Origin: Microbulbifer salipaludis
GTDB lineage: Bacteria; Pseudomonadota; Gammaproteobacteria; Pseudomonadales; Cellvibrionaceae
Reading direction: 5' to 3'
NCBI RefSeq assembly: GCF_017303155.1
Contig: NZ_JAEKJR010000001.1
Location: 1,240,001 to 1,304,000 of the forward strand
DNA: 64,000 nt
A program made the translations under genes and the position numbers. This document shows, in pieces, positions 1 to 64,000 of the stretch; the stretch's first letter is position 1, and the number at the start of each line of letters is the position of its first letter. Below the pieces are notes generated by a model that was not told the DNA's origin, did not search any database, and saw only the letters and a list, made by a program, of their open reading frames with translations.

Positions 1-546
1 TTCCAGTCGGTGTTTCCCATGCATACCTATTACTGGGGAGATTGGCATCGGGAGCATACCGTTGGCCCGGAAGTGGCCGAAAATATCTCCCCTACCGGGT
101 GGATTCGTCAGCGCGGGCTGATGTTTGGTACGCACCATGATGCGCCGGTTGCCTTACCCAACAGCATGCGCGTGCTCGATGCTACAGTGAACCGCCGCAC
201 GCGCAGTGGGTATATTCTCGGGCCGGATCAGCGCGTGGATGTGGAAACGGCATTGAAGGCCATGACAATCTGGCCCGCGTGGCAGCACCTTGAAGAGAAT
301 GAAAAGGGGTCAATCGAAGTGGGCAAATTAGCCGATTTCGTTGTGCTGTCGGAGGACCCCACGGCTATCGCGCCCGAAGAACTTGCCGAGCTAAAGGTGG
401 TCCAGACGATAAAAGAGGGCATAGTGATTTTTGAGGCCAGACCCGGCGAGCCAAGTGCACGACTACAGTATGCCCCTTTTTCGAGCAATCCCGAGGCAGC
501 CCATCACGTATTGCACTCTCTGTCTGCTGACGCGACAGTGCATTAA
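1..546 (+). CDS. Amidohydrolase family 3 (YtcJ-like), C-terminal part
   Basis: The reading frame is already open at base 1, so the gene begins upstream of the window and only about the last 180 residues are seen. The segment GKLADFVVLSEDP is the typical end of the metal-dependent amidohydrolase fold, where the chain returns to the small beta-sandwich. The preceding stretch, with paired Asp/His residues (THHDAP), fits the late barrel of amidohydrolase family 3. These enzymes hydrolyse C-N bonds of unknown substrates. The metal-binding HxH motif and any signal peptide lie outside the window, so substrate and location cannot be told. The downstream ddl gene is convergent, 47 bp away. The family call is fairly safe; a specific substrate is not. 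Confidence 0.8.
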   Translation, partial: FQSVFPMHTYYWGDWHREHTVGPEVAENISPTGWIRQRGLMFGTHHDAPVALPNSMRVLDATVNRRTRSGYILGPDQRVDVETALKAMTIWPAWQHLEENEKGSIEVGKLADFVVLSEDPTAIAPEELAELKVVQTIKEGIVIFEARPGEPSARLQYAPFSSNPEAAHHVLHSLSADATVH

Positions 547-593
547 GCGACATAGCGTGAGCCGGCCCCGAGGACGGCAGAGCGTTTACTGAC

Positions 594-1607
594 TCAGCCC
601 AGCGCTCCACGTATCAGCGCGGCAAGATACTCCGAAAAATCATGCCCCTGGTTCTGCAACATCTTCGGGAACATGGAGATAGGGGTCATTCCAGGGAAGG
701 TATTCACCTCATTCAGATAAATCTCCCCATCATCGGTCAGGAAGAAATCAATCCGCGACAGGTCCTTCAACTGTAAACCCACGAACGCCCGTTTGGACGC
801 CTCGTGAATCCATCCCAGCTGCGCCTCAGACAAACCCTCCGCCACCACATGGGTCTGCGCGCGGCTGCCTTCAGCGTACTTTTCCTCGTAACTGTAAAAC
901 GTATCCGTGGGCGCACACACCTCGCCGGGGGGCGTGATTACCAGCTCGCCCTCGTAGGTGTACGCGGCCACCTCCAGCTCGCGCACCTTCAGGCACTTTT
1001 CCACCAACACATAAGGCGACAGGGCAAACGCCTCCTGCAGCGCCTCCGCCAGTGCATCTTCACTGCTGACCTTGTAGCAACCCACCGAAGAGCCCTGATT
1101 GGAGGCCTTCACGAACACGCTGCCCCACTTTTGCAATGCATCCCGCGCCTTGGCGACTTCTCCGGGGGTATTCGCGCACAGGAACTGGTAGGGGGTGTTG
1201 TCGATGCCCAACGCCGTCAGCCACAACTTAGTGGTGATCTTGTTGAAGCAGATCTTGCTCGCCTCGGAGCCGCAGCCGAAATAGGGCAGGCCGAGAATGT
1301 CCAGCTGCGACTGCAGGTCGCCAGTCTCACCGGGATAACCGTGAATGGAGGGAATCACATAATGCACCGGTTGCGCGCTGCCGGTGGCACTGTACAGCAA
1401 CCGGTCGGAGCGCAGCTCCTGCAGCTGGCCCTGGTCGTCCAGCAAGCGGCCGTCGGCGTCCATAGTCACGCGGGTAAGGCGGATGTCCGGCGCACTGGCC
1501 AGTTCCCGCTGGATAAAGTCGGCGGTGCGCAGGGACACATCGTGCTCACTGCCACCTCCGCCACAAATAAGCAGTACATGGATATCGGTCGGGGCCTGGT
1601 TGCTCAT
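594..1607 (-). CDS. ddl: D-alanine--D-alanine ligase family ATP-grasp enzyme
   Basis: This 337-residue protein has the size and order of motifs of a D-Ala-D-Ala ligase, the cytosolic enzyme that joins two D-alanines with ATP for peptidoglycan. The N-terminal loop GGGGSEHDVS, the IHGYPGETG segment, the ATP-grasp loop NQGSSVG and the C-terminal LNEVNTFPGMTP metal/phosphate-binding segment are all present. The start codon is preceded by GAGAG. It lies just downstream of the mepA-like gene on the same strand (34 bp gap), so the two probably form a cell-wall operon. The sequence does not tell whether it is the main ligase or a second copy, and related ATP-grasp ligases with other acceptors cannot be fully excluded. 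Confidence 0.88.
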   Translation of the reverse strand: MSNQAPTDIHVLLICGGGGSEHDVSLRTADFIQRELASAPDIRLTRVTMDADGRLLDDQGQLQELRSDRLLYSATGSAQPVHYVIPSIHGYPGETGDLQSQLDILGLPYFGCGSEASKICFNKITTKLWLTALGIDNTPYQFLCANTPGEVAKARDALQKWGSVFVKASNQGSSVGCYKVSSEDALAEALQEAFALSPYVLVEKCLKVRELEVAAYTYEGELVITPPGEVCAPTDTFYSYEEKYAEGSRAQTHVVAEGLSEAQLGWIHEASKRAFVGLQLKDLSRIDFFLTDDGEIYLNEVNTFPGMTPISMFPKMLQNQGHDFSEYLAALIRGALG

Positions 1608-1641
1608 CGGGCTCTCATCAATCTGGTTGGAACGGTTAACG

Positions 1642-2529
1642 CTACTGGCCGGGGGTTACCGCGGCTGGCGCGGTCAATACCTGGGTACACTGCGCGGGCA
1701 TCACCGGCTTCTTGGGCTTCTCCGGTTTCTTGGGCCTTGTATCGTTCAGGATGGCGTAAAACTCATCGCTAAACCACCAGTCCAGACCCCCACCGCAGGG
1801 TTTGCCGCGCACTTTGGGCTGGGGTTTACAATTTTTGTCTTCTGGCGGGCAGTTTAGTCGCACATGGAAGTGGTAGTTGTGTCCCCACCAGGGCCGCACC
1901 TTGCGCAGCCACGCGTTATCGCTGCCAGCAATATCGCACATTTTCCGCTTGATGGTGGGGTGCACGAAGATGCGTGCGACACGCGGATCTTCCGACGCGA
2001 TACGCAGAATGCCGGGGATGCGCGGGTCCCAGTTTTTTTCCAGCAACACGTGCTTGCGCGCGTCCGCCATGGGTACCGCAGGAATATTGTCGCGCTCCCA
2101 GGGCGTGAGTGGTCGCTCCGCGGCGCGCCGGTCCTGGGAAAACCAGATATCCGCATCCAGCCCCTGCTGGTGGCTCTGGTGCCCACTGCTGAACGGCCCG
2201 CCGCGGGCCATCGACATATCGCCGATTTGCAGCCGCCCCAGATCCTGCTCGTCCACCGCATTGGCGAAGTCCTTGAGGAACTCCACCAGGTACGGATTGC
2301 CGTAATGCCGGTCGCGGCCGGTGCGCACCAGCTGGAATCCGTCCCCGCGCAGCGGCATCTTCTCCGCCCCACTCAGGCAGCCATTGCTGTAGCCACCGAT
2401 ACTGGCGGGCAGTTGATTGGAGGGCCTTTTCACCGCCTCCCAGGGATTCTGGGCGAAGGCGGGAAAGCTCGCAGCCAGGCAGAGGGCTGTGGCGAGAATT
2501 CGAGAAACGAGTTGGGCGTTTGGCGACAT
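1642..2529 (-). CDS. mepA: Penicillin-insensitive murein endopeptidase (MepA)
   Basis: This 295-residue exported protein has a clear signal peptide ending near PAFAQ (about residue 26). It matches the MepA/LAS metallopeptidase family, which cuts DD- and LD-crosslinks in periplasmic peptidoglycan. Visible signature pieces are IGGYSNGCLSGA, SSGHQSHQQGLDADIWF with the zinc-binding His and Asp, FVHPTIKRKMC, and WGHNYHFHVRLNCP with the catalytic HxH. Several conserved cysteines suggest disulphides. The C-terminal tail is proline- and lysine-rich. The gene lies 34 bp upstream of ddl on the same strand. The ribosome-binding site is weak. An inverted-repeat element sits upstream. Confidence 0.93.
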   Translation of the reverse strand: MSPNAQLVSRILATALCLAASFPAFAQNPWEAVKRPSNQLPASIGGYSNGCLSGAEKMPLRGDGFQLVRTGRDRHYGNPYLVEFLKDFANAVDEQDLGRLQIGDMSMARGGPFSSGHQSHQQGLDADIWFSQDRRAAERPLTPWERDNIPAVPMADARKHVLLEKNWDPRIPGILRIASEDPRVARIFVHPTIKRKMCDIAGSDNAWLRKVRPWWGHNYHFHVRLNCPPEDKNCKPQPKVRGKPCGGGLDWWFSDEFYAILNDTRPKKPEKPKKPVMPAQCTQVLTAPAAVTPGQ

Positions 2530-2650
2530 GGTTACAGCAATTGCGTCGATTTTGGTATTAGTGGTCGGGAAATTATAGAGGTTCCACTCAACGGTTCTGT
2601 GGAAGCATCCGCTTTCGTGGTTTTTGGTGGTTGTTGGCTATTGAGGGGCG

Positions 2651-2762
2651 GCTTGGCTGGCCGGTGCTCTCTCGCTAGACACGCCGTGCACCCATCCCTG
2701 GGGGCTCTGCACCGCCATCCATGGCGGTGAAGGTCTAGCGAGAGAGCCCCGGCCATCCAAGC
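2651..2762. repeat. Inverted-repeat (MITE-like) intergenic element
   Basis: Two 30-bp arms, 2651-2680 and 2733-2762, are inverted complements with about two mismatches. The inner 15 bases (GCTCTCTCGCTAGAC and its complement) are perfect. Between them lies a smaller palindrome, ACCGCCATCCATGGCGGT, at 2711-2728. The element sits between mepA and hisC, contains no gene, and could fold into a long hairpin in RNA read from either side. The form suggests a small non-autonomous mobile element or a repeat family dispersed through the genome; no second copy is seen in this window. Confidence 0.7.
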
Positions 2763-2818
2763 CTTCAGAACTAACCAATTCGTTACCAACTGGATTGAGG
2801 ATGAAATACTGGAGAGAG

Positions 2819-3913
2819 CTATAACACTTCCCGACAAGCCGCCACTAGCGCCTGCATCTCTTCATCCGTACCAATGCTGATACGCAAGTACTCACTAATC
2901 CGCGGCTTGTTGAAGTAGCGCACGATGATGTTGCGCTCGCGCAGGGCCTTGAATAAATCCTCGGCGGCGAGCTTCGGCGGCTTGGCCAAAATAAAGTTGG
3001 CGGTGGACGGGACGATGTCGAAACCGAGGTCGTCCAGCTGCATGCAGGTCCACTCTCGGGTGGCTATCACTTTGGCGCAGTTGTCGGTCAGCCACGCCTG
3101 ATCCGCAATGGCCGCGGTCGCCACTTTTTGCGCGATGCCATCGATGGGGTAGGAATTAAACGAGTTCTTCGCCCGGTTCAGGGCCTCGATCAGGTGCGCC
3201 TGGCCCATCGCATAACCCAGGCGTAAACCCGCCAGCGCGTGGGACTTCGACAGCGTGTGCACCACCAGCAGGTTCGGGTAGCGGTCGATCAGCGCCACGG
3301 CACTCTCCCCGCCAAAATCAATATACGCCTCATCGATCACCACCACTCGTTCGGGGTGCAGCTGCAGCAGCTTCTCGATTTCCGCCAGCGGCAGGTAGCG
3401 GCCGGTTGGCGCGTTGGGGTTGGGCAGAATCACACCGCCGGCGTTATCGACACCGTAGTCTTCCACCGCGATGGAAAAGTCTTCGCGCAGCGGCAGGGTC
3501 TGCGGCGTAATGTCGTAGAACTGGCAGTACACCGGATAAAAGCTGTAGGTGATATCCGGAAACAGCAGCGGCTGCGGGCGCTTGAAGAAACTGTAAAACG
3601 CGTGCGCCAGCACCTCGTCGGAGCCATTGCCCACAAACACCTGCTCTGGCGACAGGTCAAACTGGGTGGCGATGGTCTCGCGCAGCTCGGTGGATTCCGG
3701 GTCCGGATACAGGCGCAGGTGGCTCGCCAGGCCCTCTTCCTTCAACACCGCCTGCGCCCTGGGCGATGGCGGGTAGGGGCTCTCGTTGGTGTTGAGTTTA
3801 ATCAGGCGGGCAGTGGTTTTCGGCTGCTCGCCGGGCACGTAGGGCTGAAGTTGCGCTACGGCGGGGCTCCAGAACGGATTGCCGTGGGCCTGATCCTTCG
3901 TTTGATCGCTCAT
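2819..3913 (-). CDS. hisC: Histidinol-phosphate aminotransferase
   Basis: This 364-residue fold-type I PLP enzyme transfers an amino group between histidinol phosphate and 2-oxoglutarate in histidine synthesis, in the cytosol. Visible features are the N-terminal LNTNESPY substrate motif, GNGSDE at about residues 96-101, PNAPTG around 166-171, the DEAYIDF aspartate and the PLP lysine in HTLSKSHALAGLRLG (K223). The C-terminal arginines that bind the carboxylate fit RISIGT. The start codon follows a good AAGGAG site. There are no other his genes nearby, so it stands alone rather than in a his operon. A broader-specificity aromatic or phosphonate aminotransferase of the HisC family is the main alternative. 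Confidence 0.9.
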   Translation of the reverse strand: MSDQTKDQAHGNPFWSPAVAQLQPYVPGEQPKTTARLIKLNTNESPYPPSPRAQAVLKEEGLASHLRLYPDPESTELRETIATQFDLSPEQVFVGNGSDEVLAHAFYSFFKRPQPLLFPDITYSFYPVYCQFYDITPQTLPLREDFSIAVEDYGVDNAGGVILPNPNAPTGRYLPLAEIEKLLQLHPERVVVIDEAYIDFGGESAVALIDRYPNLLVVHTLSKSHALAGLRLGYAMGQAHLIEALNRAKNSFNSYPIDGIAQKVATAAIADQAWLTDNCAKVIATREWTCMQLDDLGFDIVPSTANFILAKPPKLAAEDLFKALRERNIIVRYFNKPRISEYLRISIGTDEEMQALVAACREVL

Positions 3914-4009
3914 GCTGTCACTCCTTGGCCGGGCACCTGGTCGGGAAACGGGGAGGCGGCGAGCCCGGCGGTGGGAGATTTTAAGCGGAGTGGGCGCAGA
4001 CTTCGACGG

Positions 4010-5050
4010 CTATTCGCCCTGAATATCCAGATCGCCCTCGGCAGATGATTTTTTCGACGACTTTCCGCGTTTGTTGTCCGACTCCTCAATGGAAATATCG
4101 AACAGCGCCGGCGTACTGGCGAGGAAATCGTCCAGTGGTTCCGGTTTGCGCCACAGGAAATCCTTGGACTTCAGCTCCTTGGATACCTCCGGCGCGCCGG
4201 TGAATTCACCCACCTTGCCGATCTCCACCGCCGCCACAAAACCGAGGAAACACCACGGCAGCAGGATCGACGCCACCAGCCGCCAGTGCGGCGCGATATT
4301 CAGCGCCAGGTAGGCGGCACACCACAGCATTACCGGGATCAGAATGGCCAGGGCGAGAATGTTCAACAGCGGCATTACCTGGTGCAGGGTAAAGTTGAAA
4401 TTGAGCAGGGTGGCAAACCATTGCCAGGCGGCGTAGATCAGCGCCGCAGCGGCGGCGATAGACAGGTGCGCCAGAAAGTGCGATTCGTGCTTCACCACCT
4501 TGCCGATAAACGCCCAGGCCGCGGCGTAAATGAGCAGGCCGATCACCGCGTCGGTAATCACCTGCACCGCGCCGGTCCACTTGAATTCGCTGGTGCTGGA
4601 GATGTAGGCCATCCACAGGCTCAGCGCCGCCACCAGCACGCACAGAGCCACGGCCACCGGCGGCGTTGCCAGCCGGTCGAATATGGTTTCCGCCGAATGC
4701 AGCGGAATGGCCGGGGGCACACTCATGTCGGTATCGATAAAACGCAGGCGGCTTTTGCCCACCTGAATCTCGTCCCCACTTTCGATCAGGTGCTCGCGGA
4801 TATTGGTGGGCTTGACCGACTTGTCGCGGAAATTGCGCAACAGGCGGATGCCGTTCAGGCTGCCCAGGTCGCGCAGCACATAGCAGCCGTCTTCATCGCG
4901 CACCACTTCCGCGTGCACCGCATCCACATGTGGGTCTTCCACCATCACCGCGTTGTCGTAACAGCGGCCGATGGTGGCGCGCTCGCCATCCAGTCGATAG
5001 CGCGCACCCACCCGGTGGACACGATTGATTTCTTCGATAATCAGTGCCAT
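4010..5050 (-). CDS. Membrane protein with N-terminal FHA domain
   Basis: This is a 346-residue protein with a forkhead-associated (phosphothreonine-binding) domain at about residues 14-110: IGRCYDN, the DAVHAEV segment and LGSLNGI followed by GDEIQVG are the expected core. Roughly five hydrophobic segments follow between residues 130 and 280, and then a charged cytoplasmic-type tail. It should sit in the inner membrane with the FHA head inside. The start codon overlaps the end of the upstream protease gene by 10 bp, so the two are probably translationally coupled. With two Ser/Thr kinases 3-8 kb away, the FHA head may read a phosphorylated partner; this is inference. No enzymatic domain is visible. 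Confidence 0.82.
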   Translation of the reverse strand: MALIIEEINRVHRVGARYRLDGERATIGRCYDNAVMVEDPHVDAVHAEVVRDEDGCYVLRDLGSLNGIRLLRNFRDKSVKPTNIREHLIESGDEIQVGKSRLRFIDTDMSVPPAIPLHSAETIFDRLATPPVAVALCVLVAALSLWMAYISSTSEFKWTGAVQVITDAVIGLLIYAAAWAFIGKVVKHESHFLAHLSIAAAAALIYAAWQWFATLLNFNFTLHQVMPLLNILALAILIPVMLWCAAYLALNIAPHWRLVASILLPWCFLGFVAAVEIGKVGEFTGAPEVSKELKSKDFLWRKPEPLDDFLASTPALFDISIEESDNKRGKSSKKSSAEGDLDIQGE

Positions 5051-6408
5051 TGGATTTCGCTCGCAAACTTCTGGGTAAAGGCCGTGGCCGACTCCTGGGT
5101 AAACCCCGACAGGGTAAAGTGGCTTACCAGCGCGCGGTTATCCTGGTCCACCGTGAGGCTCACGTAGAACACATCGTACAGATCCGGGTAATCCTTGTAG
5201 CGGCGCACACAGTACGAGGTGCGCGCAATCACCGGGTCGCGCTTGCCGGTGGCTTTGGGGGGCGTTGCCGGTTCGTTGTTCTGCTGGGCTTGCTGGTCGC
5301 CCGTTGGCTTGGCAGCGCCATGGCCATTTCGGGGGTGCTGGGTGAACTGCTGCTTGCAGTTGAAGTTGGTCACATCGTCTTCGCCGGCGCTGTTGCCGGG
5401 GAAAAACCCGCCCATGTTCTCTTCGTAGGCACTGTAAAAGCGCGATGAGCGCAGGTCGTCGTCGGCCTCCAGCCAGAAGAATTCGTATTCCACCCGGCCG
5501 GTATCAAAGTCTTCCGACAGGTACACCACATCCTGGCCGGTGCAGCCCTTGGCCACCTGTTTGATGGGGTCGTCCTCATCGTCGGTGGAATTTCCCCAGC
5601 ACTGGATGGACGGCACAATTTCCCCGACCACCAGCGCATCCCCCAGCGGACGCAGCTGCCAGTCGGCTTCGAGTATCTGGTCGATAATGCGCTGCTGGTT
5701 TTTGTGCAGCTGGCGGGTAATCACCGGTTGCAGCTCCAGCGCGCCGTTGTCGTCGGAGGCCTCTTTTTTGTAATCCAGCAGCAGTGCCACCAGCTTGTCC
5801 ACCGGCACCAGGAAACTGATCTGGTTGCCGGCGGTGGCCACATTAATGCCCACCACTTCGCCCTTGCGGTTGATTACCGGGCCACCACTCATGCCGGGAT
5901 TGATCGAGCCGGAAAAATGAATGCGGTCGTAAAAGCTGCCGCCGGCAATACCGTTATAGGTGCCGGGCACAATGGTCATGCCCAGGTCCAGCGGGTTGCC
6001 CATGGAGACAATGGTCTCGCCCTTGCTGGGTGATTGCGACGCCAGGCGCAGGAAGTCACTGCCCGAGGCACCTTTTTGCCGCAGGATGGCCAGGTCGTTG
6101 ACCACATCCACATCCAGCAGCTCCAGCTCGCCTTCCTTGCCATCCACCGACAGGTACTTGAGCGTGTACTTGTCCGGGTCGTGCACCGCCTCGGACACCA
6201 CATGGTAATTGGTGGCAATCAGGCCATCGGTGGAGATCTGGAACCCGGAACCCAGCCCCGCCTTGGAATTGGACGACAGCTCGATCAGGCGGATCTGATA
6301 CAGGCTGCCGCGGTAGTCGCTGTACAGCTGCTCGTAACTCTGGGATTGGGAAACGCTGGCAAAGGTGAGCAACAGCAGGGCGATCAGGCCCGTCAAAGGT
6401 TTCAACAT
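5041..6408 (-). CDS. Trypsin-like (S1C/DegP-type) serine protease without visible PDZ
   Basis: The frame is open to 6492, but the methionine at 6408 starts a good signal peptide (hydrophobic residues 5-17, cleavage near SQS), so I use it; the mature protein is exported. The catalytic triad of a DegP-like protease is clear: His69 in TNYHVV, Asp105 in NDLAIL and Ser174 in NPGMSGGPV. The second half of the 455-residue protein, past about residue 215, shows no PDZ repeat. It is an uncharacterised, acidic, probably extracytoplasmic domain with several cysteines. The gene is coupled to the downstream FHA membrane protein. A role in envelope stress sensing or processing is possible but not shown. 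Confidence 0.85.
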   Translation of the reverse strand: MLKPLTGLIALLLLTFASVSQSQSYEQLYSDYRGSLYQIRLIELSSNSKAGLGSGFQISTDGLIATNYHVVSEAVHDPDKYTLKYLSVDGKEGELELLDVDVVNDLAILRQKGASGSDFLRLASQSPSKGETIVSMGNPLDLGMTIVPGTYNGIAGGSFYDRIHFSGSINPGMSGGPVINRKGEVVGINVATAGNQISFLVPVDKLVALLLDYKKEASDDNGALELQPVITRQLHKNQQRIIDQILEADWQLRPLGDALVVGEIVPSIQCWGNSTDDEDDPIKQVAKGCTGQDVVYLSEDFDTGRVEYEFFWLEADDDLRSSRFYSAYEENMGGFFPGNSAGEDDVTNFNCKQQFTQHPRNGHGAAKPTGDQQAQQNNEPATPPKATGKRDPVIARTSYCVRRYKDYPDLYDVFYVSLTVDQDNRALVSHFTLSGFTQESATAFTQKFASEIQWH

Positions 6409-6570
6409 CGTATAGTCGGCACTGATTGATTTGTGGGCGAAACGGCGCTTGATGTTACGGGATAGCCAATGGCGCAACAACAGGCACAACAAGCCGCGGG
6501 CATCCCGACAATAATAGAAAGCCCGGTGGCTAAGTGTAGTGAATAGCGGCGACGGCGGTGGCGGCGGCTG

Positions 6571-6610
6571 GCGTGTAATAGCGTGTAATGGCGTGTGATC
6601 GACCTGTAAT
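6571..6610 (+). promoter_or_regulatory. Phased TGTRAT repeats upstream of the putative Csr-type RNA
   Basis: Three consecutive 10-bp units (GCGTGTAATA, GCGTGTAATG, GCGTGTGATC) occupy 6571-6600, and a fourth TGTAAT follows at 6605-6610. The half-sites lie at 6574, 6584, 6594 and 6605, about one helical turn apart, so a protein could bind them on one face. They lie just upstream of the candidate regulatory RNA. They are not the classical GacA palindrome (TGTAAG-N6-CTTACA), only similar in the TGTAA core, so a link to a GacA/UvrY-like regulator is speculation. Confidence 0.4.
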
Positions 6611-6699
6611 GGCGAAATCCGTACAGTGCGCTACAAGGTTGAGGGGGACGCGATGCCCGGCCCTCACGGGAGCCGCGGCAAGGTGGATTGCAGACACCC

Positions 6700-7038
6700 C
6701 GGTAACGGTGACCATCATGGAAGGTGGCACGAGGAAAGCGACGGAATTGCTTTCCGCACCGGCTCCGGTACAGCGCCCCTCGACCAATTTACCAAAGGAT
6801 TGGTAGTTGCCCATCGCCGCAGAGCCTAGGAGATGGGTGATAAATCAGGAAGACTTCGGCGCAAGCTGAACCGTCAGGCCGGCCCGGCAACCACAGAGCC
6901 TAGGAAGCCGGGATAGTGGAAGGGTCTGACAGAGGCAAGGATGCCTCATTTCGCTCTTGATAGTGTTGTTGTAACCGTAGATGGCTGGGACCATCTGTTT
7001 ATCACCGGCAGTAAGCTTGCTTGCTGCCGGTTTTTTTT
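6700..7038 (+). ncRNA. Candidate CsrB/RsmZ-type CsrA-sequestering small RNA
   Basis: No credible protein is encoded here. On the plus strand there is a series of hairpins that display ANGGA or related motifs, the binding signal of CsrA/RsmA. Stem 6733-6739/6749-6755 has ACGGA in the loop. Stem 6783-6788/6799-6804 has AAGGA. Stem 6810-6815/6832-6837 has TAGGA. Stem 6883-6888/6907-6912 has TAGGA. Stem 6932-6937/6942-6947 has the four-base loop AGGA. Stem 6979-6984/6991-6996 has CTGGGA. Unpaired copies occur near 6719 (ATGGA), 6733 and 6847. The third and fourth loops share the 12-mer CAGAGCCTAGGA. The unit ends in a textbook intrinsic terminator. The 5' end is uncertain and could lie anywhere from about 6620 to 6710. 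A cis-acting leader of the gene at 7202 is the main alternative. Confidence 0.72.
7004..7038 (+). terminator. Intrinsic terminator ending the putative small RNA
   Basis: Arms of 13 bases, ACCGGCAGTAAGC and GCTTGCTGCCGGT with one G-T wobble, are followed by eight T residues. It is the strongest terminator-like structure in this part of the window. It lies 164 bp upstream of the next plus-strand start codon, so it separates the RNA region from that gene. Confidence 0.88.
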
Positions 7039-7201
7039 GGCAAAAAATCTGTGCAACTTTGTGTAGAAAAATGCCAAGCGATTGCAGTAAGCTGTGTGAC
7101 GCAGTTCTCGTTCTGAGTCTGCGTTTGTATCAATGTTTCAAGACCAACGATCACCCTGGGCGGTTTGCAGGGAAAATAGTCATAATTTACAGGATAGAAA
7201 G

Positions 7202-7669
7202 ATGACCGAAGCAACCGAAGCGGTAGAAGCCTGCATTGAAGTGCCCGCGCAGGGCAAAGTGGAAATGAACTTCACCCTGGAGCCCACCGGCGCCGACCAG
7301 AAGTGGATTCTTAAGGACGACAATGGTGATGAGTGGGACACCATCTGTGTGAAGTTTGACGGGGTGAAGAGCGGTGGCGTCGGTAAGTCCGGCAAGGCCG
7401 AGCTGACCATTCAGATGGTCAATAGCGACCTGGTGTTCAAGAAGCTGGCTGGCAATGTCGACGGTATCAATATCTACGATGTGGTCAATGATGGTGACGA
7501 AGGGATCTCCAGCTGCAAGGTCGACAGCCAGAATGCGCAGCAGCTGAAGATGGTGCTGAAGGCGAACAAGCAGACTGAAAATGCCTTCTCTTTCAAATGG
7601 GTGGCTGAAGATACAAGTGGAAACGAGGTGTTGTCCGCCGATCCGCGTACTGTGCTCGAGCCACAATAA
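7202..7669 (+). CDS. DP-EP family-like small protein of unknown function
   Basis: The frame extends further upstream, but the ATG at 7202 follows AGGATAGAA and begins a compact acidic protein of 155 residues, so I take it as the start. There is no signal peptide or membrane segment. The regular alternation of polar and hydrophobic residues suggests a beta-sandwich. The C-terminus contains DPRTVLEP, which resembles the DP...EP signature of the DP-EP family of uncharacterised bacterial proteins; I recognise this only by motif. The stop codon (7667-7669) directly abuts the stop of the convergent kinase gene (7670), with no spacer. Proximity to kinases and FHA proteins makes it a candidate partner, but no function can be stated. 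Confidence 0.78.
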   Translation: MTEATEAVEACIEVPAQGKVEMNFTLEPTGADQKWILKDDNGDEWDTICVKFDGVKSGGVGKSGKAELTIQMVNSDLVFKKLAGNVDGINIYDVVNDGDEGISSCKVDSQNAQQLKMVLKANKQTENAFSFKWVAEDTSGNEVLSADPRTVLEPQ

Positions 7670-10267
7670 TCAGTCGCAGATAGCTGATTTTACCTTTAGG
7701 GAAGCTTGGGGTTGAGTGCAGAGTCGCTGAAGAACTGGTAGTTTAAACCATTCTGCACTCATCCCTTGCTGCAGTAGCTTGGATATATACAAGTTTGATG
7801 ACCTCCATTCGCCAGACATTGCGTAAATTTGTGCTGCCGCATACTGCACAAAAGTGTCTTCTGGTGACTCGATCAATAGCTGCGTAATAAGCGATAGCGC
7901 CTCATCTAGTCGATCCGAGTTAGCTAGAGCAAGTGATCGATAGTATTTGAGTTCAGCGTCATCTTTGTTTTCTGTCAATGAAATAACTTTCGAAAATTTC
8001 TTTGTTGCCCTGGTCTGGTCGTTGAGTGCCAAATGTATTTCAGCTGTTTGTTCTATAGCTTGTACAGAGTCTGGGACAATTTTTAGTACCTCCTCAAATT
8101 CGTTTAAAGCAGCACTAAAATTCCCCATTAAAAACTGAGCTGTGCCTAAATTCATCATGGTGCGCCAGCCACGAAGGTTCTCAGGAATGGAAGTAATGGC
8201 AAATTCTGCGGCATCCAGGTTGCCGCTTTCCAGTTCAATCACGCCCAATGCTGAATATGAGGACCAGTGCTCCGGAAAGGCTGTAATTGTTTCGTTAAGG
8301 GTGATGCGTCCATCATCGTAGCTTCCGCTAGCTATCTGGTTCAGGGCAATCAAGTAAAGGTTGTCAGCGGATGGATTAAGTTCTGCTGCTTCCTGGGCGT
8401 AATGTAGCCCTGCCTCATAATCCCCCTGCATATAGAGAAATCGTGCATATTTGGCCATTAGCTCTGAAGAGGGGGTTTGCTGCTCGTCTATTTTTGCGAG
8501 TAGTTCGTCGAACTGAGTTTTTTCTGTGCTGTAGCTGCGCAACCATAGCTCCAGTTCAAGCGTTAAGGACGGATCTATTCCTCTGCCCTCAGCTACTCTT
8601 AGCATATCTAGCCCAGACTGGATGTGAGTCTCCTCGCCTGTCAGTACGAACAAGTCCGTTGCGACCTGTGTATAGGCCTTATAGAGAGTCGGATTTTGAG
8701 GGTAGGAGTTTAATAGTTTCTCCAGACGATTTAGGTCATCGACCGAGTTGTCCTTACTCTCAAGGCGTGCGGCGATATTCAGGTAGTCGTTATAGTCTTT
8801 ATCCGACATTACGACCTGCTTGCCAGTTTTGTTTGAGTAATCCTGGGGAAACAAAGCTGCCATGCTATTGGCAATCCGATATCCCGCTTCCTGCCGCTTA
8901 TCCGCCAAAAACGCAAAACTACTCTGCTGCTTGATTTGACTATCCGCCGGCCCAATTCTCTGTAGTGCTATTTCACAGCGCGTTTGCGCGCACTCCAGTT
9001 GCGCAACAAGCGCATCGGTTACCCCCTTGTTCCGCAGGGCCTGCAGCTGGTCGTCGAAATCCTGCCCCTCTTCTGGGGTAAAACTCACCAGCGCACTCGC
9101 CTTCAACTGCGAAACCGAATTCATCAACGCCTGCCGCACCATAGTCCGGGTCAGCGCCTTGGCATTCTCCTCGCCACGGATTTCGCCATTAATCTCCACC
9201 GGCATCACCGCAATATACTGCGGCTCCAGCCGGGTGATTTCCTTCCAGCCCCAGTAGCTTCCCACTCCCAGCACAAAGGCAGCGGCCACGCCGGCCAGTG
9301 CCCGCTGCCAGCGGCGGCGGCTTTTGACTTTCTGCTGGGTAAACAGGTCGGTGAGGGTGGCGGTGTAGTCTTCGCTGCCGGTCTCCAGTCCCTGTTTGTG
9401 CAGCAGGGCAAAACCCTGATACACGATCTGCGCGCTCTCGGGGCGTTGGGCCGGGTCTTTGGCGAGCAGTTTATCCAGCAAAATCGCCAGCGGCTCGGGG
9501 ATATCCGCCCACGCTTGTGCCGGCGGGGTGTGCGGGTCGTTGGTGACGCGGTTGGCCATGGCCAGAGCGCCGATGTCGTTTTTGCCGAAGGGGCGGCTGC
9601 CGGTGAGCAGCTCAAACGCAATAGTGCCGAGGCTGAACAGGTCGCTGCGGGCATCCAGAGTTTTGCCGAGGATCTGCTCCGGCGACATGGCGGTGATGGT
9701 GCCGGCGAGCTGGTTTTCTGCCGTTAAGGTTTTCTCATCCAGCTGCTGGGATTTGGCGATACCGAAGTCGGTGATCTTGGCCACCGGCTCGCCCTTGGCG
9801 TTTTCCGCAATCAGAATATTGTCGGACTTTAGGTCGCGGTGAATGATGCCGAGGCTGTGGGCTTCGCTCAGGCCCAGGCAGATCTGCATCAGCAGGCTGA
9901 GTTTCTGTTGCAGGCTGGGGCTGCGCTCGCGCATCCAGGCGCGCAGGGTGGTGCCCTCGATATATTCCATCACCAGCGCAACACTGCCGTTGTCTTCCAG
10001 CACATCGTGCAGGGCGACAATATTGGGGTGGTTGAGCTGGGCTAATAAACGGGCTTCCTGCTGGATACGGTCGCGGGCGTTCTGGCTGGCGGCGTCGTCT
10101 TTCAGCTTTTTGATCGCCACCTGGCGGTGCAGTTTGAGGTCGTCGGCCAGGTAGACCACACCCATGCCGCCGGCGCCCAGGGTGCTCCGGATGCGGTAGC
10201 GGTCGCTGCCGATACGGGTGTTGGGGGCGGCCTTGTGCTGCGTAACCTCGGGGTCTGCAATGTCCAT
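7670..10267 (-). CDS. Transmembrane Ser/Thr protein kinase with C-terminal TPR-like sensor
   Basis: This 865-residue Hanks-type kinase has a glycine loop GAGGMG (31-36), catalytic lysine K53, HRDLKSDN (143-150), DFG (167-169), an activation segment with MSPEQ (194-198) and an arginine in QRP near 275. The kinase domain (about 25-290) is cytosolic. A single membrane segment lies near 322-340 after an RRRW stop-transfer. The rest (about 345-865) should be periplasmic: first a TolB/FlgO-like segment starting YIAVMPVEI, then many TPR-like helical repeats. The sensor-encoding DNA (about 7670-8900) is clearly more AT-rich than the kinase half. The gene follows a second kinase gene (100 bp gap), probably in one transcript. 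Its signal and substrates are unknown. Confidence 0.92.
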   Translation of the reverse strand: MDIADPEVTQHKAAPNTRIGSDRYRIRSTLGAGGMGVVYLADDLKLHRQVAIKKLKDDAASQNARDRIQQEARLLAQLNHPNIVALHDVLEDNGSVALVMEYIEGTTLRAWMRERSPSLQQKLSLLMQICLGLSEAHSLGIIHRDLKSDNILIAENAKGEPVAKITDFGIAKSQQLDEKTLTAENQLAGTITAMSPEQILGKTLDARSDLFSLGTIAFELLTGSRPFGKNDIGALAMANRVTNDPHTPPAQAWADIPEPLAILLDKLLAKDPAQRPESAQIVYQGFALLHKQGLETGSEDYTATLTDLFTQQKVKSRRRWQRALAGVAAAFVLGVGSYWGWKEITRLEPQYIAVMPVEINGEIRGEENAKALTRTMVRQALMNSVSQLKASALVSFTPEEGQDFDDQLQALRNKGVTDALVAQLECAQTRCEIALQRIGPADSQIKQQSSFAFLADKRQEAGYRIANSMAALFPQDYSNKTGKQVVMSDKDYNDYLNIAARLESKDNSVDDLNRLEKLLNSYPQNPTLYKAYTQVATDLFVLTGEETHIQSGLDMLRVAEGRGIDPSLTLELELWLRSYSTEKTQFDELLAKIDEQQTPSSELMAKYARFLYMQGDYEAGLHYAQEAAELNPSADNLYLIALNQIASGSYDDGRITLNETITAFPEHWSSYSALGVIELESGNLDAAEFAITSIPENLRGWRTMMNLGTAQFLMGNFSAALNEFEEVLKIVPDSVQAIEQTAEIHLALNDQTRATKKFSKVISLTENKDDAELKYYRSLALANSDRLDEALSLITQLLIESPEDTFVQYAAAQIYAMSGEWRSSNLYISKLLQQGMSAEWFKLPVLQRLCTQPQASLKVKSAICD

Positions 10268-10367
10268 CTGCGCGTTTTCTTCTTGTTAGAGCCTGATTGT
10301 GCGCCCGGCCGATACCCCTGGCCTGGGCGTTGACGAGCCGCGGGGCATCGGTGCGGGCCGGGTGCCG

Positions 10368-13031
10368 TTACAGATTCGCGCTGGTCTCGTCGCCGCGGGC
10401 GATCTGGGAATCACCCGCTGTGTTGTTGTGCTCCCCGCTGCGGCACAACCCGGGATATTGCTGCCGGAGGTCGTTGAACGCGGGAATGTTGCAGATTTTG
10501 ACAAACCGTGCGGTGCAATACCAGATGGGCGAGATGCCCTGCTGCAGGGTTTTGCGAATGTGCGCCTTGGCGGAGAGCAGGTCGCCGGTGGTGATGTACA
10601 CCTGGGCGCGGGCGTAATTGGTGTAGAGGTCGTCCGGGGCATCGCGGCGAATCTTGAGCAGGTTTTCTACCGCCTGCTCGCCGTTGCCGAGCTCGGCGTA
10701 GGCGCGGGCCTGCATCAGCAGGCCTTCCCAGTCGTTGCGTTGCTGGGTGAGCGCCAGCGCCTGCCGGGCCAGTGCCTGGGCGCGCTCGGGCTGCTGTTGT
10801 TCGCGGGCGATTTCGGCGCGGTACAGCAGCGGGGAGGCGTCTTTGGGGGCCAGCTCGGAGACCCGCTGGAAGCAGGTTTGCGACTGCGCGTACTGCTTCT
10901 CGATGTAGTAGGCGAGGCACAGGTTGTAGGTGTCCATAGGCCCGATGCGGTCGAGACCAACCTCCATCAGCAGGCGGATGGTTTCGGTGGGCTGGCCTCC
11001 GTCGAGCATGTTGGCGGCCAGCAGCGAGATGGCCTCGATGGATTCCGGGTTGAGGGCAATGGCCTGCCGGAGTACCTCGTTGGCGGCGGGCATGTCGCCG
11101 TCGAGGGTGAGGTTCAGGGCCTTCTGGCCCAGGTAGGCGTAGCTGGTACGCAGGGCGAGAGCCTGGTCGATGCTGTGCAGGGCGCGGCGGTAGTCGCCCT
11201 GTGCCTGGTGATAGACGGCGCTGAACTGGTGGTAGGTGGCTTTGTCCGGCAGGGTCAGCTTGAGCTTTTCCAGTAGGCTTTCTGCCCGGCCGATGTCGCC
11301 GAGCATGATCGCGAGGCTCAATTCGCTGATCAGGATTTCCGGGGCTTCGTTCAGCCGCTCGGGGGCTCGTTGCAGCAGCGCTGCTAGGCGTTCATCGGCC
11401 TCTGCAGCGCGGGTGTTGAAGTCGTGGTCTATGACCATTTCTGCGTACAGTTCGTACAGCGGAGCGAACCCCGGCGCCCGCTGCTGCAGTGCGTCGAGCC
11501 GGTCCAGCAGCGACCCCAGGTGCAGGTAATCGTCGCGGCGCTGGTAGATTTCCAGGTAGGTGAGGTAATCCTCGTCGTCGATCTGCGCGGAGCTGCTGAG
11601 GGCCTGTGCCGGGTAGTCCGTCAGCAGGGCATCCAGCTGGTGCAGGGTGCGCGCGCGGCTTTCCAGCCCTTCGTCCATTACCAGGCGGGTGCTCTGGCTG
11701 CCGATGACCGACAGGGTGGTGCTGTCGAGTAGTTCCAGTGACAGTTCGCAGCTGCGCCCCTGGCAGTCCATATCCGGGAGCAGCAGCAAATCCGCGTTGA
11801 GGGATTTGGCCTGGTTGGCGAGGGGTTGCCCGGCCAGTTTGCGCGACTCGGAATAGGAAATGAGGTGCAGCCCGCGACGGGCAGACAGCCCCTGTTTGAG
11901 CGCATTTTGCACATTGCCCGCCAGCAGGCGCTGGTCATGGGACATGGCCTGCCCGCGTACATCCGGTTCCAGAACCGCAATGTAGCGGCCTTTCTGGGAC
12001 TCGGCGGGCGCTGAATATAGGGAGACGCCGGCGATCGCCGCAATACCGACAGCGCAGACCGCGAGTGCGCCCAGGGCCCTGCGGGCCAGGGGGCGGCGGT
12101 GGGACCGGCGGAAGTAGTCCTCGGCGGTTACTGTGGCGGTGAGGCTGTGGGTGCGACTCTGGGTGCGACTGTGGGAGCGACTAAATCGGGTGTCGCTACC
12201 GCGCAGCTGTTGCAACAGGGATTCCAGCTCGGCAGCCACTTCGGTGGCGTTCAGTGGGCGCTGTTGCGGCTGCTTCGCCAGCAGGCGGTCGAGCAGATCG
12301 CTGGCGGCCTGGGGCAGTTCCGGGGCCAGCTTGCTGGCCGGTGGGTGCGGGCTTTTAACAATGCGATCAACCGTCACATAGGGGCTGCTGTTGTCGCCGA
12401 AGGGGCTCTGCCCGCACAGCAGGCGATAGGCCACAACGCCGAGGGCAAACAGGTCGCTGCGGTTGTCCAGGGGTTTGCCCTGGGCTTGCTCCGGCGACAT
12501 GGCGCCCCAGCTGCCGGCCACATGCTGCTCGCGGGTGAGGCCACTGTCTTCGTGCCAGTTTTTGGCAATGCCAAAATCGGTGATTTTGATGGTGCCGTCG
12601 CTGTCCACCAGGATATTTTCTGCTTTCAGGTCCCGGTGGATGATGCCGGCGCTGTGGGCGCGGGCGAGGCCGGCACATACCTGCTTGAGCAGTTGCAGTT
12701 TTTGCGACAGGTCCAGGTCGCGTTCCCGCTGCCAGCGGTCGAGGCTGCAGCCGTCCACATACTCCATCACCAGGGCGATACCGCTCGGGTCTTCCACCAC
12801 ATCGTAGAGTTGCACGATATTGCTGTGATTGAGCTGGGCGAGCAGCAGTGCTTCGCGGCGGATACGCTCGCTGGCGTTGCTACTGTTGGGATTGCGCAGC
12901 AGCTTCTTGATGGCCACCTTGCGGTTCAGGCGCTCGTCGGTGGCCAGGTAAACCACACCCATGCCGCCGGAGCCGAGCCGGGCGGTGGCGTGGTAGTGGC
13001 CGATGTAGAAAGGAAGCTGCTCTGGTTGCAT
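10368..13031 (-). CDS. Transmembrane Ser/Thr protein kinase with TPR-like sensor
   Basis: This 887-residue protein shares the plan of its neighbour: kinase domain about 10-275 with GSGGMG (20-25), K42, HRDLKAEN (132-139), DFG (152-154) and MSPEQ (178-182), membrane segment about 316-338, then an extracytoplasmic part opening with YIAVLEPD and continuing as TPR-like helices to about residue 850. The juxtamembrane linker (283-298) is a short S/T/R repeat, SHSRTQSRTHS, encoded by a 12-bp tandem repeat. All catalytic residues needed for activity are present. The two kinases look like a duplicated pair. It lies between the FHA/winged-helix gene upstream and the second kinase downstream, all on the same strand, so joint expression is likely. 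Confidence 0.92.
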   Translation of the reverse strand: MQPEQLPFYIGHYHATARLGSGGMGVVYLATDERLNRKVAIKKLLRNPNSSNASERIRREALLLAQLNHSNIVQLYDVVEDPSGIALVMEYVDGCSLDRWQRERDLDLSQKLQLLKQVCAGLARAHSAGIIHRDLKAENILVDSDGTIKITDFGIAKNWHEDSGLTREQHVAGSWGAMSPEQAQGKPLDNRSDLFALGVVAYRLLCGQSPFGDNSSPYVTVDRIVKSPHPPASKLAPELPQAASDLLDRLLAKQPQQRPLNATEVAAELESLLQQLRGSDTRFSRSHSRTQSRTHSLTATVTAEDYFRRSHRRPLARRALGALAVCAVGIAAIAGVSLYSAPAESQKGRYIAVLEPDVRGQAMSHDQRLLAGNVQNALKQGLSARRGLHLISYSESRKLAGQPLANQAKSLNADLLLLPDMDCQGRSCELSLELLDSTTLSVIGSQSTRLVMDEGLESRARTLHQLDALLTDYPAQALSSSAQIDDEDYLTYLEIYQRRDDYLHLGSLLDRLDALQQRAPGFAPLYELYAEMVIDHDFNTRAAEADERLAALLQRAPERLNEAPEILISELSLAIMLGDIGRAESLLEKLKLTLPDKATYHQFSAVYHQAQGDYRRALHSIDQALALRTSYAYLGQKALNLTLDGDMPAANEVLRQAIALNPESIEAISLLAANMLDGGQPTETIRLLMEVGLDRIGPMDTYNLCLAYYIEKQYAQSQTCFQRVSELAPKDASPLLYRAEIAREQQQPERAQALARQALALTQQRNDWEGLLMQARAYAELGNGEQAVENLLKIRRDAPDDLYTNYARAQVYITTGDLLSAKAHIRKTLQQGISPIWYCTARFVKICNIPAFNDLRQQYPGLCRSGEHNNTAGDSQIARGDETSANL
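12147..12182. repeat. 12-bp tandem repeat inside the kinase juxtamembrane linker
   Basis: Three copies of a 12-bp unit (GTGGGTGCGACT, CTGGGTGCGACT, GTGGGAGCGACT) lie head to tail in the kinase gene. On the coding strand they encode a four-residue repeat rich in Ser, Thr, His and Arg just before the membrane segment. Such repeats can change number by slippage, which would alter linker length and the number of phosphorylatable residues. Confidence 0.75.
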
Positions 13032-13130
13032 GTTACTGACTGCGGTAATAAATCTACGGGTAAACCGCCGTCCGTGGATTAGGAGGCCTGCTGGTGCGGG
13101 CCCGGTCGTGTATCGCGAAGTCCGTGCGCG

Positions 13131-13158
13131 AGTGTGTTCGGCTCTAGTGTGTTCGGCT
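13131..13158. repeat. 13-bp direct repeat between the FHA regulator and kinase genes
   Basis: AGTGTGTTCGGCT occurs at 13131-13143 and again at 13146-13158, a 15-bp period, in the 146-bp gap between the FHA/winged-helix gene and the first kinase gene. It could be a binding site for the FHA/winged-helix protein or simply slippage; the sequence alone cannot decide. Confidence 0.55.
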
Positions 13159-13177
13159 ATGGCCTGAACATTTGGGC

Positions 13178-14176
13178 TCAGGCGGGCTCGGGTGCTAAGG
13201 CGTACTCACCGGTGCTGGCTTCGAGCTCTTCTTTCTGTGATCCCTTGAAAATATCCAGCATGTAGCCACCCAGGCGCATTTCATACGCGCGCCGCTCTAC
13301 CAGCCGCGAGGTATCGATGGCATCGGGCAGGCTGTCGGCAATCTGTTTGCGCGCGCGGAATATCTGGGTGTTCAGGTGGTTGACCGTGATACCCAGCTCG
13401 CGGGTGGCGAGATCAATGGCCACCCAGCCCTGATCGGGCGCGTCTACATTGCGCTGAATGTCGCGGATGCGCGCACGCGCCAAGTACAGCAGCAGGTAGT
13501 TATGGGTGCGCGCTGCCAGGTCGAGGCGCATGTCGTCTTTGGCCAGCTGTAGTTGCACATGCTCTTCGTGATGGCTCACGGTAAAGCGCAGGCGGAAGTC
13601 GGAGACACACAGGTTCTTGAACGAGAGCTCGGTGGTGGTGCTCTGGCTAGCGGCGAGGAACAGTGTCCAGCTGCTGTGGGCACAGTCGATGCGGCTGTTG
13701 TGATGGACGACCCTGGCGCTTTCGCCGTGCTCTGGCCCCTCAATCAGTTCGTAGACCCACACCCCGTTCACCGGGTTGAAATGCAGGCTGGCAATGGGGT
13801 CGTGCTCGTCGGGCAGCAGGTGGTAGGACTCCAACGGCATACCTTCACCGGTGTGGATGTCGATCAGCAGGTTTTCCGGCGGGTCGAGGTTTTCCACCTT
13901 CCAGGCCGGGTTGGTGGCGCGACCGAAGGTAAGCACGTCGCCGATATTGAGCGGCTGGTTCTTGGCGGGGATGAGCTGCTGCCCGTTGACCCAGGTACCG
14001 TTGCGGCTGAGGTCGCGAATGATCCAGTGGCTGCCGGTCCACTGGACGGCTGCGTGAATGCCGGAGATTTCAGGCAGAGTGATGCGCGTATCGGCAACCC
14101 CCTGGCGGCGGCCAATGGTGTGGTGGGCCATCAGGTAGACGGGTTGATCCTGATCCGGATGTTGCAAGCTGGCCAT
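13178..14176 (-). CDS. FHA domain fused to a winged-helix DNA-binding domain
   Basis: This 332-residue cytosolic protein has an FHA domain at about 18-86: IGRR, SGIH (38-41), RNGT (58-61) and IGDVLTFG are the conserved phosphothreonine-binding positions. A middle region of unknown fold follows. At about 217-304 there is an OmpR-like winged helix, with the recognisable end LGITVNHLNTQIFRARKQI followed by the wing-like VERRAYEMRLG. It therefore looks like a transcription factor that can be gated by a phosphorylated peptide, similar in concept to mycobacterial EmbR but with reversed domain order. It precedes two Ser/Thr kinase genes on the same strand, after a GGGAAGGGA ribosome-binding site. 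Regulation by these kinases is inference. Confidence 0.85.
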   Translation of the reverse strand: MASLQHPDQDQPVYLMAHHTIGRRQGVADTRITLPEISGIHAAVQWTGSHWIIRDLSRNGTWVNGQQLIPAKNQPLNIGDVLTFGRATNPAWKVENLDPPENLLIDIHTGEGMPLESYHLLPDEHDPIASLHFNPVNGVWVYELIEGPEHGESARVVHHNSRIDCAHSSWTLFLAASQSTTTELSFKNLCVSDFRLRFTVSHHEEHVQLQLAKDDMRLDLAARTHNYLLLYLARARIRDIQRNVDAPDQGWVAIDLATRELGITVNHLNTQIFRARKQIADSLPDAIDTSRLVERRAYEMRLGGYMLDIFKGSQKEELEASTGEYALAPEPA

Positions 14177-14648
14177 GACTGGTCCCTTCCCTAAAACAAG
14201 CTGTACCTCGTCGCCAACGATCTCGCGTTAGAACTGCCAGCGGACTGGTGTACAGAAATGATCAAGAACAGGGCGGCCGGAGTGGTTCTCGCCGGGCACA
14301 GCCATGTGCACAGCTGACGCGCTGATATCCGCTGTTAGCAGCAGATTGGCGCGGGCCGATTGTTATTGCCGGAGCGTTTCTGCGGCCTTGGGTGGTACAC
14401 CGCGCGCCTGCCGTAGCAGGGTGGTCCACCTCTCTTTTTGGTTTGCCGCAGCAGAGCGTTCGCCGCTGTCTTGAGTCTGTGGCCGTTGCCGTCATGGGCG
14501 AGCGTCCACTTTAGTGTTGTTGCCGTAGTTATACCGGACTGTGGAACGAATGCAACGATTGGATGCGACTTGTTGCTAAATGCGCAAAATCTTGCACCAG
14601 CGTACCAGGTAGAGAGTGCCGTCGGCGGGCGGGTGTCGGCCCTCTGGT
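14177..14648. other. Intergenic stretch without a recognised gene
   Basis: These 472 bases separate two minus-strand genes. I see no convincing reading frame, RNA gene or long repeat. The right part, about 14510-14600, is AT-richer and may hold the promoter for the FHA/winged-helix and kinase genes, but no clear -35/-10 pair stands out. Confidence 0.5.
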
Positions 14649-15488
14649 CTACCGGTCCGGGTCTTTATTGTCGTCGTTTGTGGGGAGGTTGCGGCTGTCT
14701 TTGCGGTCCAGCTCGCCCACATCCAGCACCGGGGAGGCGTCGATGTGCTCGGCGTCCATCATCAGGGCCACTCGCTGCAGGGAGGAGATGATCATGGATT
14801 GCTCCCACTCCCGCAGATCGCGGAATTGTTTGACGAAGTGCTCCTGCAGAGGCGTGGGGGCATCGCGGATGATGTCGGCCCCTTTATCGGTGAGGTAGGC
14901 GTGCACCTTGCGCTTGTCTTCCAGGGAGCGCTCCCGGTACACCAGGCCACGCTTCTCCAGCCGGTCGAGGATGGTGGTGACCGTGGCCTGGCTGAGGCTG
15001 ATTTCCTTGGCCAGGGCGCCGATGGTGACCTGGCCCTGCTCGCGGATGGCCTGCAGCAGCAATAGTTGCGGCGCGGTGAGGCCGGCGGTTTTGACCAGCT
15101 GCTTGGAATGCAGGTCGGTGGCGCGGATCAGGCGGCGCAGGGTAATCAATACTTCTTCAATTTTGTCCATCAGCAGCAGGCTCTCGAAATCGGGGTGACA
15201 GGCGCGACGGCTTATTTGCCCGCGGCCGATTTTGGGTTCTGTTCCGTTTTTGTCAATTGCTGTGTGTTCTGTTTCGTCTTCTGTCCTGTCTTCAGGCGCC
15301 CCGCGAAAACCGGTTTTTGAATCTTTAGTCGGTTTTTGCGTTGAGTTTCGCGCAACCTTTTCCGGCGTTCCTGCAGGGGGTTTTTGGCGCCCCCTGATGG
15401 TGCGTGAGCCCTTTACTGGCGCGGCCTGCGCACCATTCTGGGTTTCTTCGCTGGCGTCGAAATTGGCCGCGTTCTGATCAAATTGCAT
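14649..15488 (-). CDS. ectR: MarR-family regulator, EctR candidate
   Basis: The conserved MarR winged-helix domain runs from the methionine at 15170 to the stop: a 173-residue protein starting MDKIEEVLITLRRLIRA with the helix-turn-helix TIGALAKEISLSQATVTTILDRLEKRGLV and wing RSLEDKRKVHAYLTDKG. The frame stays open to an ATG at 15488, adding about 106 low-complexity, polar, probably disordered residues. Neither start has a strong ribosome-binding site, so the true N-terminus is open. The gene diverges from ectABC-ask, and EctR proteins of this family repress ectoine operons in methanotrophs and other bacteria. By position and family this is the likely ectoine regulator, sensing osmotic state in an unknown way. 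Confidence 0.85.
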   Translation of the reverse strand: MQFDQNAANFDASEETQNGAQAAPVKGSRTIRGRQKPPAGTPEKVARNSTQKPTKDSKTGFRGAPEDRTEDETEHTAIDKNGTEPKIGRGQISRRACHPDFESLLLMDKIEEVLITLRRLIRATDLHSKQLVKTAGLTAPQLLLLQAIREQGQVTIGALAKEISLSQATVTTILDRLEKRGLVYRERSLEDKRKVHAYLTDKGADIIRDAPTPLQEHFVKQFRDLREWEQSMIISSLQRVALMMDAEHIDASPVLDVGELDRKDSRNLPTNDDNKDPDR

Positions 15489-15507
15489 AAGGCTTGGTCT
15501 TGCGCCC

Positions 15508-15580
15508 TCAAGAATGTTTAGAGTACTATGGATTTAAATATTTAGAGCAGTAAATATTTTTTTGCTGCAAAGGTCAAACT
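15508..15580. promoter_or_regulatory. Divergent ectR/ectA control region with AT-rich repeats
   Basis: The motif AAATATTT, itself a palindrome, occurs at 15536-15543 and 15552-15559, 16 bp apart. TTTAGAG also occurs twice, near 15508 and 15541. These lie between the ectR and ectA starts, next to a plausible plus-strand promoter (TTGCTG near 15562 and a TATACG near 15582). The arrangement fits an operator for the MarR-type regulator. Confidence 0.45.
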
Positions 15581-15652
15581 TTATACGAAAAAGAGGGCGC
15601 CACAGGCAAACTCGGCTTTGTGGCAGAAGTTTGATCGTGTTCTAACAATTTG

Positions 15653-16267
15653 ATGACTAAAGGTATTGGTTTGAGCGCTACGAGCGAGCAAAAAGAAGAC
15701 GACGCTATAGACGACAAGGTGCAGGGGGCGCAGCACAAGGAGGCCACCGAGCAGGGTGAGCAAGTCCAGCTGCGCCGTCCGGTCAGTGAAGACGGTGCGC
15801 GGGTGCACCAGCTGATTGGCAACTGCCCCCCTCTGGATACCAACTCTCTTTACTGCAACCTGTTGCAGGCCAGCCATTTCGCCGCCACCAGTGTGGCCGC
15901 GGAGCGCGATGGCGAGCTACTGGGATTTATTTCCGGTTACCTCATTCCCGATCGCCCCGACACCCTGTTTATCTGGCAGGTCGCGGTGGCGGAAAACGGG
16001 CGCGGTATGGGCCTTGCCGGCCGCATGCTGCGAGAGATTCTCTCCCGCCCCGCCTGCCGGGCGGTCAGCCACCTCGAAACCACGATTACGCCGGACAACG
16101 ATGCCTCCTGGGCACTGTTCCGCAGCCTGGCGCGCAAGCTCGGTGCGGCGTGTTCCGACTCGGTGATGTTCGACCGCGAGCGGCACTTCAATGGCCAGCA
16201 CGACAGCGAGATGCTGTTGCGCATCGGGCCGTTTGCGCCGGTCGCGCGTGAGGAGACGGCCCTCTGA
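15653..16267 (+). CDS. ectA: L-2,4-diaminobutyrate acetyltransferase
   Basis: This GNAT-fold enzyme acetylates L-2,4-diaminobutyrate with acetyl-CoA, the second step of ectoine synthesis in the cytosol. The 204-residue product has an acidic, variable N-terminus of about 35 residues and then the family core: DTNSLYCNLLQASHFAATS, the acetyl-CoA-binding GRGMGLAGRML, and LETTITPDNDASWALF. ATG at 15653 is preferred over a TTG one codon upstream. It opens the ectABC-ask operon, with ectB 81 bp downstream. The upstream AT-rich region and the divergent MarR gene suggest osmotically controlled transcription. Confidence 0.94.
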   Translation: MTKGIGLSATSEQKEDDAIDDKVQGAQHKEATEQGEQVQLRRPVSEDGARVHQLIGNCPPLDTNSLYCNLLQASHFAATSVAAERDGELLGFISGYLIPDRPDTLFIWQVAVAENGRGMGLAGRMLREILSRPACRAVSHLETTITPDNDASWALFRSLARKLGAACSDSVMFDRERHFNGQHDSEMLLRIGPFAPVAREETAL

Positions 16268-16348
16268 GCGGTTGCCGCTATGCCTCCACATTCCGTTTAC
16301 CTGTTTCCATTTATGTTTTTACTCAACCATTAGAAAAGGGTTGCCAAA

Positions 16349-17674
16349 ATGAAAGTATTTGACGAAATCGAATCTGAAGTAATGAGCTACGCCCGCGCTT
16401 TCCCGCGGGTTTTTAATAAGGCGCAGGGCGAGTACCTGTACGACGAGGAAGGCAACCAGTACCTGGACTTCCTCGCCGGTGCCGGCACCCTGAACTACGG
16501 GCACAACAACCCGATCTTCAAAAAAGCGCTGCTGGAATACATCGAGCAGGACGGTATTACCCACGGCCTGGACCTGCACACCAAGGCCAAGCGTGAGTTT
16601 CTGGAGTCGTTCTACGAGCACATCCTGAAGCCCCGTGACATGACCTACATCATGCAGTTCACCGGCCCCACCGGCACCAATGCGGTGGAAGCTGCACTGA
16701 AGATCGCGCGCAAGTACAAAGGCCGCGAAAACATTATTTCCTTCACCAACGGCTTCCACGGCTGCAGCCTGGGCGCGCTGTCTGCCACTGGTAACTCCCA
16801 CCATCGCGGTGCCTCTGGCGTGAGCATGAGCGGTGTGGCACGCATGCCGTACGACGGTTACCTGGGTGACGACATGGACACCACCGCGTACCTCGACAAG
16901 GTGCTGAGCGATTCCTCCAGCGGTGTGGACCACCCGGCGGCCGTACTGGTGGAAACCGTACAGGGCGAGGGCGGTATCAATGCGGCCAGCGTTGAGTGGC
17001 TGCGCAACCTGCAGGACGTGTGCAAAAAGCACGACGTACTGCTGATTGTCGACGACATCCAGGCGGGCTGTGGCCGTACCGGCAGCTACTTCAGTTTTGA
17101 AGAAGCCGGCATCGATCCGGACATCGTTACCCTGTCCAAGTCCCTGAGTGGTTACGGCCTGCCGTTTGCGGTAGTACTGATGAAGCCGGAGCTGGACCAG
17201 TGGAAGCCGGGCGAGCACAACGGCACCTTCCGCGGCAACAACCTCGCGTTTGTTACCGCCAAGGCGGCCATCGATCACTTCTGGAGCGATGACAAGTTTG
17301 CCAAGGAAGTGAAGCGCAAGGGCGACTACATCGAGCAGCGCCTGCAGAAGATCGTTGACCAGTATGGCGACGGCAACATGACCACCCGCGGTCGCGGCAT
17401 GTTCCGCGGCCTCAACTGCGTGAGCGGCGAGCTGGCCGACAAGATCACCACCGAAGCCTTCCGCAATGGCCTGGTGATTGAAACCAGTGGCGCCGACGAC
17501 CATGTGGTGAAAACCCTGTGCCCGCTGACCATCAGCGATGAAAACCTGACCAAGGCACTGGATATTGTGGAAGCCGCGGTTGCCAAAGTGCTGAAAGGTG
17601 AAGATGTGCCGGAAGAGCACGACTTCTTCGCAGAAGATGCCGAGCAGCCGGCACCGCTGGCCGGCGCTGCCTGA
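16349..17674 (+). CDS. ectB: Diaminobutyrate--2-oxoglutarate aminotransferase
   Basis: This 441-residue class III PLP aminotransferase converts aspartate semialdehyde and glutamate to L-2,4-diaminobutyrate, the committed step to ectoine. Conserved pieces are the N-terminal family start [28 protein letters not shown] (about 105-121), [15 protein letters not shown], the PLP aspartate in [13 protein letters not shown] (about 233-245) and the Schiff-base lysine in [10 protein letters not shown] (K264). The length is slightly above typical EctB because of an acidic/alanine tail. An AAAAGGG site precedes the ATG. It lies between ectA and ectC. Confidence 0.96.
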
Positions 17675-17768
17675 TACGCGCCACACCGACCGGCGGCCGC
17701 TGTTCCTGCGTGAGGCAGCGGGCCGCCCATTTCAAGACCTGAATTCAAGATTGCAAGTAGAGTAAGTA

Positions 17769-18173
17769 ATGATCGTAAGAAAGCTGCAAGAAGCAGAACA
17801 ATCCAACCGTCGTATCGTGTCAGAAGGCTGGGAAAGCACCCGCCTGCTGCTGAAAAATGACAATATGGGCTTCTCGTTCCATATCACGACCATTTATGAG
17901 GGGGCGAACCTGAACCTGCATTACCAGAACCACCTGGAATCGGTGTACTGCATTTCCGGTGAAGGTTCGGTCATGGCGGAAGCCGATGGCGTAGTGCATG
18001 AGATCACGCCGGGCACCATTTATATCCTGGATAAGCACGATAAGCATGTGCTGAAAGCAAAGACCGAAATGAAGATGGCTTGTGTGTTCAACCCGCCCCT
18101 GCATGGCAAGGAAGTGCACAATGCGGAAGGTGCGTATGAGCTGGAAGCGGAAGAGGTGAAGGACGAAAAATAA
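17769..18173 (+). CDS. ectC: L-ectoine synthase
   Basis: This 134-residue cupin-fold enzyme closes the ring of N-gamma-acetyl-diaminobutyrate to give ectoine. The start [10 protein letters not shown], the segment [18 protein letters not shown], the [15 protein letters not shown] metal-binding region and the C-terminal [13 protein letters not shown] are all typical, and the length is normal. The start follows AGTAGAGTAAGTA. It lies 94 bp after ectB and before the aspartokinase gene. No ectoine hydroxylase (ectD) is seen in the window, so the operon makes ectoine; hydroxyectoine synthesis is not indicated here. Confidence 0.96.
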
Positions 18174-18324
18174 TTCGGCCGATCACATCATCCCTATGCA
18201 CAACAAAGCAGCGGAGTTTTGGAGCACCACGCGGGACTATTTGACCTCGGACAGCAGTGAACCGGGCAAGAAAAGTAGCCGCACTCCTAATCTTGAACTC
18301 AAAAACGGTCAACGCAAGGATCCC

Positions 18325-19770
18325 ATGAAAGCACATACGGTTGAAAAAATCGGCGGTACGTCCATGAGCGACTACCGTGCAGTACGCGACAACATCATTC
18401 TGAAAAACGGCAAGGCGAAAACAGAAGGGCTGTATCGGCGTGTTTTCGTGGTTTCTGCCTACGGCGGCATTACCGACATGCTGCTGGAGCATAAAAAATC
18501 CGGCCGCCCCGGGGTGTTTGCCCTGTTCGCCGGCGCGGACGATGAGCGTGAATGGTCCGACGCTGTAGCGGGCCTGCGCGCCAGCATGGAAGAAATCAAC
18601 GGAAAGCTGTTCAGCGACGAAATCACCCTGGCCAAGGCCAACGGCTTTATTGGCGAGCGCCTGGACGATGCGGCCAACTGCCTGGCGGACCTGGAGCGGG
18701 TGTGTCAGCACGGCCACTTTGCCCTGGAAGGACACCTGGACGTGGTGAGTGAAATGCTCGCCAGCCTGGGTGAAGCGCACAGTGCCTGGAATATGGCGCA
18801 GCTGCTGAAGCAGGAGGGGATCAACGCCCGTTTTGTGGACCTGACCGGCTGGCGCGATGGCGAACACCGCACCCTGGATGAGCGCATCGAACGCGCTTTT
18901 GCGGATGTGGATTTCGACAACGAACTGCCCATCGCCACCGGCTATGCGCACACCGCCGAAGGCCTGATGAAAACCTTTGCGCGCGGCTACAGCGAAATGA
19001 CCTTTAGCCGTATCGCCGTGATGACCGGTGCCAGCGAAGCCATCATCCACAAGGAATACCACCTGAGCAGCGCCGACCCCCGTCTGGTGGGCGAGGAGCA
19101 CGCGGTGCCCATCGGTCGCACCAACTACGACGTGGCGGACCAGCTTGCCAATCTGGGGATGGAAGCGATTCACCCGCGCGCTGCCAAAGGATTGCGCCAG
19201 CAGGAAATACCCCTGCGCGTGATGAATACCTTTGAGCCCGAGCATCGCGGTACTCTGGTTACAGGCGACTATGTAAGCGACACGCCACAGGTGGAAATCA
19301 TCGCGGGGCGTAAAAACATCTATGCTGTTGAATGTTTCGATCAGGATATGATGGGCAGCATGACCAGCTACGACCGGGCGATCAATGAGATTATCGCGCG
19401 CTTCAAGGGCAGCGTGGTAACCAAAGATACAAACGCCAATACCATTACGCACTACTTGAGCAATAACCTGAAAACCGTCAAGCGTATTAAAAAGGCGATT
19501 GGCGAGTTGTTCCCGGACTGCGACATTCAGGTGCGCAAGGTGGCGGTTGTTTCCGCTATTGGTAGCGATATGAAAATCTCGGGCATGCTGTCCCGCGCGG
19601 TGAGCGCGCTGGCCAACTCCGGCATCAGTATTCTCGCGGTGCACCAGTCTATGCGTCAGGTAGACATGCAGTTTGTGATCGACGAAAGCGATTACGAAAG
19701 CGCGGTAAAAAGCCTGCACGCAGCATTGGTAGAAGTGCACGAACATGGCGACGCCATATGCGCGGCCTGA
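18325..19770 (+). CDS. ask_ect: Ectoine-operon aspartate kinase (Ask_Ect)
   Basis: This 481-residue aspartokinase phosphorylates L-aspartate, feeding aspartate semialdehyde to EctB. The frame is open from 18196, but the ATG at 18325 follows a strong AAGGA at ideal spacing and gives the kinase-type start VEKIGGTSM. The catalytic kinase part is followed by tandem ACT domains (about 330-481, with VAVVSAIGSDM and ILAVHQSMRQ). The Ask_Ect group is known for reduced feedback control, which suits mass production of a compatible solute. It is the last classical ectoine gene, and its TGA overlaps the ATG of the next gene (TGATG), so the following TPR protein is translationally coupled. Confidence 0.93.
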   Translation: MKAHTVEKIGGTSMSDYRAVRDNIILKNGKAKTEGLYRRVFVVSAYGGITDMLLEHKKSGRPGVFALFAGADDEREWSDAVAGLRASMEEINGKLFSDEITLAKANGFIGERLDDAANCLADLERVCQHGHFALEGHLDVVSEMLASLGEAHSAWNMAQLLKQEGINARFVDLTGWRDGEHRTLDERIERAFADVDFDNELPIATGYAHTAEGLMKTFARGYSEMTFSRIAVMTGASEAIIHKEYHLSSADPRLVGEEHAVPIGRTNYDVADQLANLGMEAIHPRAAKGLRQQEIPLRVMNTFEPEHRGTLVTGDYVSDTPQVEIIAGRKNIYAVECFDQDMMGSMTSYDRAINEIIARFKGSVVTKDTNANTITHYLSNNLKTVKRIKKAIGELFPDCDIQVRKVAVVSAIGSDMKISGMLSRAVSALANSGISILAVHQSMRQVDMQFVIDESDYESAVKSLHAALVEVHEHGDAICAA

Positions 19771-20765
19771 TGTTGCGCCTTTCTTCGCGACTGCCGCCAG
19801 CTTTGCTGGCGGCAGTGTTGGTTGTGGCCAGTGGGTTTTTCCCAGGCAACGTGGTGCTGGCGCAGGAAAGCGCGGATGTGCCGCCGCCGGTCATCAGCGA
19901 GGAGGAAAAGGCTGAAAACCAGCAGAAAATCGCCGAGCTGGACAAGGTCGCCGAGGCCGCCGACAAAATCGACAAGCCGCTGTATTCGCCGTTCATCGAA
20001 CGCTATGTGCTGGATGAATTGAAACAGCTGCGCGTGGACATGGCGGCGCAGAAGGTATCGCTCACCGAGAACATCGTGGACCGGCAGTTAAGTGCCGCCG
20101 ACAAGGCGATTACCTACGCCACCGATACCATTACCTACTTCTTCTACCTGATTGCCGGCTTCAGTTCCTTGCTGGTGATTATGGGCTGGACATCCATTCG
20201 TGATGTGAAAGAAAAGGTGCACACCCTCGCCAACCAGGAAATTTCCAGCCTGGTGGAACAGTACGAGGAGCGCCTGCGCAGCATTGAGGAGCAGCTGTCG
20301 GAAAAGACCCAGCATATCGAACACAACCGGGATGAGATCGAGCTGACCCAGGAAATTCACTCCCTGTGGTTGCGCGCCGGCAGGGAACAGACTCCCACCG
20401 GCAAGATCGCCGTCTACGACCAGATTCTGAATTTGCGCAAGGACGACGGCGAAGCGCTGACCTACAAGGCGGATGCGGTACTGGAACTGGACGAACCCCA
20501 GTGGGCCATCAACCTGTGTCTGCAGGCGCTGCAGATCGACAGCCAGAACGGTAACGCCTACTACCAGTTGGCCTGTGCCTATGCGTATTTGGAGCAGTGG
20601 GAAGAGGCCATCGGCTATTTGCGAAAAGCACTGGATATTTCCATGGCGTATCGCGACGAGGCACTGGAAGACTCCGCGTTCAATGGACTCTACGAATCCG
20701 AGGAGTTCGCCACCCTGATGGGCATTCAGCCGGAGAATGCCCCTCGGGCCGACGATACGCAGTGA
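19770..20765 (+). CDS. TPR and coiled-coil membrane protein coupled to the ectoine operon
   Basis: The start at 19770 overlaps the aspartokinase stop as TGATG; an ATG at 19758 in the same frame is an alternative. The 331-residue product has an N-terminal signal or anchor (about residues 7-30), an acidic periplasmic segment, a second hydrophobic span near 115-135 (YFFYLIAGFSSLLVIMGW), a coiled coil (about 140-195) and TPR-like repeats to about 310. I do not recognise a named family. The tight link to ectABC-ask and a downstream symporter suggests a role in osmotic response or complex assembly at the membrane, but this is inference from position only. Confidence 0.8.
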   Translation: MLRLSSRLPPALLAAVLVVASGFFPGNVVLAQESADVPPPVISEEEKAENQQKIAELDKVAEAADKIDKPLYSPFIERYVLDELKQLRVDMAAQKVSLTENIVDRQLSAADKAITYATDTITYFFYLIAGFSSLLVIMGWTSIRDVKEKVHTLANQEISSLVEQYEERLRSIEEQLSEKTQHIEHNRDEIELTQEIHSLWLRAGREQTPTGKIAVYDQILNLRKDDGEALTYKADAVLELDEPQWAINLCLQALQIDSQNGNAYYQLACAYAYLEQWEEAIGYLRKALDISMAYRDEALEDSAFNGLYESEEFATLMGIQPENAPRADDTQ

Positions 20766-20879
20766 TTGTGCCGGCGCTGGTCGCCGGCCATCAGAATAAA
20801 AAAATGAACGGCTGTATCCATTCCAAAAGAACAAAAAACAAACAATAACCCGTGACCAACCAATCCGAGGGGCCCGACC

Positions 20880-22298
20880 GTGCTGATTAGCTTTTTGCTG
20901 TTTCTTTGCCTGTTTGCTGCCGTAGGTATCAGCTCCTACCGCAAGAGCCGCGGTACCAAGCAGGATTACTATCTGGCGAGCCAGGATGTTTCTCCCATGC
21001 TGGTGGGGCTTTCAGCGGTGGCCACCAACAATAGTGGCTACATGTTTATCGGTGTGATCGGCTACACCTACGCCACCGGCCTGGCCTCCATCTGGCTGAT
21101 GCTGGGCTGGATTCTCGGGGACTTTCTCGGCTCCCTGTGGATGCACAAAAACCTGCGCGAGGCCGCCAAACGCAGTGGTGAATCCAGTTACGCCGGGGTG
21201 CTCGCCTGCTGGCAGGGCACCCGTTTCGGTGGCTGGCAGAAGCTGGCTGGTATTCTCTCCCTGCTCTTTCTACTCGCCTATGCCAGCGCCCAGCTGGTGG
21301 CCGGCAGCAAGGCCCTGTACGTGGTGCTGGACCTGCCGATCTGGAGTGGCGCGGTCATCGGTGGTGTGATCGTCGCGGCCTATTGCCTGGCGGGCGGTAT
21401 TCGCGCGTCCATCTGGACAGACGCCGCCCAGTCGCTGGTGATGGTGGTCGCCATGGGGCTGCTGCTGTTCGTGGCGACCCAGTCTGTAGGCGGCCTGAGC
21501 GCCGCGTGGCAGCAGATGGGGCAGGTGGAAGGCTTCCTCAACTGGTATCCGCAGGATTTGCTGTTGCCGGGGCTGGCCGGTGGTGTGCTGTTTGCGCTCA
21601 GCTGGCTGTTCGCGGGTATTTCCGTTGTCGGCCAGCCTCATGTGATGGTGCGCTTTATGGCGCTGGATGATGTGGGGCGCATGGTACAGGCGCGCTGCTG
21701 GTACTACCTGTGGTTCACCATTTTCTATTTCATGGCCACCGCCGTGGGCATGCTGTCGCGCATCCTGCTCAGCGACCCGGGCACGTTTGATGCGGAGCTG
21801 GCGTTGCCGATGATGGCGATGGAACTACTTTCGCCGGTCTTTGTGGGGCTGATTCTCGCGGGCATTTTCGCGGCCACCATGTCCACCGCCGATTCGTTAA
21901 TACTGAGCTGCTCGGCCGCACTCACCCACGACATCCTGCCCCAGCGCACCGAGAACACCCGCCTGTTGAAAGTTGCCACACTGGGTATTACCGCGGCAGC
22001 GGTGGCCTGGGCGCTGCTCAACAAGCAGAGTGTCTTCAGCCTGGTAGTGATGAGCTGGTCCGCCCTGGCTTCCGCCTTCGCGCCGCTGTTGATGGTGCTT
22101 GCCGCAGGCGGTAAACCGTCCCAGAGGCTCGCGGTTGCGATGAGTGTGCTGGGCCTTGCCACTGCGTTGATCTGGCGCTGGCTGGGCTGGCATGCGCATA
22201 TCTACGAGGGCATGCCGGGTATTCTGATGGGGCTTGTGGTTTTTGCCGTTGGCCACTTTCTGGCGCGGGAGCCGGTAAGGCGTACTGCAAACGCATAG
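20880..22298 (+). CDS. Sodium/solute symporter (SSS family), osmolyte uptake candidate
   Basis: This 472-residue inner-membrane protein has about 13 hydrophobic segments and the SSS signature features: ATNNSGYMFIGVIGYTYATG early, LAGGIRASIWTDAAQSLVM in the middle and GIFAATMSTADSLILSCSAALTHDI late. The start is GTG at 20880 after CCGAGGGG. Family members such as PutP import proline, and others import ectoine or betaine, with Na+. Position right after the ectoine operon suggests compatible-solute uptake or recapture; the substrate is not shown by sequence. A hairpin element and a terminator follow. Confidence 0.88.
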   Translation: MLISFLLFLCLFAAVGISSYRKSRGTKQDYYLASQDVSPMLVGLSAVATNNSGYMFIGVIGYTYATGLASIWLMLGWILGDFLGSLWMHKNLREAAKRSGESSYAGVLACWQGTRFGGWQKLAGILSLLFLLAYASAQLVAGSKALYVVLDLPIWSGAVIGGVIVAAYCLAGGIRASIWTDAAQSLVMVVAMGLLLFVATQSVGGLSAAWQQMGQVEGFLNWYPQDLLLPGLAGGVLFALSWLFAGISVVGQPHVMVRFMALDDVGRMVQARCWYYLWFTIFYFMATAVGMLSRILLSDPGTFDAELALPMMAMELLSPVFVGLILAGIFAATMSTADSLILSCSAALTHDILPQRTENTRLLKVATLGITAAAVAWALLNKQSVFSLVVMSWSALASAFAPLLMVLAAGGKPSQRLAVAMSVLGLATALIWRWLGWHAHIYEGMPGILMGLVVFAVGHFLAREPVRRTANA

Positions 22299-22307
22299 TG
22301 GCAAATC

Positions 22308-22385
22308 GGTGGATGCGCTGCGCTTATCCACCCTACATAGAGAACTCTCCATACCTGTAGGGTGGATAAGCGCAGCGCATCCACC
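22308..22385. repeat. Long perfect inverted repeat after the symporter gene
   Basis: Arms of 30 bp at 22308-22337 and 22356-22385 are perfect complements (core TGCGCTGCGCTTATCCACCC), with an 18-base spacer that itself contains GAGA-AC-TCTC. It directly precedes the symporter terminator and looks like a dispersed intergenic hairpin element. No other copy is seen here. Confidence 0.85.
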
Positions 22386-22399
22386 ACTTTCTTGCCTGA

Positions 22400-22433
22400 A
22401 AAAAAGAACCCGGCTCTGAGGCCGGGTTTTTTT
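22400..22433 (+). terminator. Intrinsic terminator after the symporter
   Basis: AACCCGGC and GCCGGGTT arms (22407-22414 and 22421-22428) enclose a six-base loop, with A residues before and seven T residues after. It closes the ectoine/symporter cluster and closely resembles the terminator at 24586-24616, including the ATCCTGTGAG that follows. Confidence 0.88.
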
Positions 22434-22458
22434 ATCCTGTGAGACGGCAATCAAATGC

Positions 22459-22609
22459 TTACTGGCGGATGCCTTCCACGTCCAGGATCATTTCCACGGT
22501 CTGGGACGCCGGGCCCAGGTCGTAGTCGATACCGAAGTCTTTCAGTTTGAATTCGGTCTTGCCGGTGAAGCCCTGACGGTAGCCGCCCCAGGGGTCCTTG
22601 CCGCCGCCG
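22459..22609 (-). pseudogene. Truncated 3' copy of yceI
   Basis: These bases repeat the last 50 codons of the yceI gene at 24656, including the stop codon, but have no start or upstream part; homology ends abruptly at 22609. The shared block is 22441-22609 versus 24638-24806, 169 bp with only two differences that I can count. It cannot make a functional protein. It is evidently the scar of a duplication that placed the DUF3592-like gene between two copies of the yceI end. Confidence 0.93.
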
Positions 22610-22758
22610 TTAGCATTACCGGCTTAACACCCATTGAGCCTGCGCCGTCGTGCGTGCGGTGGGCTTTGGCCCGTCAGGAATGGATCCCGATATCTGTGGT
22701 AAGCTGGAATTCGCGCCATTTTTCTGGCGGGCTTACCAAGATAACAAGGAGGTGTGGG

Positions 22759-24519
22759 ATGGCCAACGCGCAAGTATCCCGGGTTGGGGGCAGCCTTTTC
22801 GGTGGTTTCTTTTTTTTGATGGGATTTGGTTTCTTTTTCGGTCTTGTCGGTATAACGCTGATCGACCGCCTTGATATGCGCGATTGGCTACCAATGAAGG
22901 CGGACATCCTTTCGGCCGAGTTGAAGACGCACCGCGATAGCGATGGCGACACCACCTATAAGGCCAGAGCCGACTACCAATACCACTATAACGGCCGCAT
23001 TTACCGAGGTAACCGTGTCAGTGTTCATAGGGGGTCGGACAATATCGGTAGCTACCAGCAGAACATGTACCAGCGTCTCGCCGGGGCAAAACGGCAGGAG
23101 CGACCGGTCACCGGCTGGGTAAACCCGCACCGGCCAGCCGAGTCGGTTCTGGATCGGGAACTGCGCTGGATGATGGTGCTTTTTCCCACCATGCTGTGTT
23201 CGGTATTCATGATTATCGGTGCCGGTATTATCTATTTGACCTGGCGTAAGGAGGTGGCACCGGATCCCGAGGTTGAGAACAAGACGCCCTGGCTTTCTCG
23301 GCAGGAATGGTCGCAGGAAGGCATCTATTCCAATAATCGCCTGATGGTGGGCGGTGCCTGGTTTATTGCCCTGGCAGTAAACACGATCAGTTTACCGATT
23401 TCGTATGTTGGCGTGGATCATCTGGCCAGGGGCAAATATGTAGGCCTGCTGTTGCTCCTATTCGGTGGTTTCGGTTTCTATGTCCTGTACCGCGCGATCA
23501 AAAAGACCGTTGAGCATCACCGATTTGGCAGGGTGCCTGTAGTGCTCAGCCCTTTTCCGGGAGAGATCGGGGGCTTGGTGAGCGGGTATCTACAGTTTTC
23601 CCGCACACTCGATACAAGGTCGACTTTCCGCGTAACCTTGCAGCAGATGAAAACGGAAACCAGAAGGTCCGGCAACAAGACTCGCGTTTCCAACACCAGT
23701 CTGTGGGAGCTGGGCAGCACCGGGACCCTGAGGCGCAGCCCGCGTGGATCCCGAATATATTTTGCTTTCGAAGTGCCTGAAGCGCTGCCGCCTTCCCGAG
23801 TCCGCGATGGTGACGGCTATTGGTGGAATCTGGAGGTAAAAGGGGCGGTTCCTAGGGTGGACTTTAGTAGAAACTACGAAATCCCAGTTTTCAAAACGGG
23901 AGCGCCGGCACCGGCTGCCGCCCACGCCGGTGTGCCTGTCGCAATGCCCGAAACCAATTTTACCGAACAACTGGAAGCGCTGCTCGATGTTGAGCAAAAC
24001 GCTAATGGTATCTCCATCAGGCAGGCCCGGGGCAAACAGCCATTCGCCTGGCCGCTCACACTATTCGGATTACTGTTTGGCTGCATTGGCATTGGTATCG
24101 GCTTTACTCAGGCGCCGATACTGTTTCCAATCGTCTTCACGGCATTCGGGATATTGTTCGCGGTAATCGGTGTGAATCTCCTGGTTACCGGATACGAGAC
24201 CCTTATAGGCCGGGATCGCGTCGTGCACAGGGTCTATCGGCGCGACAGGCAAAAGACGCAAACCATCTGGCCACGCAAGGAATTACGCGGGCTGTGTTTA
24301 CGCAGGAGTGGTTCCGGCAGTAGCCGGGGTAAAACAACGGAGTACTTCGACCTGCTGTTACAGAATATGCGGGGCGAGACGTTAAGTATCGGCTGTGGTA
24401 TCGCCGGCCGTCTGCCGGCACAACAGTTGTTGGAGAGCGTCGGCATGCTAACCGGCCTCGATACTCTGGATGAATACAAACACAGAATACAGTTGAAAAA
24501 AGAGCAGGCCGAATTCTAG
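22759..24519 (+). CDS. DUF3592-like multi-pass membrane protein
   Basis: The frame is open from 22654, but the ATG at 22759 follows AAGGAGGT, so I start there: 586 residues. Hydrophobic spans lie at about 10-33, 135-160, 196-217, 228-250 and a pair near 432-485. Between the first two lies a soluble segment with KARADYQYHYNGRIYRGNRVS, the pattern of the DUF3592 domain, and a second soluble part follows in the middle. The C-terminal 100 residues are a cytosolic domain rich in Arg. Function is unknown. It sits between a truncated and a complete copy of the yceI 3' end, so it seems to have arrived together with that duplication. Confidence 0.78.
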   Translation: MANAQVSRVGGSLFGGFFFLMGFGFFFGLVGITLIDRLDMRDWLPMKADILSAELKTHRDSDGDTTYKARADYQYHYNGRIYRGNRVSVHRGSDNIGSYQQNMYQRLAGAKRQERPVTGWVNPHRPAESVLDRELRWMMVLFPTMLCSVFMIIGAGIIYLTWRKEVAPDPEVENKTPWLSRQEWSQEGIYSNNRLMVGGAWFIALAVNTISLPISYVGVDHLARGKYVGLLLLLFGGFGFYVLYRAIKKTVEHHRFGRVPVVLSPFPGEIGGLVSGYLQFSRTLDTRSTFRVTLQQMKTETRRSGNKTRVSNTSLWELGSTGTLRRSPRGSRIYFAFEVPEALPPSRVRDGDGYWWNLEVKGAVPRVDFSRNYEIPVFKTGAPAPAAAHAGVPVAMPETNFTEQLEALLDVEQNANGISIRQARGKQPFAWPLTLFGLLFGCIGIGIGFTQAPILFPIVFTAFGILFAVIGVNLLVTGYETLIGRDRVVHRVYRRDRQKTQTIWPRKELRGLCLRRSGSGSSRGKTTEYFDLLLQNMRGETLSIGCGIAGRLPAQQLLESVGMLTGLDTLDEYKHRIQLKKEQAEF

Positions 24520-24585
24520 TGGTTCATTTTTCGGGCTTCCGTTCCTCTTTCGCCCGAAATTCTTTACTCGGTTAGCTCCAGAAAC

Positions 24586-24616
24586 AAAAAAACCGGCGCT
24601 AAGGCCGGTTTTTTTT
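24586..24616. terminator. Bidirectional terminator between DUF3592-like gene and yceI
   Basis: AACCGGC at 24591-24597 pairs with GCCGGTT at 24604-24610 around a six-base loop, with an A-run before and eight T residues after. It can serve the plus-strand gene and the convergent yceI gene. A second, weaker inverted repeat (TTCGGGC...GCCCGAA) lies at about 24529-24558. Confidence 0.85.
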
Positions 24617-24637
24617 CATCCTGTGAGTCCATCCTGC

Positions 24638-24806
24638 GAGACGGCAATCAAATGCTTACTGGCGGATGCCTTCCACGTCCAGGATCATTTCCACGGTCTG
24701 GGACGCTGGGCCCAGGTCGTAGTCGATGCCGAAGTCTTTCAGTTTGAATTCGGTCTTGCCGGTGAAGCCCTGACGGTAGCCGCCCCAGGGGTCCTTGCCG
24801 CCGCCG
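24638..24806. repeat. Second copy of the 169-bp yceI-end direct repeat
   Basis: This block inside the intact yceI gene matches 22441-22609 with two substitutions. The two copies are direct repeats about 2.2 kb apart and bracket the DUF3592-like gene; recombination between them would delete that gene and restore a single yceI end. Confidence 0.93.
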
Positions 24807-25222
24807 ATCTCTTCAACGTCGATGGTGATCGGCTTGGTTACACCGTGCAGGGTCAGGTCGCCTTTCAGCAGCGCCTTGCCGTCGCCGTTGGGTTCAAAGC
24901 TGGTGCTCTTGAAGGTGGCGGTGGGGAATTTGGCTACGTTCAGGAAATCTTCGCCGCGCAGGTGCTTGTCGCGCTCCGCGTGGTTGCTGTTCAGGCTGGT
25001 GGTGTCCACGGTCACCTGAATGGAAGAGGCTTCCGGCTTGGCTTCATCGTATACAAAGCTGCCGTCGAACTTGTCGAAACGGCCATACAGCCAGCTGTAA
25101 CCCAGGTGCTTGATGCGGAACTGGACAAATGCATGGGCGCCCTTGGTGTCGATCTTGTATTCAGCCGCCTGTGCGGTGGCGCCAATCAGCGTGGTAAACA
25201 GCAGAACTGCGAGTTTCTTCAT
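24656..25222 (-). CDS. yceI: YceI family periplasmic lipid-binding-like protein
   Basis: This 188-residue protein has a signal peptide ([19 protein letters not shown]) and the whole YceI fold: [53 protein letters not shown] and [15 protein letters not shown]. YceI proteins are periplasmic lipocalin-like barrels that bind isoprenoid chains, possibly ubiquinone-like. AGGAAG precedes the start. It lies 80 bp downstream of a cytochrome b561 gene on the same strand, the usual pairing in proteobacteria, suggesting a quinone-linked redox role. Its 3' end is duplicated upstream of the adjacent gene. Confidence 0.95.
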
Positions 25223-25302
25223 GGGTGAGCTTCCTGTTGGTTGTTGTTCAAGTGGTTGTTGTTCAAATAGCTGTTGTTTGAATCATTGTGCGCCGCAAAT
25301 CG

Positions 25303-25857
25303 CTAGCGGCGCGGCGCCAGGCCGAGCATTTTGCGCAGCGTATTGTCCTTGTTCACGAAGTGGTGCTTGAACGCCGCCAGGCTGTGCACCAGCACCAGCC
25401 CCATCAGCGTCCACGCCAGCCACTCGTGGATGGTGCCGGCAATATCTTCCTGGTTTTCCAGCCCCTGCAGGGTTGCGGGCACGCTGAACCAGTTGAATAC
25501 CTCGATAGCGCGGCCATCGGCGGTGCTGATCAGGTAGCCGGAGATGGCAATTGCCAGTAGCAGGCCATAGAGCACAGCGTGGGCGGCACTGGCGGCGCGT
25601 TGCTGCCAGCGCGGTGCGGGCTCGGGTGCCGGGGTCGTGTTGAGCCAGCGCCATAACAGGCGCGCAACCAGCAACAGGGCGAGCAGTATGCCCACCGACT
25701 TGTGGATGTCCGGGCCCTGCCGATACCAGGGGTCGTAATACGAGAGCCCCACCATCCACCAGCCCAGCGCGAACATGCCAATAATGGCGGGGGCCATCAG
25801 CCAGTGGAACAGTACGGCTACCCAGCCGTATTGGATGTTGCTATTGCGGGCCTGCAC
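25303..25857 (-). CDS. Cytochrome b561
   Basis: This 184-residue inner-membrane diheme cytochrome has four hydrophobic spans and the expected histidines in VLFHWLM, DIHKSVG, IHEWLAW and VHSLAAFKHHF. The start is GTG at 25857 after GGAG. It forms a two-gene unit with yceI (80 bp downstream), as in many gammaproteobacteria where b561 and YceI occur together. It likely passes electrons between quinol and a periplasmic acceptor; the partner is not shown here. Confidence 0.93.
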   Translation of the reverse strand: MQARNSNIQYGWVAVLFHWLMAPAIIGMFALGWWMVGLSYYDPWYRQGPDIHKSVGILLALLLVARLLWRWLNTTPAPEPAPRWQQRAASAAHAVLYGLLLAIAISGYLISTADGRAIEVFNWFSVPATLQGLENQEDIAGTIHEWLAWTLMGLVLVHSLAAFKHHFVNKDNTLRKMLGLAPRR

Positions 25858-26035
25858 GACCGACTCCGTCCGTAAATTCAGATTCTCTGCATTATAAAAA
25901 TTTTACGGCGGGCGAATAGCGCAAAAAGCTGGCGTTATTTTTCGAAAAAATCGCACGGGGCTGTCTTTGAAAGACCGCTCAGGGCTGTTGTGAGGCCGGC
26001 AGCGGGACCGGCCGGCGTTGCGGGCGGTTGCGAGA

Positions 26036-26746
26036 TCAGTGCTGCAGGGCGTGCTGCCGCTCCGCGGCGTTCAGTACCTTGCCAAGGAGATTCGGGTCCA
26101 GCTTGGTGCGGTCGCTGAGCTGGTGGGTGAGCCAGTCGAGGTCGTGAGGGGATTCCGCACCGGCTTCGTTGCTGTCACCGTTTTCCATGGCGATCTGCTC
26201 CAGTTGCCAGATGACATCCAGCAGCAGATGAGGTGCCAGGGCCGGTTCGTCATCCGAGGAAAACAGGTGGTTTTCCAGGCGCTCCAGGTCCTGGCGCTTC
26301 ACCACCAGCTCCGCGTAGTTGGGATACCAGAGGCCACTGAAGGGTTCGGGACGGCGGCTGAAGTCGAAAGTGATGCGCAGGCGGTTGCCGTTGCCATCCT
26401 GCAGGGTTGGCGTGTCGTTTTCTTCCGCCGGCAGGGCGGGGCGCTGACGCAATATACCCACAATGGCGCGCCAATCGCTGCTCTGCTCGGGGCACAGGCG
26501 CAGGGGCTCGCTGAGCTCGGTTTTGGGTTTGCCGGGGCGATCGATGTAGGCGAGTTGCTGGCCGGGGCGATACCAGTAGAGGTCCAGGGTGTGGTCTTCA
26601 GCAAGGCGGGCGAGGTCGTCGCTGGTGAGCGGGTCTTCGGAGAGGGCACTCAGGTGATCCACCGCCTGCTGGACACTGAGCCAGCGCCGCATGTGAAAGG
26701 GTTTACCCGTGGATTTTTCCGACCCGTTACCGCCCGCCGCTGCCAT
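26036..26746 (-). CDS. Uncharacterised 236-residue cytosolic protein
   Basis: I do not recognise a family. The protein has no signal peptide or membrane span. It begins with a glycine-rich, charged stretch and continues with MRRWLSVQQAVDHLSALSEDPLTSDDLARLAEDHTLDLYWY, which resembles the helix-turn-helix-like start seen in some phage- or plasmid-related small proteins, but this is weak. A good GGGAAGCAGGGT site precedes the ATG. Codon use is like the neighbours. It stands alone between a cytochrome gene and corA on the same strand, with gaps of 178 and 74 bp. Confidence 0.7.
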   Translation of the reverse strand: MAAAGGNGSEKSTGKPFHMRRWLSVQQAVDHLSALSEDPLTSDDLARLAEDHTLDLYWYRPGQQLAYIDRPGKPKTELSEPLRLCPEQSSDWRAIVGILRQRPALPAEENDTPTLQDGNGNRLRITFDFSRRPEPFSGLWYPNYAELVVKRQDLERLENHLFSSDDEPALAPHLLLDVIWQLEQIAMENGDSNEAGAESPHDLDWLTHQLSDRTKLDPNLLGKVLNAAERQHALQH

Positions 26747-26820
26747 GGTTACCCTGCTTCCCTGAAGTGCGTTTTAACCCTTAAAGATTAGCAGGTGGCG
26801 GGAGATTGTGGGGGCGTCGG

Positions 26821-27774
26821 TTACAGCCAGCCTTTGCGCTTGAAGTAGAAGTAGGGCGCCATCCCTGCCATCAACATCAGCCCCAGTGCCCAGGGGTAGC
26901 CCAGTAGCCACTCCAGCTCCGGCATGTGTTCAAAGTTCATGCCGTAGATGCTGGCCACCATGGTTGGGGGCAGGAAGACCACGGCGGCAATGGAGAAGAT
27001 CTTGATGATCTTGTTCTGTTCGATGCTGATAAAGCCCTGGGTGGAGTCCATCAGGAAGTTGATTTTTTCGAACAGGAAGGTGGTGTGGGACATCAGGGTG
27101 TCGATGTCGCGCAGAATGCCCCAGCAGCTCTCGCGCAGCTCCGGGTCGTCTTTCAGGTGGCGTTGCAGGAAGGCGATGGAGCGCTGGGTGTCCATCAGGC
27201 ACAGGCGGATCTTGCCGTTGGAGTCCTCCAGCTTGGCCAGGTGGTCGATGGCTTCTTCCAGGTCGGCGTCTTCGTCTTCCAGCACCAGGTGGCTGACTTC
27301 ACCGAGGGTCAGATAGTTGTCTTCCAGTGCATCGGCCAGGTTTTCCACCTTCTGCTCGAACAGCAGAATCAGCAGCTCTTGGGCATTGTGTGCTTCCACC
27401 TGATTGCGGCGGGCGCGCATGCGCAGCAGGCGGAAGTCGGCCAGCTCGGTGTCGCGCACGGTGATCAGGCGTTGCGGCTGGAGGATGAAGGCGGCGGTCG
27501 CGGTGTCGTGGCGGCCTTCGCTTTGCGTCAGGTACAGGGAATGCACGTGGATACCGGCGGCATCCACAAAGTAGCGGGCGGATGACTCCAGCTCTTCTAC
27601 ATCTTCGGATTCCGGCAGTTCGGTGCGCAGCAGCTGTTCCAGCAGGTCGCGTTCGTTTTCCTCCGGATCCTGCAGGTCGATCCAGGCCGCGTCGGACAGG
27701 GGTTGGCTCTGGTAGTCACTGCCGGCGTAGGTTTCTTTAATCTTGCCCCGTTGGATCTGGAACAGTCTCAGCAT
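26821..27774 (-). CDS. corA: CorA family magnesium/divalent cation transporter
   Basis: The ATG at 27774, preceded by AAGGAAG, gives a 317-residue protein of normal CorA size; the frame extends upstream without a better start. The long cytosolic N-terminal domain is acidic and helical. Two membrane spans lie at the C-terminus, and the signature GMN is present in IYGMNFEHMPELEW between them, followed by the basic tail KRKGWL. CorA forms pentameric Mg2+ channels in the inner membrane. No M-box-like leader is evident upstream. Confidence 0.94.
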   Translation of the reverse strand: MLRLFQIQRGKIKETYAGSDYQSQPLSDAAWIDLQDPEENERDLLEQLLRTELPESEDVEELESSARYFVDAAGIHVHSLYLTQSEGRHDTATAAFILQPQRLITVRDTELADFRLLRMRARRNQVEAHNAQELLILLFEQKVENLADALEDNYLTLGEVSHLVLEDEDADLEEAIDHLAKLEDSNGKIRLCLMDTQRSIAFLQRHLKDDPELRESCWGILRDIDTLMSHTTFLFEKINFLMDSTQGFISIEQNKIIKIFSIAAVVFLPPTMVASIYGMNFEHMPELEWLLGYPWALGLMLMAGMAPYFYFKRKGWL

Positions 27775-27930
27775 GCCCGCTTCCTTGGTTGTCTGGTTTA
27801 TCCCCAGGCCTGGTGCCTGTAGATGATCTGCGCGGAATGGTGTCAGGCTGTCGTCCACAAATCAATCGCCGCCATGGGTCTGGCGGCGATCAGTGGGGGC
27901 GTTGTGGTCAAAGCGACCGGCTGAAACTGA

Positions 27931-28368
27931 CTATAGCCACATCGGCAGTTGTGCGCGGATCTGCTCGGTGTCGCAGGTGGTCAGGTTCTTGCGCGACTCC
28001 CCGGCAATAGTGGCGAGGCAGGGAGAGCTCATGGAAAGACGCAGGCTGCCCGCCATCGACGGTTCGGCAACAATATAGAGACGGTCAAAGCGCCCTTCCT
28101 GGCGGCCCTTCTCCAGGGTGTGTGCAATATCGCGCGCGAATTTCTGAGCGCCCTGCTTGCGCAGACTGGTGGGCTCGGCCATGGCGTGGCGGCCCTGCCC
28201 TTGGCTGTCGAACGCGCGTCCGGGGGCGTCACTGAGTAGTTCTTGCGCTTTCATGCGCCCTTCCGGATAAACAAGAGATTCTATTTCGTTGAGAGTACCC
28301 GCACGTTTTTCCGCTTCAAATACGCGGGCATGAGTATGATTGGCTACCAGCACCCAGGCTTTTGACAT
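27931..28368 (-). CDS. Host-attachment family protein
   Basis: This 145-residue cytosolic protein matches the Host_attach family (named after a plant-adhesion mutant in Agrobacterium-like bacteria). The start WVLVANHTHARVFEAEKRAGTLNEIESLVYPEGR, the central GRHAMAEPTSLRKQGAQKFARDIA and LYIVAEPSMAGSLR are typical. GAGGT precedes the ATG. The biochemical role is not known; similarity to the core of eRF1-like/baeRF domains has been proposed for the superfamily. It is a single-gene unit, with a GC-rich hairpin (27867-27892) downstream. Confidence 0.87.
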   Translation of the reverse strand: MSKAWVLVANHTHARVFEAEKRAGTLNEIESLVYPEGRMKAQELLSDAPGRAFDSQGQGRHAMAEPTSLRKQGAQKFARDIAHTLEKGRQEGRFDRLYIVAEPSMAGSLRLSMSSPCLATIAGESRKNLTTCDTEQIRAQLPMWL

Positions 28369-28628
28369 GGTCGTTTACCTCTGTTTATTGCTGAGTCTTC
28401 CAATATGGTAGGGCGGGGTTTGCCGGGATCCTATGGTTCGGCCAATAAAACTCCGCGCGTTCCCCACTGGGCCTGAATCGGCAACCGATGCCCTTAACCG
28501 GTACAAATTTCGGGTCGGTGGCGGTATTCTGGCCCGCAGGTTGCAAGGAATTGGCCGACAGATGGTTATTCCGCAGACGCAGAGTTAGCTGCGGGTTAGT
28601 CAGCCTGAAATCCCAGGGAGCGAAGACC

Positions 28629-29324
28629 ATGTTTTACAGAACGACCGTATTTTCCAGCCTTTCCTATAGCGCCCTGTGCGCGCTGCTCGCGAGCATGCCA
28701 CTGGTTGCGGATGCCAACAGTGACGATAGCTGGCTGGGCGTTGGCAGTGAGGACCCGCTTATCCGCCTGGCGGTAGCGCCGGTAGAGATTGAGATTGAGG
28801 CCCCCACGCCCTTGACCGGCAACAACCTGGAATTGCTACTGGCCCTGTCCGGCGGTGGCGGTCTCGGCGAAATTCGCGAGAAGGCCGCGCGCGAATTCAG
28901 CCTGTATCTGGATCAGCAGGTTCAGCGGCGGTTTGGCGATTTCTTTGAAGACGAGCGAGTACACCTGGTGGACAACCGGGCGCCGCTTACGCTGCACACC
29001 AACTTTGATATCGCCATTCGTCAGCAAATCGTCGATATCCGTAGCACCCGGGATTACGATCTGGAAAAGGGCACCATGACCGCTTACGGTAAGTTCCGCT
29101 ACCGTGTACAGGGCGCCGCGGCGTTACGCGAAGGAGAGGTGGACATCGCCGACTTTAAATTGCGCGCCCGTTACTCCACCCGCGCACCGAAAGACGGCGG
29201 CGTGGTGGAAGATACAACCCGTCAAGCCACCGAGCGCCTGCTGGAGGAGATTGCCGAGGAAGTACTGGACCGCATCGAGGATGAGCTGGAGGCGGATGCC
29301 CTGCTGGCACTGGCCCGCAGGTAA
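28629..29324 (+). CDS. Uncharacterised secreted protein
   Basis: The ATG at 28629, after GGGAGCGAAGACC, gives 231 residues with a signal peptide of about 29 residues ending near VADA. The mature part is acidic and mixed alpha/beta, with an LALSGGGGLGEIREKAAREFS loop and a helical C-terminus rich in Glu. I recognise no family. The sequence lacks cysteines in the mature part. It is probably a periplasmic protein. It stands between a host-attachment-like gene (divergent) and a convergent small gene, so context gives no functional clue. Confidence 0.72.
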   Translation: MFYRTTVFSSLSYSALCALLASMPLVADANSDDSWLGVGSEDPLIRLAVAPVEIEIEAPTPLTGNNLELLLALSGGGGLGEIREKAAREFSLYLDQQVQRRFGDFFEDERVHLVDNRAPLTLHTNFDIAIRQQIVDIRSTRDYDLEKGTMTAYGKFRYRVQGAAALREGEVDIADFKLRARYSTRAPKDGGVVEDTTRQATERLLEEIAEEVLDRIEDELEADALLALARR

Positions 29325-29375
29325 CGCGCGCGTCCGGGTCGTGGCCAGCCGATCACTCGGGTAACTTAGTACCGG

Positions 29376-29756
29376 TTAACCGAGCACTGGCAGGCCGCGA
29401 TACATCTTGCGCGGCAGTGCCGGCGTGCCACGACCATCGTGCAACGCCAGCTCGTCGCCATAAATCATTTCATAAATATCTTTCTTGCTCTTTTCCTGCA
29501 GGACCTTCTGGCCCCGGTACAGGCGCTCGGGCGGTTCGTTGCCGGTGAGGAAAGCGCTGCCTTTCAGCGCCTCCAGCTGTCTGATCAGACCAAGAGTCTG
29601 TGCATCCTTGCTGCGGTGCTTCAATTCCGCCAGCTGCGCTTCAAAATCAAAATCGGAAAAACGCAGGTTAATGCCGAACTCTGCCTGAATACGTTTGCGC
29701 AGCTTGCGCAGGGTATTGAGCGCCTGGGAGGTCATTAGCCATTGGTGGTCGGTCAT
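29376..29756 (-). CDS. Uncharacterised small basic protein
   Basis: This 126-residue protein has no signal or membrane span and is rich in Lys/Arg and helices in its first two thirds (MTSQALNTLRKLRKRIQAEFGINLRFSD). Its C-terminus, GTPALPRKMYRGLPVLG, resembles the ends of several small conserved gammaproteobacterial proteins of unknown role, but I cannot name a family. GAGG precedes the ATG. Convergent with the secreted protein to its left and divergent from adhC. Confidence 0.65.
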   Translation of the reverse strand: MTDHQWLMTSQALNTLRKLRKRIQAEFGINLRFSDFDFEAQLAELKHRSKDAQTLGLIRQLEALKGSAFLTGNEPPERLYRGQKVLQEKSKKDIYEMIYGDELALHDGRGTPALPRKMYRGLPVLG

Positions 29757-29948
29757 AGTGTTGCTGCCTCGTCCTATTCATCATTTTTAATTCTTCCTGT
29801 TAAACAGAGAGCAAAGAGCGGGCCAACTTGTCAGAAGTGCTGTGACCTTGTTCACGAAGCCTGCGGGCCTCGGCGCAGTATTGTTCGGCGAGAATGGCGC
29901 ACCAGTTGCCCGTACGACACGTTTCGCCGGGGTGCCGGTGACCGGTGA

Positions 29949-31136
<1,188 letters not shown>

Positions 31137-31145
31137 GGGGCGTCG

Positions 31146-31991
31146 ATGATGCTAGAGCTTGTCAGTAAAACCCAGAGTTTTGATGGAAGTCAGTGCCAGT
31201 ACCGCCATCGTTCCGATGTGCTGGATTGCGAGATGCGCTTTTCCGTATTCCTGCCATCACAGGCGGAAGGGGAGCAGCGTTTCCCGGTGCTCTACTGGTT
31301 GTCTGGCCTCACCTGTACCGACGAAAACTTCTCCCAGAAGGCGGGCGCCCAGCGCATGGCCGCGGAGCTGGGTATTGTGCTGGTGATTCCCGATACCAGC
31401 CCCCGCGGTGAGGAGGTGGCCGATGACGAAGGTTATGACCTGGGGCAGGGTGCAGGGTTTTATGTGAATGCCACCCAGGCACCGTGGAAACCTCATTACC
31501 AGATGTACGATTACCTGGTGGAGGAATTGCCGGCGCTGGTGGAAGCAAATTTTCCGGTGAGCGATCGCCGTGCCATCAGCGGCCATTCCATGGGCGGGCA
31601 TGGTGCGCTGACCATTGCCCTCAAAAACCCCGGCCGCTACACCTCGGTTTCTGCGTTCAGCCCGATCTGTAACCCCATGGCTTGCCCGTGGGGAGAAAAG
31701 GCGTTGGCATCGTATCTGGGGGAAGATAAAACCCTGTGGGAGGAGTATGACGCGACGGTATTACTCAGTCGCGCCAGCGAGCGCTTGCCGATGTTGATTT
31801 CCCAGGGGGAGGAGGATGCGTTTCTCGAAGAACAGTTGAAGCCCAACGCCCTGCAGGCGGCTGCCCGCGCAGCGGGCTACCCGCTGAAGCTGGAGTTTCA
31901 TGCGGGCTACGACCACAGCTACTACTTCATTGCCACTTTTATCGAGCAGCACCTGCGCTTTCATGCGGACTATCTGTTGCACGTCGACTGA
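31146..31991 (+). CDS. fghA: S-formylglutathione hydrolase
   Basis: This 281-residue esterase-D-type alpha/beta hydrolase cleaves S-formylglutathione to formate and glutathione. The nucleophile sits in GHSMGGHG (S148), the acid in SQGEEDAF and the histidine in GYDHSYYF; the oxyanion segment [11 protein letters not shown] is also conserved. Two in-frame ATGs (31146 and 31149) are equivalent. It is coupled to the upstream dehydrogenase gene with a 9-bp gap, completing the glutathione-dependent formaldehyde pathway. Confidence 0.96.
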
Positions 31992-32042
31992 TCGCCGGCG
32001 CTGACCGTGATGGTGGTTGCGCTACTGGCCGACCGCTGAGGC

Positions 32043-32654
32043 TCAATAGCCCCAGGGGGTCGGCGGTGTGGCCACCGGCTTGGTGAGATCAAAGCGCACA
32101 CGGAATTCCCGTCCGTTGGGGCGGGTCAGCTCGTAGATGAAATACTGCTGGGGGTGAATTTCCATCGCCCAGGTATTGTTCAGCGAGGCATTCAGCCCCT
32201 CGTGCTTGAAGGTGTCGATGGACGCCTGATCCACAGGAAACGCCTGGCGGTTTTCGGTGCCCGGCTCTGCGGTATCCCCGCCGTACATGGTCACCGCATC
32301 TTCACTGCCATCTTCGTGGCGGTGGTCGTGCTTCAGGCGCAATCCGTCGGCGGTGCGGGTCAGAATCCAGGTGCGGGAGTGGTCCTCACCCACGTGAAAC
32401 GGAATGCGAATTTCCTCGGTGGGCTTGTCACAGCCGCGCACGTGCATCACCAGGGTCTTGCCCTCGAAAGCATCGGGCTCATCCGTTTTCGGCTCGTTCG
32501 CGGTGATCTCGCCGGCGAACGCCTGGCCACAGTAGGCCGCGATGTTCTTCAGGAATTGGTCGGCGGGCTGCTGTGGGGCTTGCGTGGTGTCGCAGCCACC
32601 CAGTGCCAGGGCACCGAGAAAAACGAGATAACACTTTCCGGGCCGAATATTCAT
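32043..32654 (-). CDS. Uncharacterised lipoprotein
   Basis: Starting at the ATG at 32654, the product is 203 residues with a lipoprotein signal (LGALALGGC, cysteine near residue 20); an upstream extension in frame lacks features of a start. The mature protein has conserved-looking cysteines (one in AAYCGQAF and one in RGCDKP) that could form a disulphide, and the segment GLRLKHDHRHEDG. I recognise no family name. It should be anchored in the envelope. It is preceded on the same strand by a DsbA-like gene with a 55-bp gap, which may help in its folding; this is inference. Confidence 0.78.
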   Translation of the reverse strand: MNIRPGKCYLVFLGALALGGCDTTQAPQQPADQFLKNIAAYCGQAFAGEITANEPKTDEPDAFEGKTLVMHVRGCDKPTEEIRIPFHVGEDHSRTWILTRTADGLRLKHDHRHEDGSEDAVTMYGGDTAEPGTENRQAFPVDQASIDTFKHEGLNASLNNTWAMEIHPQQYFIYELTRPNGREFRVRFDLTKPVATPPTPWGY

Positions 32655-32709
32655 GGATACTGTCCGCCGATTGTGGATTTTTTGTGAATTGGGTGGTGTG
32701 CGGGCAGCT

Positions 32710-33363
32710 TCAGGAGGCTGACGTGGCCAGCTGCTGAAGTTGAGCCTCAAACACACTCACCTCTTGGGCCCCGCTGATGGCGTGCTCATGATTGAACATA
32801 AACAGGGGCACCCCGCGGATGCCCTGCAACATAAGTTGCTCTTCCCGCGCCAGGGTTTGCCGGGTGATCGCGGTATCGTGCAGTGCCTGTGACGCCGCTT
32901 CCCGGTCAAGGCCAACCGCTTCCACCGCTTCCAGCAGCACGCTCTCGTGATTCAGGTTTTTGCCGTGGGTAAAGTAATCCTCGAACAGGCGCAGCTGCAG
33001 GTCCGTCTGCTGGCCAGTGGGCTCGGCCCAGTGCAGTAGCCGGTGCGCCTGGTTGGTATTGTAGATGCGCATATCATCCGAGAAGTTGAACGCGAACCCC
33101 AGCTCCCGCCCGATTTCCTCAAGCCGCGCGCGATTCTCCGCGCTTTCCTGGTCCGAGATGTTGTATTTGCCGGTAATGTGCTCGCGCAGGTTTTCACCGG
33201 CTTCCGGCATTTGTGGGTTCAGCTCGAAGGGGTGCCAGACGATATTGGGATCAAACTGGCCGGCAAAACGATCCAGCGCCTGCTGCAGGCGTTTGAAGCC
33301 GATAACGCACCAGGGGCAGACGACATCGGAGACGATATCGATTCTAAGGTAGTGCTTTGTCAT
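32710..33363 (-). CDS. DsbA-family oxidoreductase (FrnE-like)
   Basis: This 217-residue thioredoxin-fold protein has a CPWC active site at about residues 16-19 (VSDVVCPWCVIGFKRL) and the DsbA helical insertion; GIRGVPLFMFN contains the cis-proline. It lacks a signal peptide, so it acts in the cytosol like FrnE or 2-hydroxychromene-2-carboxylate isomerase relatives. AGGGCAGGT precedes the ATG. Substrates are unknown. It lies upstream of the lipoprotein gene on the same strand. Confidence 0.9.
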   Translation of the reverse strand: MTKHYLRIDIVSDVVCPWCVIGFKRLQQALDRFAGQFDPNIVWHPFELNPQMPEAGENLREHITGKYNISDQESAENRARLEEIGRELGFAFNFSDDMRIYNTNQAHRLLHWAEPTGQQTDLQLRLFEDYFTHGKNLNHESVLLEAVEAVGLDREAASQALHDTAITRQTLAREEQLMLQGIRGVPLFMFNHEHAISGAQEVSVFEAQLQQLATSAS

Positions 33364-33763
33364 AGCGACCTGCCCTCGCTTCGCGCTGCGTTATTGAACA
33401 CCCCACATAATGACCGACCATTCTTGGCGTGTAAATACTTGCAGGCGTGTGAGATCGGTCACTGCTCTGTACGGCGTAGTCGCCTCCCGACGTGGATGAA
33501 TGCTCACATGCGTGACTTGATGGTTGCGGTGTGTCTCAAGCAGTGTAAGCGAAACTGCGCGGTTTGCCGGGGGTGGCGCGGGTTCCCAAGGGATTCTGTG
33601 CGCCGGTAGCCAGATTAATCCGAGGCGTCTTGCTCTGGCGGGGAATACCGCTCGAATAACTGCACCGACGGTAGAGGGGCCGCGTAAAATGGCGTTGCGC
33701 GCTACAAATTCCGCTGGATTTATGTCATTTTCGGGGCACACGTAGTTCAGTAGTCAAAGTTTT
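33364..33763. other. Intergenic stretch between divergent genes
   Basis: These 400 bases separate the divergent DsbA-like and peptidase genes and must hold both promoters. An open frame exists on the minus strand, but its composition, Arg/Pro-rich, looks non-coding. I see no RNA gene, strong hairpin or clear operator. Confidence 0.5.
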
Positions 33764-35986
33764 ATGAAACGTTTTGCCCTGTCTCTTTTCGTTGCCGGTT
33801 TTGCAGGATTTTGCTCTGCCGAGCAGCTCACCATCGATCGAATCTTCTCCGACCCGGCGTTGAGCGGCACCAGCCCTCGCGCGCTGCAGTATTCCCCGGA
33901 TGGCAGTCGAGTCACTTTTCTCAAAGGACGCGAGGAAGATTACAACCGCTATGACCTGTGGGAATACCGCCTGAGTGACGGCGAAACCCGCATGCTGGTG
34001 GATTCCGACAAGCTTCACCGCGGTGAGGAACAGCTTTCCGATGAAGAGAAGGCCCGCCGCGAGCGCCAGCGTATTTTCGGCAGCGGTATCATGGAGTACA
34101 GCTGGTCGAAAGATGGCAAGTCCCTGCTGTTTCCCCTGGCGGGCGATGTGTTCTATTACGCGCTGGAGGATGGCCAGTCCAAACGCCTGACGGAAACCGA
34201 AGCGTTTGAAACCGATGTGCGGGTGTCCCCGAAAGGAAACTTTGTTTCCTTTATCCGCGACCAGAATATTTTTGTGGTGGACCTGGACAGCGGCAAGGAG
34301 CGCCAGCTTACTGTCGATGGCAAGGGGCCAATCAAAAACGGCATGGCGGAATTCGTGGCCCAGGAAGAAATGGACCGCATGACAGGCTACTGGTGGTCGC
34401 CAGACGAGCAGCGCATCGCCTATCTGCAGGTGGATGAAAGCCCGGTGGACGAGGTCACCCGCAGCGAGATCTATGCGGACCGTATCGAAATGATCAAGCA
34501 GCGCTACCCCGCCGCCGGTCGGCCCAATGTGAAAATCAAGTTGGGAGTACTGGAACTCGCCAGTGGCAAGACCCAGTGGCTCGACCTGGGCAACAACGAA
34601 GACATCTACATTCCCCGGGTGCAATGGGCGCGGGACAACCTGCTGTCCTATCAATGGCAGAACCGCAGTCAGAACCGGTTGGAACTGCGGTTTGTGGATA
34701 TCCCCAGTGGCAACACCCGCAATGCACTGGTGGAAACCAGTGATACCTGGGTGAACCTGTTCCACGATCTGCGCTTCCTGAAAAATAGCGACCGCTTTCT
34801 CTGGGCGTCGGAAAAAGACGGTTTCAAACATCTCTACCTGTACGACTTCCGCGGCAAGCAACTGGCGCAGTTGACCGCTGGCGACTGGGCGATTGACGAG
34901 CTGGAAGCGCTGGATGAAGACAATGGCAAGGTGTATTTCTCCGGGCGCAAAGACACGCCGCTGGAGCGTCACCTGTATGTGACAGACCTGAACGGCAGCG
35001 GCAAGATTGAGAAAATCTCCAGCCGCGCGGGTATGCACAGCATCGAATTCGCTGGCGATGCCTCCGGTTATATCGATACCTACTCCAATCCGACGACGCC
35101 GGCGCAGGTCAGCCTGCATGGCATTGATGGCAAGCGCGTCACCTGGCTGCAGGAAAACAAGGTGGAAGAGGGCCATCCGCTGTATCCGTACATGAGTGAC
35201 TGGATCGAGCCGGAGTTTGGCCAGATTGAAGTAAAAGGCGGCAAGGCACCGGAAGGCCACACGCTCTATTACCGGATGTACAAGCCGGCAGGCTTTGATC
35301 CAAAGCAGACCTACCCGACCATGGTCTTCCTGTATGGAGGCCCCCACGCGCAGCTGGTCACCAATAGCTGGGACAGACCCTTCAACCAGTTTATGGCCCA
35401 GCAGGGATATGTGGTGTTCACCCTCGATAACCGCGGCTCCGCCAATCGCGGCAAAAAATTCGAAGACCCCATCTTCAAGAAAATGGGCAGCGTAGAAGTG
35501 GACGATCAGGTGACCGGGGTGAAATTCCTGCGCACCTTGCCGTTTATTGATCCCGAGCGTATCGGTGTGTACGGGCACAGCTACGGCGGTTACATGGCGC
35601 TGATGGCGATGTTCAAGGCGGGCGACTATTTCAAGGCCGGCATTTCCGGTGCGCCGGTGACCGACTGGGGCCTGTACGACACTCATTACACCGAGCGCTA
35701 CATGGGCAACCCCAACCAGGTACCGGAAGCCTACGAGGCGGCTTCCGTATTCCCCTATGCGAAGGACTTGAAAGGCCCGCTGCTGATTTATCACGGCATG
35801 GCGGACGACAATGTGCTGTTCACCAATACCACCAAGCTGATTAAACAGCTGCAGGACAACGGCCAGCAGTTCGAGCTGATGACCTACCCAGGCAAGAAGC
35901 ATAGCCTGCGCGGCAAGGAAACCCGCAAGCACTGGTATCAAATGATGAAAGACTTTTTTGATCGCACGCTAAAGGCGTCTGACTGA
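33764..35986 (+). CDS. Dipeptidyl-peptidase IV-like S9 serine peptidase
   Basis: This 740-residue exported peptidase has a signal peptide (MKRFALSLFVAGFAGFCSA), a beta-propeller in the first two thirds (repeats of the type LQYSPDGSRVTFL) and a C-terminal alpha/beta-hydrolase domain with YGHSYGGYMAL (Ser606), then an Asp in GMADDNV and a His in KKHSLRG. The propeller carries the QEEMDR segment typical of DPP-IV (Glu pair binding the N-terminus). It likely cleaves dipeptides from peptides outside the cytosol. A strong terminator follows. The ribosome-binding site is weak (CAAAGTTTT). Confidence 0.94.
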   Translation: MKRFALSLFVAGFAGFCSAEQLTIDRIFSDPALSGTSPRALQYSPDGSRVTFLKGREEDYNRYDLWEYRLSDGETRMLVDSDKLHRGEEQLSDEEKARRERQRIFGSGIMEYSWSKDGKSLLFPLAGDVFYYALEDGQSKRLTETEAFETDVRVSPKGNFVSFIRDQNIFVVDLDSGKERQLTVDGKGPIKNGMAEFVAQEEMDRMTGYWWSPDEQRIAYLQVDESPVDEVTRSEIYADRIEMIKQRYPAAGRPNVKIKLGVLELASGKTQWLDLGNNEDIYIPRVQWARDNLLSYQWQNRSQNRLELRFVDIPSGNTRNALVETSDTWVNLFHDLRFLKNSDRFLWASEKDGFKHLYLYDFRGKQLAQLTAGDWAIDELEALDEDNGKVYFSGRKDTPLERHLYVTDLNGSGKIEKISSRAGMHSIEFAGDASGYIDTYSNPTTPAQVSLHGIDGKRVTWLQENKVEEGHPLYPYMSDWIEPEFGQIEVKGGKAPEGHTLYYRMYKPAGFDPKQTYPTMVFLYGGPHAQLVTNSWDRPFNQFMAQQGYVVFTLDNRGSANRGKKFEDPIFKKMGSVEVDDQVTGVKFLRTLPFIDPERIGVYGHSYGGYMALMAMFKAGDYFKAGISGAPVTDWGLYDTHYTERYMGNPNQVPEAYEAASVFPYAKDLKGPLLIYHGMADDNVLFTNTTKLIKQLQDNGQQFELMTYPGKKHSLRGKETRKHWYQMMKDFFDRTLKASD

Positions 35987-36007
35987 TCGATCGGGCGAGT
36001 GCAACGC

Positions 36008-36039
36008 AAAAGGGGCTTCCAGTGGAAGCCCCTTTTTTT
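36008..36039 (+). terminator. Intrinsic terminator after the S9 peptidase
   Basis: AGGGGCTTCC (36011-36020) and GGAAGCCCCT (36024-36033) pair perfectly with a three-base loop, with A residues before and seven T residues after. It can also serve the convergent DUF1853 gene. Confidence 0.9.
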
Positions 36040-36117
36040 GTAGGCTCTCTCCGCAACGGCCGTCCTCTCCACACCCGCCAGAGCCATGCCCGACTACCGG
36101 GCCATGTCGGAACCGCT

Positions 36118-37005
36118 TTAGCGGCGAGATCGGGCAGCAGCGCGCTCGGCCCAGTCGGCGGGTACGATAAATCCACGGCTCCGTTCGCCACGGTGGTCGT
36201 ATCGGGCTACGCACAGCGGGCCGCGCGCCAGCATCGCCTCCGCCAGAGGTTCACCCTCTATCGGCGGTGTTACAACGGACTCCGACAGTGGTGCCAGCCA
36301 GCAGGGCTTCGGCAGCCGATACCACCCGTTGTCCCCTGACGGGTGGGCGGACAGCGGATGTTCGCGAAAGGTCGCCACATCTGCCCACCAGTAATGATCG
36401 GGCGCAGACCAGTCATCGCTGGCGGTATCCAGCGGGCGGAACAGTCGCCCGGGCATCAGCGCCCATTGCCGGTCGAGGGTGATACCTGCATCGCGCAACC
36501 TGCTGGTGGCGGTACTGTCTCGGGCAACCGGAAGCTGATGTGTGCGCATACGCTGGAGCTTGATGTCGAGCCGGTCTTTCAGGCCCGGCCCAACCCAGTA
36601 GTCGCCCACCTGCAGATAAAACTTCAGTGCAATTTCCCAGTGCTCGACCGAATGATCCGGCGTATGGCGCACCACAAAATCCAGCTCACCGAGGGTTCTT
36701 GCCTCATCGCGGATAGGAAAGTTATGCGCCAGTAACTGGTAGTCCGGGTGATGGGCAAAGGCGAAAGCCCACAGGTGCTCGAAGTAAATACCGAGCCTGT
36801 GGTTGTTTAGCTGCTGAAGGTGGGAGAGTAATCGGGATTCCAGCTCCGCCCGGACGCCAGTTTGCGAGAAAAACCGGGCGAGCGCCGAGCGCCGGGATTC
36901 CGGCAGCCAGGGTAGCGCGGTGTCAGGCGCGATGTCGGGCGCTGCCAGTGCCCACAGGAAGTTGCGCCAGTGGTCCGGGCTGGCGGTGACGAATTCGATG
37001 CTCAT
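36118..37005 (-). CDS. DUF1853 family protein
   Basis: This 295-residue cytosolic protein matches DUF1853: the segments RLGIYFEHLWAF, LGELDFVVRH and HWEIALKFYLQVGDYWVGP are characteristic. The Asp/Glu/Lys arrangement (ELDF...EIALKFYL) resembles the core of PD-(D/E)XK nucleases, and the family has been suggested to be nuclease-like; I see this as a pattern only. The ribosome-binding site is weak. Function is unknown, and neighbours give no clue. Confidence 0.88.
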   Translation of the reverse strand: MSIEFVTASPDHWRNFLWALAAPDIAPDTALPWLPESRRSALARFFSQTGVRAELESRLLSHLQQLNNHRLGIYFEHLWAFAFAHHPDYQLLAHNFPIRDEARTLGELDFVVRHTPDHSVEHWEIALKFYLQVGDYWVGPGLKDRLDIKLQRMRTHQLPVARDSTATSRLRDAGITLDRQWALMPGRLFRPLDTASDDWSAPDHYWWADVATFREHPLSAHPSGDNGWYRLPKPCWLAPLSESVVTPPIEGEPLAEAMLARGPLCVARYDHRGERSRGFIVPADWAERAAARSRR

Positions 37006-37057
37006 TGCGCGAGTATAGGGAATAGGGGCCTCGCGCGAAATGCGGGCGCGCCAGCTG

Positions 37058-39409
37058 CTACCACTTCATGCGGAAGCCAAAGGTCAGTTGAATGCTGTCG
37101 CTATCACCAAAGTTCTCCAGACTGCTGGCATAGTCCACCTCCCCGAAAACGGAACAGCGGTCACCGCACTGGTCGTAGGTAAAGCCGATGCCCAGCTGCC
37201 CCCACCATTCATCCCGCGCCTGATACAGGGACGTGCCGGACACCTGCACCTCGGTCTGGTCGTCAAAGTAGTAGTAGGTATTGGCAATGGCGTAGAGGCC
37301 GATCCGCTCCAGCAGCAGGTTGCCGTACATGTTGCGGTTGACTCGCTGGCTGACCCGCTGCTCGAATGCCACGCCGAAACGGGCAAAGCCACCCTCGTTA
37401 TTGGTGTCGATCAGGCGCGCACCGTAGGGGTCGAAATTGTCATCGATGTCTTCTGCGGTGTAGGCCACTTGTAGTTGCGGCGTGAGGGAATAAAAGTCAC
37501 ACAGTTTGAAGCTGTGCCCGCCTTCGACGGAAAAGTTGAATCCAATGGCATCGTTGCCGGTACCCAGGTACCAGAGCTCGCGGGAGTACAGGTCGGAGTC
37601 AAACCAGTTGAATTGCAGTTGCACGTCGGCGTAACTGCCCTGGCTGCCGTACCAGGTGGCAGTGCCGCCGATTCCCCAGTTGTAGGTGTCGATGTCACCC
37701 TGGCCAAAGTAGCTGTCGAGCTCCGTACTGCCGTAGCCATACTGGGCAAAAACACCGAGCATCAGGCGGCCGCGATAGACGGCAGGGTCGAAGGAAAAAT
37801 CGGAACCGATCTGTACCTGTCCGAAATCCTGCTGCCAGCGGGCACTGGCCGTGGACTGCTCCGGCGCATTGTCGTTGTACACGGAATTCATGCGTATCCA
37901 CAGGCCACCGCCATCAATGGTGCGCTCCACCGCATCGCCATAGCAGCAGATGCCGCGGTCGCGATAACTGGTGCCGGCCCAGAAACGATTCCCCACCCGC
38001 TTGCGCAGGGTGGTGGGGGCGTTCATCCGGCGGATGGCTTGCGCGTACGTCTCGTAGAGCACCGCGCCCGGTTGCCAGCGTGGAACAAGCTCGCCGCTGC
38101 TGGAGAAAGGATCGCTAATGGTGGAGCGCAGAAACCAGGTGTCCTGTTCGCCGCCGTCGATGCCACCCCGGTACAGGGCATAACCGTAGGCGCCACCCAC
38201 AACCGCCGTGCGGCCGTCGTAGCCGATGTAATCGGGATCGAGAAGGAACCCATCGCGCGGGTTACGTCCCTGCACGCGGATGATGGGAATACCGTTTCCC
38301 GCGGAAACGGCACCATCGCCCCCCAGGTTAAATATGCGCACAAAGGTACGCCCGCTCACATCCCCGGCTACCGTCAGCAAATCGCTGGGCGCATTGTCGT
38401 CGGCCAGTAATGTGTCCATCCACAGGCGCCCGTCGCGCCCTGTGTAGTTTCCGAAACGGCCATCCGGATGGGGAACAATATGCAGCTGGTTAAACTCGCC
38501 ATTTTGCAGCCACAGGGTGCCCGCGTTGTGGACGTCCCCGGCGATGGAAAAGTCGGTTTGCACCGGTTCCAGGATGCCGCCAAAGCGAATGTCCAGCCCC
38601 AGGGCCTGACGCCCGCTGGTGCCACCGCCGACGGCCAGGTTGTTGAACAGACGCAGTTTGGAGCTGCCGTTGATGATGAACCTTTCCCAGTTCCGCAGCT
38701 TATCGCCGTCCAGCAGGTGATCCAGTTTGAAGCGGATGGTATCGATGTAACCGTCGTCCGCGGTAAGGTCGTCTCCGCCATCCAGGATGGCGTCACCATC
38801 ATAGGCGCGCGCGTCGATCTCCAGGTAATCAGACCCGTCGCCGCCGATGAAATGAAAGATGATGCCTTCGTCAAAATACAGGGTGTCGTCGCCACTCCCC
38901 ATGTTCAGGGTGTGAAATACAAACCCGCCATCGAGCAGCATGTAGTCGTCGCCGTCGCCGGCGTTAAGATCGAAAATGAGCCCGTCGTACAGTTCAATGC
39001 GATCGTCGCCGGCGCCAGTATCCAGACCACCACTGAAGAAGTTGCCGACTTCCGAATCCCGCACATCCATGATTACGGTGTCGTTGCCATCGCCGGTGAG
39101 CAGGTTGGTTTCGATCAGCGCGCCGTTGATGTTGATGCGGTCATCGCCGGTGCCTGCGTCCACGGTGCCGATGGTGCCGCCGTTCAGGTCGAGCGTGTCG
39201 TTGCCGCCAAAGGTACTGACGTCCGCGCCGGCGGCATCGTTGTCTTCGTCACACAGAATCTGGTCGGGGCCGGCGGTGCCGGTATTGGCGGGGGTACAGT
39301 CGGCGAGGGTGGCCACCGGCAGCAGGCACAAGCCGGCTGCGCACAGCATGCGGCAAAGAATCTGGCAAAGAACCCGGCGCCCGGTGTGGGCGCGGCGTTC
39401 AGAATTCAT
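37058..39409 (-). CDS. Autotransporter with Ca-binding-like repeats in the passenger
   Basis: Starting at the ATG at 39409 (overlapping the upstream gene by 11 bp), the product is about 783 residues. A signal peptide ends near TLADC (with cysteines that recur at CTPAN and LCDED). The passenger (about 40-250) is a run of acidic glycine-rich repeats, such as GTGDDRI, GDGNDTV, GAGDDRI, GDGDDYM, GSGDDTL and GDGSDYL, which resemble RTX calcium-binding nonapeptides, though less regular. From about 490 to the end there is a beta-barrel with the terminal aromatic FGFRMKW, as in type V autotransporters. It is probably co-transcribed with the OmpW-like gene. Surface role is unknown; adhesion is a guess. 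Confidence 0.85.
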   Translation of the reverse strand: MNSERRAHTGRRVLCQILCRMLCAAGLCLLPVATLADCTPANTGTAGPDQILCDEDNDAAGADVSTFGGNDTLDLNGGTIGTVDAGTGDDRININGALIETNLLTGDGNDTVIMDVRDSEVGNFFSGGLDTGAGDDRIELYDGLIFDLNAGDGDDYMLLDGGFVFHTLNMGSGDDTLYFDEGIIFHFIGGDGSDYLEIDARAYDGDAILDGGDDLTADDGYIDTIRFKLDHLLDGDKLRNWERFIINGSSKLRLFNNLAVGGGTSGRQALGLDIRFGGILEPVQTDFSIAGDVHNAGTLWLQNGEFNQLHIVPHPDGRFGNYTGRDGRLWMDTLLADDNAPSDLLTVAGDVSGRTFVRIFNLGGDGAVSAGNGIPIIRVQGRNPRDGFLLDPDYIGYDGRTAVVGGAYGYALYRGGIDGGEQDTWFLRSTISDPFSSSGELVPRWQPGAVLYETYAQAIRRMNAPTTLRKRVGNRFWAGTSYRDRGICCYGDAVERTIDGGGLWIRMNSVYNDNAPEQSTASARWQQDFGQVQIGSDFSFDPAVYRGRLMLGVFAQYGYGSTELDSYFGQGDIDTYNWGIGGTATWYGSQGSYADVQLQFNWFDSDLYSRELWYLGTGNDAIGFNFSVEGGHSFKLCDFYSLTPQLQVAYTAEDIDDNFDPYGARLIDTNNEGGFARFGVAFEQRVSQRVNRNMYGNLLLERIGLYAIANTYYYFDDQTEVQVSGTSLYQARDEWWGQLGIGFTYDQCGDRCSVFGEVDYASSLENFGDSDSIQLTFGFRMKW

Positions 39410-40148
39410 AGGTGATGCCCAGGTTGAGCGTCCAGGGGTTGGTCTCGAATTCCGAGTAGAGTCGTTCGTAGCCGGGCGCCGTGGGGTAGGTGACTTCCGC
39501 ATCGGGATTCGAGTCGGTGTAAATTACCGCTGCATTGATCAGCCAGGATCGTGCGATGCCGCGCCCCAGACGCCAGTCGATGCCCAGCTGCGCGCTGCCG
39601 CCCCAGGAGTGCCCCATGCCAAACCGCCCGGGACCGGTCGCCATACCGCTGTTGATGAGATAGCGCTGGAAATCGGGGTTGAGTTCGTCGTCGTAGTAAT
39701 CGGAGTAATTGACCCCGATACCGAGGTACGGCTGCCCGAGGCAGATCAGGTCATTCATATACCAGTTGACGAACAGGTTCGCGGAAGACGCGCTGTAGCG
39801 CCCGAAGTAGATGTTGTCCTGGCCCGGGGTTGCGCGAAAATTCTGCAGGGTCAGGGAGTGGTCTGAGTCGCCGATGTACAACAACTCAACTCCCAGGTAA
39901 GGCAGCGGCCGCCATACACCGGACACATTCCAGGTGGTGTCGTCCTCGACCTCCCAGTGGGTCCGGTACAACTCCCAGTCCTGCAATAAGTAGTACTTGA
40001 GCGATGTGTTGTTGTCGTCGGGATAGACGAGGCTCGCCCCAAGGCGCAGGTAAAAGCGGGTGAGGTCCACATCCGAAATCGGGATCTGTGCCTTGGCAAA
40101 CATCGGCAACACCATTGCCAGGCAGGCCGCCAGCCTGAGTGTCTTCAT
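39399..40148 (-). CDS. OmpW-like outer-membrane beta-barrel protein
   Basis: This 249-residue protein has a signal peptide (MKTLRLAACLAMVLPMFAKA) and alternating aromatic strands: FYLRLGASLVYPDD, VELLYIGDSDHS, PYLGIGVNYSDYYDDEL and a terminal NLGITYEF, fitting the eight-stranded OmpW family. The OmpW barrel is a small channel for hydrophobic compounds. GGAG precedes the start. Its stop region overlaps the start of the autotransporter gene by 11 bp, so the two may be co-translated. Confidence 0.83.
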   Translation of the reverse strand: MKTLRLAACLAMVLPMFAKAQIPISDVDLTRFYLRLGASLVYPDDNNTSLKYYLLQDWELYRTHWEVEDDTTWNVSGVWRPLPYLGVELLYIGDSDHSLTLQNFRATPGQDNIYFGRYSASSANLFVNWYMNDLICLGQPYLGIGVNYSDYYDDELNPDFQRYLINSGMATGPGRFGMGHSWGGSAQLGIDWRLGRGIARSWLINAAVIYTDSNPDAEVTYPTAPGYERLYSEFETNPWTLNLGITYEF

Positions 40149-40480
40149 GGTTAACTCCGTTTAACACCGATCGACCGCTGCGATACTGCTTATCGTTAAA
40201 ACTTCGCGCGATGTGTCAAAAGCCTTGGAATGACGCGGCAATTATTGAAATTGGCATTGCCGGGATAAATCTGAAACACCTGTAAAAGTAGCATGGGCTC
40301 GGGAATTTGCCGGCCGCAGTGCGCACCTTGAGCGGGTGACAGGTCACTTCTCGAATACCGTGGAAAATTGTTCGCGTTGCCTGTATGTCGTGGAAATTTT
40401 TTCCCTTACACGGCGGCAAGGTGGCGCTGGAGAGCGCCCTGTTTCCAGCGTAAAATCGCGCTCCTTGTGTCCGGCGCCCA
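40149..40480. other. Intergenic stretch with divergent promoters
   Basis: These 332 bases separate the divergent OmpW-like and DTW-domain genes. The part around 40150-40300 is AT-richer and likely holds the OmpW promoter. I see no gene, repeat or clear operator. Confidence 0.5.
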
Positions 40481-41233
40481 ATGCCGCGCATACATCAATT
40501 CTTGAGCGATGGTATGTACTCAACCGCTTTTACCCGCTTGCGAGATCGGGAACTCGCAAAGTCCACCAAGCCATTCCTGGCCAAAGGCAAGAGCGTCAAG
40601 CGCTGTGCCCAGTGCCAGATGGCAGAATATGCCTGTATGTGCCCCTGGCGGCCGGTGGCTGAGAGCCGGGTGGACTTTGTATTGCTGTTGCACCGCAAGG
40701 AATTATTCAAGCCCACCAATACCGGCCGCCTGATTGTGGATGTGTTTCCCGAGACCCGGGCGTTTCTATGGAACCGGCTGGAAGCGCCGGAAGGGCTCAA
40801 GGCGATACTGGAAGATCCGGAGCGCGACTGTTTTATCGTGTTCCCCGCCGACGGCACCGAAAACTGTGCCCGGCATGTGGTGCGCGATCTGCCGCAGACG
40901 CAGAAGCGAACCACACTGATCCTGCTCGACGGCACCTGGAAGCAGTGCAGCCGCATGATCGGCCTGAGTCGCTGGCTGGATAAGGTGCCTTGCCTGAGCC
41001 TGCCAGAGACACTGGTGCGCTCTTATTCGGTGCGGGACTCCGGTAGAAGCCATCGCTTTTCCACTGCAGAAGCGGCGATCAGTTGTCTGCTGTTAGCGGA
41101 CGAGGCGGAGCCCGCGGATACGTTGCGGCATTACTTTTCCGTGTTTAACCAGCACTATCTCGCCACCCGCGGCTGCTATCTTCCCGAGCCCGGTGAAAGC
41201 CACGAGGCGCTGGCCTCGCGCTTGCCGGAATAA
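40481..41233 (+). CDS. DTW-domain tRNA-uridine aminocarboxypropyltransferase
   Basis: This 250-residue protein has the DTW-domain features: a zinc-binding CAQCQMAEYACMCPW near residues 40-53, LHRKELFKPTNTGRL, and the name-giving LDGTWKQCSRM. Members (TapT/TrmDTW) transfer the aminocarboxypropyl group of S-adenosylmethionine to uridine in tRNA (acp3U). Two starts are possible: 40481 or the ATG at 40514, where GAGCGATGG lies upstream. It stands alone, followed by a terminator. Confidence 0.92.
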   Translation: MPRIHQFLSDGMYSTAFTRLRDRELAKSTKPFLAKGKSVKRCAQCQMAEYACMCPWRPVAESRVDFVLLLHRKELFKPTNTGRLIVDVFPETRAFLWNRLEAPEGLKAILEDPERDCFIVFPADGTENCARHVVRDLPQTQKRTTLILLDGTWKQCSRMIGLSRWLDKVPCLSLPETLVRSYSVRDSGRSHRFSTAEAAISCLLLADEAEPADTLRHYFSVFNQHYLATRGCYLPEPGESHEALASRLPE

Positions 41234-41255
41234 AACAGCCGCAATAAAACATCCC

Positions 41256-41299
41256 AATAAAAAAAGGGGGGGAGGGCCGAAGCCCTCCCCCCTTTTTTC
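41256..41299. terminator. Bidirectional terminator
   Basis: A G-rich arm and its C-rich complement (around GGGAGGGC and GCCCTCCC) enclose a short loop at about 41266-41292, with an A-run before and a T-run after. It serves the DTW-domain gene and the convergent TonB-receptor gene. Confidence 0.9.
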
Positions 41300-41311
41300 T
41301 GTGCCCGCCGG

Positions 41312-43930
41312 TTAGAAGTTGTAGGTCACTTTGCCGTAGATGAAACGACCGCGAGGGTCGTGCTGGCTGGATACGTAACCGTACAAGTCCGAATCACCAT
41401 CGCCGATGGCGAACGGCGGCTCCTCATCCAGTGCGTTGTCTGCACCGAGGCTCAATACCATGTTTTCAAAACCGGTATAGCGCGCCTGCAGATTCACCGT
41501 CATGAAGGAATCCACAATCCGGGACTTGTTGGTGTCGTAATCCAGGGTGCCGTCAAAATCAATATCCGGCGTATCTTCAAACTCGCCGATATAATTCAGC
41601 CCCAGGGTGACCGCGAAGGTATCCCGCGACCAGTCGGCAGACGCCGCCCAGCGGTGTTCCGGGTATTCGTACTCGCCCGCCAGATCCCGGTTGAGGAAGT
41701 CATCACCGGTGGCGTTCAGTTCCACCCGCTCAAACTCCGTCAGATAGGAGTAATCCAGCCGCAGGCCCAGGTCACCACCGGCCAACGCGAATCCGGAATA
41801 CACCATGCTCAGGTCAATGCCGGAAACGGTCTGCTCACCGATATTGATAAAGCCACTGTTGATGGACTGCAGCGAGCCGAGGGATTCACCGGGCAGGGCC
41901 GCGGAGCGGACGCACACGGTGCTGTTCTGGTCGTTACAGAACTGGCTGTAGAGATAGCCAAACGGCACCTCGTCAATTTTGCCTTCCTGGGTGATTTGCC
42001 AGAGATCCAGCGACATCTGCATATTGTCGACTGGTTTGAGCACCGCACCGAGGTTCACCGATTCCGACTCTTCCGCGTCCAGATCCGGGTTGCCGGAAAA
42101 CACGATGTTGTAGTCGGTGCTGGCACAGTAAGCGTCGTTAATGGCACAGCCGTAGGAGTCGATAAAGAACAGTGACTCCTGGGATGGGCCGAGGCCGATT
42201 TGCGCCAGCGACGGAGCCCGGAACCCGGTACCCCAGGAGGCGCGCAGAGAGAGCTGCTCGTTCGCGGTCCACAACAGGTTGGCCATCGGGTTAGTGGTGC
42301 TGCCGAAATCGCTGTAATCGTCAAAGCGGCCCGCCAGCGTCAGGTCCAGGTTGGCGGGAAGCGGAATCGCAAACTCGACAAACGCGGAATTGATATCGCG
42401 GCTGGCGGCGGCGGATACCGACTCGGTGCCGAAAATCAGGCCGCGCTGGAACTGATCATCGGGGATGTCGGATGCGCGTTCCTCGCGGCGCTCGATACCT
42501 GCGGCCATGGCAATGGCACCATTGGCGGTGTCGAACAGCTCACCGCTGAGGGTAAAGTCCATGCCGCGCAGCTCGGACTTGCCCTGCCGCACCAGGCTGG
42601 TGGTGAACGCATCAATGACCGACTGCGGGTTCTGTACGCCGCCGAACGGATTGTAGCGGCCCGCATCGATTTCCTGTTGCAGTAGATCGGTGCGCACCCA
42701 ACCCTGTGTGCGGTCACCGCTCTGGGTGGACTCGCTGCGTGAGCGTTGTACCGAGGCTTCCCAGTCCCAGTCGGCGATGGTGCCGCGCAGGCCGAACACG
42801 CCGCGCAGGTTGTCGGTTTCAATATCCCACTGCCGTGCACCGGCATCCACCGTGCGGTAGCGGCCAACACCGATGGAGGTGGCGCCCACAAATGGATTAT
42901 TCGGGTGGTTGATCGGTGCGGTGAGCCCGGCGTCTTCGTCCAGTGGCGTCGGGGCGCCCTGGGCGATGGAGGTGTTGTGCTGTACCGCCAGTTCGGTAAA
43001 GAACTCGACGCTGTCGGTGAGCTGGGCATTACCCAGCAGCAGCACGCCGGTGCGCTCTGCCTCCGGTGTCAGCAGCGTCCAGGGGCCGTAATCGTACACG
43101 CAGGTCTGGCCGAACGCATTGCCAGCGGGGCAGTTGGGATCGATGGTGGTTTCGCCGTCGACAATGAAACGGCCGGGATAACCGCGGGAAGAGCGGAAGT
43201 CCATGCCGCCCCGTGGCGATTGATTGGCAGTATCGAGTCCAGGGCGCTCGACACTCGCCAGGGTTGTGTTACTGCGGTGGTCAAAAATAACAGTCAGGTT
43301 GGAATCCTCACCATTGACACCCCACACCGCAGATACCGACTGCTCGTCGTAGCCATCGGCACCGCCAAAGTCCGCCGACACTTCCGCGCCTTCAAAGTCT
43401 TTGCGCAAAACCAGATTCACCACCCCGGCCACTGCATCGGAGCCGTAAATGGCGGAGGCGCCATCTTTTAGCACTTCCACCCGTTCCACGGCGGCAATCG
43501 GAATGCTGTTGATATCCACAAAGTTGGTGGTAATGCTTTCCGCGAAGGCGCTGATCGCCACACGCTTGCCATTCACCAGCACCAGCGTGGCATCGGCGCC
43601 CATGCCGCGCAGGCTGACCGCCGCGGCACCGTTGGCGGTGGAGTCCTGGTTGTTGCCGCGGGTGGAAAAGGTGCCATTCCCCGCAGCGGGGTTCTTCTCG
43701 AACATCTGCTGCAGATTGGTGTAGCCGGATTTTTCGATCGCCTCGCGGTCCATTACCTGAATTGGTGTCGCCGTTTCGAATTCCGCATTGCGTTGAATGC
43801 GGGAGCCCACCACGGCAATTTCTTCCATGGCTTTTTCTTCCTCGGCAAACAGTACCTGAGGGGCAGTTGCCGCGGTGATGGATAAAATGGCGCTGGATAA
43901 AATGCTTTGGCGTAATAAAGGTCTTTTCAT
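41312..43930 (-). CDS. TonB-dependent outer-membrane receptor
   Basis: The ATG at 43930 begins a signal peptide (MKRPLLRQSILSSAILSITAATAPQVLFA), giving 872 residues; the open frame extends 34 codons upstream without such features. EEIAVVGSRIQRN is the TonB box region; the plug follows (about 45-190, with SLRGMGADATLVLVNGKR and DGASAIYGSDAVAGVVN), and then the 22-stranded barrel ending in YGKVTYNF. The family is the type found in marine polymer-degrading bacteria, importing oligosaccharides, peptides or siderophores; the substrate is unclear since no enzyme genes adjoin. A bidirectional terminator lies beyond the stop. Confidence 0.94.
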   Translation of the reverse strand: MKRPLLRQSILSSAILSITAATAPQVLFAEEEKAMEEIAVVGSRIQRNAEFETATPIQVMDREAIEKSGYTNLQQMFEKNPAAGNGTFSTRGNNQDSTANGAAAVSLRGMGADATLVLVNGKRVAISAFAESITTNFVDINSIPIAAVERVEVLKDGASAIYGSDAVAGVVNLVLRKDFEGAEVSADFGGADGYDEQSVSAVWGVNGEDSNLTVIFDHRSNTTLASVERPGLDTANQSPRGGMDFRSSRGYPGRFIVDGETTIDPNCPAGNAFGQTCVYDYGPWTLLTPEAERTGVLLLGNAQLTDSVEFFTELAVQHNTSIAQGAPTPLDEDAGLTAPINHPNNPFVGATSIGVGRYRTVDAGARQWDIETDNLRGVFGLRGTIADWDWEASVQRSRSESTQSGDRTQGWVRTDLLQQEIDAGRYNPFGGVQNPQSVIDAFTTSLVRQGKSELRGMDFTLSGELFDTANGAIAMAAGIERREERASDIPDDQFQRGLIFGTESVSAAASRDINSAFVEFAIPLPANLDLTLAGRFDDYSDFGSTTNPMANLLWTANEQLSLRASWGTGFRAPSLAQIGLGPSQESLFFIDSYGCAINDAYCASTDYNIVFSGNPDLDAEESESVNLGAVLKPVDNMQMSLDLWQITQEGKIDEVPFGYLYSQFCNDQNSTVCVRSAALPGESLGSLQSINSGFINIGEQTVSGIDLSMVYSGFALAGGDLGLRLDYSYLTEFERVELNATGDDFLNRDLAGEYEYPEHRWAASADWSRDTFAVTLGLNYIGEFEDTPDIDFDGTLDYDTNKSRIVDSFMTVNLQARYTGFENMVLSLGADNALDEEPPFAIGDGDSDLYGYVSSQHDPRGRFIYGKVTYNF

Positions 43931-44219
43931 AAGAATTGCTCGTCCGTTAGCCGTCATTATTGTTGTGTGACCGAAGCGGTAGGACCGTTCAGTTACGCGC
44001 ACGACGTTATCAATCGCGGAATGGCGAGGCAATTAATATGAGATGAGCGGTTGTCCTGCAGGGATTTATTGAATGGTGTTATCCAATTCGGTGTGATGAA
44101 TTTTTCGTTTGCGATAGAAATCTAATATTCAACATCGTGTGCGTTTTACATTTGTGCGCATCACCACTTCACAATTGGTACGGTTGTTTTGTTTTCTTGT
44201 GTGTCGAACATGGTGCCTG

Positions 44220-44987
44220 TCAGAAAGAAAATTTTACGCCAGCAAAGAATCCACTCAGATCCAGGTCGTCAAAATAGGGCGAGCGGTCAAAGTTCCACTT
44301 CAGGTAGCGATAGCCGCCGACGATATCGTAGCGATAGCAGCGGTAGCTGACTGCCGCCAATGCCTGCCAGGTTGAATCACTATCGCCGCCGCCCACATCG
44401 GCGTAGTAGGTGAGATACCAGCGGTCATCGAGATCGGTTTTGCCGCGCAGGCCAATAATGCCATCCCATACGCTGCCGGATCGTGAAATTCGAAAACGAC
44501 CGAACCGATCGACGCGTCCAGTGACATCCACGTCGAGATCTAAATAGCGCGCGCCGAGTGTCAGGTTGAGTCGCGTCCTGTCGGACTGATAGAAGCGATA
44601 GGCGCCGCCCAGTGTGGAAACAAAACCCTCAAGATCAATGTCGGCACCCACACGGAAGAGGTCACCGCGAAAACGAACGGTCTGTCGGATATCGTCGGAT
44701 ACATTCAGGTAGATCATGTCGGCAAACACTGTCCACTCGTTGCGACTTGCGGCCAGGGTGCCCATGAAGCCCATTTCCAGGTCTTTGACCAGCTCATCAA
44801 AACCGATATCAATGTTGTCGCCACTTCGGCTCTCACCGCCGACACTGGCGCCCCAGAGGTAGACTTCGGCTCCCAGCAACCAGCGGTCCGGCAGGCTCCC
44901 GCCGAAGGTCTCCGGGCGACCGGAACTCTGTGCCTGCGCAACACAAAAGGGAAAGCTCAGCAGCAATAAAATAAGGACGCGTCTCAC
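44220..44987 (-). CDS. Outer-membrane beta-barrel protein of unknown role
   Basis: A GTG at 44987 preceded by GGGAG gives 255 residues beginning with a clear signal peptide (RRVLILLLLSFPFCVAQA); the frame runs further upstream without a better start. The mature protein alternates polar and hydrophobic residues and has a C-terminal Phe (GFFAGVKFSF), with strands such as WLLGAEVYLWGAS, LNLTLGARYLDLDVDV and RYDIVGGYRYLKW. It resembles small OmpA/OmpW-type barrels but I cannot assign a subfamily. It follows the C45-type gene in reverse orientation on the same strand. Confidence 0.8.
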   Translation of the reverse strand: MRRVLILLLLSFPFCVAQAQSSGRPETFGGSLPDRWLLGAEVYLWGASVGGESRSGDNIDIGFDELVKDLEMGFMGTLAASRNEWTVFADMIYLNVSDDIRQTVRFRGDLFRVGADIDLEGFVSTLGGAYRFYQSDRTRLNLTLGARYLDLDVDVTGRVDRFGRFRISRSGSVWDGIIGLRGKTDLDDRWYLTYYADVGGGDSDSTWQALAAVSYRCYRYDIVGGYRYLKWNFDRSPYFDDLDLSGFFAGVKFSF

Positions 44988-45051
44988 GGGTAATCTCCCT
45001 GTGGTTCTGTCACCGTTGCCGGAAGGTTGTTTTTTCAGCTGGCGGCTCGGA

Positions 45052-46212
45052 TCATTTCCAGAGTGCGGCCAGATCAATGTGCGTCCAGTCGGTGACATAA
45101 TCGGGGACCGGGACCTTGAGCCACACCTGGCGGCGTTTTACATCGGTGACGATCTGGTGATTGGTCAGGTCGGCATCCTGTTTGGTGGGCTTGGTCGCGC
45201 CTCCATTTTGGGCAAACGAACCATCCTCATTGAACAGCCGGAGATCCATGAGTTGCCGGGTCACTGCGGCATCGACCTTGCCATCGTGTTCCGCGAGACG
45301 CGCGTTCATGTTGGCGTGGCGGCGCAGAGAATTACTGATGGTTTCCCGTGGCCCCAGTCCCCAGTCGGGCACCAGAAAGGTGTTTACAACAGCAATGGAG
45401 TCACCGTCTGGCGTGCGCAGACGATTGCCGGCGAGTGATGAGCACTCCATGGAAGCACCGCCGTGTTCATCGGCGATCGACAGGATCATTGAGGTGCTAT
45501 GGCAGATGCCGTTCAAACGGGAGATCAGGGCAGACAGTGATGCGGTTTCACTCAAAATGTCGTTCAGTACATTGAGTATCGATGGGCGGTCCAGGTAAAC
45601 CAGTGAACCGCCCATGCTGGTGCCATCATGAATATCCAGATAGACACCGTGCTCATTCAACACGCTGAATGGGCAATACATACCGGGCCAGCCCAGGGCT
45701 GCGAGCTTGTAGGCGCCATCGGTGGGCCTGCGCACGGTCAGCACCTGCGCAAACTGGTTAAATGCTTCCCCCCAATCCATGTTGCGGCCGATAAACGTAC
45801 CCCCATCAAGGGAATGGCTGCCCCAAGAGAGGATTGAAGTGCAGCCAGCAAAGGAGTGCAGCTTGGACTGGAAGATGCCGTACTCCATGATCTGGTCGAG
45901 CATGCAAACCTTCGTTAGTGGCCAGCCGGTGCCTTCGGCAACGCCGTCATACCAGTGCCGGTTTCTCGTCGAGCAACTGTGGTAGGCGCGGTCGCTCCAT
46001 GTTTGCATTTCGTCCTGGGTAAGCCCGCCTTGCTTGCGGGCGGGTTCCACCACAACATCGAACGCCTGCTGCATGTGGTCGACCATCAGGGCACCATATT
46101 GTTTGCCCATTTCCCTTGCTGATCCTGTGAGGACGGGAATAAGGAACCCATTTGACTCGTAGAGCTTTCCACCCTCAAACGTGTTAAGCAGCGTCATTTT
46201 GTTGTCTGGCAT
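45052..46212 (-). CDS. C45-type acyltransferase/N-terminal-nucleophile hydrolase
   Basis: This 386-residue protein resembles the C45 family (acyl-CoA:6-aminopenicillanate acyltransferase-like), which self-cleaves to expose a catalytic cysteine. The likely nucleophile is the Cys in FAGCTSILSWG, preceded by an autoproteolysis-type Gly. GRNMDW and LNEHGVYLDIHDG follow, as in Ntn-hydrolases. No signal peptide is seen. AGGGAGA precedes the start. Substrates of bacterial members, acyl amides or peptides, are mostly unknown. It is one of a group of minus-strand genes with a TRIC-type channel 56 bp upstream. Confidence 0.8.
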   Translation of the reverse strand: MPDNKMTLLNTFEGGKLYESNGFLIPVLTGSAREMGKQYGALMVDHMQQAFDVVVEPARKQGGLTQDEMQTWSDRAYHSCSTRNRHWYDGVAEGTGWPLTKVCMLDQIMEYGIFQSKLHSFAGCTSILSWGSHSLDGGTFIGRNMDWGEAFNQFAQVLTVRRPTDGAYKLAALGWPGMYCPFSVLNEHGVYLDIHDGTSMGGSLVYLDRPSILNVLNDILSETASLSALISRLNGICHSTSMILSIADEHGGASMECSSLAGNRLRTPDGDSIAVVNTFLVPDWGLGPRETISNSLRRHANMNARLAEHDGKVDAAVTRQLMDLRLFNEDGSFAQNGGATKPTKQDADLTNHQIVTDVKRRQVWLKVPVPDYVTDWTHIDLAALWK

Positions 46213-46268
46213 GGTACGTGGTTCTCCCTGGTACTCTCTTTAAACGCGTTGCGTGTGATGGTTTGGTT

Positions 46269-46928
46269 TTAAGGCTGCGTGGTTTTGGTCAACAGCCAGC
46301 CTGGTACCCGCAGGTTCCAGTGAATGGCGGCGGCACGCAGGAAAAAAATGAGCAGCATGCAGCAGGCACCATTTATGACGGCAGATTCCGGCGACACGTG
46401 CATAAGGATCAAATAGCCGATGCAGCCGATGGTGACCGGGACTGCGTACAGTTCATTGCGCATCAGCAGGGTCTGGTTACCGGCGAGTGTGTCGCGTATC
46501 AGGCCGCCACCAATGGCCGTGATAATTCCGAGAATGAGTGGCCCCAGTGGTAACGCGAACGGCAGCTCGATGCCTTTGTGCGTAGCCTGAATGGCGAACA
46601 TGGATACGCCGAGCGCATCCAGATACAGCATGCTGCGGTAGACCTGTCCGTGCGTCATCAGCTTGTTGGCCAGGAACGCCAGCATGCTGGCAAACATGGC
46701 TACCCAGATGTAGTTCAGGTCGGAAGCCCAGAACACCGGCACATCGAGAATGACGTCGCGGATGGTGCCGCCACCAATGGCGGTAATCACACCCATCACC
46801 GTTGCTCCGAACAAATCGATCCCTTTGGGCGCCACCGCGGCGACGGCCGTTGCCGCAAAGGCGACGGTGCCCGCCATTCCCAGCAGGTATTGAAGGTCAT
46901 CGATCTGCATGGCGGTGATCACGTTCAC
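46269..46928 (-). CDS. TRIC-type cation channel family protein (UPF0126)
   Basis: This 219-residue membrane protein has seven hydrophobic spans and the two duplicated motifs GVITAIGGGTIRDVILD and GIITAIGGGLIRDTLAG that mark the bacterial TRIC/UPF0126 family (YicG-like), trimeric monovalent cation channels. The start is a GTG at 46928, or an ATG at 46910; neither has a strong ribosome-binding site. It lies upstream of the C45-type gene on the same strand. Confidence 0.92.
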   Translation of the reverse strand: MNVITAMQIDDLQYLLGMAGTVAFAATAVAAVAPKGIDLFGATVMGVITAIGGGTIRDVILDVPVFWASDLNYIWVAMFASMLAFLANKLMTHGQVYRSMLYLDALGVSMFAIQATHKGIELPFALPLGPLILGIITAIGGGLIRDTLAGNQTLLMRNELYAVPVTIGCIGYLILMHVSPESAVINGACCMLLIFFLRAAAIHWNLRVPGWLLTKTTQP

Positions 46929-47200
46929 ACGCGCAGCGCTGCATTATTCTCCGGCCGCGCCGGTTTCGCTGCGTATGTATATCTAAGGCTTTGGAAAACA
47001 CGGTGAATGAATCCCTAGATTTTGGTTGAGATTGCGCCCGCAAGGAGGCTTTTCCCGACGATTTATCTCGTCCACTGCGAAATGGCGCGCGATCGGCACT
47101 CGCTGACCAAACGAACTAAGCTCCTCAGTGTTCACCGCCGTTGTCGACATCCATTCCTTGTTATTTCCGCTAGCGGATTAAAGAGGGCAGGGAGAGCCCC

Positions 47201-47404
47201 ATGCCATACGCAGATCTCACCATTCTGGCGCTGTTTGTTTTTGCATACTGCGCTGTCAGTGGCCGCGCCGAACGCACGGCGATTAATGGCGCGCTGGTTT
47301 TCACCCTGTCTGGCCTGACCTTCGGCGCAGGTGTGATTGCCCATGGCGTCACTGCCAATGCGTTCTCTGCGTGCCCTGGGCGCGATGAGTCGGGGGCGGG
47401 CTAG
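47201..47404 (+). pseudogene. Collapsed remnant of a cation:proton antiporter
   Basis: Residues 1-43 (MPYADLTILALFVFAYCAV, then SGRAERTAING...LSGLTFG) look like the N-terminus of a CPA-type Na+/H+ antiporter of about 400-600 residues. They are followed in frame by VIAHGVTANAFSA, which resembles the last helix of the same family. The several hundred residues between are missing, and the protein stops at 67 residues. A frame change near 47365 may add to the damage. It looks like an internal deletion, not a functional small protein, although a ribosome-binding-like GGGAGAG precedes the ATG. Confidence 0.6.
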
Positions 47405-47415
47405 CGCTGGGTGGC

Positions 47416-49563
47416 ATGGTGAACGTCACAATTCTTCACTCCCCAGCCACCCGCGAGGCGCTGAAAACGGCGCTGGCGATGGTGCTCACCTACTGGATTG
47501 CCCTGCAGGCCAACTGGGACAAGCCCATGTGGGCGGGCCTTGCTGTGGCGCTTGTCAGCCTGGATACCCTGGGGTTATCACTCAACAAGAGCGCGTTGCG
47601 CATGCTGGGTACGCTGGTTGCCGGGGTGGTGGCACTGGTGTTGGTGGGGCTCTTTCCGCAGGATCGCTGGCTGCTCATGGCCGCGCTGTCGCTGTGGGTT
47701 GGCTGCTGCACTTATATGATGCTGGGTTCCCAGCGGGCCTATTTCTGGCAGGTCTGTGGCTTTGTCAGTGTGATTATCTGTGTCGGTGCCGCTACCTCCA
47801 GTAGCGGCGCGTTTGCCACTGCCGTATTGCGCGCCCAGGAGACGGGCCTCGGGGTGCTGGTGTACAGCCTGGTGGCCATGCTGGTGTGGCCGCGTCACAG
47901 CGACGGCCAGTTCCTGGCCGCCATCGCGGAATTGCACGACAAGCAACTCGCGCTGTACCGGCATACGGTTGGCGGGCTGACGGGAAGCGTGGACGTGGCA
48001 AAAACCACCGCTCTGTTGGGGGAACTCACCGGCCTCCACCAGAAGGTGTCTGGTCTTTTGGAAGCGTCGGTTGCCGATAGCTACGAGATCTGGGAGCGGC
48101 GCTGCTACTGGCAGCGTTATGTCGCCCGCGGCAAAGCCGTGACCGAAGGTTTGGAGCGGCTCGCATTACTGGCGCCCGGTAGTGCGCCGCTCTCGTTGGA
48201 GAAACGGATACCCGCACTGGCGGACTTCGACACCGTTATCCAGCAGCGATTCAGAGCGCTTGCCTCGCGAGATCACGCTGGCATCAGCGAGACGCCACAG
48301 ATGGCACCAGCGCTTGTCGCAGAGCGACGTCAACTGGAATCCCTGTCGCTGTTTGATGTGGGTAACCTCGCGGTTATTCGCCGGCAGCTCACCGCGCTGG
48401 ATACCCTCACAAGCGACTTACTTTCTGTGAAGGAGGATGCGCGTAGTGACCAGCTTGGAATGAAACCAGCGGCGACAGCGAATTTAATCCATGAACACTG
48501 GCGGCTGGATGCGGATCGCTTGATTGCGGTCGCGCGTGTCATGCTTTCCCTGTGGGCGGCGTATCTGCTGTATATCTATGTCGAAGGTGTACCGGCGGGG
48601 GCAACGCTGGTGACGTTAACTGGATCGCTGGCGATGGTGCTGGCGGCGGCGCCGCAGGTGGCGCCACTGCGATTGGTGTTGCCGGTGTTGGTGACCACAT
48701 TGCTGGCGGGTGTGATTTATCTCTTTGTCATGCCCAACCTCATCCATTTCTGGCAATTGGCGTTGCTGCTGTTTGCGGTGACGTTCGGCATCTGCCGTGC
48801 GCTTTCCAGTCCTTCCGCGCAGGCGGCAAAAGCCCTCGCGTTTTCCATGTTCATTTCTGTTTGCAGTATCCAGAACGCGCAAACGTACAGTTTTCTCGCC
48901 ATTGCCAATATAGCCATGGCGTTTCCCATTGTGTTGCTGCTGCTCGCCCTGGCGGCGTACTTCCCGACCTCGCCGCGGCCAGAACAGGTTTTCCGTCGCT
49001 TACTTGCGCGCTTCTTGCGCTGCGCCGGCGATAGTTTTTTGCAGGGGAATAGCGCCGGGTATGGGCGCCATAGACAACGCCTTGCCCATGCGCTGACTAC
49101 ACTTCCTGTGGAAATTGCCACCTGGTCTGGTCGAACTCCCGCGCGCTATTGGCCCGATGGCGAACGCCAGGCACTGGATACGCTGGTGCAGCGCATTGGT
49201 GCGCTGGCATTTTTTATCCAGACGCTGGCACAGGAACTTCCGGTTAAGCGACGAGAACCGGAGGCGCTGGTGCACTGGCGCGAATCGGTGGGCGGTGCCC
49301 TGGTTACCCTGGCGGGTTCACTATCAGGAACGGAGCGGGTGGACTATCGCGAACTTTCCATCCAGCTGCACGCTTTACTCGACAGCATGGAAGCGGAAGT
49401 GCGCAGCGAAGCGGCACAACGCACGCAACTGGATAGTGATGTGGTGGAGCAGTGGCTTTGTCGAGCAGGCCTGCTGCGCGGCATAGGCCAGTCTGTGGTC
49501 GATATCGCCGAGACGGCGGATAAATTCAGCTGGAGGCAGTGGGATGAACCGCGCTTTTATTGA
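47416..49563 (+). CDS. FUSC family efflux membrane protein (AaeB-like)
   Basis: This 715-residue inner-membrane protein has two sets of about five to six hydrophobic spans (about 15-160 and 370-520), each followed by a cytosolic domain, the FUSC/AaeB plan. Motifs such as WAGLAVALVSLDTLGLSLNKSALRMLGTLVAG and FFSVIICVG-like helices fit the family that exports aromatic carboxylic acids with an HlyD-type adaptor. A DUF1656 gene (20 bp downstream) and an HlyD gene follow, the usual gene order. The outer-membrane partner gene is broken (see 50616), so the system may be impaired or use another partner. Confidence 0.9.
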   Translation: MVNVTILHSPATREALKTALAMVLTYWIALQANWDKPMWAGLAVALVSLDTLGLSLNKSALRMLGTLVAGVVALVLVGLFPQDRWLLMAALSLWVGCCTYMMLGSQRAYFWQVCGFVSVIICVGAATSSSGAFATAVLRAQETGLGVLVYSLVAMLVWPRHSDGQFLAAIAELHDKQLALYRHTVGGLTGSVDVAKTTALLGELTGLHQKVSGLLEASVADSYEIWERRCYWQRYVARGKAVTEGLERLALLAPGSAPLSLEKRIPALADFDTVIQQRFRALASRDHAGISETPQMAPALVAERRQLESLSLFDVGNLAVIRRQLTALDTLTSDLLSVKEDARSDQLGMKPAATANLIHEHWRLDADRLIAVARVMLSLWAAYLLYIYVEGVPAGATLVTLTGSLAMVLAAAPQVAPLRLVLPVLVTTLLAGVIYLFVMPNLIHFWQLALLLFAVTFGICRALSSPSAQAAKALAFSMFISVCSIQNAQTYSFLAIANIAMAFPIVLLLLALAAYFPTSPRPEQVFRRLLARFLRCAGDSFLQGNSAGYGRHRQRLAHALTTLPVEIATWSGRTPARYWPDGERQALDTLVQRIGALAFFIQTLAQELPVKRREPEALVHWRESVGGALVTLAGSLSGTERVDYRELSIQLHALLDSMEAEVRSEAAQRTQLDSDVVEQWLCRAGLLRGIGQSVVDIAETADKFSWRQWDEPRFY

Positions 49564-49583
49564 AAACCGGCCGGTGTGTGGCG

Positions 49584-49793
49584 ATGCCCGTACCCCATGA
49601 ATTGGCCATCGCCGGGATTTACCTTTCTCCCATGCTCGTCGCGGCGACGCTGGGATTAATCCTCGCGCTCACCGTGGCACACCTGCTGGATCGCTATCGC
49701 CTGTCGCGGTACTTCGCCCATCCGGCTCTGGTGCTCACCAGCCTGAGTGTCATTTTTACCCTGCTGGTGGGAACCCTGTTTATTGGAATATGA
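49584..49793 (+). CDS. DUF1656 small membrane protein (AaeX-like)
   Basis: The frame is open from a TTG at 49560, but the ATG at 49584 starts the typical protein, MPVPHELAIAGIYLSPML, 69 residues with two membrane spans. DUF1656/AaeX proteins always accompany FUSC efflux pumps and their HlyD partner. Its stop is 3 bp before the HlyD start. Confidence 0.9.
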   Translation: MPVPHELAIAGIYLSPMLVAATLGLILALTVAHLLDRYRLSRYFAHPALVLTSLSVIFTLLVGTLFIGI

Positions 49794-49796
49794 CGC

Positions 49797-50615
49797 GTGC
49801 AGATTTCCAGAAAAACCATACTGACAGCGCTGGTTGTACTGGTGGCGGCGCTGGCGGTGCTGCTCAGATACCAATACTCGCGGAACAACCCCTGGACTCG
49901 GGATGGCCAGGTGCGCGCCGCGGTCATTCAGGTGACCCCCAATGTTTCCGGTCAGGTGGTGAACGTCGGGGTGAAGGACAATCAGCTTGTCGAACAGGGC
50001 ACCCTGCTGTTTGAGATAGACCCCCGTCCATTTGAGGCGAGGCTGGAGCAGGCGCGGGCAAACCTGGCCGGGGTTTCAGCCGGTGTTGATGAAGCCCGCG
50101 CAAGTTTGGGCGAGGTGGGCGATGCCAACCCGAGTATCCGTGCAGCGCGCGCGGCACTACGGGAGGCGCAACTGAATGTTGAATTTACCCGTATCACTGC
50201 GCCCGCAAATGGTTATGTCACCAACCTCAATTTACGTGTGGGCAGTCATGCGGTGGCCAACCAGCCCGCGCTGGCACTGGTGGACGTAGACAGTTTCTGG
50301 ATCGAGGGATTCTTTCGTGAAACCGCCATTGCGCATATCTCTCCGGGTGACCGCGCCGTAGTGACATTGATGGGTTACCCGGGTCGCCCGATCGAGGGGC
50401 GCGTGGAAAGCATCGGCTGGGGCATCGCACAGCCGGATGGCGCCACCGGCCGCGACCTGTTGCCGCAAATACGCCCTACGTTTGAATGGATACGCCTGGC
50501 CCAGCGCATACCGGTGAAAATTGCTCTCGGCGAATTGCCAGATGGGGTCTTGCTACGTGTCGGCACCAGCGCTTCGGTGCAGGTACTGGGAGGCACCGCC
50601 CCCCCGGCAGAGTGA
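49797..50615 (+). CDS. HlyD-family membrane-fusion protein (AaeA-like), short coiled coil
   Basis: This 272-residue periplasmic adaptor starts at a GTG. It has an N-terminal membrane anchor (residues 6-24), the biotinyl-lipoyl half DGQVRAAVIQVTPNVSGQVVNVGVKDNQLVEQGTLLFEID, a helical hairpin, the second lipoyl half RITAPANGYVTNLNLRVGS and a beta-barrel with FFRETAIAHISPGDRAVVTL. The hairpin (about 85-130) is shorter than is usual in this family, which may reflect a deletion of about 35-60 residues; this is an impression, not an alignment. It links the FUSC pump to an outer-membrane factor, whose gene is broken. Confidence 0.87.
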   Translation: MQISRKTILTALVVLVAALAVLLRYQYSRNNPWTRDGQVRAAVIQVTPNVSGQVVNVGVKDNQLVEQGTLLFEIDPRPFEARLEQARANLAGVSAGVDEARASLGEVGDANPSIRAARAALREAQLNVEFTRITAPANGYVTNLNLRVGSHAVANQPALALVDVDSFWIEGFFRETAIAHISPGDRAVVTLMGYPGRPIEGRVESIGWGIAQPDGATGRDLLPQIRPTFEWIRLAQRIPVKIALGELPDGVLLRVGTSASVQVLGGTAPPAE

Positions 50616-50879
50616 AGATGCGCCCGGGCGCAAGTAGCGTCGGGGCCGGCATTTGCCGACCCGCTACTGGATGAACTGGTGGCCAATGCTCTGGAGCAAA
50701 ACCTCAGCCTGCGCTCGTCCACGCTGCGCATAATGCAGTCACAGCAGTTGACCATCGTCGTGGGCAGTCAGTTGCCGCAGGTACGTGCGAACCTGTCACC
50801 GGTTGAACTGGTGCCACCGGAAACCCGCGAAGAAATGCAGCAGCGTAGCGGTAGTTGGCGCAAGGTATTCAGGGAATGA
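50616..50879 (+). pseudogene. Remnant of an outer-membrane efflux factor (NodT/TolC type)
   Basis: In the frame following the HlyD stop one reads FADPLLDELVANALEQNLSLR, the normal start of the mature part of NodT-type efflux factors, then IVVGSQLPQVRANLSP, and at once a C-terminus-like VPPETREEMQQRSG. About 350-400 residues in the middle are missing, and no start codon or signal peptide is left. It must once have been the outer-membrane partner of the FUSC/HlyD system. A 66-residue frame from 50679 is open, but I do not think it makes a functional protein. Confidence 0.75.
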
Positions 50880-50898
50880 AACAGGCCGAGGTGAGACA

Positions 50899-51330
50899 AT
50901 GCTGATCAAAGTCCTGCTCATTGCATCGGCATTGCTGGTGATCAACACACTGATCCACGCGCTGGGGATGACGGTTGCCCTTCGCTGGAGCCGGCTAATT
51001 GCCGAACTACATCCGACACATCCGTTCCTGCCAACCGGCCGGCCGCTGGTGGTATCCGCGGTGGTATTACTGATGTTCTTTGCCTCGGTGGCCGAAGTGA
51101 TGACCTGGGCGCTGGTCTACCGTTGGCTGGGTGCGTTCAGCGAGGCAGAACCCGCGCTCTACTTTTCCATGGTCACCTACACCACCCTGGGCTATGGCGA
51201 CATCGTGCTTGAAGGCGGCCTGCGGTTGTTGTCTTCCTTCCAGGCCGCCATCGGCATCATCATGTTCGGCTGGACCACCGCCGTGGTGTTGGCGGTGGTT
51301 CAGCGGCTGTACCAAAAGCCGCAGTGCTAG
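50899..51330 (+). CDS. Two-transmembrane potassium channel-like protein
   Basis: The ATG at 50899 follows GAGGTGAG and gives 143 residues with four hydrophobic spans. The last two flank YTTLGYGDIV, the K+-channel selectivity filter. No RCK/TrkA-N domain follows, so it is a minimal channel subunit. It stands between the broken efflux gene and a DUF3604 remnant on the other strand. Confidence 0.85.
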   Translation: MLIKVLLIASALLVINTLIHALGMTVALRWSRLIAELHPTHPFLPTGRPLVVSAVVLLMFFASVAEVMTWALVYRWLGAFSEAEPALYFSMVTYTTLGYGDIVLEGGLRLLSSFQAAIGIIMFGWTTAVVLAVVQRLYQKPQC

Positions 51331-51370
51331 GCTCTCAATCTATTCTCAACAACGGCGCGTTGTCGGTTGG

Positions 51371-52252
51371 TTACTGTTGGGGTGTATACCAGATCGGCGA
51401 GGTCCACGCGCGCTCCTGAATGCTCACCGGCAGGTCCTCCGGGCGTTTGAGGCCCGTGCGTACGGCATCGTAGGTGGACCAGCGCGGTGTGGGAATTTGC
51501 AGTACGCGCGCATAGTAAACGGCATGCTGCGAGGCATCGAAGTCCGGGTCCGTCCAGGTCGCCGTTAACTGGGCGTCGCCGATGCTATTGTTATAGGTCG
51601 CGTCTTTTTCATTGACGGTATCACCCACCGGCGGGATCTTGCCGTCCGCGTCGGGCTTGCGATCACCGGACAGGCCAACGTCATAAATTTTCGACTGTTG
51701 CTTGCCGGATGCATCGATCCAGCCCTTGATGATCTGAATGCGGTCGAGGTTTGCGCCGTCGGCTTCCTTCATCGCGTGCACCACAAAGGTTGGCGCCTTG
51801 TCCGTGGTCGGTAGCAGGTCGCCTCCCATGGGCACACCTTTGGTATAGGCCTTGGTGAGACCATCTGCGGAGCCGAGGGATATACCCTCAAGTTCATAGC
51901 CGCCGAAGAATCGCACCTTCATGCGCGGGCCGGAAGTAGCATAAGTCTCTTTGCGCTTGATGCCCTCGAAGATGCCGTCCCGAGTATTGGCCTCGGCCCA
52001 CACCGCGGCCACACCGCCAGAGCTGAAACTCCGCACCTGTTTTGCGCCAGCCGCATCGACTCCGGGCGGGCCTTCCAGTCTGTGTTTGGGATCGATTTCA
52101 AAACCGAACTTTCCGGTGTAGTTGTCCTCCTCGATCGCAGACGCCCCATTGTGGGTGTCCGAGTCGCCGATAAAACCGAATTTGAACGGGTTGCCGTTGC
52201 CCTCGCTTTCAAGCGTGAGCCCGCGGATCAGCGCCTCACGCGCATAGCCTCC
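51371..52252 (-). pseudogene. C-terminal fragment of a DUF3604 protein
   Basis: The minus-strand frame reads GGYAREALIRGLTLESEG, then FGFIGDSDTHNGASAIEEDNYTGKFGFE and RSFSSGGVAAVWAEANTRDGIFEGIKRKETYATSGPRMKVRFFGG to the stop, which is the typical second half (about 290 of about 650-700 residues) of DUF3604 proteins. The N-terminal half with signal peptide is missing; upstream of 52252 the frame loses similarity. A start at 52036 (GTG) would leave 221 residues, but the fold would be incomplete. Confidence 0.85.
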
Positions 52253-52611
52253 TTTTTTATGTTCGGGGGGAGCTACGTGTTGGCATTGGGATCGAATTTG
52301 ACAGGTCCTTCATTTTTATTCAGTCAATTTCGCCAGTCATCCATCGGCGTAAAGCGAGGTAACCGCTGACACATGCGGAACGCCGGTCGCGGGACTCGCT
52401 ACAGAACACAACTCTGGCGCTAGGTCACCGTCGGTTCGGTCGCAACTACAGCGGCTATACTGCCCCCGATAATACGCCCGATACGACCCCCGATACTACG
52501 ATGCCCGCATCAAAACAACTGGGCTCCTTAACAAATGCTGGCCAGGAAATTTCACGGCCCCTGTGAATAATTCCTGCATTGAATGGATTACGGAACAAGG
52601 AAGTTCGCAAT
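52253..52611. other. Intergenic stretch upstream of the M20 peptidase
   Basis: About 360 bases with no gene that I can support. A 20-residue minus-strand frame next to the DUF3604 fragment is probably remnant DNA of that gene. The segment 52440-52510 contains short repeats of CCCGATA/CCCGATAC, and the promoter of the M20 gene should lie around 52500-52580. Confidence 0.45.
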
Positions 52612-54138
52612 ATGCAGTTACTGAAGAAGAAATCATTGAGTGTGCTCGCCGCCGTCCTTATGAGTGTGAGCCTTGCGGCGGTCACTAATGCAGACCAGGA
52701 CTTCTCTTCCATGCAGATGCAGGGCGTAAAGCGGGTAGACATCAAGGTTGATGTGGACGCCGCAGCGAAACGATTGTCCAAGGCCGTGCAGTTCCCCACC
52801 ATCTCTAATCAGGACAGAGCGGATTTTGATGTAAAGGCGTTTGAGGGCTACCACACGTTTCTCGAACAGGCCTATCCGAATGTCCACAAGACCCTGAAGC
52901 GGGAAAAGCTGGGTAAGCCCCGCCCGTACAGCCTGCTGTACACCTGGGAGGGCAAGGATCCGTCACTGCCCCCTGCCGTGTTTATGGCGCATCAGGACGT
53001 GGTTCCCATCGCCGAGGAGTCCCGCGACCAATGGCAGAACGAGCCTTTTTCCGGCGCAATTGCCGATGGCTACATCTGGGGGCGCGGTGTACTGGACGAC
53101 AAAAACCAGATTCATGCCATCCTCGAAGCTGCGGAAATGAAGATCAAGGAAGGTTTCCAGCCGGCCCGCACGCTTTACTTTGTTTTTGGTCACGACGAGG
53201 AAGTGGGTGGCCCGGAAGGCGTCAAGCATGTGGTTGACGTACTGGAGCAGCGCGGGCTCAAGGAGATCGCGTTTGTCATTGACGAGTCTGCGCCGCTGAT
53301 ACCGAATCTGTTTCCCGGCATCGAGGAAAACTCCGCGCTGATCGGGATTGCCCAGAAGGGCTACATGAGCCTGGAACTGTCGGTGAACGGGGAAGGTGGC
53401 CATTCATCCCAGCCGCCCGAGCATTCCAATATCGGTATTTTGGCGGAGGCGATCACCAAGCTGGAAAATGCCCAGTTCCCTTATAAGATCAACAAGGCGG
53501 TGCGCCACCAGTACCGCTTTATGGGGCCAGAATTGCCAAAGGAAAAGCAGGCGATGTACAAGGCCGTCGCATACGGTGACGACGGAAAGACGACCGAGCT
53601 GGAGCAGAAATTCATCGAGGAAATGGCCGAAGATCAGGTAACCCGCGCCATGCTGCATACCACCATCGCGGTCACCATGTTTAACGCTGGCATTAAAGAC
53701 AATGTACTGCCGCCTTCGGCAACCGCCGTGGTCAATTTCAGGATCGCGCCGGAGGATTCCAAAGAAAGCGTCATTGCCCATGTGAAAAAGGCGATCGACG
53801 ACGATCGCGTAAGCATCAAGGACATTTCCGCATCCACCCCACCAACGAACGTCGCCGACCCTCATGGGGATGGCTACAAACTATTGGAAAAAACCATCCG
53901 GCAAACCTGGGGCAATGACCTGATTGTCTCGCCATTTTTTGTGATTGGCGGCTCGGATTCCAAGCATTTCCAGGCTCGGTCTTTCGCACCGAACGTCTAC
54001 ACCATTACCGCGATACAGCTGGAATCCACCAAGGAATTTGCCGGTTTTCATGGGGTGAATGAGCGTATTCTGGTGGATGAGTACGCCCGCTCGATCGCAT
54101 TTTTCTACCAGTTGATGAATAACCTGGAAGAACTTTGA
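52612..54138 (+). CDS. Exported M20 family metallopeptidase
   Basis: The ATG at 52612 follows AAGGAAG and begins a signal peptide (LLKKKSLSVLAAVLMSVSLAAVTNA); 508 residues. M20 metal ligands are visible: HQDVVP, the bridging Asp in GRGVLDDKNQ, Glu pair in DEEVGG and a late His in GSDSKHF. The lid/dimerisation domain is inserted at about 230-360 with the HSSQPPEHSN loop. It resembles carboxypeptidase-S-like (M20/M25/M40) enzymes that release amino acids from peptides. It is probably periplasmic. Confidence 0.93.
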   Translation: MQLLKKKSLSVLAAVLMSVSLAAVTNADQDFSSMQMQGVKRVDIKVDVDAAAKRLSKAVQFPTISNQDRADFDVKAFEGYHTFLEQAYPNVHKTLKREKLGKPRPYSLLYTWEGKDPSLPPAVFMAHQDVVPIAEESRDQWQNEPFSGAIADGYIWGRGVLDDKNQIHAILEAAEMKIKEGFQPARTLYFVFGHDEEVGGPEGVKHVVDVLEQRGLKEIAFVIDESAPLIPNLFPGIEENSALIGIAQKGYMSLELSVNGEGGHSSQPPEHSNIGILAEAITKLENAQFPYKINKAVRHQYRFMGPELPKEKQAMYKAVAYGDDGKTTELEQKFIEEMAEDQVTRAMLHTTIAVTMFNAGIKDNVLPPSATAVVNFRIAPEDSKESVIAHVKKAIDDDRVSIKDISASTPPTNVADPHGDGYKLLEKTIRQTWGNDLIVSPFFVIGGSDSKHFQARSFAPNVYTITAIQLESTKEFAGFHGVNERILVDEYARSIAFFYQLMNNLEEL

Positions 54139-54260
54139 CATTAATGCTTGTCAATTATTGGCAAGAAAGTCGATACCCAACCCTTCGTTAGGTCCTTCAC
54201 CCTCTTGGCCAATTTTCGAACTTCTATGTGTTTGACCAAGAGAGTCTACAACGTCGGGTT

Positions 54261-55889
54261 TTATTTTAGCTTTGAGTGATCCAGACCCTTTGTGTGGTCC
54301 GCCGGATTCCAGTGCAGTGTTACTCTTACATTATTGATTGTCTTGCCAGAATTGTTTATGAATACATTCAAGTTGCTCGCTTCCCTCAACGCAACCTCAC
54401 GGAAGGCTTGCTGATACTCGGCAGGCGCAGTCACACTAATTACACGTGTGTTGATTGCAACTCCATCTTCCTTCACATCAAATTCTACGGTAGAAGATGC
54501 TGAGATCCCCAGCGCTTCGAGCCCATCTGGATAATCTGGGTAGTGGCTTTTAATGGGCTGCAAGGCTGGTGTTCCAGTGAACTTTAGCTCATTTGCGGGC
54601 GATGGAATTGAATAGGGCAGCAAGTGGATTTTTCGATAAGGCATTCTTTCCGTAACAGAATCAAGTACGGTTTGAGATGTTCCTACACCTGCTATATGGA
54701 AGCGTACTACGTATTCTGCCCCTTTCAGATTCGCGTTATCTCCGGTGAAAGGAAAGCTGCTAACGTAATTTTTGCTTGCCTCAATAAACGAATTTACATG
54801 GCCACCGGAAGTTACCGTGTCCAGTACGTCGATCGATGAAATCTCGCCCTCAGTAACATCAAACTGAAGATGAACCTCACCTTGAGCACCTTCGATGAAC
54901 GCCGCACGTGGTAGCGAAAACGGCAGTAATTTTGCATCATCCAGGTTGATGGTGTTCTGAGGACTTGCGTTCACCTGCCCCCAGAAAAAAGCGAATGAAA
55001 GGATTAAGGCGTTCGCTCCACCAGCCAGGAACCTGGCTATTCGTGATGGTCTTATTTTATATTTAAGCCGATTGATTCTTGTAATCATGGTCACTTTGTC
55101 TCCGTAATGTGATTGAAGCATCCAGAATCCATTCCAGTTCTCATAGGACTGTAGCATCGCCCTGGAATACAGGATTTTTTTCCCTTTACTTGCCTGCGCT
55201 AATACCTCTTCGTCGCATGCACATTCTTGAGTGAGTCTAAATCTCAAGTACACAATCCAGACAATAGGGTTGAACCAAAAAATGCTTGCTAATGCCAGTG
55301 CGAGCAAGTTCCATAGGTTGTCAAATCGACGGGCATGCACAAGCTCATGTTCAAATACAAATTGCAGCTGCCTTGAGTCATAACATTGTCGGTAGTTGCT
55401 AGGGAGAATTATTTCCGGGCGAAAGATACCTTTCAAGATAGGTCCCCGGACTTTATCTGATGTGTAAAATATTCCGTTGGGAAGTTGGTCGTACAGGCTG
55501 TCTTCGAGTACCGGTTTTTTTGGCAGCGTGGCCAATTTGAATAGCCCAGCAGCCAGCCCGGAGGCCAATACAATGACTCCGGCTAGCCATATCCATTGAA
55601 ATTGAATCGTCGAAGTGGGTGTTATATTGCGGTAAATTCCAGAGTCATTGGCCGTTTGGACTGTTGACGCTATGACCTCTGTGACTAAATTAGAGGCGAC
55701 GTTTTCAGAGGCGGCATAATCTAAGGTTATGGGAGGAAGACTTGCAACAACGATCGCCAGAGGGATAAGTAGGTAAAGCAGGTATGTAAATTTCGCGCCT
55801 ATGCGTCTTGTCAATATCAGGTCGCTAAGCCAAACCACGAGTAGCACCAGCGTAAGCAGCGCCTGTTGTTCTAGCACCCAATTAATCAT
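54261..55889 (-). CDS. BlaR1/MecR1-like M56 metallopeptidase with two TonB-C-like domains
   Basis: The ATG at 55889 overlaps the end of the BlaI gene by 8 bp; 542 residues. Four hydrophobic spans and the M56 site FEHELVHARRFDN (zinc HExxH) followed by QECACDEEV show a BlaR1-type sensor protease that cleaves a BlaI repressor. The extracytoplasmic C-terminus (about 320-542) is not a penicillin-binding domain: it looks like two tandem TonB-C-like repeats, GEVHLQFDVTEGEISSIDVLDTV and SSTVEFDVKEDGVAINTRVIS. The region is AT-richer than its surroundings. No beta-lactamase gene is adjacent, so the target genes are elsewhere or are this pair itself. Confidence 0.88.
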   Translation of the reverse strand: MINWVLEQQALLTLVLLVVWLSDLILTRRIGAKFTYLLYLLIPLAIVVASLPPITLDYAASENVASNLVTEVIASTVQTANDSGIYRNITPTSTIQFQWIWLAGVIVLASGLAAGLFKLATLPKKPVLEDSLYDQLPNGIFYTSDKVRGPILKGIFRPEIILPSNYRQCYDSRQLQFVFEHELVHARRFDNLWNLLALALASIFWFNPIVWIVYLRFRLTQECACDEEVLAQASKGKKILYSRAMLQSYENWNGFWMLQSHYGDKVTMITRINRLKYKIRPSRIARFLAGGANALILSFAFFWGQVNASPQNTINLDDAKLLPFSLPRAAFIEGAQGEVHLQFDVTEGEISSIDVLDTVTSGGHVNSFIEASKNYVSSFPFTGDNANLKGAEYVVRFHIAGVGTSQTVLDSVTERMPYRKIHLLPYSIPSPANELKFTGTPALQPIKSHYPDYPDGLEALGISASSTVEFDVKEDGVAINTRVISVTAPAEYQQAFREVALREASNLNVFINNSGKTINNVRVTLHWNPADHTKGLDHSKLK

Positions 55890-56253
55890 TATCTTTTTCC
55901 CACTGTTCGATAATGTCCTTGAGCTCCTCAATGTCGGATTTCTTCAAATCCCCACCTTTGACAAAGCCAGAGATCAATACAGAGAGCTGTCCATCAAAGA
56001 GTCGTTCGACGAGTTTTCTACTCTGTTTGATTTGATATGCCTCGCGATCGAAGCAGGGGGAGTAGAGGTAAGCCCTGTCTTTTTTTTCAAAACCGATAGC
56101 GCCCTTTTTAACCAGGCGACTCAGGAGCGTCTTTACGGTGCGCTCTTGCCAACTCTTCTTGTTCCTCAGGCGCTGAAAAACTTCACGCGCGCTAGCGGGA
56201 GCGCCAGCCCATAGTGCCTCCATGACTTCATGTTCCGCTTCCGAAATCTCCAT
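55882..56253 (-). CDS. BlaI/MecI-family repressor
   Basis: This 123-residue winged-helix repressor starts MEISEAEHEVMEALWAG and has the helix-turn-helix TVKTLLSRLVKKGAIGFEKKDRAYLYSP, typical of BlaI/MecI/CopY. It is normally cleaved by its BlaR partner. GGAGCGGG precedes the start and directly adjoins a tandem operator (56263-56299), so self-repression is likely. The gene is coupled to the downstream sensor gene by an 8-bp overlap. Confidence 0.94.
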   Translation of the reverse strand: MEISEAEHEVMEALWAGAPASAREVFQRLRNKKSWQERTVKTLLSRLVKKGAIGFEKKDRAYLYSPCFDREAYQIKQSRKLVERLFDGQLSVLISGFVKGGDLKKSDIEELKDIIEQWEKDND

Positions 56254-56262
56254 ACCCGCTCC

Positions 56263-56299
56263 GATTACACTTGTAGTCTTAATGATTACAAATGTAGTC
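56263..56299. promoter_or_regulatory. Tandem BlaI-type operators
   Basis: Two nearly identical 16-bp palindromes, GATTACACTTGTAGTC at 56263-56278 and GATTACAAATGTAGTC at 56284-56299, are 21 bp (two helical turns) apart. Each has the TACA-N2-TGTA core of known BlaI/MecI sites. They lie just upstream of the BlaI start codon; bound dimers would block the promoter. Confidence 0.9.
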
Positions 56300-56486
56300 A
56301 GTGGGCGTGATAAAGAAAACGGCTAATTAGAAGTAAGTGGCAATTTTTATAGATCAGAATGGAATATAAGGCCCGCAGACCAACACTTGTCGGAGTTTGA
56401 CGGTGATGTCGGGGTAGGCGGGTGGCTTGTGCGTGTGAGGCGATAGAGGTGCCCGTCGGTGGCTTTAAGCAACCTGCCCTGCAATT

Positions 56487-56512
56487 GGCCCGCTAGCGTA
56501 ATGTAGCGGGCC
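56487..56512. terminator. Hairpin downstream of rnr
   Basis: GGCCCGCT (56487-56494) and AGCGGGCC (56505-56512) form an 8-bp stem around a 10-base loop. It lies 51 bp beyond the rnr stop on the minus strand. There is no T-run, so it is a weak terminator or a 3'-end protecting hairpin. Confidence 0.5.
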
Positions 56513-56562
56513 GCGGCGCCAGGAAAGGGGCAGGGCGTTCATCCTAACGCCCGAGTGCGACT

Positions 56563-58836
56563 CTAGTTGGCCAGGGCAAATTCAATCTTGCGCCGCTCCA
56601 TATCCACAGCGACTACGCGTACTTTCACGGTGTCGCCAATGGCAAAGCTGGCGTTGCTGCGCTCGCCGACCAGGCGTTGGGTGGCCGGGTCAAAGTTGTA
56701 GTAGTCCTTTTTCAGCGCCGAGATATGCACCAGTCCTTCGACCTGGGTCTCGCTGATCTCGATGAACAGACCGAAGTGGGTGACGCTGCTCACGATGCCC
56801 TCAAAGGTATCGCCGATAAAGTCCTGCATATATTCGCATTTCAGCCACGCTTCGACGTCCCAGCTGGCTTTGTCCGCGCGGCGGGAAGCCGTCGAGCAAT
56901 GGGTGGCAAGGTTCTGCATCGCCGCCATGTCGTAGGGGTAACTTTTACCCGGGGCAAGGGGCTTGGCATTTTCAAAACGCTGCACCGGTGCATCGCCTGC
57001 ACCGAGCACAAATTTGAGTGCACGACGGAGCGGGTTGCGCTGCTTTTGCTGGCGGATGACCGAGCGGATGGCACGGTGTATCAGCAGGTCCGGGTAACGG
57101 CGAATCGGCGAGGTGAAGTGCGCATACGCGGAATACGCCAGGCCGAAGTGACCCTGGTTATCCGGGCTGTACTCCGCCTGGCTGAGGGAGCGCAGCATCA
57201 TGGTGCGGACGGTCTGAGCGTCGGGGCGTTCGCCCAGGCTGCGCAGCAACTGGTCGTAATGCGCCGGCGAGGGCTTATTGCCACCGGCCAGTTTGAGTCC
57301 TTTGGTGTTCAGGAAAGCGCGCAACGCGGTGAGCTTTTTATCGCGTGGGCCATCGTGCACCCGGTACAGTGCCGGCATCTTCTGCTTTTTGAGGAAATCG
57401 GCGGTGGCCACGTTGGCGCTCAGCATGAATTCTTCAATCATCTTGTGCGCATCATTGCGCACTACCGGCACGATCCGCTCGATCTTGCGGTCGTCGGTAA
57501 ATACGAACTGCACCTCGGGCTTTTCAAAATCCATCGCCCCGCGCTTGGTGCGCGCAGTTTTCAGCACGGCATACAGACGGTGCAATGCCTGGATATGCGG
57601 CGCAGTCTCACCGAGGCGGCGCGCTGTCTCGCGGCCAACACGGGATTTGGGTGCGGTAATGAACGCATTGACCTGGTTGTAGGTCAGTCGAGCGTGAGAG
57701 TGAATCACACCTTCCGAAAAGGTGTAGCCGGTCATTTTGCCGGACTTGTTGATGGTCATTTCACACACCATCACCAGCCGGTCTACCTGCGGGTTGAGTG
57801 AGCACAGGCCATTCGACAGTGATTCCGGCAGCATCGGTACTACGCGGCCGGGAAAGTACACGGACGTGGCCCGCTTCTCCGCTTCCAAGTCCAGCGCACT
57901 GGCGGGGGCGACATAGTGGGACACATCGGCGATGGCGACGAACAAGCGCCAGCCACCGGAAGCCGCTTCTTCACAGTACACGGCATCGTCAAAGTCCTTG
58001 GCGTCTTCACCATCGATGGTGACAAACGGCAGTTCGCGCAGGTCGGCGCGGTGCAGCTTGTCCGCTTCGGGGACGGTGCCGCCCAGTCGCTTGGCGGCCT
58101 GCAGCGCTTCTTTGGGCCAGCTGTGCGGAATCTCGTGACTGCGGATAGCCACATCGATTTCCATACCCGGGCCCATGGAATCGCCCAGTAACTCGGTGAT
58201 ACGTCCGAAGGCGTTATAGCGTCGGCTGGGGAATTCGGTGATCTTGACGAACACATACTGGCCCGGTTTTGCGCCCATCAACTGATCCCTATCGAGATCG
58301 ATCTCGTGGGTAATACGGCTGTTCTCAGGCTTCAGGAAGTAGTGGTCTTCCTCAAACTGCAAACGGCCCACCAGGTGGGTGGTATTGCGCTCGAGCACAT
58401 TGACGATAACCCCGGTTTTGCGGCCGCGGCGGTCGGAGCCGCTGACTCGGGCCTGCACAAGGTCGCCGTCGAATACGCTGAGCATCTCGTTATCGGACAA
58501 AAACAGGTCTTCGCTGGCGTCGTCACTTTTGAGAAAGCCGAAACCGTCCGGGTGGCCGATCACGCGGCCACTGACCAGATCTTCGGGTTTCACCAGGCTG
58601 TAGCCTTTACCGTGATCGAAAAGAATCTGTCCGTCACGCTCCATCGCGCGCAGGCGTCGGCGCAGGGCTTCTTTCTGCTCGTCACCAGACAGGTGCAGGA
58701 CTTTTGCCAGTTGCTCTCGGTCGAGCTTGGTTTTGTTTTTTTCGAGCAAGCTCATAATGAACTCACGCGCGGGAATAGGGTGGCTGTACTTCTCTGCGTC
58801 CTGCGGATTAAACGCAGCTATTGGGGATTTACTCAT
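56563..58836 (-). CDS. rnr: Ribonuclease R
   Basis: This 757-residue exoribonuclease degrades structured RNA 3' to 5'. It has the N-terminal winged helix, cold-shock domains (SGRVIGHPDGFGFLK and following), the RNB catalytic domain with DGEDAKDFDDAV (about 270-281; the metal-binding aspartates), HFTSPIRRYPDLLIHR and a C-terminal S1 domain (DTFEGIVSSVTHFGLFIEI). The end lacks the long Lys-rich tail of E. coli RNase R. AGAGGAA precedes the ATG. The csp gene lies 270 bp upstream on the same strand, and the DNA between them can fold into three hairpins, so cold-dependent control is possible. RNase R is often cold-induced. Confidence 0.96.
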   Translation of the reverse strand: MSKSPIAAFNPQDAEKYSHPIPAREFIMSLLEKNKTKLDREQLAKVLHLSGDEQKEALRRRLRAMERDGQILFDHGKGYSLVKPEDLVSGRVIGHPDGFGFLKSDDASEDLFLSDNEMLSVFDGDLVQARVSGSDRRGRKTGVIVNVLERNTTHLVGRLQFEEDHYFLKPENSRITHEIDLDRDQLMGAKPGQYVFVKITEFPSRRYNAFGRITELLGDSMGPGMEIDVAIRSHEIPHSWPKEALQAAKRLGGTVPEADKLHRADLRELPFVTIDGEDAKDFDDAVYCEEAASGGWRLFVAIADVSHYVAPASALDLEAEKRATSVYFPGRVVPMLPESLSNGLCSLNPQVDRLVMVCEMTINKSGKMTGYTFSEGVIHSHARLTYNQVNAFITAPKSRVGRETARRLGETAPHIQALHRLYAVLKTARTKRGAMDFEKPEVQFVFTDDRKIERIVPVVRNDAHKMIEEFMLSANVATADFLKKQKMPALYRVHDGPRDKKLTALRAFLNTKGLKLAGGNKPSPAHYDQLLRSLGERPDAQTVRTMMLRSLSQAEYSPDNQGHFGLAYSAYAHFTSPIRRYPDLLIHRAIRSVIRQQKQRNPLRRALKFVLGAGDAPVQRFENAKPLAPGKSYPYDMAAMQNLATHCSTASRRADKASWDVEAWLKCEYMQDFIGDTFEGIVSSVTHFGLFIEISETQVEGLVHISALKKDYYNFDPATQRLVGERSNASFAIGDTVKVRVVAVDMERRKIEFALAN

Positions 58837-58941
58837 GATTTCCTCTTGGGAAAACCGCCAATAAGATTGCGCTTGGTAAAAACTGGAGTGATGTGTAAAG
58901 ACAGATCAGGTGTTACTCGGCAAGATATGCAGGCGGAATGA

Positions 58942-59109
58942 CTCAACAATGTTGAGCGGTATTGCAGTAGGGCACTCATACTGAGATCAGTGCGAGTGCC
59001 CGTCTTTCAGGTTGCGTAACCCAGATGGGCTGCGCAACCGGGGTGGCACTTAAGGCCACTCAGCAGTGGGCCATTGTCTGGCCCATTGCCCGTGTGAGCG
59101 AATTCGCTC
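58942..59109. other. Tandem inverted repeats between csp and rnr
   Basis: Read on the minus strand (from csp to rnr) there are four palindromic elements: GAGCGAATTCGCTC overlapping the csp stop (59096-59109), GGTTGCG/CGCAACC (59010-59016 and 59033-59039), GGGCACTC/GAGTGCCC (58970-58977 and 58994-59001), and CTCAAC/GTTGAG (58942-58947 and 58951-58956). None has a T-run, so a strong terminator is absent. The block could form the csp 3' end, or an rnr leader. Confidence 0.65.
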
Positions 59110-59317
59110 AGGCGCAAACGATATTTTCAGCTTGCGGGCCTTTCGGACCTTGAGTCACGGAGAACTCAACGGTCTGGCCTTCGGTCAGGGTTTTGAAGCC
59201 TGAGGTAGCGATGGCGCTGAAGTGTGCGAACACATCGGGGCCAGACTGCTGTTCGATAAAGCCAAAGCCTTTAGATTCGTTAAACCACTTAACAGTGCCG
59301 GTAGTTGTCTTAGACAT
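59108..59317 (-). CDS. Cold-shock protein (CspA family)
   Basis: This 69-residue single cold-shock domain binds single-stranded nucleic acids as an RNA chaperone. RNP1 KGFGFI (residues 16-21) and RNP2-like DVFAHFSAI are present, after the usual [23 protein letters not shown] precedes the ATG. A leader of at least 100 bases seems to lie upstream, as is usual in cold-regulated genes. Confidence 0.97.
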
Positions 59318-59736
59318 GATAATTTCCTGTAAACAAGTAGGGGTGCCCCTTCATGAGGCATGAATAGCAAAAAAAAGACTGGAATTTAGATGCTACAGGA
59401 CGAAGAAATACGACTACTACGAAACTGAGGATTTAAACAAGAGACTTACTTTTTAACTAAGGTCACTGTAGGCCTCCCCGGCAACTAAGTCAAAGCATTT
59501 CTCTACCGTCCGTCCTGTGCGGGATGGAGCGGGGGATGGAACACGGGATGCTGGAGCGGTCACGAAATACGTGGGGTCAAGGGATGGCATGGGTTGCAGA
59601 ACTTGATAGTCAATATCCGCTCAGTCACCGGGCTCAGGCTCCCTGGCAGGCAGCAACGCGGGAACCGTCGACGCCTAGACGCCTCCGCCTATAGGGTTAT
59701 TGGCTCCATAACATACAGTCGAGGAGTGCATGGAAA
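59318..59736. other. Leader and promoter region of csp; short G-rich repeats
   Basis: About 420 bases without a gene. The AT-rich part 59340-59500 probably contains the csp promoter and its 5' leader. Around 59521-59600 the motif GGGATG recurs four times (GGGATGGAGC, GGGGGATGGAAC, CGGGATGCTGG, AGGGATGGCATGG), without a clear function. The promoter of the gene at 59737 must lie near 59690-59720. Confidence 0.5.
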
Positions 59737-60585
59737 ATGACACAGTCCAGACACACGAATCGCTACCAGAACCTCTCTGTAGCGCTGTTGACCAAGCACG
59801 ACAAAGGCGCGGTGATTGGTCCGGCGTTGGCGGAACTTGGGCTACACGTCGTAACCACCGATGCGTTCGATACCGACACGCTGGGCACCTTTAGCGGAGA
59901 AATACCGCGCGCACTCTCGCCACGGGAGTGCGCCGCGCACAAGGCGCGGCTGGCGTGCGAACTGACCGGTCTGGACTTCGGGCTTGGCAGCGAGGGCAGT
60001 TTTGGCGGCGGCCCAATGCCCGGGCTGGTGAACTGGGATGAAGAGCTTCTGGTGTTTTACGACGCGAAGCAGGATCTGGAAATTACCGCCCACGCTGCCG
60101 GCGCGGTCGGCCTGGGGCCCATCTCATCCAGTTCATGGCAGGAGTTAAGCGACTGGGTGGAGCGGTTTCCGCCTGAGCAGGCATGGATACTGCGACTGTC
60201 TGACCGGCTCTATAAAGGCCTCACCGGCAACGCACCGCTGCAGAAAATACTGACCGAGCAGGGCCTGCTGACACAGGGAACTATTCAAGGCGAAGTGCGC
60301 CTGGAGCCAGACCTGCGTGCCATGCACTGCCCGGAAAGGCGTGTTTACATCGCGCAGGCGGCAGCGCAGCTGTGCCAGCGATTGCAGTCCCTGTGCCCCA
60401 CATGCACCACCCCCGACTTCTGGCAAACGTCTGTAGAGCGGGGCCTGCCCTGCGCCTGGTGCAGCGAGCCAACGGCGCTGGCAAAAACACGCATCAAGCA
60501 ATGCCGGCAGTGTGGCTTTACCGAGCGACAGCCGGTAGAACAAGCACAGGCAGACCCGGGCCAGTGCCAGCGGTGCAATCCGTAA
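59737..60585 (+). CDS. DUF6671-like protein with zinc-ribbon cysteines
   Basis: This 282-residue cytosolic protein begins RYQNLSVALLTKHDKGAVIGPALAELGLHV and has a conserved-looking LSPRECAAHKARLACELTGLDFGLGSEGSFGGGP, typical of DUF6671 as I remember it. The C-terminus (about 195-282) has CxxC pairs (CPTC, CAWC, CRQC, CQRC) that should bind zinc as ribbons. Function is unknown. GAGGAGTG precedes the start region. It is followed after 66 bp by a DUF429-like gene, likely in the same transcript. Confidence 0.75.
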   Translation: MTQSRHTNRYQNLSVALLTKHDKGAVIGPALAELGLHVVTTDAFDTDTLGTFSGEIPRALSPRECAAHKARLACELTGLDFGLGSEGSFGGGPMPGLVNWDEELLVFYDAKQDLEITAHAAGAVGLGPISSSSWQELSDWVERFPPEQAWILRLSDRLYKGLTGNAPLQKILTEQGLLTQGTIQGEVRLEPDLRAMHCPERRVYIAQAAAQLCQRLQSLCPTCTTPDFWQTSVERGLPCAWCSEPTALAKTRIKQCRQCGFTERQPVEQAQADPGQCQRCNP

Positions 60586-60651
60586 CGCCGTCACCGCTGC
60601 CGCAATTGGACTAGGCGCGCACCACCAATACTTTCGGAGGCTGGATTATTT

Positions 60652-61425
60652 ATGAGTGTCGACACACTCTTTATTGGCTGGGATGTGGGTGGCTGGAACT
60701 GTGATAGCAATGCCAACAGTCGCGATGCGCTGGTGGTGCTGGATGGAAAGCGGAACCTGCTCGGCCAGCCCTGGCGTGGCAACCTGCGTACCGCAATCAA
60801 TGAGGCCGGCAGTACGCGGGAGTGGCTTCAGACACTGTTGCGTTACTGCCAAATCGAATGCAACGACGACTTGCCGCCTGCGGTGATGGCCATTGATACA
60901 CCGCTTGGCTTTTCGCGGCCTTTCCTGAACCTGATCAGCGGCCGGGGCGCCGCCGGTGATATTGGCAAATCGGCGGATAACCCCTACCTGTTCCGCTACA
61001 CGGAACACTTTCTGTTCCAGCATGGCTTGAAACCCCTGTCGGCAGTCAAAGACATGATCGGCAGCCAGGCCACCAAGGGCATGCACGCACTTGCCCGCTT
61101 CGCCGCGGAAGCCGTTGAGACCGGTGTCTGGCGCAACGGTGCGGCACTTACCGCGTTTGAAGCCTATCCCTCCGCCTGCAAGTCATCCCTAAGGGTGCGC
61201 GAGCTGCTGCAGAAATATCGCACCGTATCTGCAACTACCCAGCCCGAGGTCTGGGACACGGCTGGATTCGGGTCTGGTATTGACCACGAGGACAAGCGCG
61301 ATGCCCTGTTGTGTGCGCTGGTTGCGTGGTTGTTCCACGCGCAACCGGATGCGCTTTACTGGCCCGATGCGGGGGTGCCGGCGGGGGAGGGCTGGATATT
61401 TGTGCCGGAGGATGCGCTGGCGTAG
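60652..61425 (+). CDS. DUF429-like (RNase H-fold) protein
   Basis: This 257-residue protein begins LFIGWDVGGWNCDSNANSRDALVVLDG, followed by AVMAIDTPLGFSR, TAFEAYPSACKSSLRV and EDKRDALLCALVAWLF. The conserved Asp in each block and their order match the DUF429/RNase H-like fold, predicted nucleases of unknown biology. GGAGG precedes the start. It is paired with the DUF6671-like gene upstream; together they may act on nucleic acids, but this is a guess. Confidence 0.75.
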   Translation: MSVDTLFIGWDVGGWNCDSNANSRDALVVLDGKRNLLGQPWRGNLRTAINEAGSTREWLQTLLRYCQIECNDDLPPAVMAIDTPLGFSRPFLNLISGRGAAGDIGKSADNPYLFRYTEHFLFQHGLKPLSAVKDMIGSQATKGMHALARFAAEAVETGVWRNGAALTAFEAYPSACKSSLRVRELLQKYRTVSATTQPEVWDTAGFGSGIDHEDKRDALLCALVAWLFHAQPDALYWPDAGVPAGEGWIFVPEDALA

Positions 61426-61706
61426 CGGCGCCGGTGAATAGTTCGGCGTCTGGTCTGGCGTTTGGTTTGGCGATTCGAGCGGGCCTGCGCCAGGTCTACT
61501 GGTCGTAGGTTTACAGGCCAGCCTGTCACACGGTGTTGCTGTCGAAAACAAAAAATTGGGCATCATTGCCTGGCGAAGGCGGAAGCAGGGGAAGAACCAA
61601 GCCCTGGTGAATCTTTTTCTGGCGTCAAATTCCAACTCTGAACTTATTTCTCATGCTGTTCGACTAGAGTTTTAGCGCATTTGTATTTCTAACAAGGACA
61701 GGCCTC

Positions 61707-63266
61707 ATGCATATTCGCGCACAGTTTCATTTGGTGTTCAAAGCCCTTGTCGTGGCGTGGCTGGGATTGATATCGGTGCCATTGCTCACCGCCCATGCCT
61801 TCGCCGAAGCGTATGACATTGTCATCACGAATGGTCGCGTTATGGACCCGGAGACGGGATACGACGCGGTGGCTAACGTAGGTATCAAGGACGGTGTTGT
61901 AACGTCTATTACCACCAAAAGTATCAAGGGCGCGAGGAATATCGATGCGACCGGTCATGTGGTTGCGCCGGGTTTTATCGACCTCCACTCCCATGGGCAG
62001 GATGACTTTGCATTTCGGCTGTACGCGCGCGATGGCGTGACCACACCAATGGATCTGGAGGTCGGTCAGTATCCCATCGATCAGTTTTACAAATATTGGG
62101 AGGGCAAGGCCCTGTTAAATTACGGTGCCACCGTATCCCACGCATTTGCACGGCTGAAAGTTCTCGATGGTCAGAACCCGGGTGGGCGCGTCCTCTACGA
62201 GGGCTCTGTAACGCGCGCCATGGATGATGGGCAGCAGTGGAAAACAAAGCTGTATGACCCCAAGGATGAGCCGAAGATTCTCGCAGCCGTGGAAGAGGGG
62301 CTAAAACAGGGAGGCATAGGGATCGGCTTTCCAATCGGCTACTACACCGTTGTTGGCAGCCCGGAAATTATGGCCGTTACCGGCCTGGCAAAAAAGTACA
62401 ATGTGCCAATCACGTCGCATGTCCGCTACCTGTCGCAGATTCCGCCGAGCGGATTCATGGGGATGACGGAAATGTTGACCATCGCGCGCGAAAACGATGT
62501 TCCCCTGCTGTTGCACCATATTCCTAGCAACTGCCTCGGGTTAACCAAAGAGTGCCTGGACCTGATTGATGCCGCACGCTCAAAGGGGCAAAAAGTAGTC
62601 GGTGAATTCTATCCCTACCAATACGCGGGTACTTACGTCGACGCCGACTACAACAAGCCTGGGTTTGAAGACCGCCTCGGCATTAAAGCCTCTGACTATA
62701 AGGTGACCGAAACCGGCAAGGCGCTGACCGACAAAGAATTTGACCGCCTACGCAAGGAAGCGCCCGACACGCAGTTATTGATGTACTCGATGAAAGATGA
62801 GTACATCAAAGAGGCACTAACCCGCCCCGGTGTCATCATTGGTTCCGACGCGATGCCGTATATCGTCGATGGCGGTTTGAATGGTGACTGGGATACGCAA
62901 TTCGGCAAGGGGAATGGCCACGCCCGCGGTGCCGGTGCCCATGCAAGAATCTTGCGAATGGTGCGCGAGACCAAGGCCATCCCGTTGATGGAGGCTATCT
63001 CAAAGATGACCTATGGCCCTGCCAAATTTCTGGAAGAACACGTACCACAAATGAAGAAACGCGGCCGCCTTCAGGAGGGAGCAGTCGCAGACATCACGGT
63101 ATTTGACCCCAATAGCGTGACGGACAATGCGGGCCCAGAAATCGGCAAAAACTCCCTGCCATCTACCGGTATCCCCTATGTCATCGTGAACGGGAAAGTT
63201 GTTGTCGATGATTCAAAAGTACAGCGCGTGGCAGCGGGTGTTGCGATCCGTAATAAAGGGCAATGA
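61707..63266 (+). CDS. D-aminoacylase / N-acyl-D-amino-acid deacylase-like amidohydrolase
   Basis: This 519-residue exported amidohydrolase has a signal peptide ending near AFAEA, the start YDIVITNGRVMDPETG, the metal motif GFIDLHSHGQDD, and the late DITVFDPNSVTDNA return to the sandwich domain. Lys/Glu-type bridging and His ligands occur in ITSHVRYL and LLHHIPS; SDAMPYIVDGG contains the catalytic Asp. The family hydrolyses N-acyl-D-amino acids, or dihydroorotase-like substrates; D-amino-acid release from peptidoglycan-derived compounds is a fair guess. AAGGACAGG precedes the ATG. Confidence 0.87.
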   Translation: MHIRAQFHLVFKALVVAWLGLISVPLLTAHAFAEAYDIVITNGRVMDPETGYDAVANVGIKDGVVTSITTKSIKGARNIDATGHVVAPGFIDLHSHGQDDFAFRLYARDGVTTPMDLEVGQYPIDQFYKYWEGKALLNYGATVSHAFARLKVLDGQNPGGRVLYEGSVTRAMDDGQQWKTKLYDPKDEPKILAAVEEGLKQGGIGIGFPIGYYTVVGSPEIMAVTGLAKKYNVPITSHVRYLSQIPPSGFMGMTEMLTIARENDVPLLLHHIPSNCLGLTKECLDLIDAARSKGQKVVGEFYPYQYAGTYVDADYNKPGFEDRLGIKASDYKVTETGKALTDKEFDRLRKEAPDTQLLMYSMKDEYIKEALTRPGVIIGSDAMPYIVDGGLNGDWDTQFGKGNGHARGAGAHARILRMVRETKAIPLMEAISKMTYGPAKFLEEHVPQMKKRGRLQEGAVADITVFDPNSVTDNAGPEIGKNSLPSTGIPYVIVNGKVVVDDSKVQRVAAGVAIRNKGQ

Positions 63267-63548
63267 TGTTAAGAGCGAGCCCTAATATGTTTTAGGTCAT
63301 CCACATCAGGCACGCTTCAGGACGATCCAGTTCTGTATGGCAGCCTGTAGCGCGGTACTGGAATCTTGCTGGCCCGATGCTGGGGACTGGCGCTGCTGCA
63401 AAAGCGTAATTTACGGTCCGGAATCTGTTGGCCATTACAGGATTGCTGATACCGAGCTCAGCCTGGAAGGGTAAAACGGATGAGTAACAGGTGTTAATGT
63501 GTTAGAACGTCGTCAATACAATAAACAAACGACCTTGGGGGCAGGGCG

Positions 63549-64000
63549 ATGCAGTTATCCGCGTGGCGTGATTCTGGGCAGTATCTCGATTACCGGGGGC
63601 ATAAAATCTTCTACCGGGAGGAAGGTCAGGGGCCAGCGCTGCTACTGATCCATGGTTTTCCAACCTCCAGCTGGGACTGGAAAAAGATTTGGCCAGCATT
63701 GACCGAACATTACCGGTGTATCACTCTCGACATGCTCGGTTTTGGCTACAGCAGCAAGCCACGACAAGAATACCTGATTTTTGAACAGGCCGATATTTTT
63801 GAAAACTTGCTGGATACGCTTGGTGTGGAGGCTGCGCACCTGATCGCCCATGATTATGGTGATACCGTCGCACAAGAACTGCTGTCGCGCCAACTGGATG
63901 GAAAACTCTCGTTTACTATTCGGTCGCTGCATCTTTTGAATGGCGGCTTGTTCCCGGAAACGCATCGGGCGCTGTTGATACAAAAACTCATACTCAGCCC
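63549..64000 (+). CDS. Alpha/beta hydrolase, MEST-like, N-terminal part
   Basis: The ATG at 63549, after GGGGGCAGGGCG, begins MQLSAWRDSGQYLDYRGHK and the frame stays open to the end of the window (about 150 residues seen). LLIHGFPTSSWDW is the oxyanion-hole region and LIAHDYGDTVAQELL the nucleophile elbow with Asp, as in haloalkane-dehalogenase/MEST-type hydrolases. The catalytic His is beyond the window. Substrate unknown. Confidence 0.88.
   Translation, partial: MQLSAWRDSGQYLDYRGHKIFYREEGQGPALLLIHGFPTSSWDWKKIWPALTEHYRCITLDMLGFGYSSKPRQEYLIFEQADIFENLLDTLGVEAAHLIAHDYGDTVAQELLSRQLDGKLSFTIRSLHLLNGGLFPETHRALLIQKLILS

Follow-up and report, generated by a model that had tools for sequence, protein, structure and literature searches.

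The window analysed here is a 64,000-nucleotide stretch of the Microbulbifer salipaludis genome. Its plus strand carries a predicted RNA gene of about 405 nt at approximately 6634-7038, followed, outside the RNA, by a gene for a DP-EP-like protein (7202..7669, plus strand) that is co-located with it in most genomes. The DP-EP-like protein of the window gave no Pfam or NCBIfam match at E 0.001; its homologue P0012 carries PF08985, which we take to be the DP-EP family. The cluster around the RNA (4010-14176) also encodes FHA proteins (4010-5050 and 13178-14176), a trypsin-like protease (5041-6408) and two Ser/Thr kinases with TPR repeats (7670-10267 and 10368-13031). By eye, GGA motifs including ACAGGATAG are seen at 7150-7204, just 5' of the start codon of the DP-EP-like gene, which might itself be a CsrA target.

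Alignment of 47 copies of the RNA gene revealed two conserved blocks, at about 6572-6646 and at 6855-7038. The first reads as a promoter on the plus strand, with the -35 element TCGACC (6599-6604), a 17-bp spacer and the -10 element TACAGT (6622-6627), and would place the start near 6634. From this block and the terminator, the transcript is therefore predicted to run from about 6634 to 7038. The first-pass annotation had set the unit at 6700..7038; its 3' end is retained, while the 5' end moves to near 6634. The pattern of the promoter block was matched in 59 of 60 copies from 49 genomes, with TANNNT at the fixed 17-bp offset in 58 of these 59, and the one copy that the pattern missed (L167) differs in its array by one base. 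A generic promoter consensus scanner did not call the site (8/12 matches). The array consists of three TGTAAT/TGTGAT repeats with a 10-bp period upstream (TGTAAT at 6574-6579 and 6584-6589, TGTGAT at 6594-6599) and a fourth, TGTAAT at 6605-6610, within the spacer, giving an overall period of 10-11 bp. The exact three-repeat pattern occurs once in its own genome. When 390 genomes of the order were searched for a slightly different, wider form of the array, six had it, each once and each a Microbulbifer genome; four of the ten same-genus genomes in this draw deviated from it.

At the other end, the unit closes, as had been proposed, with an intrinsic terminator (7004-7038, plus strand) made of a 12-bp stem (7004-7031) and a T run. 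The terminator scan itself was uninformative (one found versus 0.9 in shuffles), and the stem covaries in relatives. The earlier view that no protein explains the region was borne out, as translated similarity in relatives came from all six frames with none prominent. A short reading frame starting near 6940 was rejected because one-base indels occur on both sides of the invariant 3' stretch in which it lies and the third codon positions there are constant. When the segment 6700-7045 was folded, a z-score of -3.6 was obtained, and one of 100 shuffles folded equally well. Taken from the sequence, the locus is predicted to encode a free-standing non-coding RNA with its own promoter and intrinsic terminator.

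The distribution of the RNA was examined by blastn with 6600-7060, in which each of the 36 other Microbulbifer genomes queried gave a match, the weakest at E 1.2e-9, and 21 genomes of other families gave none below E 0.0168. In the family search, a covariance model of the RNA core, R1, detected the RNA in 48 Microbulbifer genomes, the own one included, and in one genome of another genus (G331, 86 bits), which was kept. None of the 20 listed genomes without an R1 match is Microbulbifer (73 further genomes without a match stand outside that list). Among 293 genomes of the order, seven of the same genus matched R1 strongly and six others weakly; the large genome sets were scored with stricter filters, so that weak relatives could be missed. 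The six weak matches (L076-L081), from other families of the order, were judged not to hold up, being, apart from L081, matches to coding sequence or terminators. L081, viewed by alignment, is a 30-nt match to the 3' module with an E of 0.004 per genome in 293 genomes and was taken as probably due to chance. Similarly, G357 and G395 (about 24 bits) and G392:C1:1409501 were taken as terminator matches, and a weak model match in G006:C34 (L084) was rejected as coding sequence or a terminator. With an exact pattern derived from the RNA, 31 of 32 stretches in named genomes were from Microbulbifer; in the remaining one, from Atopobium (L111), R1 reported nothing, and it was taken as chance.

Several genomes carry more than one copy, promoter included: five each in G033 and G023, and two each in G010, G389 and G006. 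The extra copies are whole promoter-to-terminator units located away from the usual neighbours. The five copies in each of G033 and G023 (L038-L041) lie within about 19 and 26 kb, most of them without a DP-EP-like gene, and are interspersed with transposase-like genes and a C39-peptidase ABC transporter-like gene (names assigned by eye). Duplicated csrB genes are known in Vibrio, according to an excerpt of PMC6262261.

The structure of the RNA core was assessed on an alignment of 45 of the 47 copies (44 distinct sequences), with L016 and L049 left out. It comprises five helices with 33 pairs, all on the plus strand: a small hairpin with a GCAA tetraloop (helix 1, 6856..6869), a two-tier stem (helix 2, 6873..6930, with outer arms 6873-6880/6923-6930), the hairpin H3, GAGGC[AAGGAT]GCCTC (helix 3, 6932..6947), the hairpin H4, GATGG[CTGGGA]CCATC (helix 4, 6980..6995), and the terminator stem (helix 5). 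According to the alignment, the two-tier stem encloses an inner hairpin with a conserved CAGAG motif (6883-6912). Altogether 97.8% of cells were paired and 15 pairs had changed on both sides, seven of eight in helix 2; none of 500 shuffles reached either value, a control that is inflated by the kinship among the sequences. Sliding the helix partners lowered the pairing to 18-42%, although the structure, having been derived largely with RNAalifold from the same alignment, is favoured over its slid versions. H4 is near-invariant and lacks covariation evidence because four of its five pairs never vary. A pseudoknot between the CAGAG motif and GCTCTTG was considered by eye and showed no covariation.

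Upstream of these helices, four further plus-strand hairpins are predicted in the window. H1, CCATC[ATGGAA]GGTGG (6712..6727), and H2, TTACCA[AAGGAT]TGGTAG (6789..6806), present ANGGAN hexaloops; the hairpin GGAAAGCGA[CGGAA]TTGCTTTCC (6733..6755) has GGA in its loop, and the hairpin CCCATC..GATGGG (6810..6837) contains CAGAGCCTAGGA (6820-6831) in its loop. As the first-pass annotation had noticed, two hairpins share CAGAGCCTAGGA, with copies at 6820 and 6894; the CAGAG part of this sequence is widespread in the genus, and the trailing GGA is retained mainly in the subclade of the window.

A high-affinity site for Csr/Rsm proteins (CsrA/RsmE) is an ANGGAX hexaloop placed directly on a stem, as given in the available part of PMC4005645. 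The RNA of the window has several GGA motifs in hairpin loops, among them strict ANGGAN hexaloops at 6717, 6795 and 6937 on stems of 5-6 bp. The three strict hexaloops (stem of at least 4 bp) in 6640-7038 compare with a mean of 0.04 in shuffles, none of 1000 reaching three, and this number was attained in only two of 1274 sliding windows of the 64 kb, both overlapping the RNA. Earlier inspection had described about ten GGA motifs in 340 bases and a 6-bp hairpin closing on AGGA; indeed, 11 GGA start between 6700 and 7038 (14 were counted in 6640-7038), and the hairpin is present at 6932-6947. The same inspection had proposed six or more hairpins with ANGGA-type loops. In the strict sense, CsrA-type hexaloops number three; a looser measure, which accepts GGA in any 4-9 nt loop closed by 4 bp or more, gives eight. 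The looser count is moderately unusual, with 3.6 in shuffles and a value of eight reached by 21 of 1000 shuffles and 5 of 1274 sliding windows.

The strict sites recur in the relatives. When stems of 4 bp or longer were required, 39 of the 47 copies had at least one, 34 at least two and 22 three. With stems as short as 3 bp admitted, ANGGAN was present at H3 in 54 of 60 copies, at the upstream H2 in 46 and at H1 in 33, the counts for H1 and H2 being generous, as these were picked as the best candidates in a stretch. The stems vary while the ANGGAN loop is kept: CCATC/GGTGG, CCGTC/GACGG and CCGTT/AACGG for H1, ACCA/TGGT, GCCA/TGGC and TCCG/CGGA for H2, and GAGGC/GCCTC, GGGGC/GCTCC and GGAGC/GCTCC for H3. 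Even in the other genus, G331, H3 reads GGTGC[AAGGAA]GCACC. The first reading had been made to depend on whether relatives preserve the stems and the GGA loops; they do, as covarying helices and as ANGGAN loops on changing stems in most copies. These comparisons indicate strong selection on the ANGGAN hexaloops in most copies.

Not all copies conform. In eight of the 47, no strict hexaloop is closed by 4 bp or more (L037, L043, both L044, L046, L047, L048 and L050). For five of these, both L044, L047, L048 and L050, the GGA-in-loop counts are also at background, while L037, L043 and L046 have counts well above background. Conversely, strict sites are present in L024 and L049, where the looser count is at background. 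The exact H3 hexaloop is absent in both G006 copies.

The most conserved part of the RNA is not a CsrA/GGA site. This 3' module (6949-6995) begins with the near-invariant and probably single-stranded segment TTTCGCTCTTGATAGTGTTGTTGTAACCGT (6949..6978, plus strand); across 45 copies, TTTYGCTCTTGATAGTGTTGTTGTAACCGT and the H4 hairpin that follows it are nearly invariant. From GCTCTTG onwards, 26 nt show no difference among 54 of the 60 copies, the exceptions being L034, L040_7012, L044_2272, L049 (G007), L156_1953 and G331, the last of which, from another genus, retains the module in part. A separate observation is that the module, near-invariant elsewhere, is interrupted in L049 (about 1589-1807) by roughly 30-35 inserted nt. 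Among the copies without strict hexaloops, the module is exact in L050, L048 and L044_2938 and changed in L044_2272. That these divergent copies retain the module suggests a second function, which it probably adds by base-pairing or by binding another partner. We know of nothing like this module in the known Csr/Rsm RNAs (CsrB, RsmZ).

The genome encodes a single CsrA/RsmA protein of 64 aa. It also has one close GacA/UvrY-like protein, which scored 271.7 bits against a curated cut-off of 280. The region itself matched no Rfam family at the gathering score; Hrs13, MIR2629 and istR gave low-scoring matches only and were rejected. The Rfam comparison that had been suggested for CsrB, RsmY and RsmZ did not identify the region, as it matched none of these covariance models at the cut-off. 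Genome-wide, where the search comprised these three families (all families were scanned on the window), CsrB (RF00018) had no match at E 10, and RsmZ and RsmY had only sub-threshold matches (8 and 29), none above the Rfam cut-off. Of the sub-threshold RsmZ/RsmY matches, L052, L117 and L118 end in terminators and have no strict hexaloop; L117 and L118 are located at gene ends and L052 has three GGA. Another, unrecognised Rsm RNA may be present elsewhere in the genome.

The GacA/UvrY box (TGTAAGN6CTTACA, with the consensus taken from the portion of PMC4682653 at hand) was matched no better than in shuffles upstream of 60 copies. As a positive control, six RsmZ loci all carried it at 11-12 of 12 positions. 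Such a box is not strictly defining for Csr/Rsm RNAs, because csrB1 of V. tasmaniensis is independent of VarS/VarA (PMC6262261, in excerpt). If the RNA is a Csr antagonist, its input should therefore differ from the usual one, and GacA may control the gene indirectly.

Comparison with known systems places the RNA near the Csr/Rsm kind and apart from its described members. RsmZ of Pseudomonas (PrrB_RsmZ, RF00166) is likewise free-standing; it ends in an intrinsic terminator and has several GGA hairpins, among them one with an A(N)GGAX hexaloop, as described in the accessible text of PMC4005645. The control genes, which are six of the eight RF00166 matches in six genomes of another family of the order, presumably Pseudomonas, have 6-9 GGA each and 0-1 strict hexaloops on stems of at least 3 bp, versus three in the Microbulbifer RNA. 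The latter is about three times longer, has no Rfam match, carries the extra invariant 3' module and lacks the GacA box that all six controls possess. CsrB of Escherichia coli (RF00018) is similar in length (369 nt) and rich in GGA, with 22, but by the same count none of these lies in an ANGGAN hexaloop closed by 3 bp or more. The hexaloop count hence suits Rsm-type RNAs and is blind to CsrB-type sites. Pf2 and Pf3 of Pseudoalteromonas fuliginea are, in the part of PMC11882849 available, lineage-specific marine Csr RNAs that were found through GGA motifs, promoters and terminators and then tested; they belong to a different lineage, and the likeness is one of description. The same text states that the sequences of Csr/Rsm RNAs are usually not conserved and that computational detection of these RNAs is difficult. 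No report of a Csr/Rsm RNA in Microbulbifer was found among the literature matches listed, which does not settle the matter.

On the evidence of covariation, hexaloops and the CsrA in the genome, the best reading, already put forward as a CsrB/RsmZ-type regulatory RNA, is a stand-alone CsrA-sequestering RNA of the Csr/Rsm kind, to which we assign a probability of roughly 75%; CsrA binding would follow from the predicted sites. It is distinct from the known Csr/Rsm RNAs in having no Rfam match, another promoter logic and the invariant 3' module. The module also fits an alternative, namely a trans-acting base-pairing sRNA whose main function resides there and which CsrA modulates or stabilises through the GGA hairpins. 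sRNA seeds typically combine a conserved single strand with a terminator after it; the module resembles such seeds in both respects, is better conserved than the rest, and persists in copies without strict hexaloops and partly in another genus. Against this, a duplex search covering the window and 25 loci of the own genome (79 kb) gave no convincing target: the best non-self duplex had -31.4 kcal/mol (L065; mean -15.6, sd 3.4), and a near-perfect complementary stretch in L006 (-29.2) falls within a long reading frame, well away from the start of that frame. Since the strong selection on the ANGGAN hexaloops in most copies also speaks against it, we consider this alternative unlikely. Far less probable still is some other structured RNA that uses the GGA hexaloops for tertiary contacts or for a protein other than CsrA. 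The conserved GCAA tetraloop, the CAGAG motif and the H4 loop are not CsrA features and would suit it, but an exact ANGGAN hexaloop on variable stems fits the recognition rule of CsrA/RsmE.

The neighbouring gene offers a further explanation, a cis-acting leader or attenuator of the DP-EP-like gene. In 36 of 37 genomes this gene stands downstream of at least one RNA copy, and it does so for 38 of the 47 copies in all; in G331 a 152-aa reading frame, DP-EP-like by eye, stands in the same place, followed by a kinase-like one. The linkage is not constant, however: no DP-EP-like gene was detected downstream of four of the five copies in each of G033 and G023 (1400 nt read; 349 nt for one copy) or of the G001 copy. 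Moreover, the terminator stands between RNA and gene, and the interval past it, conserved between close relatives for up to about 136 nt, leaves room for a separate promoter. The RNA and the DP-EP-like gene are genuinely but not invariably associated; this favours a stand-alone RNA over a cis-leader, which we regard as improbable. On the upstream side, a protease like that of the window adjoins 14 of the 47 copies, the window's own included (the upstream stretch read was often only 1500 nt), and the upstream gene in G331 encodes a protein with a Cys/Met-metabolism PLP domain.

A side observation concerns the DP-EP-like gene itself. The RNA stretch of the window is 98% identical to that of G031 by blastn, and in the comparison of window 7174-7669 with L009 (G031) the similarity stops about 136 nt past the terminator; for the DP-EP-like gene of G031, the best match is to another subtype (52%). 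The similarity of L013 to L014 and to L165 likewise breaks off early. Judging by these alignments, the DP-EP-like gene seems to have been exchanged behind a constant RNA.

If the RNA is indeed a stand-alone CsrA-sequestering RNA, the dedicated promoter would yield a transcript of about 405 nt that stops at the terminator (7038). The hairpins with ANGGAN hexaloops, three of them strict, along with further GGA in loops, would bind CsrA dimers and keep CsrA off mRNAs, so that CsrA-controlled genes would change upon production of the RNA, and the invariant module (6949-6995) would probably act in a second function. A more specific proposal, which we offer tentatively and hold to be possible rather than probable, is a two-headed RNA with a 5' CsrA-titrating domain of variable length and an almost invariant 3' module for a second partner, in which the TGTAAT-array promoter replaces the Gac box. 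In that case the genus would rely on this RNA as its only or principal antagonist of CsrA, and CsrA control would respond to a signal other than that in Pseudomonas or E. coli.

The RNA provides a well-conserved candidate CsrA-sequestering RNA for a whole marine genus. In the examined genome CsrA is present, yet no CsrB, RsmY or RsmZ lies above the Rfam cut-off. The unusual array at the promoter, together with the invariant tail, suggests that the RNA answers to different inputs and may have a second output.
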